DNA from: a virus
IMG/VR virus record: IMGVR_UViG_3300030906_000047
Span: 1-32,463 of that record
Length of the DNA stretch: 32,463 nucleotides
Direction: 5' to 3' (one strand)
Made by a program: the position numbers and the translations under genes. The notes under the pieces were generated by a model. The model was not told the origin of the DNA. It saw only the letters and a list, made by a program, of their open reading frames with translations, and did no database searches. Positions 1 to 32,463 of the stretch are shown piece after piece (position 1 is the first letter of the stretch; the number at the start of each line of letters is the position of its first letter).

Positions 1-30
1 GATTAGGATTTGAGGACTGAGGAGCCCCAA

Positions 31-1077
31 ATGCAACAACTCGCCATTGCCGATACGCGCGATCTGAAAATCGTCTCTCGCCTTCCCTATGTCCCCGAGC
101 TTGCCGACGGTTACGGCGTAGACGCGGTTCGCTGGAAAGTCTTGTGCGACACGGTTTTTCCGAACGCCAAGAGCCTCGATTCCGTCGTCATGGCCTTGAC
201 CTATTGCAAGGCGCGCGGCCTCGATATTTTCAAGCGCCCGGTTCATATCGTCCCGATGTGGTCGAGCGCAGCCGGCGCGATGATCGATACGATTTGGCCA
301 GGGATCGCCGAGCTTCGCACTACCGCCATGCGGACGAAGCAATATGCCGGGATTTCCGCCTGTGAATTTGGCCCTCTCGTCACCCAACTGTGGGAAAAGG
401 CAGACGGAAAAGGGGTGACCGTCAAATTCCCAATGTGGGCGCAGATGACGGTTTCTCGCGTTTTGCCGAACGGAACCATTGGGCTATTCGCCGGGCCGAA
501 GGTCTATTGGATCGAAGCGTATGCAACGAGCGGCAAGGACAAGCCTTGGCCGAACGATATGTGGACGCGGCGCCCGCAAGGCCAGATTGAGAAATGCGCC
601 GAGGCCGCCGCGCTTCGCCGCGCCTTCCCCGAGGAGCTTGGCAACGATTATGCCGCCGAGGAAATGGAAGGTCACTCGATCGACGACGGCCGCGCGCCAC
701 GCGCGCCAGCGCCCGCCGTCCCCGAAAGCGCCAAGGCGATTGCGCCCCCCGTCGATCGCCCGGCGCAAGAGGAGGGCGCGGCTAACCTCCCGGTCGCGTC
801 CTCCGACCCTCCCGCACAGCGCAAGCCGCCGAAGCCGCCCAGCGCGCCTGATAATCCCGCGGCGCCCGCGACAGAGATCAAGGTCGACGACTCCCCGCTC
901 GATTTTGACGAGCACAAGGCCAATTTCGAGTTTGACCTCGCCGGGGCCTCGACGATTGACGAAATCGACGATCTCGACGCGACCTATAGGCTCAACATTC
1001 CGCACAAGCTGACGAAGCCTCAATTCATCGAATTGAAGCACATGCATGACATGCGCGCGGCCGAGATTGGAGATTAA
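31..1077 (+). CDS. bet: RecT/Bet-family single-strand annealing protein
   Basis: The first ~215 residues match the phage recombination protein Bet/RecT family, with a conserved core around MALTYCKARGLDIFKRPVHI and a downstream stretch ending in AEAAALRRAFPEE. Such proteins anneal complementary single strands in phage recombination, usually with an exonuclease; none is visible here, so the partner may lie to the left. Residues ~215-290 are a Pro/Ala-rich linker followed by an acidic helical tail, an unusually long C-terminal extension. I chose ATG 31 because GAGGAG at 19-24 sits 6 bases upstream; an in-frame TTG at 10 has no such site. It opens the plus-strand block, whose promoter is outside the window. 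Confidence 0.9.
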   Translation: MQQLAIADTRDLKIVSRLPYVPELADGYGVDAVRWKVLCDTVFPNAKSLDSVVMALTYCKARGLDIFKRPVHIVPMWSSAAGAMIDTIWPGIAELRTTAMRTKQYAGISACEFGPLVTQLWEKADGKGVTVKFPMWAQMTVSRVLPNGTIGLFAGPKVYWIEAYATSGKDKPWPNDMWTRRPQGQIEKCAEAAALRRAFPEELGNDYAAEEMEGHSIDDGRAPRAPAPAVPESAKAIAPPVDRPAQEEGAANLPVASSDPPAQRKPPKPPSAPDNPAAPATEIKVDDSPLDFDEHKANFEFDLAGASTIDEIDDLDATYRLNIPHKLTKPQFIELKHMHDMRAAEIGD

Positions 1078-1082
1078 GAGCC

Positions 1083-1304
1083 ATGCAAACGACCGAGGAA
1101 GAAGCGAAATCGAAATTGTGTGTCCTGGGAAGCGCCGCCCACGCGCGCCAAGGCAACTGTGTGGGGCGCGCCTGCATGGCATGGCGGTGGACGAATTTTG
1201 AGTTGAAGGAAGCCCCGCGGCCGATCTTGTTCGCCATCGATTACGACAGACCGACGCACGGCATGTGCGGCCTTGTCGGGAACCCGACCAAGGGTCCAGT
1301 GTGA
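1083..1304 (+). CDS. Small conserved phage protein with paired Cys motifs
   Basis: 73 residues. The middle carries a GNCVGRACMAWRW motif and the end a GMCGLVG motif, the pattern of a widespread family of small uncharacterised phage proteins whose cysteines could bind metal. Function is unknown. It starts 5 bases after the recombinase gene stops and its TGA overlaps the GTG start of the NinB gene (GTGA), so it is probably translationally coupled to its neighbours. Both motifs and the operon position argue that it is real despite its size. Confidence 0.7.
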   Translation: MQTTEEEAKSKLCVLGSAAHARQGNCVGRACMAWRWTNFELKEAPRPILFAIDYDRPTHGMCGLVGNPTKGPV

Positions 1305-1711
1305 CCAAGGCGTCTCTCGTTCTCGCAACGGACGAAATCAGGCATAAGGCCGCCCATTGGTGCCTTCATCTGCCCCGTCTAACGCGCGTGACGTTCCAAG
1401 AGCCAAAGCGCACGCTTCCTCAGAATAAAAAAATGTGGGCGATGCTCGGCGACATTGCAACAAGCCAGCGCGCCGCGCTCAAGGCCGGCAATGCCAGCGC
1501 CCGTGATTTGCCGCCCGAGGCATGGAAGTGCCTTGTGCTTCATGCCCTTGGGAAAGAGGCCCGCTATGAGCCCTCTCTCGACGGCGAGGAGATCGTGCCG
1601 CTGGGATATTCATCAAGCGAATTAGGGATATCCGAGATGGCCGACATGATCGCTTTCATGGATAGCTGGGGCGCAGAAAACAACGTGACCTTTACGGACC
1701 CTAACCAATGA
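1301..1711 (+). CDS. ninB: NinB-family recombination protein
   Basis: 136 residues. It resembles the NinB/Orf family of lambdoid recombination mediators, which bind single-stranded DNA and help load recombinases: a basic segment EPKRTLPQNKKMWAMLGDIA, then a helical region with PPEAWKCLVLHALG, then a C-terminal ELGISEMADMIAFMDSWGAE helix. I chose GTG 1301 because it overlaps the previous stop (GTGA) and has AAGGG at 1290-1294; an upstream in-frame ATG at 1265 would overlap the previous gene by 40 bases. Its place beside a RecT-type annealer fits a phage recombination module. Its stop overlaps the next start (ATGA). Confidence 0.85.
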   Translation: MTKASLVLATDEIRHKAAHWCLHLPRLTRVTFQEPKRTLPQNKKMWAMLGDIATSQRAALKAGNASARDLPPEAWKCLVLHALGKEARYEPSLDGEEIVPLGYSSSELGISEMADMIAFMDSWGAENNVTFTDPNQ

Positions 1712-2106
1712 CGCGCCGAAATTTCGCCCGCGCTGTGCGCGTCGAGAAAATCCGCGCGCAAACCCGCGAGAGCGTCGTTTATTGCGAGGGCTGCGGCCTC
1801 CCCTGTCGCCGGTTCGAAATTCATCACCGCGATATGGACGCGATGCAAATCGACAAAAGCCGAAAGCTTACTGTCGCCGACGCTCAACTTCTTTGCGCCG
1901 GCGCGGGGTCCTGCCACGAACGCGAGACAGCAAAGCAGCGCCCAATTTTGGCGAAGGCGCTCGCGCGAGAGGCCTCGCATTTGGGCGCGAAGGCTCCTCC
2001 GACGAAGAAAATCGAGAGCGCCGGGTTCAAGAAATCGCCCAAAACTATCGCCCGCGAGGCGCGCGGCCCGCGCCAAAGCCTTCCCCCCAGGAGCCTTTAT
2101 CGATGA
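1708..2106 (+). CDS. HNH-type endonuclease domain protein
   Basis: 132 residues. CxxC at Cys26/Cys29, His39-His40-Arg-Asp, then Cys63 and Cys69-His70 form a zinc-stabilised HNH-like core, followed by a basic tail with AREASHLGAKAP, typical of small phage HNH proteins of the CEGCG...HH...C...CH type. In phages such proteins nick DNA in packaging, recombination or homing; the position after NinB suggests recombination or junction processing, which is inference. The start overlaps the NinB stop (ATGA at 1708). Its own stop overlaps ATG 2103, which opens a 23-codon frame leading into the radical SAM gene. Confidence 0.8.
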   Translation: MTRRNFARAVRVEKIRAQTRESVVYCEGCGLPCRRFEIHHRDMDAMQIDKSRKLTVADAQLLCAGAGSCHERETAKQRPILAKALAREASHLGAKAPPTKKIESAGFKKSPKTIAREARGPRQSLPPRSLYR

Positions 2107-2174
2107 CCCCTCCCGACATCCTCGCCAACGCCATAGCGGCGCTTGAGACTGCGCGAGGTCGACCAGGTGATTGA
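2103..2174 (+). other. 23-codon mini-ORF bridging HNH and radical SAM genes
   Basis: An ATG overlapping the HNH stop (ATGA, 2103-2106) opens a short frame ending at TGA 2172-2174, which overlaps the likely GTG start (2167) of the radical SAM gene. The peptide begins MTPPDILANAIAALETARG. The chained overlaps look like translational coupling. It may be a coupling leader, a tiny gene, or the remnant of a longer protein. Confidence 0.4.
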
Positions 2175-3057
2175 GTTTAATCGTGGCGATTGGGTGAAAG
2201 GCGTTGCGCATTGGCGCGAAGGCGAAACCGCATTTATTTCGGTCGCCTTTACTTGGCGCCTGCCGGAAGCGCGCAGGGTCGCAGAGTATTACCGCGCGAT
2301 CGGCGTCGATCGAGTCGTCGCCGGCGGCCCAGGCGTCTTCACACAAAGAAAATTTCTCGCCGACATTTGCGAAGTCCCGCTGCCCGGCACACCCGAAGCG
2401 CGCATCCCCGATACGATCGCGCGGCATAACCCCATGGCGACGCGGGCGAGCTACGGATGCCCGGTGGGATGCTGGTTTTGCATCGTGCCGAAGATGGACG
2501 GAAAAGCTTTCACTACGCTTGAAGACTTTCCGGTGCGCCCGGTCCTTTGCGACGATAACCTTTCGGCTCTTTCGCCGGAATATCAAGATCATATTGTCGG
2601 CCGCTATCTGGCGGCAGGCGTCCCGTTGCTGGACGCTAATTCAGGTTTTGAGCCCGCCACCTTCGATGACGAAGTGTTCGCGCGCTGGCGGCCGATCTTG
2701 AAAGGCCCGTGGCGCTTTGGTTTCGATGAAGCGACGGAGGGAGACGCCGTAGCTCGGGCTTTCCGCATTCTCAAAGACGTCTCGCCGCGCAAGAAACAAG
2801 TCTACACGATGATCGGGCATGAGCCGTTCGCCGTTTGCATGGACCGCATTCAACGTGTGATCGCAAGCGGCGGCGAGCCCTACGCGCAGCCGTTCATGAA
2901 GCTCAACGCATTGGAGAAGACACCGGCTGTTCGTCACGATTGGACGCCGTTGCTACTGCGCCAAGTCCAACGCTGGACGAACCGCCATCTGTGGCGAAAG
3001 ACGAAGTTCGAGGACTATGATGCATCGGCGAAAACCAATCGAAGGAGAGCAGCGTGA
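2167..3057 (+). CDS. Radical SAM domain protein, phage-encoded
   Basis: Cys98, Cys102 and Cys105 in YGCPVGCWFCIVP form the CX3CX2C signature that holds the 4Fe-4S cluster of radical SAM enzymes, which cleave S-adenosylmethionine to a 5'-deoxyadenosyl radical. The following segments (LLDANSGFEP, WRFGFDEATEG, KKQVYTMIGHEPF) fit successive strands of a partial TIM barrel. The substrate cannot be read from the sequence; radical SAM enzymes in phages have been linked to DNA base modification and nucleotide chemistry. I prefer GTG 2167, with GAGG at 2155-2158 eight bases upstream, over in-frame TTG 2143, which lacks a site. The gene lies in the recombination block and its stop overlaps the next start (GTGA). 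Confidence 0.85.
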   Translation: MIEFNRGDWVKGVAHWREGETAFISVAFTWRLPEARRVAEYYRAIGVDRVVAGGPGVFTQRKFLADICEVPLPGTPEARIPDTIARHNPMATRASYGCPVGCWFCIVPKMDGKAFTTLEDFPVRPVLCDDNLSALSPEYQDHIVGRYLAAGVPLLDANSGFEPATFDDEVFARWRPILKGPWRFGFDEATEGDAVARAFRILKDVSPRKKQVYTMIGHEPFAVCMDRIQRVIASGGEPYAQPFMKLNALEKTPAVRHDWTPLLLRQVQRWTNRHLWRKTKFEDYDASAKTNRRRAA

Positions 3058-3725
3058 CTGATTCGAAAGACATCCGCTCCCTTGCCTCCGCGCCAGCCGA
3101 TCAGAGCGACGCTTTTAGGCACGGCATCGACGGAACTGACACCGACGCATGGCTGAGGCGTCAAGTTCGACGGGAAGGAAAATTGGTCAAGGCATTGAAA
3201 GCCGCGAAGCCGATGCTCCAGAATTTCGCCGGGGATAGTCCAGATAACGAACGCATATACAACTTGGTTTGCGACGCTATCGAATGCGTGCCCGACCAGA
3301 GCGACGCCGGGCGGGATGTGGCGATTGAGGACTTGGCTTCTCGTTTCCATGCCGCGGGTATCGAGCCTTGGGCTATTGATGCGCTCCGCGCCCTCAAATC
3401 CGCCGCCCCGGCTGAAATGGGCCAGTATGAGCCTGACGCAGTCGATCCAATGCTGCTTGAGGCCCATCTGGAATACGGGCGCGAGTCAGCCAAGGCTCAG
3501 TTATCCGCCGCCCCGGCTGAATGCACTTGCCATCCTGACGATAATCCTCCGAGGCCATGTCCACAAAAATATGCGTTGAGCGACTGCCGGTCCGCCGCCG
3601 ATCGCGCCGCCATCCGCGAGGCGCTGAAAGAGGCGTCGCGATTTGCCCTTCGCGCCGCCGGCGATGACGCTAAAGCTATCTGCGATCGGATCACCGCCGC
3701 GCTGGCGTTGCTGGGGGAGGGGTAG
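3054..3725 (+). CDS. Modular hypothetical phage protein with Cys/Pro motif
   Basis: 223 residues. GTG start with AAGGAGAG about 6 bases upstream, overlapping the previous stop. Residues ~157-178 carry CTCHPDDNPPRPCPQKYALSDC, cut here as CTCHPDDNPPRPCPQ then KYALSDC, a Cys/His motif seen in modular phage proteins and possibly a small metal site. The protein looks assembled from pieces: the peptide SAAPAE occurs twice (19-base DNA repeat at 3398-3416 and 3503-3521), and DQSDA occurs twice. Function unknown. The last 229 bases overlap, antisense, the SGNH gene of the converging block. The stop is TAG. Confidence 0.65.
   Translation: MTDSKDIRSLASAPADQSDAFRHGIDGTDTDAWLRRQVRREGKLVKALKAAKPMLQNFAGDSPDNERIYNLVCDAIECVPDQSDAGRDVAIEDLASRFHAAGIEPWAIDALRALKSAAPAEMGQYEPDAVDPMLLEAHLEYGRESAKAQLSAAPAECTCHPDDNPPRPCPQKYALSDCRSAADRAAIREALKEASRFALRAAGDDAKAICDRITAALALLGEG
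3398..3521 (+). repeat. 19-base direct repeat pair inside the modular gene
   Basis: ATCCGCCGCCCCGGCTGAA occurs at 3398-3416 and again at 3503-3521, 105 bases apart and in the same reading frame (SAAPAE in both). It reads as a recombination joint or linker reused between protein modules. Confidence 0.8.
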
Positions 3726-4099
3726 AGCCCCGCGCGCACGCTCGCCGCCAGCGCGGCATACGATCGCGGGTGAACGTGATCGGCGCCAGGCGCGAAGGCG
3801 ACCGCCGAATCGCCACGCTCGGCCGCCACAGCGCGCACCGTGAAGGCCGCGCGGCCGTTGACGGGAGCAATCCAGACGACGCGCCCCGAGATATGCGCGC
3901 GAAGGGCCTCCAAATTCGATTTTAAGGCCCTATTGGCAGGATCGTTGCTCCCGGCGCTGATGACGGCCCATGAAAACGAGCCCCCGGCCAGACGTGCTAT
4001 TCTGCCGGACGGCCAGCCGACATGCGCGCGGACCTCGCATGCCGGGAATTGCTGCGCGAGCCCGACGGCGATCGAATCTCCGATAATGATACAGGTCAT
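3497..4099 (-). CDS. SGNH/GDSL-like hydrolase with antisense-derived tail
   Basis: Residues 5-13 (IIGDSIAVG) give the block I nucleophile Ser9, SAGSND at 48-53 resembles the central Gly/Asn blocks, and DHVHP at 107-111 supplies the catalytic Asp/His. Proteins of this fold are esterases or deacetylases acting on polysaccharides, peptidoglycan or lipids. As the last gene of the lysis end it may trim cell-envelope or capsule esters; this is inference. The hydrolase core ends near residue 125; residues ~126-200 are simply the antisense of the convergent plus-strand gene because no stop occurs sooner. The start overlaps the previous stop (ATGA). Confidence 0.75.
   Translation of the reverse strand: MTCIIIGDSIAVGLAQQFPACEVRAHVGWPSGRIARLAGGSFSWAVISAGSNDPANRALKSNLEALRAHISGRVVWIAPVNGRAAFTVRAVAAERGDSAVAFAPGADHVHPRSYAALAASVRAGLYPSPSNASAAVIRSQIALASSPAARRANRDASFSASRMAARSAADRQSLNAYFCGHGLGGLSSGWQVHSAGAADN
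3696..3757. other. 12-base inverted repeat at the convergence of the two blocks
   Basis: GCCGCGCTGGCG at 3696-3707 is the exact reverse complement of CGCCAGCGCGGC at 3746-3757. Nested inside is GGGG-TAGAG-CCCC (3719-3731), which includes the TAG of the plus-strand gene. There is no T-tract on either side, so this is not a standard intrinsic terminator. It could still slow polymerases or act with Rho where the two transcripts meet. Confidence 0.5.
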
Positions 4100-4317
4100 A
4101 ATCCGCCGCGCCCGTTGAAAACGAATTCCCGCAACACGTTGCCGTCGCCGTCCTCGATTTGGACGCCATCGGCGGCGGGGATTCTTTGCAACCTGATCTC
4201 GTGCAGCCGTCGCTTGGCATATTCGACAGCGTCGTCGGGGTTCTCAGTCGGCGCCGCCTCGCGCGCAATCTCAATGTCGCGTCGGGCGTATTTGAAATAT
4301 CGTATCACAAGCGCCAT
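4096..4317 (-). CDS. Small hypothetical protein
   Basis: 73 residues, starting MALVIRYFKYARRDIEIARE. It has a charged helical middle (DAVEYAKRRLHEIRLQRI) and a C-terminal beta-like segment (VQIEDGDGNVLREFVF). No family recognised. ATG 4317 is preferred because the longer upstream frame is low-complexity and overlaps the neighbour; this start leaves a 7-base gap to the upstream gene. Its TGA overlaps the SGNH start (ATGA), so the two are probably co-translated. Confidence 0.65.
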   Translation of the reverse strand: MALVIRYFKYARRDIEIAREAAPTENPDDAVEYAKRRLHEIRLQRIPAADGVQIEDGDGNVLREFVFNGRGGL

Positions 4318-4324
4318 TGCAGGC

Positions 4325-5188
4325 TCATTTGGACGTAAGGGGCGCCAACGGGGCAATTGGGGCAATTGGCGCGATCGTCGATTGACTGGCCCGCAACTCC
4401 CGAATTTGCGCCTGCAAATCTTTGACGGCGTCGCCCATCGTAAAGTTCGCGCCAAATTCGTGCTGAACCTCGTTAACACGGGCCGAGAGCGCCGTATAGC
4501 GATCGTTGATACTCGTCAATCCGCTGACGATTTGCGAAGTCATCGCCGACATTTGCGTATTGATTTCCGGCCGCTTGATCTGATCGGCCGCGACAATCGC
4601 AATATCGCTTTTTTCCTGGGCGAGGTCGCGCGACGCAAAGTCCTGATATATCTTGGTTACTTCATCAACGCGCTTCTCGAATTCGTGCTGCGCGTCTTTC
4701 GACCATCTTTCGTCTACCGCTTTTTCAAGGGCGGCAAACCGCACCACGTTGCTTTTCTGATCGTCCGCGAGCGTCAAAAGCGGCGTCATGCGCTGATTGA
4801 TCTCGTCTATTTTCTTGTCGAAAATGAAGGCCTGATCTTTGGCGCCCTGCTTCAATTCGGCAACATCGCCTCGAACTGGCGTCAATGCCATCGAGCCGAC
4901 GACGCCGAAAATCGATATGAACGCCACGGCCAAGGCGGCGCCAGAAGAGACAATCGGCGTCCAGCGCGTGCGGCCGGATTCTATCTGCGCGGTTTGCTGG
5001 GCTTTGAAATCTCGCCCCAAATCGGCGATCTGCGTCGAAAGGTCCGACCGAAGCCCGCGAACCTCCGATGACATTTGCGCGCTGAGATCGTCAATTTTTC
5101 GCTCGGCGCCGTAAACTCTCTGTTCGAGAGCGCCATAGTCGTGGCGATCCCGCTGCACCGCTGCTTTCGTTGGGCGCGCCGCAACCAT
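4325..5188 (-). CDS. Membrane-anchored coiled-coil protein of the lysis block
   Basis: 287 residues. An N-terminal charged helical region (~15-72) precedes one hydrophobic segment at ~78-101 (IVSSGAALAVAFISIFGVVG). A long heptad-rich helical region follows to ~265, and the protein ends in a repeated API/APL tail. The topology is a single-pass membrane protein with coiled coil on both sides. Position near the endolysin and a tiny lipoprotein raises an inner-membrane spanin-like role, but classical Rz has its membrane helix at the very N-terminus, so this is weak. ATG 5188 overlaps the previous stop (TGATG); GTG 5191 is an alternative. Confidence 0.7.
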   Translation of the reverse strand: MVAARPTKAAVQRDRHDYGALEQRVYGAERKIDDLSAQMSSEVRGLRSDLSTQIADLGRDFKAQQTAQIESGRTRWTPIVSSGAALAVAFISIFGVVGSMALTPVRGDVAELKQGAKDQAFIFDKKIDEINQRMTPLLTLADDQKSNVVRFAALEKAVDERWSKDAQHEFEKRVDEVTKIYQDFASRDLAQEKSDIAIVAADQIKRPEINTQMSAMTSQIVSGLTSINDRYTALSARVNEVQHEFGANFTMGDAVKDLQAQIRELRASQSTIAPIAPIAPLAPLTSK

Positions 5189-5484
5189 CACATGCCAGCG
5201 GGCATAAGGTGACCCCCGACGCCGTCACGCGAGCCGGCGCCCAAATAGACCGTCTGAGGATGCGAAGCGGTCGCCGGCAACGTGAGTCCGCCCCCCGTTT
5301 CGGTCGCGCCGAAATCCTTAGCGAGCGCAACGAAGGACGCAAAATCAGCCTCCCCTTCCGGGGTCGCGTAATAAGCCGCGCCGCGCTGCGCGTATTTGAT
5401 GACGATGCGGCCGACGGCAAGCTCGGCCTTTTCGGTCGGCGTCGTGGCGATCAGGCTCAAAACGTGCAGGAGTAATTGGAGCAT
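5188..5484 (-). CDS. Hypothetical protein of the lysis block
   Basis: 98 residues. The N-terminus MLQLLLHVLSLIATTP is hydrophobic but short. The rest is a soluble-looking helical domain (TEKAELAVGRIVIKYAQRG, DFASFVALAKDFGATE) with a Gly-rich end. No family recognised. It starts one base after the lipoprotein stop and its own stop overlaps the membrane coiled-coil gene, so it belongs to the same translation-coupled run. Confidence 0.6.
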   Translation of the reverse strand: MLQLLLHVLSLIATTPTEKAELAVGRIVIKYAQRGAAYYATPEGEADFASFVALAKDFGATETGGGLTLPATASHPQTVYLGAGSRDGVGGHLMPAGM

Positions 5485-5485
5485 G

Positions 5486-5581
5486 TCAGTTGAACCCCGC
5501 CGAATTGCTATTGGGCCAATGGGCGCAAGCCGCCATCGCCAGCGCTAAAAGAACAACGATGACGGCTCGCGCGATTTTCAC
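5486..5581 (-). CDS. Tiny lipoprotein, possible outer spanin (Rz1-like)
   Basis: 31 residues. GTG start, a Lys/Arg-bearing N-terminus, a hydrophobic core (AVIVVLLALAMAAC) ending in a lipobox with Cys19, and a 13-residue mature peptide. The sequence directly indicates a lipid-anchored envelope peptide. Small lipoproteins in phage lysis cassettes are often outer-membrane spanins (Rz1), but this mature part is shorter than usual and lacks the typical Pro-rich run, so the role is inferred from position. The start overlaps the previous stop (GTGA at 5578-5581); the stop precedes the next ATG by one base. Confidence 0.65.
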   Translation of the reverse strand: MKIARAVIVVLLALAMAACAHWPNSNSAGFN

Positions 5582-6027
5582 GAGGCGGGAGCGGCGGGGG
5601 CCGCAGCCGCAGGAGCGCCAGCGCCGGTAATGTCGTCAAAAAAGGCGTCCACGATATTGCGAACGCCAGCGCCAGCGGCGGCGCCGTCGACCTCGGCGGA
5701 CGAAGCGCCAGCGGCCGGTGTCTTGCCCTCGACGCCCTCGACGAAGCCCTCAATCGCGTTGAAGACGCTCACGAAAGCAGACGTGACCGGAACGACAGCC
5801 TGCCCGATCGCCACGGCGGCGGCGGCGGGATTGGTCGCCGAAGCAGCGACCGACGCGCCCGCCGCGAGGACGGTCCCGACGCTGGCCGTGGCGTCGCCCA
5901 AGAGCTTCGCAAATTCAGGGCCCGCATTTGTAAAAGCGGTCTCAAAAGCGGTAATGCGCGCGAGGACCGAGGCGGAAATATTGTCGGCGTCGTTCTCGAT
6001 TGTGGCGATAATCGTTGCAGCGGTCAT
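5578..6027 (-). CDS. Ala-rich helical hypothetical protein
   Basis: 149 residues. It begins MTAATIIATIENDADNISAS, continues with Ala/Val-rich moderately hydrophobic helices (about residues 45-100), and ends in an Ala/Pro tail. ATG 6027 has GGAG about 6 bases upstream. No family is recognised; it could associate with the membrane but has no convincing transmembrane segment. It sits between the frameshifted DUF3309 gene and the lipoprotein. Confidence 0.65.
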   Translation of the reverse strand: MTAATIIATIENDADNISASVLARITAFETAFTNAGPEFAKLLGDATASVGTVLAAGASVAASATNPAAAAVAIGQAVVPVTSAFVSVFNAIEGFVEGVEGKTPAAGASSAEVDGAAAGAGVRNIVDAFFDDITGAGAPAAAAPAAPAS

Positions 6028-6084
6028 TTCGTTTCTCCAATGCTCCCGAGAAAGGCGAGCGCCAGGCGGGGGCGACCCCGGCGA

Positions 6085-6248
6085 TTACAAGCGGCCCATA
6101 ACGACCAAAATTACGACGATAATCAGCACGAGGCCGATTCCGCCCCTCCGTAATAGCCGGTTCCATAGAAAGGACCGCCGCCGAAGCCGCTGAAACCGCC
6201 AAGCAAAACGACGACTAGCAGAATGAGGAGGATGGTTCCGAGCGACAT
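6085..6248 (-). pseudogene. DUF3309-like small membrane protein, frameshifted
   Basis: ATG 6248 has AAGGA 6 bases upstream. The first frame encodes MSLGTILLILLVVVLLGG and then a Gly/aromatic turn, but runs to an early TGA at 6123-6125. After the C-run at 6143-6146 (G-run on the coding strand), the -1 frame continues with GGIGLVLIIVVILVVMGRL and TAA at 6085-6087. Joined, the ~54-residue product has the two-helix design, Gly-rich hinge and MGR-like end of DUF3309 proteins. Either one G was lost, the base call is wrong, or a programmed -1 shift occurs. Function of the family is unknown; near the endolysin it could affect the membrane. Confidence 0.65.
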
Positions 6249-6251
6249 GGC

Positions 6252-6653
6252 TTATCCTTTCGGGTCTGCGGCAGGCGAGGGGGGGGCCTGACTTTGGAGC
6301 TTGCCTATTTCGCCCACCACGAACTTTTTGAGCGAATCTGGCGTCGCTCCAACTGCTTCCATCGTATCGGGGAGGACCGATGCAATCCGCGCCGCGGCGG
6401 CGGCGACAGCCGGGCTATTGACGGTCACCGACTGCTTGGCGAGATTATCCTCGGCATTGGCGACCATAACCCCGGCCTCGGTCGCCGCGGCGCCCTTGAG
6501 GCGCGCAATCTGAGAATCGCTGATCTTGATATTCGTCCATTGATTGAGCTTCGCCGCCGCGAGCGTGATGACCGCGCCGACAACCGCCTCGACTAGCACG
6601 TCAATATAGGGCTTGAGGTCGGCGACGAAGGGAGCGGCGGAAATGTCGGTCAT
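6252..6653 (-). CDS. Putative holin or membrane-associated lysis protein
   Basis: 133 residues. One hydrophobic helix at ~16-34 (IDVLVEAVVGAVITLAAA) is followed by an amphipathic helical region (WTNIKISDSQIARLKGAAATEAGVMV) and an Ala-rich tail. This single-helix plus amphipathic-domain layout resembles LLH-type phage holins, and the gene directly follows the endolysin with an ATGA overlap. The assignment is from topology and context, not clear homology. Confidence 0.55.
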   Translation of the reverse strand: MTDISAAPFVADLKPYIDVLVEAVVGAVITLAAAKLNQWTNIKISDSQIARLKGAAATEAGVMVANAEDNLAKQSVTVNSPAVAAAAARIASVLPDTMEAVGATPDSLKKFVVGEIGKLQSQAPPSPAADPKG

Positions 6654-7471
6654 GACGGAATCTCTGAGGGCGATCCACTATACGCTGTATCAGATGCCTC
6701 GCCGAGCGCATCGCGTCGCGCGGCCTGAATTTGGCTTTTCCAATACAAAATTGCAGCGCCGATGAAGCCGGCCAAGCCGATTCCGGCCGCCGCAACCGGC
6801 TGCGCGCCAGAAACGGCGATCCCAGCAACTGCGGCGCTCACGGCCGTAGCGACGGAACTCGCCATATGCGTGCTGCTCGAATCGGAGGCCTCATTCGATT
6901 TCGTCGCCAAATGCTCGGAAAGGCTGAGAACGACTTTCTGTGCCGGCTGCGGGATTTTCGCGCCGGCACTATGCGCCATGACGACGGATTCGGCCTCGAC
7001 GCCCGCGACGCGGCGCGACCAACCGGGAAGAAAGGTTTTGGCTGTCTTGAGCGATTCGAGGAACGACAGGCGCATCGCCGAATAGGCGTGAATCGTCGCG
7101 ATGGGGTCCGATGTGGGCGCGAATTTGCCACGCTTCCAACGGCCGAGCGCCGAGCCTGGGCCAGCATTATAGGCGTCGTCGGAAACGCAATGATCGACGC
7201 CCGCCGGCAGGCCGTCCCCGTCGACCGGGTCCCAATAATTACGCTCGAAAATCGTCAACGCCTGATCGGCCGTGATGTTTTTCATGGAAACGCCGGGAAA
7301 CCAGCGCGCGGCGACAGGGGCCGAAACGCCATATTTCGAGCCGACAAGAGAGCCAGTTCCGACTTTGCCGGAGGTCCAATTGCCGGGATCCTTGGGGTTG
7401 AGCGAAAGCGTCGCGCCGCCCTCCCATTTCATGGTCGCGAGGAAGGACGACATGCGGTTTGAGACAGACAT
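6650..7471 (-). CDS. GH108-family endolysin with C-terminal membrane region
   Basis: 273 residues. Residues ~10-165 match glycosyl hydrolase family 108 phage lysozymes: catalytic Glu17 in MKWEGG, then DPGNWTSGKVG, GSKYGVSAP, the IFERNYWDPVDGDGLP block, and GVDHCVSDDAYNAGPG leading into the peptidoglycan-binding-3-like region. The enzyme would cut the glycan chain of peptidoglycan. Unusually, residues ~204-244 are hydrophobic (AAVAGIAVSG, IGLAGFIGAAILYW), suggesting one or two membrane helices fused to the enzyme, followed by a short polar tail. The stop overlaps the holin candidate (ATGA), which supports a lysis cassette. Confidence 0.87.
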   Translation of the reverse strand: MSVSNRMSSFLATMKWEGGATLSLNPKDPGNWTSGKVGTGSLVGSKYGVSAPVAARWFPGVSMKNITADQALTIFERNYWDPVDGDGLPAGVDHCVSDDAYNAGPGSALGRWKRGKFAPTSDPIATIHAYSAMRLSFLESLKTAKTFLPGWSRRVAGVEAESVVMAHSAGAKIPQPAQKVVLSLSEHLATKSNEASDSSSTHMASSVATAVSAAVAGIAVSGAQPVAAAGIGLAGFIGAAILYWKSQIQAARRDALGEASDTAYSGSPSEIPS

Positions 7472-7481
7472 CGGGGGCTCC

Positions 7482-9191
7482 TCAGTAAATCAGGTCGGCC
7501 AGCAAAAGGGCGTTGGCGTTGATATTCAGCGTGCCGCCGCTCGAACCGTCCCCAATTTCCATCGCGAAAATGGTATGAGCCCCGAGCGGCCCCGCCGACA
7601 TTCCCAACTCGGCCTTGGTATTGCCGAAGCCGTTGGACAGGCGCCCGAGCCCCCATTCCATCCCAGCCGGCGCAACCGTGCTGCTATCGAGGCCGACGCC
7701 AGCGCTAACCGCGCTATTGGTGACAGAAACGGAATATGCCGTCGAATAAGACGCGTGAAGGCGACCCTTTGCGCCGACGACGTAAGTAATTTTGGTCGTC
7801 GCGCTCGGGCCGCCGCCCTGTTGGAAGGCCGAAGCCGCATATCCATGGCCGGCGCCCGTGTCCTGCGAAACCCCGAGAAGCGGCTCTTGATTATAGGCGT
7901 TCCAAAATCCTACGGAGCCGGGGCCGCCGAGCGCCTGCGCAAAGCCAGGGTTGAACGTGCACGTCGCCGCCGCGCCGTCGGTCATCATCGTGCCGACCCA
8001 CACGCCATAGCCGGCCGGAGGTCCGTTCGTGATCGAATTCGTATTGACCTCGAATCCCTGGACAAGGCTCAAAGCCTGCGCCGTCCCGCGGCTTTCTGTG
8101 CCGAGTGCGCCGTTGCTGACGCCAAAGCCTCCGGTTCCCGCCTGCACCGTGATGGCGCCCGAGCCCGCGCCGGTGACATTGATCGCCGAGCCGCCGACGC
8201 TCGCCGAAATCTCGAACGCGTTTGCCGTGAGTCCTGCCGCAATGACGAAATAGGTGACGCCCGCCGTGAGGCCGGTCGGCAACGTCGCGGCAGAAAAGCG
8301 AACGGGACAGCCGGCCAAAAGGCCGTGAGCGGTCAAATTGACAACTGCCGGGCTCGCGGTCGGAATGGTGACCGTCGCCGTTTTCGACCACATATCGCCG
8401 CGCGTGAGCGTATTCGCGTAAAAAGTGATGTTTTCTGTGGTTGCCGTCGCCGTGGCGGGGAGCGGCCCGAAAACAACCGTCGTGCCCGTCGCGCTGACAA
8501 CCGTCGAGCCAGCGGGGATGCCCGCGCCGGTGACCGGCTGGCCCGGCGCGATGCCCGTAATGCTGCTCATGCTCGTTAGAGAGGTCGAGCCGAGCGTCGT
8601 ATTGCCGGTATAAGTCGTCGGCGCCTGCCAGACGAAGAGGTCATAGACTGAGTTTGGCTGCGCCGCGAGAGGCCCGGCGTTGCCGACTGACGAATTCGCG
8701 AGCGTGTTGGAAAGCTCGGAAAACGGGAAATTTGAGAAAAGCGTGCCGTTCCAAACCGGAATCGAATTGGAATTGGCCGGCGTGTAAAGAATCGCAATGG
8801 CGCCGGCGACGGTCGCCAGCAAAATCGGGGTCAATGTCGTCAGAGTCAAACGCCCCGTCGGCGCGACAGCCGCAATAGACCCCAACACGGCCGTTTGCGC
8901 CGCAGCAATTTCGGCCTGCGCGGTTGATAGAACCGTCGCGTCCGCCGTCTGCATTTGCGTAAGGTTCGGGGCGTCTGTCGAGACAACGGCCGTTGCGACA
9001 TTGTTGATGTTGAAGCCGCCCATCGACAAATTGGCTTCCATCCCGGCACGCCCGAGGCGGTCGAGGGAATTGGTAATTTCATTGCCAAGGTCGCCCGTCA
9101 GCGTGTTGTAGGCGCTTGACGAAATGGTCTGGCCTGAGACGGCGGCCGTGCTGCCTGGGGCCTGATACGTGCCGTTGCTTTGCCTGGGCAT
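7482..9191 (-). CDS. Tail fibre protein
   Basis: 569 residues from ATG 9191, which overlaps the previous stop (TAATG). The N-terminus (MPRQSNGTYQAPGSTAAVSG, then SLDRLGRAGMEANLSMGGFNINNVA) is the common fibre-anchor pattern of podovirus fibres. Residues ~195-260 hold a small beta-module (ITGIAPGQPVTGAGIPAGST) also found in other virion proteins here. Residues ~283-350 hold the widespread LTAHGLLAGCPVRF...LPTGLTAGVTYFVI module. The C-terminal ~200 residues are Gly/Ser-rich beta-type and presumably bind the receptor. It lies between ejection proteins and the endolysin, the usual place for a fibre gene. Confidence 0.85.
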   Translation of the reverse strand: MPRQSNGTYQAPGSTAAVSGQTISSSAYNTLTGDLGNEITNSLDRLGRAGMEANLSMGGFNINNVATAVVSTDAPNLTQMQTADATVLSTAQAEIAAAQTAVLGSIAAVAPTGRLTLTTLTPILLATVAGAIAILYTPANSNSIPVWNGTLFSNFPFSELSNTLANSSVGNAGPLAAQPNSVYDLFVWQAPTTYTGNTTLGSTSLTSMSSITGIAPGQPVTGAGIPAGSTVVSATGTTVVFGPLPATATATTENITFYANTLTRGDMWSKTATVTIPTASPAVVNLTAHGLLAGCPVRFSAATLPTGLTAGVTYFVIAAGLTANAFEISASVGGSAINVTGAGSGAITVQAGTGGFGVSNGALGTESRGTAQALSLVQGFEVNTNSITNGPPAGYGVWVGTMMTDGAAATCTFNPGFAQALGGPGSVGFWNAYNQEPLLGVSQDTGAGHGYAASAFQQGGGPSATTKITYVVGAKGRLHASYSTAYSVSVTNSAVSAGVGLDSSTVAPAGMEWGLGRLSNGFGNTKAELGMSAGPLGAHTIFAMEIGDGSSGGTLNINANALLLADLIY

Positions 9192-10570
9192 TAGATGCTC
9201 CCGCCAGCCATGGGCGCGGCTGGATTCCATTCTTGCCCCGGTTGCCAAGCGGGCGCCGCGGCGGGGGCCTGCATGGCGAGCGCTTTGGCAATCGCCTGCG
9301 ACCTCGTAAGCGATTGCGGAACCTGCGAGGGATTGGCGCGCAGGGCGTCCGCGACGGGCGAGCGCCCGCGAACCGCCGCGTCAACGCCAGAGAGAGCGCC
9401 GGTAGAGAGGGTATTGTCGAGGCTTTTCGCGCCATACCCCACGGCAGGAGCCATTAGGCCCGCCGCAGCGCCGGGAACGCCTGCGGTCTCATAGCCGGCG
9501 ATTGCCCCCATGACGCCGGTATTCGCCGCGTGCATGCCGCCGCCGCCCCCCAGGAGGTTGCCGATGGCGCGCGCGGCGTTCGTCGTCGGCGTCCCATGGA
9601 CGACATCCTTCAATCCCTGAATTTCGTCGTCACTAAATCCGGCCGTGAGCTTATCATTTCCGAGCAGGGCGGCGACGCGCTGGCGCGTTGCATTTCCAAT
9701 ATTTGCGCCTGAGTTAGAAGCCGCAGCGGCGAGATCGGCTTTATTTGCGATGCCGTTAATGCGATCCGACCGGAAGGCGGCGGCTTGATTGGCTCGGGCG
9801 TCTTGGAGGGTCTGCGCGGCGGTAGTGGCGTCGCCAGATAAAACAGCGCCGTCAGGAGGCTTTGCCACAAATCCGTCAATGGCCTTTTGCGCGACCCCAG
9901 CCGCATGACTGTCTTGGCCTTGGCCTGGGGAATAATCGTGGGCGATCTGCCCGAGCATTTGGCGGGCGGATTCGAGCGACGTAAGAGGGACGGAAGGGTT
10001 TGAGCCATCGGGGGGAACAGCCTGTAATTTATTCAGGATCGCATGCGTTTGGGGCGCAATTTCCTGAATGGGGAAACTCGGATCAGCTTGAACCTGGGCC
10101 GCCAAATCCGCAACATGAGACGGAGCGTAATCCACTCCCATCGCGGGAAGGGACTTATAGCCGGCGCTCGCCGCGCTTTGAAGCGCTTCCGTCGAGGGCG
10201 GCACAAAGGGGGCGTCTTTGAACGCTGGCGCGGCCAAGATGCCTTCGCCCGCGCCAATGCCGGGCGCGGCGGACAGCCCGAGCGCGGCGGCGACCCCCGT
10301 AGAGGCCGCAACGCCGGCCGGGCTTGTCGGGTCAACGCGGCCCTCCGCAACGTCCTGAGTGAGCTTCGTCCCTTTGTAAAACGGCGCCAGAATTCCAGCG
10401 CTCGGATCAAAACTGACGTTTCCGCTTGCATCGCGCGAAAACGGCAGGATTGAGCCGGAATAGGGCTGCTCGGCGGCAACATCGGTCGGCGACCATGCGG
10501 GCGCAGCGGTCCCCGGCTGCGCGGGAGCCGTCGGCGTTGCAGGCGCGTCATTGTCCCAGGCGTCGGCCAT
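9191..10570 (-). CDS. Putative internal virion / DNA-ejection protein
   Basis: 459 residues starting MADAWDNDAPATPTAPAQPG; ATG 10570 overlaps the preceding stop (TAATG). An N-terminal Pro/Ala-rich part is followed by Ala-rich helices, with Gly-rich hydrophobic stretches toward the C-terminus (IGNLLGGGGGMHAANTGVMG, VPGAAAGLMAPAVGYGAKSL) that could insert into a membrane. No catalytic motif seen. Large Ala/Gly-rich helical proteins between the transglycosylase and the fibre are typical of podovirus ejection proteins. The role is inferred from context and composition. Confidence 0.6.
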   Translation of the reverse strand: MADAWDNDAPATPTAPAQPGTAAPAWSPTDVAAEQPYSGSILPFSRDASGNVSFDPSAGILAPFYKGTKLTQDVAEGRVDPTSPAGVAASTGVAAALGLSAAPGIGAGEGILAAPAFKDAPFVPPSTEALQSAASAGYKSLPAMGVDYAPSHVADLAAQVQADPSFPIQEIAPQTHAILNKLQAVPPDGSNPSVPLTSLESARQMLGQIAHDYSPGQGQDSHAAGVAQKAIDGFVAKPPDGAVLSGDATTAAQTLQDARANQAAAFRSDRINGIANKADLAAAASNSGANIGNATRQRVAALLGNDKLTAGFSDDEIQGLKDVVHGTPTTNAARAIGNLLGGGGGMHAANTGVMGAIAGYETAGVPGAAAGLMAPAVGYGAKSLDNTLSTGALSGVDAAVRGRSPVADALRANPSQVPQSLTRSQAIAKALAMQAPAAAPAWQPGQEWNPAAPMAGGSI

Positions 10571-13218
10571 TATTTCTTCGTCCAAACCGAGCCGTCGGGC
10601 CGCTTATATTGCGCGCCAGCCGGGAGCGCAGCATAGGCGGGGTCCGACGGGCTCGAAATAGATGGAATGGCGCCGGGTGCGGGCGCGGCCGAAGCAGCCC
10701 CAGGCGCCGGAGCCGCAAACCGCTGAATGACCTTCTGCCCTTCCGGTCCTATGACCGGATAGGATGAATTCGCGCCGAAAGCGGTCTGCCACTGGCGCTG
10801 CAATTCGTCGGTTTTGCCTTGCAGGAGGGTCGAGACTTTCGAGAAAACGGCTTTCTGCTCGTCCGGGGTCATGTTCGGAGACAGGTTCGAGACCATCGCC
10901 TTGATTTCGCCTTCGGCCGGCGTGCCGCCTTTGTAAATCTTGGCTATTTCGTCGGAAAGGGCGTTTTTGTTGAACTGATAGGCCTGCAACGCGGGGTTGC
11001 CGACGGCCAATTCGCGGCCCTCGTTTTTCACGGCGTTCACGATCGGATAGCCGGTGTTGCCGAGCGCGTCCGCGCTGTCGGCGAGGCCGTTCAAATGGTG
11101 GAGGGCCGTGTTTGCCGACAGGATCATGCCGCCCGCCGAGGTCGGCGAAGTCTTGTCGCCGAATTGCTTGACCATATCGGCGCGCGCGGAAGCGACCGAC
11201 GAATTGAATTCCGGCGCCGCTTTGAACACGGCGTCCCGAATGGCGACATCGATGGGCTTCGTCGCGGCGTTCGCCTCGGGAAGCGGCGCTTGGCCATTGA
11301 TGATCGCGCGCGCCGATCGCGCGACGACAGAATTCGCACCGCCCGATTGCTCAAGGCCGTTGAGATAGGTTTGGCCTTGCGGCGTCATACCATTAGCAGC
11401 CGCCATATCGACCGAGCCGGCGACGGTCTGCGGAGGCGCCGCATTGGTCTGGCCCGTCGGATTGGGCGGAAGGGGGGCGACGGAAGCGCCCGGCGCCGGC
11501 GCGCCAGCGGCGGGAGGGCCGCCTGGCAAGACAGGCACGGCGGGAGCGCTCGACGCCGCGGGAGTGCCCGGAACGCCGGGCGCAGGCGCAAGCGCCGGGC
11601 CCCCAATCGCCGACCCTGCGCCGACCGGCGTCACGGTCTGAGTTTTCGGGCTGATCCAACCGTATTGTTCGTTGCCGGCGGCGTCTTTGCCGATAACGCC
11701 GAAAGTCGGGGGCGTCGGCAGTTGCGCCGAAAGCTGGGCCTCGGCGAGTTGAGCGAGCGCCGGGGGCGTATAGGGGTCTGCGAGGAGCGCCAACAATTGC
11801 TGACGATTGCCAGGGGTTTGCGGGGCCGAAGCAGCCGGGGGCGCGGACACGGCGCCGCCCGGCTGCGGCCCAGCCGGCGCGGAAGCCCCCGCGACTACGC
11901 CAGCGGGAGGTTGCGCCTGGGGCTGCGCGCCCATGGCGGATGCAAGTTGAGCAATGGCCTGGGGAGAAGGCGGCGCAGGCTGCGCGCCCCCCGCGCCCGG
12001 CGCCGCTTGAGCCGACGCCATCATTGCGCCGGGGGCCGGCGTCACGCCAGCGGGCGGAAGCGCGTTTGGCGGAATCGGCGTTCCCTTCGGCGCCGTGATG
12101 ACTTGGCCAGTCGTGGGATCCTTCCAAGCGACTGCGCCAGCGTCGGCGTAAGCGCCACCTTGCGGCCCGGGCGCGGGCGCGCTCTGCGTGGGTTGGCCGG
12201 TAGAAGGGTCGATCGCATAGCCTTGAGCATTCGTGGCAACCGGCGTCCCATCGGCGGCATGCGCCATGGGACCGCCAGCACCAGACGGCGCGGGCTGGCC
12301 AGGCGCGGGCGCTGCGGCGTTGATCGCGGCGGCGGCCGGCGACAATTGCGACGTGAATTTGTCGGCATAGGCTTGGCCTGTCGTGCCGAGTTGATCGGCC
12401 GCGGTCGCGCCGCCCTCCGCAAGAGGCTTGCCAGTTAGCCAAATGCTCGCCGCGTCCTGGGGCGAATTGGTCTGCAAAAGCGAGCCGAATTGATGATTGA
12501 AAACCGCGTCCTGCAATTCCCGGCTGGCCAAGAATTCTTCTCGCGAAACAGGTCGACCGACTGCCGCCTGCGACCATTGCGGGAGATTTCCAGGCATGAC
12601 GCCATATTTGCCGAGAGCCCGCTGGCCGGCATAGGGACCGCTCGCCACAACGGGGCCGAGCGCGGAATAATTGCCGCCGCTCTCGTTCCCGGCAATCGCG
12701 GCGCGAAACGGCGCCATCGGGTCTGAGCCGCCAGCGCCGGCCGGCGCGAGCGCATTGGCGACCGCCGAAGCTCCCCCTCCCGAGCCGGGAGAGGCCCCAG
12801 GCTGCGCGCCACCCAGCGCTGCGGCGATTGCAGGCGCGCCGCTCAATCCGGCTGCGGCGTCGCCCTGCGCGTCAACCGCAGCGTCGGAGTTTTGGAGCGC
12901 GGGCGTCGAGCGGCCCGGCGTCGCCGGAATGGCCTGCGCCCCCGGATCAAGGCCAAAAGCTGCGCCTTCCAACGCGTCATTGTTCGCGCGCCCCAAATTC
13001 AATTGTTGGTTCGCTTGCCGATTAATCAGCGCGGCACTAAGCGCCTGCGCGATTCGGGCGGCGCCCTGCCAAGGGCTCGCGATCGGCGACGTATCCGAAC
13101 CGGATTTCGAAAGAGCGTCCGCAATGGCCTGCTGGCGCGCGATCTGTGCCGGCATGAGCAACGTGGAATTGGGATTGCTGGGGTCGCTGGCGGGAAGATT
13201 GAAATCGAGCAGACTCAT
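10570..13218 (-). CDS. Internal virion protein with lytic transglycosylase (SLT) domain
   Basis: 882 residues. Residues ~168-265 carry a transglycosylase-like fold: Glu179 in AGNESGGNYSALG, then ALGKYGVMPGNLPQW and DAVFNHQFGSLL. This virion-associated enzyme would open a small hole in peptidoglycan so that DNA can enter. The N-terminus has the SPWQGAARIAQALSAALIN motif common to these proteins, and residues ~270-620 are a very long Pro/Ala/Gly-rich linker. The last ~250 residues are helical (NANTALHHLNGLADSADALG). It is nested between two other ejection-type genes, overlapping the upstream gene by 4 bases. Confidence 0.85.
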   Translation of the reverse strand: MSLLDFNLPASDPSNPNSTLLMPAQIARQQAIADALSKSGSDTSPIASPWQGAARIAQALSAALINRQANQQLNLGRANNDALEGAAFGLDPGAQAIPATPGRSTPALQNSDAAVDAQGDAAAGLSGAPAIAAALGGAQPGASPGSGGGASAVANALAPAGAGGSDPMAPFRAAIAGNESGGNYSALGPVVASGPYAGQRALGKYGVMPGNLPQWSQAAVGRPVSREEFLASRELQDAVFNHQFGSLLQTNSPQDAASIWLTGKPLAEGGATAADQLGTTGQAYADKFTSQLSPAAAAINAAAPAPGQPAPSGAGGPMAHAADGTPVATNAQGYAIDPSTGQPTQSAPAPGPQGGAYADAGAVAWKDPTTGQVITAPKGTPIPPNALPPAGVTPAPGAMMASAQAAPGAGGAQPAPPSPQAIAQLASAMGAQPQAQPPAGVVAGASAPAGPQPGGAVSAPPAASAPQTPGNRQQLLALLADPYTPPALAQLAEAQLSAQLPTPPTFGVIGKDAAGNEQYGWISPKTQTVTPVGAGSAIGGPALAPAPGVPGTPAASSAPAVPVLPGGPPAAGAPAPGASVAPLPPNPTGQTNAAPPQTVAGSVDMAAANGMTPQGQTYLNGLEQSGGANSVVARSARAIINGQAPLPEANAATKPIDVAIRDAVFKAAPEFNSSVASARADMVKQFGDKTSPTSAGGMILSANTALHHLNGLADSADALGNTGYPIVNAVKNEGRELAVGNPALQAYQFNKNALSDEIAKIYKGGTPAEGEIKAMVSNLSPNMTPDEQKAVFSKVSTLLQGKTDELQRQWQTAFGANSSYPVIGPEGQKVIQRFAAPAPGAASAAPAPGAIPSISSPSDPAYAALPAGAQYKRPDGSVWTKK

Positions 13219-13982
13219 GCGAGCGCTCCCAACAATCCAATGCCGGAACTCCCGAGGCCGAATAGCCCCCCCATTGCCGCGTTGCTTTGCGCGACCTGTT
13301 GTTGATAATTCTGCTCGACGATGCCCGCGACATTCGTCGGCGCGACGCCGGTTTGGGAGGTCGGCGCCAGCGTGCCAACGCCGGGCTGAGAAACTTGGCT
13401 TCCCGTTTCGAGCGAAGAAAGGGCGTTGAGAGGTTCGTTATATTCTGACGTAAGCGCGGATTGAGCCTGCGATGCGTCCTGCCCGAAAGCGGACGCATAG
13501 GCGTTGTCCTTTAGAAGTCCCTCGTTCGAAATTGCCGTGGTATAGCCGGCGCTCCCCGGCGCGAGACCTTGGTCGTAGGCGGTCTGCTGGGTCTGCGCAT
13601 CGTTGCGCGCCCATTGGGGATCCATCGTGAATTCGTTTTCCTTGTCGAGTTGCCCTTGCAACGCCGAATAGGAAAGGTCGAGAGGATTCGAGAGAGTCGA
13701 GGAGGCCGTGTTTTCGAGCTGACCGGCGAGATTTGCGCTTCCCGTCGCATTCGCGATCGTTTTATCGGAAAGAGCTTGTTCGTCTGGCGCAAGCGTCGTC
13801 GTCGCTGTTTCTTCCGGCGCGCCGCTCGAACTCGTCCCGGTCTGATTGTAGGTAATGTTGCCGTAAGGCGTGATCTGCGAAACGTCGTTAAGCTGGCTCT
13901 GATAATCGGCCGTCTGCTCGTTCGATTGCGTTTGCGCCTGGGCGGTCTGATACGGGTCGGGAGGGCTCGGCTGGCTGATCAT
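13215..13982 (-). CDS. Conserved podovirus ejection/tail protein
   Basis: 255 residues. It begins ISQPSPPDPYQTAQAQTQSN and continues with QLNDVSQITPYGNITYNQTG, a pattern typical of proteins encoded next to SLT-domain internal virion proteins. The middle is polar and helical (Gln/Ala/Ser-rich), and the C-terminus is a Gly-rich hydrophobic tail (MGGLFGLGSSGIGLLGALA) that might contact membrane. No enzyme motif. Its first 95 bases overlap the end of the GNAT gene. A GAGG site lies ~9 bases before ATG 13982. Confidence 0.7.
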   Translation of the reverse strand: MISQPSPPDPYQTAQAQTQSNEQTADYQSQLNDVSQITPYGNITYNQTGTSSSGAPEETATTTLAPDEQALSDKTIANATGSANLAGQLENTASSTLSNPLDLSYSALQGQLDKENEFTMDPQWARNDAQTQQTAYDQGLAPGSAGYTTAISNEGLLKDNAYASAFGQDASQAQSALTSEYNEPLNALSSLETGSQVSQPGVGTLAPTSQTGVAPTNVAGIVEQNYQQQVAQSNAAMGGLFGLGSSGIGLLGALA

Positions 13983-14385
13983 TCGAAAGCCTCAAGATTT
14001 TCTGCCTTGAGGCGAGGAGGCCTAGAATGATGCCGTCCTCTCGGGGAAAGCGATCTTTCATGACGCCCTCGGGCTCAAAGCCGAGTTTCAGAAGGCTTCT
14101 GATCGCCCGATCATTAGAAATTGGGGTTACGCACGTCACCCGCGCAACGGCGAGCTTGCCAAACACATAGTTCGCGATATTCCGCATAGCCCACATCGGC
14201 CATGGCTTCAACACTGTGCACGATAAATCGACGTTGATCCGATCGAAGTTGTTGAAAACCAGCGCGCCGGCCAATTCTTCGCCGTCGAGGACGACAAGGC
14301 CGACGAATGGCTCAGAAAAAACGAGGCCAAGAGGGACGCCGATCGCGCGGGCCGCGCGCGCATTGTCTTGCGAAACGGAGAACAT
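13888..14385 (-). CDS. GNAT-like N-acetyltransferase domain protein
   Basis: 165 residues. FVGLVVLDGEELAGALVFNN gives two strands of a GNAT sheet. VARVTCVTPISNDRAIRSLL and KLGFEPEGVMKDRF match the late GNAT helix-strand unit (neighbour relation between acetyl-CoA helix and GF-E-G strand). Such proteins occur among the virion genes of many podoviruses, but the substrate is unknown. The C-terminal ~30 residues overlap the next gene in another frame. A GAAGGA site lies 13 bases upstream of ATG 14385, rather far. It is preceded by the tRNA-like element in the only sizeable gap of this part of the operon. Confidence 0.75.
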   Translation of the reverse strand: MFSVSQDNARAARAIGVPLGLVFSEPFVGLVVLDGEELAGALVFNNFDRINVDLSCTVLKPWPMWAMRNIANYVFGKLAVARVTCVTPISNDRAIRSLLKLGFEPEGVMKDRFPREDGIILGLLASRQKILRLSNDQPAEPSRPVSDRPGANAIERADGRLSEPA

Positions 14386-14404
14386 TGATATATGAAATCC
14401 TTCG

Positions 14405-14526
14405 ATCGCTTTGGGGCAGCATGGTAGCCCGCCGCTTGTCGGAGCCGAGCGCTATGACGGGGTCGCTACCCGTTAATATCTCGGGAGGGGTGCAACCCTC
14501 GCGCCGGTTCAAATCCGGCAGGCGAT
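14405..14526 (+). tRNA. tRNA-like element with oversized anticodon region
   Basis: ATCGCTT (14405-14411) pairs with AGGCGAT (14520-14526) as a 7-bp acceptor stem with one G-T pair. TG then a D-arm GGGC-AGCATGGTA-GCCC follows (14414-14430), and the T-arm is GCCGG-TTCAAAT-CCGGC (14503-14519). Between D- and T-arms there are 72 bases, against ~23-40 in normal tRNAs. They can form up to three hairpins, including TGACGGG-GTCGCTA-CCCGTTA and GAGGG-GTGCAA-CCCTC, the last like a long variable arm. I cannot assign an anticodon. No CCA is encoded. It lies opposite to the surrounding genes and fills the gap between two of them. Confidence 0.5.
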
Positions 14527-14529
14527 TCT

Positions 14530-16299
14530 TCACCCGAGCACGTTCCCCTCTTGGAACATCACGTCGAAGGCAGAAATCCGCTGATCGGGCAGCGTCGTTC
14601 CCAAATTCGTCGTCAACTGGAAAACAACCCCGATCGCGACGCCTTCGCCCTGCGCGTCCTGCCATGTCGAATAGGGGACGAGCGCGCCAGACCAGACGGC
14701 TTGATCCCACTTCGCCACGTCCCAAAGCGCGCCGGCAAGCGCCGTCGAGGGGTTCGGGCCAGCCGGAATCGTGGTGTTGAATTCGACGTTGATCATGATT
14801 TGCGGCGTGACAGGTTGCGCGGCGAGAAAATAGGGCTTCACCAACACAACCTGCTTTTGCGAGGCTGGGCGCCCGAGATAGGAGAACGCCATCATGATGG
14901 TGGTGGTGTAATTATTTAGGCCGGCGTCGCAGCCTCCCGTCTCGCCCTGCCAGACGTTGCCAGCCGAATCCCCGTAAAACATATTGTCGTTGAAAATGCC
15001 GAAGCAATTGGCGTCCCATCCGAGATAGCGCGCCCAGGCGCCGGTGCGGGAATTGGCGACGAATTGCGTGAAATCCGAGGCATTTTCCTTCGGCAGATTG
15101 ATGATCGCCATCGATTGCAGGGGCCACGGCACGATTTGCCAGCCCGAGATACCGGCCCGGGCAATGACAGCATCACGCCAGGCGGGCGCAATCGGCTTCG
15201 TCACGGCGATGTTTTCGAGGGCGACTTGGTCGAGGGTCATGACCTTCGACATCGGGACAATGCCGTCCTCGGTCATAATGAGGAGGTCGCCGCCCGCGGG
15301 CATGGTGCAACGCGGGCCGAGCGGTCGCGCGATGGTATATTGGCCGACCAGCGTCCAGCTTGTATCGGCGGGGCTCGCGCCGTTGTAGAGAAGAACCTCG
15401 CCTTCGGACGTGATGAACACAAAGCCGAGATATTGCCCGACGCCGGAATTCACGGCCCATTGGGCCATCGCAATGAGATATCCTCCCTTGAGGCAAAATG
15501 GCGCGAGGGGAAAGAGCGTCGCCGGGCCGCCGATCGCGGCGAGGCCGAGATAATAGCAATTCAAGGTTTGGCCGTCGGCGAAATACAAATGCCCGCGATA
15601 TTGCGCGACGGCGGAAAATCCGACCCCGGAATATCCGGTAATCGGCGCATTCTGATAAAAAGTGAGCGATTCCGCCCCGGAGCCCGTCGCCGCGATGCTG
15701 ATGACGATGCTCGTGTTCGGATTGATGCTGACGATCGTCGCGCCCGCGGGAATGTTCGTGCCCGAAAGCGCCATTCCGACTTGCAGATTCGCGGTCGACG
15801 CCATGAGAATCGTCGTCGTCGCATTGAGCGTCCCGGAAAGGACGAAGGTGCGATTCCATCCGGTCCCGTCGAAGATTTGAACAGGATCGACCCCGTCGAC
15901 GGCGACCAGATAGCTCCCCCCAAACCCGGCAAACTGCACATATTGCAGAAAGCTGCTGTTGAGGCCGGTGACCTTCGGCGCCCCAACGGCGCCCGCGCTC
16001 GAAATATCGTAAATCTCTTTGTTGCAGACGGCGAAAAACTTCGAATTGACCCCGCTTACCCAAGGCATGATGGACGAGACGGCGAAGGATCCCATCCCGC
16101 TCGCCCACAATTGCGAGCCTCCCCGCACGCGAACGTAGTCAAGTTGGGGAAATGCGTTGTCGAAAACGATTGCGGTTTTGGGGGGAGGCTGCGCCTGGTT
16201 ATCGCCGACATACCAACCCGAGGTCGGGGCCGGCATATTGAAAACCTCGGAGACCTGCGCGCCCGCATCCTCCATTTGCTGCTTGCGGCGCCGGCTCAT
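14530..16299 (-). CDS. Tail nozzle / tubular tail protein (beta-propeller-like)
   Basis: 589 residues. The N-terminus SGWYVGDNQAQPPPKTAIVF, then repeated beta-strand units (MPWVSGVNSKFFAVCNKEIY, YLVAVDGVDPVQIFDGTGW, GHLYFADGQTLNCYYLGLA, AGGDLLIMTEDGIVPMSKV), is typical of the large tail-tube or nozzle proteins of podoviruses downstream of the adaptor gene. It would form the distal tube that channels DNA. Residues ~150-215 are an inserted small beta-module (ALSGTNIPAGATIVSINPNT), also present in two other virion proteins here. The stop overlaps no gene; the tRNA-like element begins 3 bases beyond it on the other strand. Confidence 0.8.
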   Translation of the reverse strand: MSRRRKQQMEDAGAQVSEVFNMPAPTSGWYVGDNQAQPPPKTAIVFDNAFPQLDYVRVRGGSQLWASGMGSFAVSSIMPWVSGVNSKFFAVCNKEIYDISSAGAVGAPKVTGLNSSFLQYVQFAGFGGSYLVAVDGVDPVQIFDGTGWNRTFVLSGTLNATTTILMASTANLQVGMALSGTNIPAGATIVSINPNTSIVISIAATGSGAESLTFYQNAPITGYSGVGFSAVAQYRGHLYFADGQTLNCYYLGLAAIGGPATLFPLAPFCLKGGYLIAMAQWAVNSGVGQYLGFVFITSEGEVLLYNGASPADTSWTLVGQYTIARPLGPRCTMPAGGDLLIMTEDGIVPMSKVMTLDQVALENIAVTKPIAPAWRDAVIARAGISGWQIVPWPLQSMAIINLPKENASDFTQFVANSRTGAWARYLGWDANCFGIFNDNMFYGDSAGNVWQGETGGCDAGLNNYTTTIMMAFSYLGRPASQKQVVLVKPYFLAAQPVTPQIMINVEFNTTIPAGPNPSTALAGALWDVAKWDQAVWSGALVPYSTWQDAQGEGVAIGVVFQLTTNLGTTLPDQRISAFDVMFQEGNVLG

Positions 16300-17039
16300 T
16301 CATCGCCTGTCAAGGTCGTATAGATCGGCAGAATCCCCGGCCATACGCTCGGGCCGCCGAGCGGGACTTGGCTCATATTCACTTCCCGATAGGTATCCTG
16401 CCGCCCGTCGGCGCGCATGAACGAGCGCTCGAACCGCTCTTTCGCCGCCCCGTAGGAAAGGCCTTTGGCCTCAAGCCAGCGATATTCGAGTCCGCGCGTC
16501 ATGACTTTTTCATCAATCAGCGAAATATCGGTATCGGCCGACCAGTAGAGCCGATGAACGCCCGCCGCGGTCTGAATCCAGCGCGGCGAATAATAATTAT
16601 AGGTCAACGTCTCGCCGAGCGAGAGGGCGGGCCAGACCTCGAAAGTGTTGCCGATGATATGCCAGACCGGGCGAATTGGGCCGACCGGGAAGGCCTTGAG
16701 GGCCGCCAATTCTTCGTCGGTCACCCGAACGATGGGCTGCAAAGGGAACGCGGTCGATTGCATTTGCAGGCCCGGCGACATGCCGGCGAAATCACTGGCC
16801 GGTGTGTCGGCCGCTCCAATCGGGAACGGCCAAATCGTCGTCACGCCATCGCCGGGGCCGATCGACGCGGGAACGTCGAGGGGTTGCCAGAAATCGCTTT
16901 CCGCGACTTCGTCCCCGACATCTTGCAAGAGCGCCTGCATTTGAGCGACGCCGGAATCGGCAGTGTTGCCGAAAACGGTCGCGACCGTCCCCATGTTTTT
17001 GCGGAGGCGGAACGCGTTGACGATGCTCAAAAGGCTCAT
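16296..17039 (-). CDS. Head-tail adaptor protein
   Basis: 247 residues. It resembles podovirus adaptor proteins that bind the portal and recruit the tail tube: an N-terminal helical part (VFGNTADSGVAQMQALLQDV, EVAESDFWQPL), a central beta region (PVWHIIGNTFEVWPALSLGE, LTYNYYSPRWI), and a C-terminal helix (YRWLEAKGLSYGAAKERFER). The position directly before the nozzle gene supports this. Its stop overlaps the nozzle start (ATGA). Confidence 0.78.
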   Translation of the reverse strand: MSLLSIVNAFRLRKNMGTVATVFGNTADSGVAQMQALLQDVGDEVAESDFWQPLDVPASIGPGDGVTTIWPFPIGAADTPASDFAGMSPGLQMQSTAFPLQPIVRVTDEELAALKAFPVGPIRPVWHIIGNTFEVWPALSLGETLTYNYYSPRWIQTAAGVHRLYWSADTDISLIDEKVMTRGLEYRWLEAKGLSYGAAKERFERSFMRADGRQDTYREVNMSQVPLGGPSVWPGILPIYTTLTGDE

Positions 17040-17062
17040 GACGCGACCTCATAGGCGCCCGC

Positions 17063-17731
17063 TCAGGCGGCCTGTTCTTTGGGATGCGCCGGGCGCCCAG
17101 GGCCGCGCTTCGGCGCGTCTGCGGATGACGACTGCGCATCGAGGCGCGCGCCAAGCTCGCGAATCTGGCGCTGCAAATCCTCGTTCGATTCCTTGAGGCG
17201 ATCGTTTTGCGCGGCGATGCTCGCGGCAATCCCCGCGTCTTTCGAGGCCCCGAGCCATGCCTTCGCGCGCTCGCGCCATTGATTGCCGTCGAGAATGCGA
17301 TGGAGGGTCGAATCGGGGCATTCGGCCAAGTGCTCGACCGACAGAATATTGAGCGCCTTCAATTCCATGCAAAATCCGGCCGAAATCATCGGCCAATGGG
17401 AAAGCGGCGTCCCGTCGATATGGTCGTTTTTCTTGGTCTCTTTCCAGCGCTTGTAAGCCTCGTGGAAGCGCTCGCGCAGGGCGTCCGTCACAGGATGAAC
17501 AGGCGCGCTGTTATGGTCTCCGGTGGTGCGCAGCATGACCATTTCGTCGTCGCGCGTGCGCAGCGTGCCGGCTGCATCGGTCGCGCGCTGATCGACCGAC
17601 GTTTGCATGAAGAAAACCGCCGTAATGCCCTTGTTCATCGCGGCATAGTCGACGCCGTTATTGCCGACCGTGGCGAACACGTCGTTGAGGCCGAGATTTT
17701 GGGTTTCGAAGGCTGAAAAAACATCGCTCAC
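17063..17731 (-). CDS. Conserved phage hypothetical, coiled coil and basic tail
   Basis: 222 residues. Central part RERFHEAYKRWKETKKNDHI, then HIDGTPLSHWPMISAGFCM and ILSVEHLAECPDSTLHRILD, a helical pattern seen in uncharacterised proteins of podovirus head operons. Residues ~170-202 form a short coiled coil (AAQNDRLKESNEDLQRQIRE). The end (PKRGPGRPAHPK) is basic and loosely like an AT-hook, so DNA contact is possible but unproven. The intrinsic-terminator-like hairpin lies just upstream of this gene. Confidence 0.7.
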   Translation of the reverse strand: MSDVFSAFETQNLGLNDVFATVGNNGVDYAAMNKGITAVFFMQTSVDQRATDAAGTLRTRDDEMVMLRTTGDHNSAPVHPVTDALRERFHEAYKRWKETKKNDHIDGTPLSHWPMISAGFCMELKALNILSVEHLAECPDSTLHRILDGNQWRERAKAWLGASKDAGIAASIAAQNDRLKESNEDLQRQIRELGARLDAQSSSADAPKRGPGRPAHPKEQAA

Positions 17732-17749
17732 AGGCGCGCTCCTCGCGGG

Positions 17750-17780
17750 GGAAAAGGAAAAGGGGCGCCGAAGCGCCCCC
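17750..17780 (-). terminator. Intrinsic terminator between late genes
   Basis: On the minus strand GGGGCGC-TTCG-GCGCCCC (17779-17762) is a 7-bp GC stem capped by a stable TTCG tetraloop, followed at once by TTTTCCTTTTC. It begins 3 bases beyond the TGA of the 17783-18340 gene. The downstream gene begins about 20 bases later, so it probably acts as a partial terminator that lowers expression of the adaptor and tail genes relative to the head genes. Confidence 0.82.
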
Positions 17781-17782
17781 GG

Positions 17783-18340
17783 TCACTCGTTATTGTGGTC
17801 GCTCGCCGGGTCGCGGTCAATGTCCGCAAGAGAGCCTTCCCCCGCGTCTTGCTGATTGGAGGCCGCACGCTGCACGTCGGGGTCGCTCGCAGCCCATTCC
17901 GCGCTTTGGGCGATCGGCTGGGCGTGTAGAGCCGGCTGCGCGCCTCCCGATGCAACCGACTTCTGGTAAGCCATCCACTCGCAATAGGCCCCGCTTTCGG
18001 GGGGCGTCTCGCCGTCCTGCACAAGCTTAACGGAGGTCACCGCGAACGGCACGCCGTTCTGATTCGAGACCATGAGATTGACCATGGAATCGGAATGCAC
18101 GAACGCCACGAGCGCCGCAAACGTCGCGCTGCGATCGTCGTGCGGGTGAAACAGCACAACGCGGCCGACCGTCGGCTTGATGACGACGGGACCGCTCGGG
18201 GCTATTTCACGTGAAACAGGACTCTGGCCATCCCGGCCGCCGATGCGGCTTTCAAGGTGCAGAAACAGAAGCTTGGTCGCGTTGTCTAAATGGTGAAAGC
18301 GCGCATCGTCCTGCGCGAATAGGTCTGACAAATAGGACAT
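17783..18340 (-). CDS. Conserved phage hypothetical in head region
   Basis: 185 residues from ATG 18340, with AAAGG about 7 bases upstream. The core (VGRVVLFHPHDD, AALVAFVHSDSMVNLMVSNQ, GVPFAVTSVKLVQDG, SGAYCEWMAYQ) is a recurring small beta-barrel-like unit in uncharacterised phage proteins. N- and C-terminal parts are polar and Ala-rich. Function unknown; a head-associated role is suggested by location between the decoration-like protein and the adaptor. It is followed immediately by an intrinsic terminator. Confidence 0.7.
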   Translation of the reverse strand: MSYLSDLFAQDDARFHHLDNATKLLFLHLESRIGGRDGQSPVSREIAPSGPVVIKPTVGRVVLFHPHDDRSATFAALVAFVHSDSMVNLMVSNQNGVPFAVTSVKLVQDGETPPESGAYCEWMAYQKSVASGGAQPALHAQPIAQSAEWAASDPDVQRAASNQQDAGEGSLADIDRDPASDHNNE

Positions 18341-18379
18341 GGGGCGGCCTTTCGAGGCAAGCAAGGGAGGATAAGGCGT

Positions 18380-18405
18380 GGCCCCAGGGCTTGCGTCCTG
18401 GGGCC
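18380..18405 (-). other. 9-bp perfect hairpin in intergenic spacer
   Basis: GGCCCCAGG pairs exactly with CCTGGGGCC around an 8-base loop, in the 107-base spacer between the decoration-like gene and the next gene. There is no following T-tract, so it may be an RNA-processing, stability or pause element rather than a terminator. Confidence 0.6.
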
Positions 18406-18447
18406 TGCTTGCAAACGCGAAAGGGAGAGAAGCCGTTCCCCGCCGCG

Positions 18448-19434
18448 TTAGTTCTGGACCGCGACCGACGGCCAATTAAGGAAGGCCTCGACGTAAATCG
18501 AAGTCGTCAAGGCGATATTGTTGGCCGTCGCCGTCGCATTGGCGCTCATAACGATCGTGTAGGGCGCCGAATTGCCGATGATTTGCAGAATGGTCGTCGA
18601 GCCGGGGATGCCCGTTCCGGCGATCGTCTGGTTTGGATACATGCCGGCGATCGAGGTCACGTTCGTCAAGTTCGGCGAGCCGTTCGTCGTGGTCGCCAGA
18701 CCGACGCCGTTCGTTGACGTGATCGTCACCGTTCCCGAAGCCGTCGCGAGCAAATTCATATAGACGGTCGAGCCCTGGATATCGGTGATGATTGCGCCCG
18801 TCGCAATGCCGGTGCCCGAAAGCTGCTGCCCGATGACAAGGCCGCGATTCTGCGAAACGGCCGTGATCGTGCCCGAGCCGCTAACCGTCGTGCCGGTGAA
18901 GGTCCATGACAATTCGCAGGTGAAAACATTCGCGATGCCCATCGAACCCGCGAGCGGCGTCGTCGGCTGATTAAGCTGGCCAGCGACCGCCGTGGTGTTG
19001 ATCGGCTTCGTCTGCGCGTTGATCGTCGCGCAGTTAAGAAGCGAAATGCCTGCGCGCTGCACCCACATGGCATACATGCCAGGGACGAACGTATATGACC
19101 AGACGTTGCCCGGATCGGGCTGGCTGGCCTGCGTCGCCTTCGTGCCGCCAAAGAATGCCGTCCCGAGATTCGCGCCGAAAGGATGCGCGCCGGCGCCCGT
19201 CGCCGCACGAATCGCCTTGAACGAATTGTCATAGACAACCGCATCGCCCTGATTGAGCGTCAGAGCCGCGACGACCGGGAAGAGAACATAGACAAATTCC
19301 GCGCCAGTGTCGCCGCCGACCACGGTTCCCGGCGCGAAGCTCGGAAATGGAGACTGCCCAGCCGAGCCAAACGGCCCCTCGGGAAGAGCGGTGCGGGCGC
19401 CAATGGCCTCGAATTGCATCCGAGCGATCGTCAT
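18448..19434 (-). CDS. Head decoration-like protein with two beta-modules
   Basis: 328 residues; ATG 19434 has AAAGG ~9 bases upstream. Residues 1-175 (GAEFVYVLFPVVAALTLNQG, FGANLGTAFFGG, VWSYTFVPGMYAMWVQRAGI) form a beta-rich domain typical of proteins encoded right after podovirus major capsid genes, probably decorating the capsid. Residues ~180-240 (GLVIGQQLSGTGIATGAIIT) and ~248-313 (IAGMYPNQTIAGTGIPGSTT) are two copies of a module also found in the nozzle and fibre proteins. Capsid binding is inferred from gene order. Confidence 0.72.
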   Translation of the reverse strand: MTIARMQFEAIGARTALPEGPFGSAGQSPFPSFAPGTVVGGDTGAEFVYVLFPVVAALTLNQGDAVVYDNSFKAIRAATGAGAHPFGANLGTAFFGGTKATQASQPDPGNVWSYTFVPGMYAMWVQRAGISLLNCATINAQTKPINTTAVAGQLNQPTTPLAGSMGIANVFTCELSWTFTGTTVSGSGTITAVSQNRGLVIGQQLSGTGIATGAIITDIQGSTVYMNLLATASGTVTITSTNGVGLATTTNGSPNLTNVTSIAGMYPNQTIAGTGIPGSTTILQIIGNSAPYTIVMSANATATANNIALTTSIYVEAFLNWPSVAVQN

Positions 19435-19448
19435 TTTGCTTTACCTTT

Positions 19449-19489
19449 CGAAGAAAAAGGGAATTTAGAGGGGCCTCCCTAGACCCCTC
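19449..19489 (-). terminator. Terminator-like hairpin after the major capsid gene
   Basis: On the minus strand GAGGGGTCT-AGGG-AGGCCCCTC (19489-19468) can form a 9-bp stem with one G-T pair, followed by TAAATTCCCTTTTTCTTC. It lies between the capsid stop and the decoration gene's ribosome site. A leaky terminator here would enrich capsid mRNA. Confidence 0.7.
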
Positions 19490-19503
19490 CATCGCCCGCT
19501 AAT

Positions 19504-20505
19504 TTACTGCCACAAAACGCCATTTAGGCTGAGGTTGTTGGCAGTCATATTACCCGCCCACGCCATTATGCGCACAACCGCGTCCTGATTGACGTTGGTC
19601 CGATCGCCGCCGATGACCTTGAAGTTTCGCTTCGAGGACGGCCGATAAAGGACGGTTTTGGTGTTGAGGAAATAGGCCGTGTTCGTCGGAATCTGGCCGT
19701 TCTTGCCGCCGTCGAGGACGACGTCGACCTCTTTACCGGCGCCGTAATATTTCAGCGACGTGAAGCCCGCGCCCGCCATCGCCTTCTCTGACGTGATGCG
19801 CTGGATAAGCTGCAACGAGGTCAAATAGGCGATATAGATGTTGTTGTCGGCGACGATCAGGTCAACGCCATCCGAATTGCGCTTTAACCCGATGGTCGTC
19901 GAGTTGAAATAGCTCTGGACGTTGCTCGACGTGATGACGCCGCGCGAATCGGTATTGGCGTTGACGCTGACATTGCGCCACCACGGATTCGCGCCGCGAT
20001 CGATGCCGCCGACCAGTCCCGAGGTCGGAGCCTTCGAAACGAGGAGGGCCAGGCCGCCGATCTGCTTGCCAGAAAATCCGGTGCCGTCGGAATAGACGCC
20101 CGCCGACATTTCATTGTCAAAGGTCGCTTCCGCGGTATCGGTGCGCTCGACGATCAAGTCAAGCATCTGCTCCTCGCCGTCGTTCTGAATATCTTCCAGG
20201 CCCGACAGCACAACGGCGACCGAACACTGCTTCCATGGGAAGCGGGCGGCGGTCATCGTGTCGTTCAATGAAATGTTGATAAATTCCGTGCCCGAATACC
20301 ACATGAACGACTGGTTTTGGGCATAGCGGAGGCCTTGATAAATCTCTCGGCCGCCCGAGATTGGCTTGCTGTTGCCGCCCTTGCGAATGAACGCCAGGAG
20401 GGCGTTGTTGTTCGTAACGTTGTCCTCCAACGTCTTGGAGCGGTTTTCGAGGGTCGTGGTGACAACGTCACCCCAATCTACTGAGACGACTTGCGGCGAG
20501 GCCAT
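19504..20505 (-). CDS. Major capsid protein
   Basis: 333 residues, starting MASPQVVSVDWGDVVTTTLE. It fits podovirus-type major capsid proteins: an N-terminal arm (NRSKTLEDNVTNNNALLAFI), central SGGREIYQGLRYAQNQSFMW, a helix-rich region with LIVERTDTAEATFDNEMSAG, and a C-terminal beta region (NFKVIGGDRTNVNQDAVVRI). Length and position, directly after the scaffold and before the decoration-like gene and a terminator, agree. It forms the icosahedral shell. Confidence 0.88.
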   Translation of the reverse strand: MASPQVVSVDWGDVVTTTLENRSKTLEDNVTNNNALLAFIRKGGNSKPISGGREIYQGLRYAQNQSFMWYSGTEFINISLNDTMTAARFPWKQCSVAVVLSGLEDIQNDGEEQMLDLIVERTDTAEATFDNEMSAGVYSDGTGFSGKQIGGLALLVSKAPTSGLVGGIDRGANPWWRNVSVNANTDSRGVITSSNVQSYFNSTTIGLKRNSDGVDLIVADNNIYIAYLTSLQLIQRITSEKAMAGAGFTSLKYYGAGKEVDVVLDGGKNGQIPTNTAYFLNTKTVLYRPSSKRNFKVIGGDRTNVNQDAVVRIMAWAGNMTANNLSLNGVLWQ

Positions 20506-20515
20506 GGCCTAATCC

Positions 20516-21649
20516 CTAAATTCTGGCCCCTTTTTGGGCCGCCAAGGCCTCCCGCGCGATTTCCATCGCCGATTGGCCCGCTTTTGGAGCGCTCGCGGCA
20601 GGAATGCCCCGCGCCGGCGCCCCGGTGATAGCTTTCGCCTGTCGCCGCGCCTGATCGGCGGCCTGGGCGTTGACGATACGCCTCGCGGGAGCGGCGCCCA
20701 TGTGGGGCCTGATCGTCGCGTCGGCGTAACAAGCCATGTCGTAAGCGGCTTGCAGCCTTTCCTTGAGGGGCAGCGCCGCATCGATAACTCCCGACGACAG
20801 AATGCCGGGAATTTTTGCCTCGACGTTCGCATAGAACCTGTTTGATGGGTCCGCAGCGAAAGCCTCGACGACCGAAAGTCGCTCTTTTTGTCCCGCCTCC
20901 TGCGCAATTTCTTGCCGGACTTGGGCGATGATTCTTTGGGGATCGACCGTCTGATGGGTCGGGGCAGGCTGGGGATTTGGTCGAGGAGCGCCCGGCTGCT
21001 GATTGCCGGAAAGGCGCTGCGACCACGCAACTAGGAACTGTCTCGGGTCTTTGATTCCGACGTTCGCTAGGACTCTTGTCACGCCAGCAAAAACGTCACG
21101 GCGCAACTCTTGCTCGATTCCTACATATTGTTCCAAGGCTTTATCAAGCGTCGTGCCGCCCTTCAAGGCCATTTCGTGGTATTTTTCCACAGGCTTGAAG
21201 ATTGAGAGCTTGGCAAAGCCCTGCTCAATCTCGCGTTCGCGCTTGACAATGTCGGCCTTGATATGCGGGGGGAGTTTTTCGAAATCGACTTTCGACTGCG
21301 GCGACCAGCCGCCTGGGGGTCTCTCGACGACAGGTGCGTTGGGATCAGCCGCGGCGACCGGGGGCGTTCCTGGGGCGACAGGCGGAACGGGAGCGCCCGT
21401 TCGATCCGGCGCAGGCTTGTCGGTCCTCGGCACGAACTTGCCGTCTGGCGCCCGCGCGCGGTCGCGCTCGGCGCCGCGCTCGCCCGAATGACCTTCGTCC
21501 CCCTCAGCGCGGTCCTTCTGATCGTTGAGCGCCGCGCGCGCGATTTCGAGGGTCGATTCGGGAGCGGCGGGGGCTGCTGTTTCGCCGGAAGCGCCATCAC
21601 CAGGCGCGAGCGTGTCGGCGATTTCGTTTTCTAGTCCGGGGCCTGCCAT
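20516..21649 (-). CDS. Capsid scaffolding protein
   Basis: 377 residues, acidic and Pro/Ala-rich at the N-terminus and strongly helical afterwards (PPHIKADIVKREREIEQGFA, TTLDKALEQYVGIEQELRRD, IIAQVRQEIAQEAGQKERLS). These features and the position just upstream of the major capsid gene identify a scaffold that guides procapsid assembly and then leaves. The peptide EIARAALNDQK near the N-terminus is echoed by EIAREALAAQK at the C-terminus. The stop is TAG (20516-20518), which shows that amber is used as a normal stop in this genome. Confidence 0.82.
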   Translation of the reverse strand: MAGPGLENEIADTLAPGDGASGETAAPAAPESTLEIARAALNDQKDRAEGDEGHSGERGAERDRARAPDGKFVPRTDKPAPDRTGAPVPPVAPGTPPVAAADPNAPVVERPPGGWSPQSKVDFEKLPPHIKADIVKREREIEQGFAKLSIFKPVEKYHEMALKGGTTLDKALEQYVGIEQELRRDVFAGVTRVLANVGIKDPRQFLVAWSQRLSGNQQPGAPRPNPQPAPTHQTVDPQRIIAQVRQEIAQEAGQKERLSVVEAFAADPSNRFYANVEAKIPGILSSGVIDAALPLKERLQAAYDMACYADATIRPHMGAAPARRIVNAQAADQARRQAKAITGAPARGIPAASAPKAGQSAMEIAREALAAQKGARI

Positions 21650-21993
21650 GCTGTTGAACTTTCCGATTCGAGGGGCTTCGGTTTGTAGCCAGCGCGGACC
21701 TTGCGATAGGCCTCGCCGATTTCGTTTTTCGTGATACGGCGGGAATTGTCGAGGGTCCGCGTCGGCGCTTGATCGCCGACCTCAACCACTCCCGCCGCCT
21801 TATAGCCGCGCCGGAGCGCGGATTTCGAGGAATAGACTCTTCCGTCGGCCATGCTGCGCAAGTCGCCGATCGAATCCATATTGAGCATCGGCGCGGGCAG
21901 ATGCGAGCGGGCCGGCGCCGGCCGCCGATCAAGAGGGCCGCCCTTCTCGACAAGCGCGCCGTTGCGGAAAACGAAAGTGCCTCGATTGCTCAT
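21631..21993 (-). CDS. Small conserved phage protein before the scaffold
   Basis: 120 residues. It begins MSNRGTFVFRNGALVEKGGP and contains LRSMADGRVYSSKSALRRGY and the repeat-like ITKNEIGEAYRKVRAG. Small proteins with a GTFVxRNG-like start are commonly encoded next to phage scaffold genes, but no function is known. The start overlaps the previous gene's stop (ATGA), its stop is TAG, and it overlaps the scaffold start by 19 bases. Confidence 0.65.
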   Translation of the reverse strand: MSNRGTFVFRNGALVEKGGPLDRRPAPARSHLPAPMLNMDSIGDLRSMADGRVYSSKSALRRGYKAAGVVEVGDQAPTRTLDNSRRITKNEIGEAYRKVRAGYKPKPLESESSTAWQAPD

Positions 21994-23615
21994 GGGATCG
22001 ACGATACGTTGCCGGTTACCGGGAAATTCCCCGAATTCGTCAGGCTATCATAAAGGAAATAGAATTCGGTCGGCGTCTCGTGCATGGTCGGGTCGCCATT
22101 GTAGGCGGCCGATGTGCCCAACTGAATTGCCTTCTGACGCTTGGTAAAGCTGATGTTGGTCCCTGGAGGCCCTGCGCAATTCCAAGATGTGGCATAGCCG
22201 ATGTTCTGCCCGAAGAACGTCGTGTCAAAATCGTCGGTATAGAGCATTTCGCAATAGCCCTCGGCGTCCTCGATTACCCAAGGGTCTTCAAGGCGCGTGG
22301 TGTTTGGAAAGTCCCAATCGGTCGACACGGTATTCAGCGCTACGCCGCCGAAAGTCCACGTCGTCGGGCAAGTATTTCCGACCGGCAAAGGCGATGTGAA
22401 ATAATCGATGGTTAGCCCGTTTGGCCTGACGGCAACGAACATGATCAATTGATAGGGCGTCTTGATGATATTCGGGAGCGCATAGCCGATCGGCGTAAGG
22501 GGATTCAGACCAGACTTGGCGTATGTCCCATTTACCGCAGGGGCAGACGCCAGCCCTATGGCTTCGTCGCCCCCGGTTCCCGTCGTGCCGGTCATCCCGC
22601 TGTAATACATGCAGGTGGTCGAACCAGCGGCTACATCCGATGGATGCAGAAGATATGACGAGTCCCAAGTGCCGGTGCCGGCCGAGAGGATGACGCCATT
22701 GTTGGTCCAAGGTGAAGTTAAAACGGCGGTCGCCGACAGCAGGTCAATATTTTGCCAGCCTTGATTGGGGCTCGTATTGGCGACGTTTCGCGCGCCGCCC
22801 GGCCCATAAATCGTGCCCGCGATAACCGTATCCGGCGAGGAATAATAGGGCGACGATTGCGCGCCGACGTTTGCCGCAATCGTGTTGAGCGGCGCGATTG
22901 GGTTGCCGCTATAGGCCACCGCTGCGCTAAAGTCGCGGAACGGGGGCGTCTGAGACGACGACGCGGCCGTTAGGCCCTGAAAGGTAGCGCTTGCCAGCTT
23001 CGTATTATAGCCGGTGATCGACGTGAAAAATCCCACGGCGCCGTTCGTGCCGTCTTGGAATGAGCCGAGATTTGCCGCCGTTACAGCGGAAACGGAGCCT
23101 CCCGCGACCGGCGTTCCGTTGTTGATGGCGATAGCGCTCGAACCAGCCCCCCATTCGACGCCAGCGGCCAGATAGGGGTTCGATGAAAGCCATGTCCCTA
23201 TGGAATTTACTGAGCTTCCTCCCCATCCGCTTGTCGCCGCTCCTCCCGAGGTATAGCCGAGGGCGGCGACATCGGTCGCGCCGACGCCGAGGAGGGTTTG
23301 GGCGACCGACTCGCCCATATTGTCGGTGACAAAAATCAGCGTCCCGGCCGCGCTCTCGATCAGGCTGAGAAGGGCGCCGCTGGCGGGGATGATATCGGCC
23401 GGTCGCGTGACGGTCGAGGTCGTCGTGGGGATAAGCGACGAACAGTGAGAGCCTAGTTCTTCCTGACCTCCCCAGGCGAGAAACGTCACGGCTCCCGTCG
23501 GGCCGCCCGCCGCCATATAGCCGATATTGAATTGCGACGTGGCCGACATCGTCGGGCCGACGATGCACACATGCTGCCAGCCCGAAGTGAGGGCAATAGT
23601 GGTCACCCCTTGCAA
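21990..23615 (-). CDS. C-terminal part of amber-split secreted/virion protein
   Basis: 541 residues if started at TTG 23615, which has no ribosome site. The same frame continues upstream without a break to the amber codon at 23676-23678, so this is most simply the second part of the 23676-24290 protein. The first ~220 residues look like a jelly-roll or LamG-type beta domain (AGSSAIAINNGTPVAGGSVS, LASATFQGLTAASSS). The rest has repeated beta-blade signatures (YLLHPSDVAAGSTTCMYYSG, RLEDPWVIEDAEGYCEMLYT, HETPTEFYFLYDSLT) like five-bladed GH43/GH32-type glycosidase folds. It could bind or cut host polysaccharide; this is inference from fold-like patterns. Confidence 0.65.
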   Translation of the reverse strand: MQGVTTIALTSGWQHVCIVGPTMSATSQFNIGYMAAGGPTGAVTFLAWGGQEELGSHCSSLIPTTTSTVTRPADIIPASGALLSLIESAAGTLIFVTDNMGESVAQTLLGVGATDVAALGYTSGGAATSGWGGSSVNSIGTWLSSNPYLAAGVEWGAGSSAIAINNGTPVAGGSVSAVTAANLGSFQDGTNGAVGFFTSITGYNTKLASATFQGLTAASSSQTPPFRDFSAAVAYSGNPIAPLNTIAANVGAQSSPYYSSPDTVIAGTIYGPGGARNVANTSPNQGWQNIDLLSATAVLTSPWTNNGVILSAGTGTWDSSYLLHPSDVAAGSTTCMYYSGMTGTTGTGGDEAIGLASAPAVNGTYAKSGLNPLTPIGYALPNIIKTPYQLIMFVAVRPNGLTIDYFTSPLPVGNTCPTTWTFGGVALNTVSTDWDFPNTTRLEDPWVIEDAEGYCEMLYTDDFDTTFFGQNIGYATSWNCAGPPGTNISFTKRQKAIQLGTSAAYNGDPTMHETPTEFYFLYDSLTNSGNFPVTGNVSSIP

Positions 23616-23675
23616 CGCCGTGCCATTGTAGGCGGCGATCTGAATATTCTTTCCTATGTCCCCTGCGGAGCCCGC

Positions 23676-24290
23676 CTAAAGCCATATGCCTCCCGAATAA
23701 GTCGTTCCGGTGCCGGTCCATGGCTGGTAAAGCTCTGAGTCATCACCCGAGCCGGAGGCTGAACGATTGACAGCAACTAGCGTCGCAGTGGTGTTCCCGT
23801 CGGGCGCGACCCCTGCGTTGGCGGTCACAACAGGCGCAACGCCAGTCCCAACCGAGAAAGTCGACCATGGCGAAGTGCTGAGACTGAGCGATTGCAGCAA
23901 AAGATTGGTTGCCGCGTTCTCGCGCAGCAAGCCGAGGTCGGTGATGCGCAGCGTGTTCGCGGCGAAATAGGAGACCGTGTTTTCGGCGGTCTGCGCGGTG
24001 TCGTTGGCCTGGTTGCGTGTGACCGACAGGCAGTTGGTAGGAGCCGCGCAGCCGCTATAGGACGATCCGGCGAAATTGAGGGTCACCGATGGCGTCGGCC
24101 CAAAGGTCCCCGCCGAGCCAAAGCGGCGCATCATGGGACAGCCAAGCGCCCCAGGGATCATGTCGCATTGGGTTACGCGGCCGGCGCCTGGAACCATCGG
24201 CGCGACCGTTGTTCCCGTCGACGGGGCCGCGGCCAGAAAAAGCGATAGCGCGACGGCGAGCGCCAGCGCGTAAAGCTGATGAAGCCTCAT
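23676..24290 (-). CDS. N-terminal part of amber-split protein, with signal peptide
   Basis: 204 residues up to the TAG at 23676-23678. The N-terminus (MRLHQLYALALAVALSLFLA) is a strong signal peptide, odd for a virion gene. The body (TPSVTLNFAGSSYSGCAAPT, LRITDLGLLRENAATNLLLQ, APDGNTTATLVAV) matches the start of a LamG/carbohydrate-binding-like beta domain, and it breaks off in mid-domain at YSGGIWL. The next codons in the same frame (AGSAGDIGKNIQIAAYNGTA) continue it naturally. One base change, AAG to TAG, would explain the break. Start ATG 24290 overlaps the previous stop (ATGA). Confidence 0.75.
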   Translation of the reverse strand: MRLHQLYALALAVALSLFLAAAPSTGTTVAPMVPGAGRVTQCDMIPGALGCPMMRRFGSAGTFGPTPSVTLNFAGSSYSGCAAPTNCLSVTRNQANDTAQTAENTVSYFAANTLRITDLGLLRENAATNLLLQSLSLSTSPWSTFSVGTGVAPVVTANAGVAPDGNTTATLVAVNRSASGSGDDSELYQPWTGTGTTYSGGIWL

Positions 24291-24658
24291 TTAAAATATT
24301 CCACGTTGATGGTCGCGGTCGCTGCCTGTTGGAAAAAACGAGCGGCAATCAAGACGTTATAACCGGACAGCGAAACACAATTGCCAGCCGCGACAGGCTC
24401 CCCGACGGTCGCCGAGACGGTTTGCGTGAGGTCGGTCACGTAATTGACCGCCTGGGCCACTACGCAAACCGTGGCATAGGTCGCGCCCGCGGGAACCGTG
24501 AGAGCGGTCGGCGAGGCAACACCCAAATTATATTGCGCGCCCGCCACAGGATTGAAAGGGAAAGGCGCGGGGTAAACGGTCTGCTGGGCGAGCGCCGAGC
24601 CGCAAAACAGGGTCGCGGCGACGGCGCCAACCGCTAATTTTCTCATTTGGGCGAGCAT
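24287..24658 (-). CDS. Small secreted protein within the head operon
   Basis: 123 residues. ATG 24658 has GGAGG 7 bases upstream. MRKLAVGAVAATLFCGSALA is a signal peptide with an ALA-QQ cleavage site, followed by a ~95-residue beta-rich domain (NLGVASPTALTVPAGATYAT, CVVAQAVNYVTDLTQ, CVSLSGYNVLIAARFFQ). No named family recognised; it looks like a compact beta-sandwich. It is coupled (ATGA) to the split signal-peptide protein, so the pair may work together outside the cytoplasm or at the virion surface. Confidence 0.72.
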   Translation of the reverse strand: MLAQMRKLAVGAVAATLFCGSALAQQTVYPAPFPFNPVAGAQYNLGVASPTALTVPAGATYATVCVVAQAVNYVTDLTQTVSATVGEPVAAGNCVSLSGYNVLIAARFFQQAATATINVEYFK

Positions 24659-24661
24659 GGC

Positions 24662-24730
24662 CTATCCTCCAAAAATCATTCGAAACGCGAAGCCCGCGCC
24701 GACGCCGAGCTTTCCGAAAGCCGAGCCCAT
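24662..24730 (-). CDS. 22-residue conserved-looking small protein
   Basis: ATG 24730 overlaps the previous stop (ATGA) and opens a frame encoding MGSAFGKLGVGAGFAFRMIF plus two glycines, ending TAG 24662-24664. Its last codons contain the GGAGG site of the next gene. Gly/Phe-rich peptides with a GSAFGKLGVGxGF pattern recur in phage head operons. I think it is a real, unusually short gene, but its role is unknown. Confidence 0.5.
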   Translation of the reverse strand: MGSAFGKLGVGAGFAFRMIFGG

Positions 24731-25491
24731 CACTTTTTGTCCTCGCCGGGATATTTCTCGCGATCGACCGCCGAATCAAAGCGCATGCGCTGCAACTGCT
24801 CTTTGCGCATGGCGTCCGCCGCCGCCTGATCGCCCGCAACCTGCATTTGCTGCAAATCCTGCTGATGCTCTTGCGCGCTCAGGGCAGAGTCCTGCGCGCG
24901 CGCCTGGGCGTCAACGTGATGGTCCGCCATGCTGGCCTGCGCGTCGATTTGCGCCTCTTGCACGCCAATTCGAGCCTTGGCGATTTCCGCCTGGGTTTTG
25001 ACCTGCAACCCCTTGAGCTTGATAAGTTCGTCGGGGTTCGGCTGCGGCGGCGGCTTGGGCTGCCCGGCCTTCTCGACCATCTGCGCAACCATCGTCTCAA
25101 TTGTGGTTTCGAGCGTGCGGCCGACCTTGTAAGCGCGCAGGGCGAACAGCATCAGGTCGCCGGCAAGCTGCGCCATTTGTGGCTGCGCGGCGACGATCGG
25201 CCCCCACGTCTCGACCATTTTGGTGATGACCTCGACAAGCTCAGTGCGGTCCTTTTTCTCCTGCGCTTCGTCCCCGGCGATCGTCGAGTCGGCCTCGATG
25301 TCCATGCGGAAGCGGCGCGCGGGATTGTCGCGCAGCAAGCGCATGACCGCATCAATGGTGATCGGCGCCCCAGGCGGCAGGGCTTGCGGGGACGGCTGCG
25401 CGGCAGGGGGCGGCGTTTGTGGCAAGCCGCCAGCGGGCGGGGAGGGGGGAGCGCCGCCAGCGGGCTGCGGAGAGGGTTGAGGGAGCATCAC
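24730..25491 (-). CDS. Portal protein C-terminal part (separate reading frame)
   Basis: 253 residues. After a Pro-rich start (to ~40), the stretch IDAVMRLLRDNPARRFRMDI then EADSTIAGDEAQEKKDRTEL is the sequence normally found in the C-terminal half of one-piece podovirus portal proteins. The helical region VKTQAEIAKARIGVQEAQID and a Gln-rich tail follow. Here it is encoded separately from the 25488-27218 portal. GTG 25491 and ATG 25488 overlap the portal stop (GTGATG), so the two are coupled. Confidence 0.72.
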   Translation of the reverse strand: MMLPQPSPQPAGGAPPSPPAGGLPQTPPPAAQPSPQALPPGAPITIDAVMRLLRDNPARRFRMDIEADSTIAGDEAQEKKDRTELVEVITKMVETWGPIVAAQPQMAQLAGDLMLFALRAYKVGRTLETTIETMVAQMVEKAGQPKPPPQPNPDELIKLKGLQVKTQAEIAKARIGVQEAQIDAQASMADHHVDAQARAQDSALSAQEHQQDLQQMQVAGDQAAADAMRKEQLQRMRFDSAVDREKYPGEDKK

Positions 25492-27218
25492 GGTATAGCT
25501 CCCATGGCCGGTGCACCGGGCGCGGGCGCCGGCGTGGCGCGAGACCCTCCCGATGCCATCGCGCCAGGCTGCGGGGCCTGAGCTTGCCGAATGGCCGCGG
25601 CGACCTGCGCCTGATGCTGCGCGGCCTGTTGCATGGCCGCCTGTTGCCGGGCCTGCGCCTCTTGCTGCTGAAGCTGCATCAAAACCTCCTGATCGGTCGG
25701 CAATGGCATATTCGCCATGGCCATTATCGTCTCAGGCTGGAAATGGTTGCAAATGATCTCGCCGACGATCCTCGTGAAATCGCGGCAGAAACGCCCCAAT
25801 TCCTCTTGGCGGGTTCGCATCCGCGCGGAGCCATGCTGAGATTTGAGGACTTGCGCGCCTTTGGTTTCGTCGGGGTCCGTGGCGCCGCGCACAATGTCAG
25901 AGATCCCGGTGATCTGGTAAACGTCCTCAATCAGCGCCGCGCGGAGCTTAACGCATCCCTCCAAAACCTGAGAGACCATTTCGACGGGCCAGAAAATGAC
26001 GGGCGGCACACTGCCATTGGCCGCGAACTGCGCCCAATTCCGAACGGCGATCATGCGATTTTCCACGCCCGCCGTCGCCGCGCGCTCAAGCTCGGGGAAG
26101 CCGGCGCCGTCCGGTCCCCCGGCATAGAAGCCGACCACCTTGAGCGAATCTTGAAGAGCGGCGATGCGGGCGGTCAATTGCTGAATTTCTTCGGCCTGAT
26201 CCTGATAATAGGTGTAGTCAGGGCGCGGAACGAGGGAATCGCTCGTCAAAGTCCCATAGGCCGGGCGAGGACAGGGATAGAAGCCCGTCAGCTTGAGATA
26301 GGGCTCGTCCTCCTCAAGGGCATGGGCGAAGCCTTCGGCAACCCATAGGACGCGATTCTCGGACCTGTCCCAAACTTCCCAAATCTTGGCCTTTTTCTCA
26401 AGATTATCGTCTTTGCCGGCGTCGTCGGTCGACTTGTTGTTATAGGCCAAGCGCTCGGAAATCTTAACGCCGGCCTCGTCCGTCATCGGCTCGCCGTTTT
26501 CATCAACGAAGCGTTTTTCGACCTCTTTTTTCGTGAGATAGGCGGCGAACGCAACCCAAGTGACCTCGTCCCATGTGCGCGCGTCGTCGTGCGCGAAATC
26601 CTTCAAATGGACGAAAACAATCTTGACGCGCTCGAATTTCAGAACCTCTTGGGAGGCCGGAGTGTCATTGTCCTCGGACGTGTCGCCCTCATGGGACCCG
26701 GCCTCTTCCTCGGCGTCACGTTCTATTTCTTCGCCGGCTGCTTGGACGCCCTCGGCGTCGGCCGTGTCGAGGTCATCGCCCTCGCCGCCGCCCATGTCGA
26801 CCGTCTCCATGACCGGCTCATAAACGGCACGGGCTTGACCGCGAGCGTAGAGTAAGAAATCGTCTCGAACGAGTTTGAACTTTCCGTCATAGTTTTCGGA
26901 ATCAAACGTAAAATCAATGCAGCGCTCCACCATCATGCCAGCTTGGCGAGCCGTGTCGTCCTTATCGGTGAAGCGGCGCGTAACATCGGCCTTTGGCGGC
27001 TTGGCATAGGTTGCCGCCTTCATGACCTCTATGTTTGCCCAAAAGATTTGATACTTGCGGACCTTGACCGTTTGACTGTCGTCATACCGGTAAACGTCTC
27101 TGATTTTCCTGCAAGCCTCGAACCATTTCTCCATTCCGCGCGCTTTTTGCGACTTGCGAATGAGGGTGATCCAAGGATTTTCGTCGCCTTGGACTCCCGA
27201 AGTATCGTTGTCAGCCAT
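25488..27218 (-). CDS. Portal protein, N-terminal and central part
   Basis: 576 residues. QTVKVRKYQIFWANIEVMKA, VERCIDFTFDSENYDGKFKL, DYTYYQDQAEEIQQLTARIA and YQITGISDIVRGATDPDETK (the ISDIVRG helix is a portal hallmark) identify a podovirus portal, the dodecameric ring through which DNA is packaged. An acidic low-complexity insert lies at ~135-175. The protein ends in a Gln/Ala/Pro-rich tail, and the usual C-terminal domain is in the next gene. ATG 27218 has GAGG 6 bases upstream. Confidence 0.88.
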   Translation of the reverse strand: MADNDTSGVQGDENPWITLIRKSQKARGMEKWFEACRKIRDVYRYDDSQTVKVRKYQIFWANIEVMKAATYAKPPKADVTRRFTDKDDTARQAGMMVERCIDFTFDSENYDGKFKLVRDDFLLYARGQARAVYEPVMETVDMGGGEGDDLDTADAEGVQAAGEEIERDAEEEAGSHEGDTSEDNDTPASQEVLKFERVKIVFVHLKDFAHDDARTWDEVTWVAFAAYLTKKEVEKRFVDENGEPMTDEAGVKISERLAYNNKSTDDAGKDDNLEKKAKIWEVWDRSENRVLWVAEGFAHALEEDEPYLKLTGFYPCPRPAYGTLTSDSLVPRPDYTYYQDQAEEIQQLTARIAALQDSLKVVGFYAGGPDGAGFPELERAATAGVENRMIAVRNWAQFAANGSVPPVIFWPVEMVSQVLEGCVKLRAALIEDVYQITGISDIVRGATDPDETKGAQVLKSQHGSARMRTRQEELGRFCRDFTRIVGEIICNHFQPETIMAMANMPLPTDQEVLMQLQQQEAQARQQAAMQQAAQHQAQVAAAIRQAQAPQPGAMASGGSRATPAPAPGAPAMGAIP

Positions 27219-27244
27219 TGGGAGCCTCGCCAGCGTCGTTTCTT

Positions 27245-27637
27245 CTACGCTGCGCCGGGCTCGTCATGCAAGCGGCCCTCGGCCATTCCGGCATCAATCG
27301 CAGCGGCTTCCACAGGATGCTTTGCCCTATGGCGTGCTTCGGCGGCTTCGATCGCCTGAAAATGCCCGACGATCGCATTGCGCAGATTGGCGCACCCGTG
27401 ATGAAACTTGCGCTCGACCATTTCGCGGTCGTCGCTCAAAGTCCATAGGATTGCTATATTGACTTGAACGCCGCGACCGGAGAATGCGACGACGGCCATA
27501 AGATGTTGCTTTTCTCCGTCGCGCGCCCGCTGCATGAGCAATTGGAATTCCGGCGCCGTGAAGCCAGGGCGCGCGGGATCGCGATATTCTTGCAGAAATA
27601 GGCTTTTGAAAAGCTCTCGGACTTGGGCGTAGGTCAT
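27245..27637 (-). CDS. Hypothetical phage protein before the portal
   Basis: 130 residues from ATG 27637 (MTYAQVRELFKSLFLQEYRD), or 148 from GTG 27691, which would overlap the upstream gene. Contents: MQRARDGEKQHLMAVVAFSG, then FQAIEAAEARHRAKHPVEA, mostly helical with one strand pair. Location between terminase and portal suggests a packaging or head role, but no family is recognised. The stop is TAG. Confidence 0.6.
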   Translation of the reverse strand: MTYAQVRELFKSLFLQEYRDPARPGFTAPEFQLLMQRARDGEKQHLMAVVAFSGRGVQVNIAILWTLSDDREMVERKFHHGCANLRNAIVGHFQAIEAAEARHRAKHPVEAAAIDAGMAEGRLHDEPGAA

Positions 27638-27674
27638 GGCCGAAGGCCAAGCCAGCGGAGCAATGACCGGCGGT

Positions 27675-28085
27675 TCATTTGGCACCCACAAGCTTGCGAA
27701 CCTCTTCCTCGCTCAACACGGAGCCGACCGTCTTGGCTTTGCCGACCTTCGCAGCGATGCGGCCATAGGCGGCGCCGAAGCTGGCCATTTCCTGACCTGT
27801 GCAATCGGACATGGGCTTGCCGTTGGGCATGGTGAGGGCGAGGAGGAGGATTTGAGCCTTGATGCGCTCCACGGTTTCGCGGCGTGCGGCGGACGGCTCG
27901 CGCTCCATTTCGTCAATCATCGCCTCGGTGACGATCTTGTAAAGCTCGGTGACGAGCTTGTAAAGCTCATCAAGGCCAGCGCGATGATGCGCGACGATTA
28001 TCTTTGCGACGAACGCCCGCAAGTTGTAGCTATCGTAGGATGTTTGCGTGTGACCGCGACGTAATTGGGTTTGCGTGTTGAGCAT
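27675..28085 (-). CDS. Hypothetical phage protein
   Basis: 136 residues, MLNTQTQLRRGHTQTSYDSY onward, almost wholly helical (ELYKLVTELYKIVTEAMIDE, ETVERIKAQILLLALTMPNG, GAAYGRIAAKVGKAKTVGSV). ATG 28085 has a strong TAGGAGG site about 6 bases upstream. No named family; part of the terminase-portal group of small genes. Confidence 0.7.
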   Translation of the reverse strand: MLNTQTQLRRGHTQTSYDSYNLRAFVAKIIVAHHRAGLDELYKLVTELYKIVTEAMIDEMEREPSAARRETVERIKAQILLLALTMPNGKPMSDCTGQEMASFGAAYGRIAAKVGKAKTVGSVLSEEEVRKLVGAK

Positions 28086-28118
28086 TGATTACCTCCTAAA
28101 GTTGAATGCCAAGTTCCT

Positions 28119-28268
28119 TCAGTACTTCAGGCATGACTCGCGGCTGCAAGCCACGCAGCGACCGCATAAAAGTCTCTGGGCCAGATGGCCGCGCTTGCAC
28201 GGCTTGCCGGTGAAGTACCGCTTCAGCCCGAGCGCGAGCGCTTCTTTCCTGCCCATAATCTCCATCAT
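28119..28268 (-). CDS. Small zinc-knuckle-type phage protein (KRGH motif)
   Basis: 49 residues. LGLKRYFTGKPCKRGHLAQR is a well-known motif of small phage proteins, and Cys24, His28, Cys35, Cys38, Cys41 and Cys46 could hold zinc, as in the HNH-adjacent KRGH family. GGGAG lies ~7 bases before ATG 28268. A longer frame over the same DNA (28096-28308) has no such motif and is rejected. Function unknown, possibly nucleic-acid binding. Confidence 0.75.
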   Translation of the reverse strand: MMEIMGRKEALALGLKRYFTGKPCKRGHLAQRLLCGRCVACSRESCLKY

Positions 28269-28418
28269 GCCCCAGCTCCCTAATTTGCACTGGTTTGCGA
28301 GGTTTCACGGGATCAATGACCCATTACGGCCGCCCGACCCGAACCTCGCCTTGTAGCGCCTTGCACGCTTGCCGTTGCCAATGCTCCCGATGCAGGAGAT
28401 ATCCCGGGCGGACGCGTT
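28269..28418. other. Spacer without a supportable gene
   Basis: One minus-strand frame reads RLERVRPGYLLHREHWQRQA and looks protein-like, but it has no usable start codon after an upstream stop. I see no terminator or promoter here. Confidence 0.5.
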
Positions 28419-28865
28419 CTAATCGACGTGTCGAGAAATCCGCGACAACGCCGTATGGAGGCGATCAAGCGCGCCGTCAATCCCGCGGGCGACATCGCCG
28501 AAACGCTCGGCGAGCGGCGGGGCTTCGGACCTCCCGGCTGGCGCGCGGGGCGCCTCGACGCCCAGCGCGGACGGCGGCCCGGGGCCAAAAAGCTTGACCT
28601 CGATCGATTCGGCCTCGCTCGCCAGCAAATGAGCGCGATCGGCCAATTCGACCAGACGATTGAGGCGAGACCGCAGATGGTCTGAGGGTTCCGCGGCTTG
28701 CTCGTCTGGATTGATTTGCGCGCCGTTCATTTTGGCGGCGCGCGCCTGCATGTCGTTCGGCGCGGCTTTCACTTTGCCATCGCCGTAATAGGGGGCCGGA
28801 GAAATACCCCGCAGCACCGTTCCCACAGTCAAGCCGGCGGCGGCAGTTTCAGGCAAATCAATCAT
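28419..28865 (-). CDS. Hypothetical protein with coiled-coil segment
   Basis: 148 residues. N-terminal part MIDLPETAAAGLTVGTVLRG with PAPYYGDGKVKAAPNDMQAR; a helical coiled-coil-like part (LRSRLNRLVELADRAHLLAS); then a Pro-rich linker and a C-terminal helix (GIDGALDRLHTALSRISRH). The ATG overlaps the large-terminase stop (ATGA). No family recognised. Confidence 0.65.
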   Translation of the reverse strand: MIDLPETAAAGLTVGTVLRGISPAPYYGDGKVKAAPNDMQARAAKMNGAQINPDEQAAEPSDHLRSRLNRLVELADRAHLLASEAESIEVKLFGPGPPSALGVEAPRAPAGRSEAPPLAERFGDVARGIDGALDRLHTALSRISRHVD

Positions 28866-30247
28866 ATGCGTTTTTCCTTTTTCGGTGAATCCTCAATGTC
28901 CATGAATTCGTCATAGGTCATTTGAGGCAGGGGCTTAAAGGACAGTTTCGGGCCTTGAGGCTGGGCGGCAACAGGGGTCCGCCACGCGATCGACAGGTAA
29001 CGGAAGCTATCCGCCCCATTCGACGCCCAATTGTGAAGAGGAGTCTTTTTGAAGACGAGATTTTTATCGTCCCACTCGCGCCTGTAATCGCGTAGACAGT
29101 CCAAGCCTCGTTTGGTCCGGACATCATCAAAGCGGCAGAGCGGAATAGTTTTTCGCGCAGCATGAATCCCGTCCGCAATGGTCTGATTTGCGACAAGCTC
29201 GGGCTTGCGTCCGAGGAGAATCATCGTCTCGATGCGGGTTCGAGCGCCGGGAGCCCCGGCCTCGCGGACCCTTGCATCGTGCGGAACGAAATCGATTCCG
29301 TGATAGCCCCGACGATCAAGCTCGCCGCAGAAATAGTCAAACCCTTTTCCGTTTTCCTCCAAATAATCCACAACGTCTAGGTGGTCGGGATAGCGTTGGA
29401 AGCACCAAACCGACATTTCGTTGCCCGCCGAGACGCCAATATCCCAGGCGGTATCGACCGGGAGGTCGAGATTGAGGGGGACGCTGCGAATATGGCCCAG
29501 CCGATCGGCGTCGGCCATCTGCTTGCCATAGAACGAGCCGAGCACGGCGGCCTCGAAAGAACAAAAATATTCCTGTTCAATCAACGCGTCGCCTTCGTCT
29601 TGTCCGAAAATCCCATGATATTCGACGCGCTGCTCCTCGACGCGTTCGAGCGGGAAGCCGGTATCCTTGACTGTGAGGACTTGCGCGAACCAGTCCTTTC
29701 CGGCCGCCATCTGCTTGCGCGCCACGTCGAGGAGCGATTTCGCATGGTTGCGCCCGCGCGCCGTCGTGATGAACATCGCCCAGCCGTCAGATTCAACGAG
29801 GATGGGCGCCAGATAGGCCCATGCGGCTGGGTTGCTCAATGCCCACTCGGAAAAGACGATGCCCGCCAGCGTCGACCCCACGGCCGCGTCATAGCGATCG
29901 GAGCCGACGATTTGCCAAGTCGATCCGTTAGTGAAGCGGATGAACATTTCGTGGTCGTTTTTGTTGGCGATCATCCATGGCGGAAACGCTTCGTCGATTC
30001 GGCGCTTGCCGGTTTTCGGGTTGACCGCCGTCCAGATTGCCTTCCGGCCTTGGGAATATTCGGGGAGCATCGTCCAATAAGAGCCGACGCGCTTGACGCT
30101 CTCGACGGCGATGCGATGGAGGCCCACGTCGTCCTTGCCGGAGCGGCGATGCCAGATGAGGCATGCGCGCCGCCCCCCCGCGGCCAGATAGCCCCATGCG
30201 GCGCGCTGATAGGGGCGAGGAGCCCAATTGTGCGGGATGGGTTTCAA
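28862..30247 (-). CDS. terL: Terminase large subunit
   Basis: 461 residues. Walker A-like HRRSGKDD at 33-40, Walker B hydrophobic run AGIVFSEWAL at 128-137 with Glu134, the coupling segment TTARGRNHA at ~161, and a nuclease-domain start at DTAWDIGVSAGN (265-276) identify the ATPase-nuclease that translocates and cuts phage DNA. The fold belongs to the terminase large/portal-docking motor family. The start is TTG 30247, overlapping the stop of the small upstream gene (TTGA); no better start is visible. Flanked by a small-terminase candidate and portal, as expected. Confidence 0.9.
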   Translation of the reverse strand: MKPIPHNWAPRPYQRAAWGYLAAGGRRACLIWHRRSGKDDVGLHRIAVESVKRVGSYWTMLPEYSQGRKAIWTAVNPKTGKRRIDEAFPPWMIANKNDHEMFIRFTNGSTWQIVGSDRYDAAVGSTLAGIVFSEWALSNPAAWAYLAPILVESDGWAMFITTARGRNHAKSLLDVARKQMAAGKDWFAQVLTVKDTGFPLERVEEQRVEYHGIFGQDEGDALIEQEYFCSFEAAVLGSFYGKQMADADRLGHIRSVPLNLDLPVDTAWDIGVSAGNEMSVWCFQRYPDHLDVVDYLEENGKGFDYFCGELDRRGYHGIDFVPHDARVREAGAPGARTRIETMILLGRKPELVANQTIADGIHAARKTIPLCRFDDVRTKRGLDCLRDYRREWDDKNLVFKKTPLHNWASNGADSFRYLSIAWRTPVAAQPQGPKLSFKPLPQMTYDEFMDIEDSPKKEKRI

Positions 30248-30402
30248 ATCTTGCCGACCAGCCTATAGGCATTCGAATCCCAATAATGAACGGCGTCAAA
30301 CCGCTCGAGCAGTCGAGGATGATTTTGGAGCGCCTCTAGAGGAATTAATTTCCCGAGCCGCGCGCGCTTTATCCAGCGTCGAGCGCTCGGCTGCTTTCTC
30401 AT
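30244..30402 (-). CDS. Small basic protein between terminase genes
   Basis: 52 residues, MRKQPSARRWIKRARLGKLI, then LEALQNHPRLLERFDAVHYW. It is not in a long frame and was found by reading the gap. ATG 30402 overlaps the upstream stop (ATGA) and its own stop overlaps the terminase start. The N-terminus is strongly basic, so it may bind DNA; no family recognised. Confidence 0.65.
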   Translation of the reverse strand: MRKQPSARRWIKRARLGKLIPLEALQNHPRLLERFDAVHYWDSNAYRLVGKI

Positions 30403-30623
30403 TCCACGACCTCGATTTTGACCCCGAGGATAATCAGGCCGTCGGGATGCGATTCTTCAAGGGCGGCGATTCCGGGGAAGGGGGGAGGGTTAATTTCGGC
30501 GACATCCGGCGAGCGCCAATACCATATCGTATTCCAAATGTTGCGGATTCCGGCCTCACTCATTCTGGCCGTGCGCCGCTCGACTTTCTCGCCGACCTTG
30601 CCGCTGAATTCGTCGACTCTCAT
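30399..30623 (-). CDS. Small hypothetical protein
   Basis: 74 residues. MRVDEFSGKVGEKVERRTAR, then IRNIWNTIWYWRSPDVAEIN and a C-terminal hydrophobic strand (GLIILGVKIEVVE). It is chained to both neighbours by 4-base ATGA overlaps, which supports it as a real gene. No function recognised. Confidence 0.6.
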   Translation of the reverse strand: MRVDEFSGKVGEKVERRTARMSEAGIRNIWNTIWYWRSPDVAEINPPPFPGIAALEESHPDGLIILGVKIEVVE

Positions 30624-31285
30624 TTCTGCGCATCCTTCGGTTTGTAGGGCTTCTCGACAATGTCGTCATACTGGACGACCTGATAGGGGCCTGTATCGCG
30701 CGCGCCTTCGTCCTGGGGAAGCGCGGGAGCCAGATTATGCGACAGGCGCTCGATATATTGAATGTTGCGGCCCGAGGAGGTCAAGGAATTCAGCGCGGCG
30801 GCGCGCGATGGCAACGAAACCGCGCGCATCATCATCGTGCGGCGGACGCTCGTCTTGTCCCGCGCCGTTTCGTCGTCGATCGCCTCTTGAATATCGCCGA
30901 TGTTGGCGGTCGCCATTTGAGCTTCGGCGAGGAGGGCCGTTGCGAGCGAGCGAAACCCGGCCCCCATGCTTCGATGGGCGCGGTGAATTGAAACCTGTTC
31001 GTCGGCCGCGGCGTCGAGGTCGGCATCTTTTGGCTCCCCTCGATTTTCTTTCTGGTGCGTTTTTTCTTTCTGGTGCGTTTGTGGTGCGTTTTGGACAACG
31101 AGCATTTTGGCGCGGGCGCGAGCGCGGACTTCGGCGCTCTTGTCCTGTGTCCATCCCTTCGAGGCGGCGCGCCGGCTGATTGTCGTATGGGGGATTTCGT
31201 AACGGCGAGCGATTTCGCGCACGGTTCCAAGGCCCATGCGAAAATCGCGCTCGATTGCTTCCCAATCTGCTTTTTTGGCTTTCAT
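30620..31285 (-). CDS. terS: Terminase small subunit candidate with HTH
   Basis: 221 residues from ATG 31285. The N-terminus DWEAIERDFRMGLGTVREIA then RYEIPHTTISRRAASKGW is a helix-turn-helix of the type used by small terminases to recognise the packaging site. A hexapeptide THQKEK/THQKEN tandem repeat at about 70-81 follows, then a helical region (IGDIQEAIDDETARDKTSVR). The gene lies two small genes upstream of the large terminase. The start overlaps the previous stop (ATGA). The function is inferred from HTH plus position. Confidence 0.72.
   Translation of the reverse strand: MKAKKADWEAIERDFRMGLGTVREIARRYEIPHTTISRRAASKGWTQDKSAEVRARARAKMLVVQNAPQTHQKEKTHQKENRGEPKDADLDAAADEQVSIHRAHRSMGAGFRSLATALLAEAQMATANIGDIQEAIDDETARDKTSVRRTMMMRAVSLPSRAAALNSLTSSGRNIQYIERLSHNLAPALPQDEGARDTGPYQVVQYDDIVEKPYKPKDAQK
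31048..31083 (-). repeat. 18-base tandem repeat in the small-terminase candidate
   Basis: A unit beginning CTTTCTGGTGCGTTT (plus strand) at 31048 repeats at 31066, and a shorter GGTGCGTTTT remnant follows. It encodes the hexapeptide THQKEK in tandem, in frame, in the linker after the HTH. Confidence 0.75.
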
Positions 31286-32007
31286 CGGTAGACGCGCGCG
31301 ATGTGCCGACTCAGCGGCAGGGGGATTTTGGCAATCATGGCGCTGGCCATCTTGCGGCCTTTCGATTTTGAGCCGTGTCGACGGCAAGTCGATTTCGGGT
31401 CGCTAAACCAATCGCCGCCGATCTTTCTGCCGTCGTCATCGCTGTGATGAAGGACGGAGGCCGTCTGGAAACTCTTACCGCTGCCGTCGAAACGGAAGCC
31501 CGGCACTTTTGTTGCGCTCATCACAACAGGCATAAGAGCTGGGATATCGCCCCAAAGATAAAACGATCCGTGTTTCCATTTCGCCCGGCCGACCCAGGGC
31601 TCGGCGCCGCGCACGTTCTCGACCACCATCGGGATATGACGCCCGGCCGCTTCGCAAGCCTCGCGCTGGATGCGAAAGCAGGCATTGAACAAACGATTGA
31701 GACGTTCAAGCGCGGCGCCGGTATGGTCCGCGCGAATAGCTGCGGCTTTCGCTTTGGCGAGCTTCCAAGGCATTGCCATGTAGGAATATTCTTGGCATGG
31801 GGGCGAAGCAACGATGAGTGCCGCATCCTTGAATTGAGAGCCGTGAATCGTCAAAATATCCTGCACGATCAATTGTGCGGGGTAGCGGTGCTCGCCGTAA
31901 ATATGGTTTTCAATATCGAAACCGAAAACATCATATTTTTCAGCAAGCAGCCCCTCCGTCCAGCCTCCCAGCCCGCAGCACAAATCTATCGCGATCGGCT
32001 TAGACAT
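31282..32007 (-). CDS. DNA (cytosine-5) methyltransferase, Dcm-like
   Basis: 241 residues from ATG 32007. Motif I DLCCGLGGWTEGL (8-20) binds AdoMet, motif IV SPPCQEYS has catalytic Cys71, motif VI ENVRG (130-134) and a final IAKIPLPLSRHIARV motif X-like segment close the fold. The target region is short, so this is a compact orphan enzyme with no restriction partner seen. It could protect phage DNA from host nucleases or mark the packaging region. The stop overlaps the small-terminase candidate (ATGA), linking it to packaging genes. An upstream in-frame extension to 32124 is low-complexity and rejected. Confidence 0.85.
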   Translation of the reverse strand: MSKPIAIDLCCGLGGWTEGLLAEKYDVFGFDIENHIYGEHRYPAQLIVQDILTIHGSQFKDAALIVASPPCQEYSYMAMPWKLAKAKAAAIRADHTGAALERLNRLFNACFRIQREACEAAGRHIPMVVENVRGAEPWVGRAKWKHGSFYLWGDIPALMPVVMSATKVPGFRFDGSGKSFQTASVLHHSDDDGRKIGGDWFSDPKSTCRRHGSKSKGRKMASAMIAKIPLPLSRHIARVYR

Positions 32008-32344
32008 GGTCCCGCGTCCCGTCGTTGTAATCGGGAGGGCGGGGCCCTGAGACGAGATCGGGGGCGAAGGGCCATGCGGGAGGGTCGCCGGCGCGCGCGG
32101 CCCGAGTGGCTTCCTCTTGGGCAATCTCCAATTCCCAATATCGGGGGGAGAGCGGGCGCCAGCCGTCGAAGGGCAAGCGACGCGGTGAAAACCGGATGCG
32201 CAGCCGATGGACGGCGTCGCAATAGCGATCGGTCAAACGGCAAAGCCAATCGCCCGATAGATTTTCGGACGCCCAAAAATAATGACGCTCAAGCGCGCGG
32301 TAAATCAGACGATTCGCTCGGGGGCGCAAATCATGGAAAAGCAT
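32000..32344 (-). CDS. Small hypothetical protein
   Basis: 114 residues. MLFHDLRPRANRLIYRALER, then HYFWASENLSGDWLCRLTDR, strongly basic and helical, ending in a Pro-rich tail. AGAGGA lies 7 bases before ATG 32344. It overlaps the methyltransferase start by 8 bases. No family recognised. Confidence 0.6.
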   Translation of the reverse strand: MLFHDLRPRANRLIYRALERHYFWASENLSGDWLCRLTDRYCDAVHRLRIRFSPRRLPFDGWRPLSPRYWELEIAQEEATRAARAGDPPAWPFAPDLVSGPRPPDYNDGTRDHV

Positions 32345-32376
32345 TTGATATTCCTCTCAGAAAAACGAATTTCAAG

Positions 32377-32463
32377 CTAGTGCTGGGTGGCGTTTTCCGC
32401 AGCTTTCTTGCGGTGCGCAGAGAGCCCTTGTTCGACCAGGCGCGTAATGTCGAGCATGGTCGC
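32377..32463 (-). CDS. Partial CDS running off the right edge
   Basis: Reading leftward from the edge, a frame gives ATMLDITRLVEQGLSAHRKK and AAENATQH, ending TAG 32377-32379. The frame is open to the window end, so the start may lie outside; ATG 32457 is the only start inside. No function can be given. Confidence 0.45.
   Translation of the reverse strand, partial: ATMLDITRLVEQGLSAHRKKAAENATQH

What the first reader, a model, noticed from the sequence alone, without database searches (positions are those of the whole stretch)
14405..14526. tRNA-like element with ~72 bases between D- and T-arms
Acceptor, D- and T-arms are all good, including GG in the D-loop and TTCAAAT in the T-loop. The anticodon region, however, is far too long and can form extra hairpins. 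It is antisense to the late operon and fills the gap between the nozzle and GNAT genes. It may be a degenerate tRNA, a tRNA with an insertion, or a tRNA mimic with another job. I could not assign an anticodon, and I do not claim a link with the amber codon.
Basis: seen in the sequence. Interest (0 to 1): 0.6.

Follow-up and report, generated by a model that had tools for sequence, protein, structure and literature searches.

The report
Phage RNA mimicking tRNA without anticodon
Between two phage genes lies a gene for a small RNA that folds like a transfer RNA but cannot read the genetic code; it belongs to a scattered, apparently undescribed family found in at least ten phages, and in three of them the same fold occurs with its two ends moved to another stem.

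Summary
The element is real, at exactly 14405-14526 (+). A covariance model built from four relatives, without the window, finds it with 102 bits (E about 2e-19) at those ends. It has the full tRNA core (7-bp acceptor, D-arm, T-arm, canonical tertiary nucleotides), but it is not a tRNA. A short capped hairpin (X) follows the D-arm, then a 14-bp arm with a conserved GUCGC loop, then a long variable arm. Ten distinct members lie in unrelated phage contigs, with strong covariation in every arm. Seven, including the window, run in tRNA order. Three are circularly permuted: the acceptor is capped by a GNRA loop and the ends lie in a long X stem. That is the order of the bacterial Y RNA YrlA, which also has an extra helix between D-arm and anticodon-like arm. 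Intron and degenerate-tRNA readings fail in relatives. In relatives the two window genes overlap, so the element is an insertion. Two permuted copies have 11-12-bp target-site-like repeats and one splits a gene. Most likely it is a non-decoding tRNA mimic binding tRNA-elbow proteins, perhaps a decoy for tRNA-targeting defence; identity is well supported, mechanism is inference. Known kind: tRNA mimics. New: family, architecture, dual permutation.

The parts
14405..14411 (+). acceptor stem, 5' strand (ATCGCTT)
   Evidence: pairs 7/7 with 14520-14526; 6 of 7 acceptor pairs show double changes in four relatives
14412..14413 (+). U8 and G9 of the tRNA core
   Evidence: sequence
14414..14430 (+). 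D-arm GGGC-AGCATGGTA-GCCC
   Evidence: 4/4 pairs; covaries in relatives
14432..14442 (+). X hairpin CCG-CTTGT-CGG: the extra helix between D-arm and anticodon-like arm (the long end stem in the permuted relatives)
   Evidence: CCGC/GCGG, CCCT/AGGG, CCCCC/GGGGG in relatives; unconstrained minimum-energy fold of L158, L189, L228, L230
14445..14484 (+). long anticodon-like arm: CCGAG/CTCGG (5 bp), small internal loop, 9-bp stem
   Evidence: A-U to U-A and C-G to G-C changes in CCGAG/CTCGG, further double changes in the upper stem
14462..14468 (+). 7-nt loop GUCGCUA; GUCGC conserved in 8 of 10 members
   Evidence: alignments
14485..14500 (+). variable arm GAGGG-GTGCAA-CCCTC
   Evidence: 4-10 bp in relatives with many compensatory changes
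14503..14519 (+). T-arm GCCGG-TTCAAAT-CCGGC
   Evidence: 5/5 pairs, canonical T-loop
14520..14526 (+). acceptor stem, 3' strand (AGGCGAT); base 14527 can pair (G-U) with 14404
13888..14385 (-). flanking GNAT-like gene (context, not part of the RNA)
   Evidence: PHROG 4470, E 1.8e-14
   Evidence: E 3.5e-122

Best explanation
14405-14526 encodes a non-decoding tRNA mimic of a phage-borne RNA family. Its acceptor, D- and T-arms build a normal tRNA elbow. Where a tRNA has its anticodon arm, this RNA has a small capped hairpin (X), a 14-bp arm ending in a conserved GUCGC loop of 7 nt, and a long variable arm. The same architecture exists with the ends moved from the acceptor to the X stem (L209, L210, L215), so the three-dimensional fold, not the position of the ends, appears to be under selection. 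Inferred steps: the RNA is transcribed, is recognised through the elbow by host proteins that bind tRNA, and offers an anticodon-like hairpin that cannot decode. The most likely use is to occupy or divert such a protein (tRNA-cutting defence nuclease, tRNA-modifying enzyme or PNPase), that is, a decoy. Likelihood: structure and family about 0.9, protein-binding mimic about 0.6, decoy against tRNA-targeting defence about 0.3.
For: Model without the window scores the window at 102 bits, E 2e-19. 22 of 41 base pairs show double changes among only four relatives, 0/500 shuffles as high; 7 double-change pairs in the six-sequence core that includes permuted members, 0/500. 377 of 389 hand-parsed pairs in nine members are standard. 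Unconstrained folding of L158, L189, L228 and L230 returns the proposed six-helix structure. Permuted members with GNRA-capped acceptors; they match the tRNA-like part of YrlA (L210 33.3 bits). YrlA itself has an extra helix in the same place. In YrlA the tRNA-like domain is a substrate of the tRNA enzymes DusA and TruB and is reported to bind PNPase (PMC8394870), and it has been proposed as a competitive inhibitor of an anticodon nuclease (PMC7790460).
Against: No transcript or binding partner is shown and no promoter was found. For the window sequence alone a non-tRNA fold is 5 kcal/mol more stable than the tRNA-like one (-57.7 against -52.7). The GUCGC loop is lost in L069/L227 and L230. 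Genomic contexts differ and orientation to neighbouring genes is not consistent, so no shared partner gene points to a function.
Confidence: 0.6

Rival explanations
1. Selfish mobile element: a short non-autonomous insertion whose structured RNA mainly serves its own spread, not the phage.
For: L209 and L215 copies are flanked by exact direct repeats of 11 and 12 bp (0.3-0.5% of random positions in the same contigs). The L209 copy lies, in frame, inside a gene whose uninterrupted homologue exists in Rhizobium phage RHph_X3_9. In the window it sits where relatives have overlapping genes. Contexts are unrelated.
Against: No repeats found around the seven tRNA-order copies or L210; no recombinase identified; arms have diverged far with preserved pairing, which implies long-term selection on the RNA; only one copy in the window. 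Not exclusive with the mimic explanation.
Confidence: 0.3
2. A functional tRNA with an intron or large insertion that is removed to give a working anticodon arm.
For: ARAGORN with introns calls tRNA-Ile(aat) with a 36-nt intron. Phage tRNA introns are reported in Lak megaphages (PMC6784885).
Against: The predicted spliced anticodon stem fails to pair in L227, L228 and L229, whereas the X hairpin pairs in all. Predicted anticodons differ throughout (Ile, Cys, Thr, Thr, Leu, His, Gln). Base -1 can pair with base 73 in 6 of 7 tRNA-order members, so there is no clear free tRNA end.
Confidence: 0.04
3. A decayed host or phage tRNA gene (pseudogene).
For: No usable anticodon; isolated single copy; ordinary tRNA finders miss it.
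Against: All arms perfectly paired; compensatory changes in every arm across relatives; the conserved middle is unlike tRNA.
Confidence: 0.02
4. A true bacterial Y RNA (YrlA) that tethers the host Ro60 homologue Rsr.
For: Same topology as YrlA. Permuted relatives L209/L210/L215 have a long end stem with UUGUCAUC (YrlA: UUGUCGUC) and GGAAC after it, and match YrlA positions 30-81.
Against: The window form has only a 3-bp capped X hairpin where Rsr would bind. No YrlA match in the window. No TROVE/Ro60 gene in the window or nine relatives' contigs (contigs incomplete).
Confidence: 0.08

Closest known systems
YrlA, bacterial Y RNA (Rfam RF02553; PDB 6CU1)
   Same: tRNA-like module of T-arm, acceptor-like stem and D-arm with tRNA elbow nucleotides; an extra helix between D-arm and an anticodon-like hairpin with a 7-nt loop; permuted order with capped acceptor in L209/L210/L215
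   Different: Window form has the ends at the acceptor and X reduced to a capped 3-bp hairpin with no Rsr-binding stem; 14-bp arm with GUCGC loop; long variable arm; phage-borne; no Rsr gene found nearby
Intron-containing tRNAs of Lak megaphages (PMC6784885)
   Same: phage-borne tRNA-like genes that are longer than a tRNA in the anticodon region and missed by standard bacterial settings
   Different: No consistent exon/anticodon assignment here; central region is a conserved multi-helix structure, not a removable insert
tRNA (Rfam RF00005), class II tRNAs
   Same: acceptor, D-arm, T-arm, tertiary nucleotides, long variable arm
   Different: extra X hairpin after base 26, 14-bp anticodon-like arm, no match at gathering threshold, -1/73 pair possible in most members
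tmRNA tRNA-like domain
   Same: tRNA-like ends with other RNA in place of the anticodon arm
   Different: intact D-stem, only 72 nt in between, no tag frame; not called by ARAGORN or Rfam

Membership tests
tRNA | acceptor, D- and T-arms with core tertiary nucleotides | tested here: met
tRNA | 5-bp anticodon stem with 7-nt loop following base 26 and one assignable anticodon | tested here: not met
   X hairpin has 3-5 bp and 4-6 nt loops; 'anticodons' differ between relatives
tRNA | score above the Rfam RF00005 gathering threshold | tested here: not met
tRNA | free discriminator base and CCA end, aminoacylation | tested here: inconclusive
   no CCA encoded; -1/73 pair possible in 6 of 7 tRNA-order members (in the window only G-U; sequences, pairs); charging not testable
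tRNA with intron | removal of one segment restores a paired anticodon stem in all relatives | tested here: not met
YrlA / Y RNA | tRNA-like module (T-arm, acceptor stem, D-arm) | tested here: met
   arms present in window; YrlA partial matches in L209, L210, L215
YrlA / Y RNA | permuted order: ends in the Y stem, acceptor stem capped | tested here: not met
   window has tRNA order; met only in L209, L210, L215
YrlA / Y RNA | long basal stem that binds Rsr/Ro60 | tested here: not met
   X is 3 bp in the window
YrlA / Y RNA | score above the RF02553 gathering threshold (69 bits) | tested here: not met
   best relative 33.3 bits
YrlA / Y RNA | Ro60/TROVE gene close by | tested here: not met
   contigs incomplete, host gene cannot be excluded
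YrlA / Y RNA | binding to Rsr and PNPase | not testable with these tools
   needs protein
tmRNA | recognisable tmRNA with tag reading frame | tested here: not met
   low-threshold ARAGORN on the 300 nt around the element gives no tmRNA

The most novel reading that the evidence does not exclude
A new class of mobile phage RNA: one tRNA-like fold that occurs with its ends at either of two stems (natural circular permutation) and inserts at gene junctions and into genes with 11-12-bp target duplications, possibly through a circular RNA intermediate, while acting as a tRNA decoy.
Probability: 0.15. Interest if true: 0.88.

Novelty: new variant of a known kind. Interest (0 to 1): 0.66.

Why it matters
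tRNA mimics in bacteria are few, and the clearest case known to me (YrlA) is circularly permuted. Here one family occurs in both orders, so nature has run the permutation experiment in both directions, which separates fold from end position. If it is a decoy, it adds RNA mimicry to the known phage answers to tRNA-cutting defence. It also shows that phage 'tRNAs' outside standard length limits are under-annotated.

Tried and rejected
Chance: rejected. Conservation at the same locus: 30-odd relatives of the nozzle gene lack it. Search of annotated phages and plasmids with the element: only T-arm fragments of ordinary tRNAs and short chance matches. Search of bacterial genomes: pattern scan of genome contigs gave 10 chance hits without arms; model R1 gave nothing in 298 + 385 + 399 genomes of the order, class and phylum of an alphaproteobacterium chosen as centre; these sets overlap, no positive control exists and filters were strict. 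Contexts of members compared for a common partner gene: none. L166, L167, L200-L208, L211-L214, L216-L218 matched patterns by chance. L071 (60.7 bits with R2) was not resolved. L230 as an insertion in a gene: ORF is open through the element but no homologue was found. I first read the permuted members L209/L215 as protein-coding because the frame is open; the covarying stems and long end stems argue for RNA structure.

Full report
OBSERVATION. The + strand at 14405-14526 reads ATCGCTT-TG-GGGC-AGCATGGTA-GCCC-G-(72 nt)-GCCGG-TTCAAAT-CCGGC-AGGCGAT, where the 72 nt include the G after the D-arm. All three arms are fully paired and the unpaired tRNA core nucleotides are canonical. A descriptor search with these features finds this one place in the window and nothing in 60 dinucleotide-preserving shuffles. 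ARAGORN (no introns) and Rfam at gathering thresholds do not call it.

LOCUS. The element fills the gap between a GNAT-like gene (13888-14385, -) and a late gene (14530-16299, -), and is antisense to both. Among 43 loci with a relative of the late gene, the contigs that reach the junction have the downstream gene overlapping it or starting within a few tens of bases. Only near-identical contigs from other metagenomes carry the element. The 144 nt are therefore an insertion at a gene junction in this lineage. The nearest named phage by DNA is Bradyrhizobium phage ppBjS10J-1.

RELATIVES. A scan of viral contigs for a D-arm followed 59-89 nt later by a T-loop gave 120 rows before its limit, many with a perfect 7-bp acceptor. 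They fall into several unrelated kinds. One, L158, shares the window's middle (GGAGCCGAG...GGGGTCGC...CTCGG) but has different arms. Further patterns gave L189, L209, L210 and L215 and L228, L229, L230 and L069 = L227. With the window that is ten distinct sequences.

STRUCTURE. In tRNA order (window, L158, L189, L228, L229, L230, L227) the helices are: acceptor; D-arm; X hairpin of 3-5 bp; linker AG; long arm of 5 + 8-9 bp with a 7-nt loop GUCGCNN in most; variable arm of 4-7 bp; T-arm. An alignment of four of these without the window has double changes in 22 of 41 pairs, against a mean of 10 in shuffles and 0 of 500 shuffles as high, and slid structures fall to 0-7. The core alignment of six, including three permuted members, has 95.8% of cells paired and 7 pairs with double changes, 0 of 500 shuffles as high. 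Hand parsing of nine members gives 377 of 389 standard pairs. Free folding of L158, L189, L228 and L230 returns this structure; for the window itself another fold is 5 kcal/mol better without tertiary contacts. The model that excludes the window finds it with 102.4 bits at exactly 14405-14526.

PERMUTATION. In L209, L210 and L215 the same core is followed by the T-arm, an acceptor stem closed by GAAA or GCAA (CGGTG-GAAA-CACCG, CGACAC-GCAA-GTGTCG, CGGCG-GAAA-CGCCG), U-G, the D-arm and the second strand of X. X is now a long end stem (GATGACAACGGA/TCCGTTGTCATC, with outer parts that differ between phages but still pair). Rfam sees the tRNA-like part of the Y RNA YrlA there (33.3, 26.3 and 24.6 bits; threshold 69). 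Real YrlA sequences fetched here have the order Y stem, GGAAC, anticodon-like hairpin, T-arm, capped acceptor, D-arm, Y stem. YrlA is known as a circular permutation of tRNA (PMC11472068). So YrlA and this family share an extra helix between D-arm and anticodon-like arm; the window's X hairpin is its capped remnant or counterpart. This is resemblance of architecture, not proof of descent.

MOBILITY. L209 and L215 elements are flanked by exact direct repeats, CCCGCACCGGG (11) and CCATGTGAGGGC (12); such repeats occur at 0.3-0.5% of random positions in the same contigs. The L209 gene with the element taken out aligns continuously to an intact protein of Rhizobium phage RHph_X3_9 (37% over 98 positions). 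In the other members no repeats were seen. Mobility is supported for the permuted form and inferred for the window form.

WHAT IT IS NOT. Intron: the ARAGORN intron model needs the 5' strand of X to pair with CUCGG; this fails in L227, L228 and L229, and the anticodons differ in every member. Pseudogene: excluded by covariation. Y RNA: no Rsr-binding stem, no YrlA score, no TROVE gene in these contigs. A link to an amber codon was not tested; the intron model gives no CUA anticodon for any member tested.

MECHANISM. Shown: a tRNA-like elbow fold conserved by selection on the + strand RNA, without a decoding arm. Inferred: transcription, recognition by tRNA-elbow proteins, and a decoy role. The comparison that guides this is YrlA, whose tRNA-like domain is modified by DusA and TruB and is reported to bind PNPase (PMC8394870) and has been proposed to inhibit an anticodon nuclease competitively (PMC7790460). 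Base -1 can pair with base 73 in six of the seven tRNA-order members (22 bp of stem in L227), which argues against a tRNA-type 3' end, but in the window the extra pair is a single G-U.

LIMITS. Members come mostly from metagenomic contigs; no expression data; the collection scans are pattern based and undercount; paper searches covered open-licence papers only and the primary YrlA papers could not be read.

Noticed in passing
L140:4998-5115(-), L160:698-814(+), L070, L129, L062, L101, L103, L105, L151, L153, L164: Other phages (several over 300 kb), often within tRNA arrays, carry tRNAs with an insert between D-arm and a still recognisable anticodon arm: a hairpin of the type ATCC-TGNNAA-GGAT followed by CAGCA or CTGCA. 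Anticodons include CUA in L140. A second, apparently separate kind of expanded tRNA; many score above the Rfam tRNA threshold.
   Followed up: partly
L065 (five copies), L076:1736, L084:10761: A further expanded tRNA-like type with a middle such as CGCTTTTTTCCCTGCAAAGGTGACGT..TGG..GGCTTACTT, five copies in one phage segment.
   Followed up: no
L089:3871, L110:5774, L132:448: Elements that look like a tRNA with a second T-arm, perhaps a whole small tRNA, nested in the anticodon loop, as reported for Lak phage tRNA-Thr.
   Followed up: no
L209:4798-5301: Permuted element inserted in frame, without stops, in a gene that is intact in Rhizobium phage RHph_X3_9 (QWY83400.1), flanked by an 11-bp direct repeat.
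   Followed up: yes
L230:8331-9203: tRNA-order element lies inside an ORF of 290 aa that stays open through it; the neighbouring ORF looked like a MuA-type transposase by eye, not checked.
   Followed up: partly
L071:798-903: Another tRNA-like element with a 56-nt middle scores 60.7 bits with model R2; not placed in the family.
   Followed up: no
Erythrobacter phage R6L (KY006853.1) 61559-61631; Pseudomonas phage PaMx74 (JQ067093.2) 3359-3430: Ordinary tRNA genes with CAT anticodons that are not annotated in these records.
   Followed up: no
window 13888-13982: The GNAT-like ORF has a C-terminal extension absent in relatives and overlaps the next gene by 95 bases.
   Followed up: no
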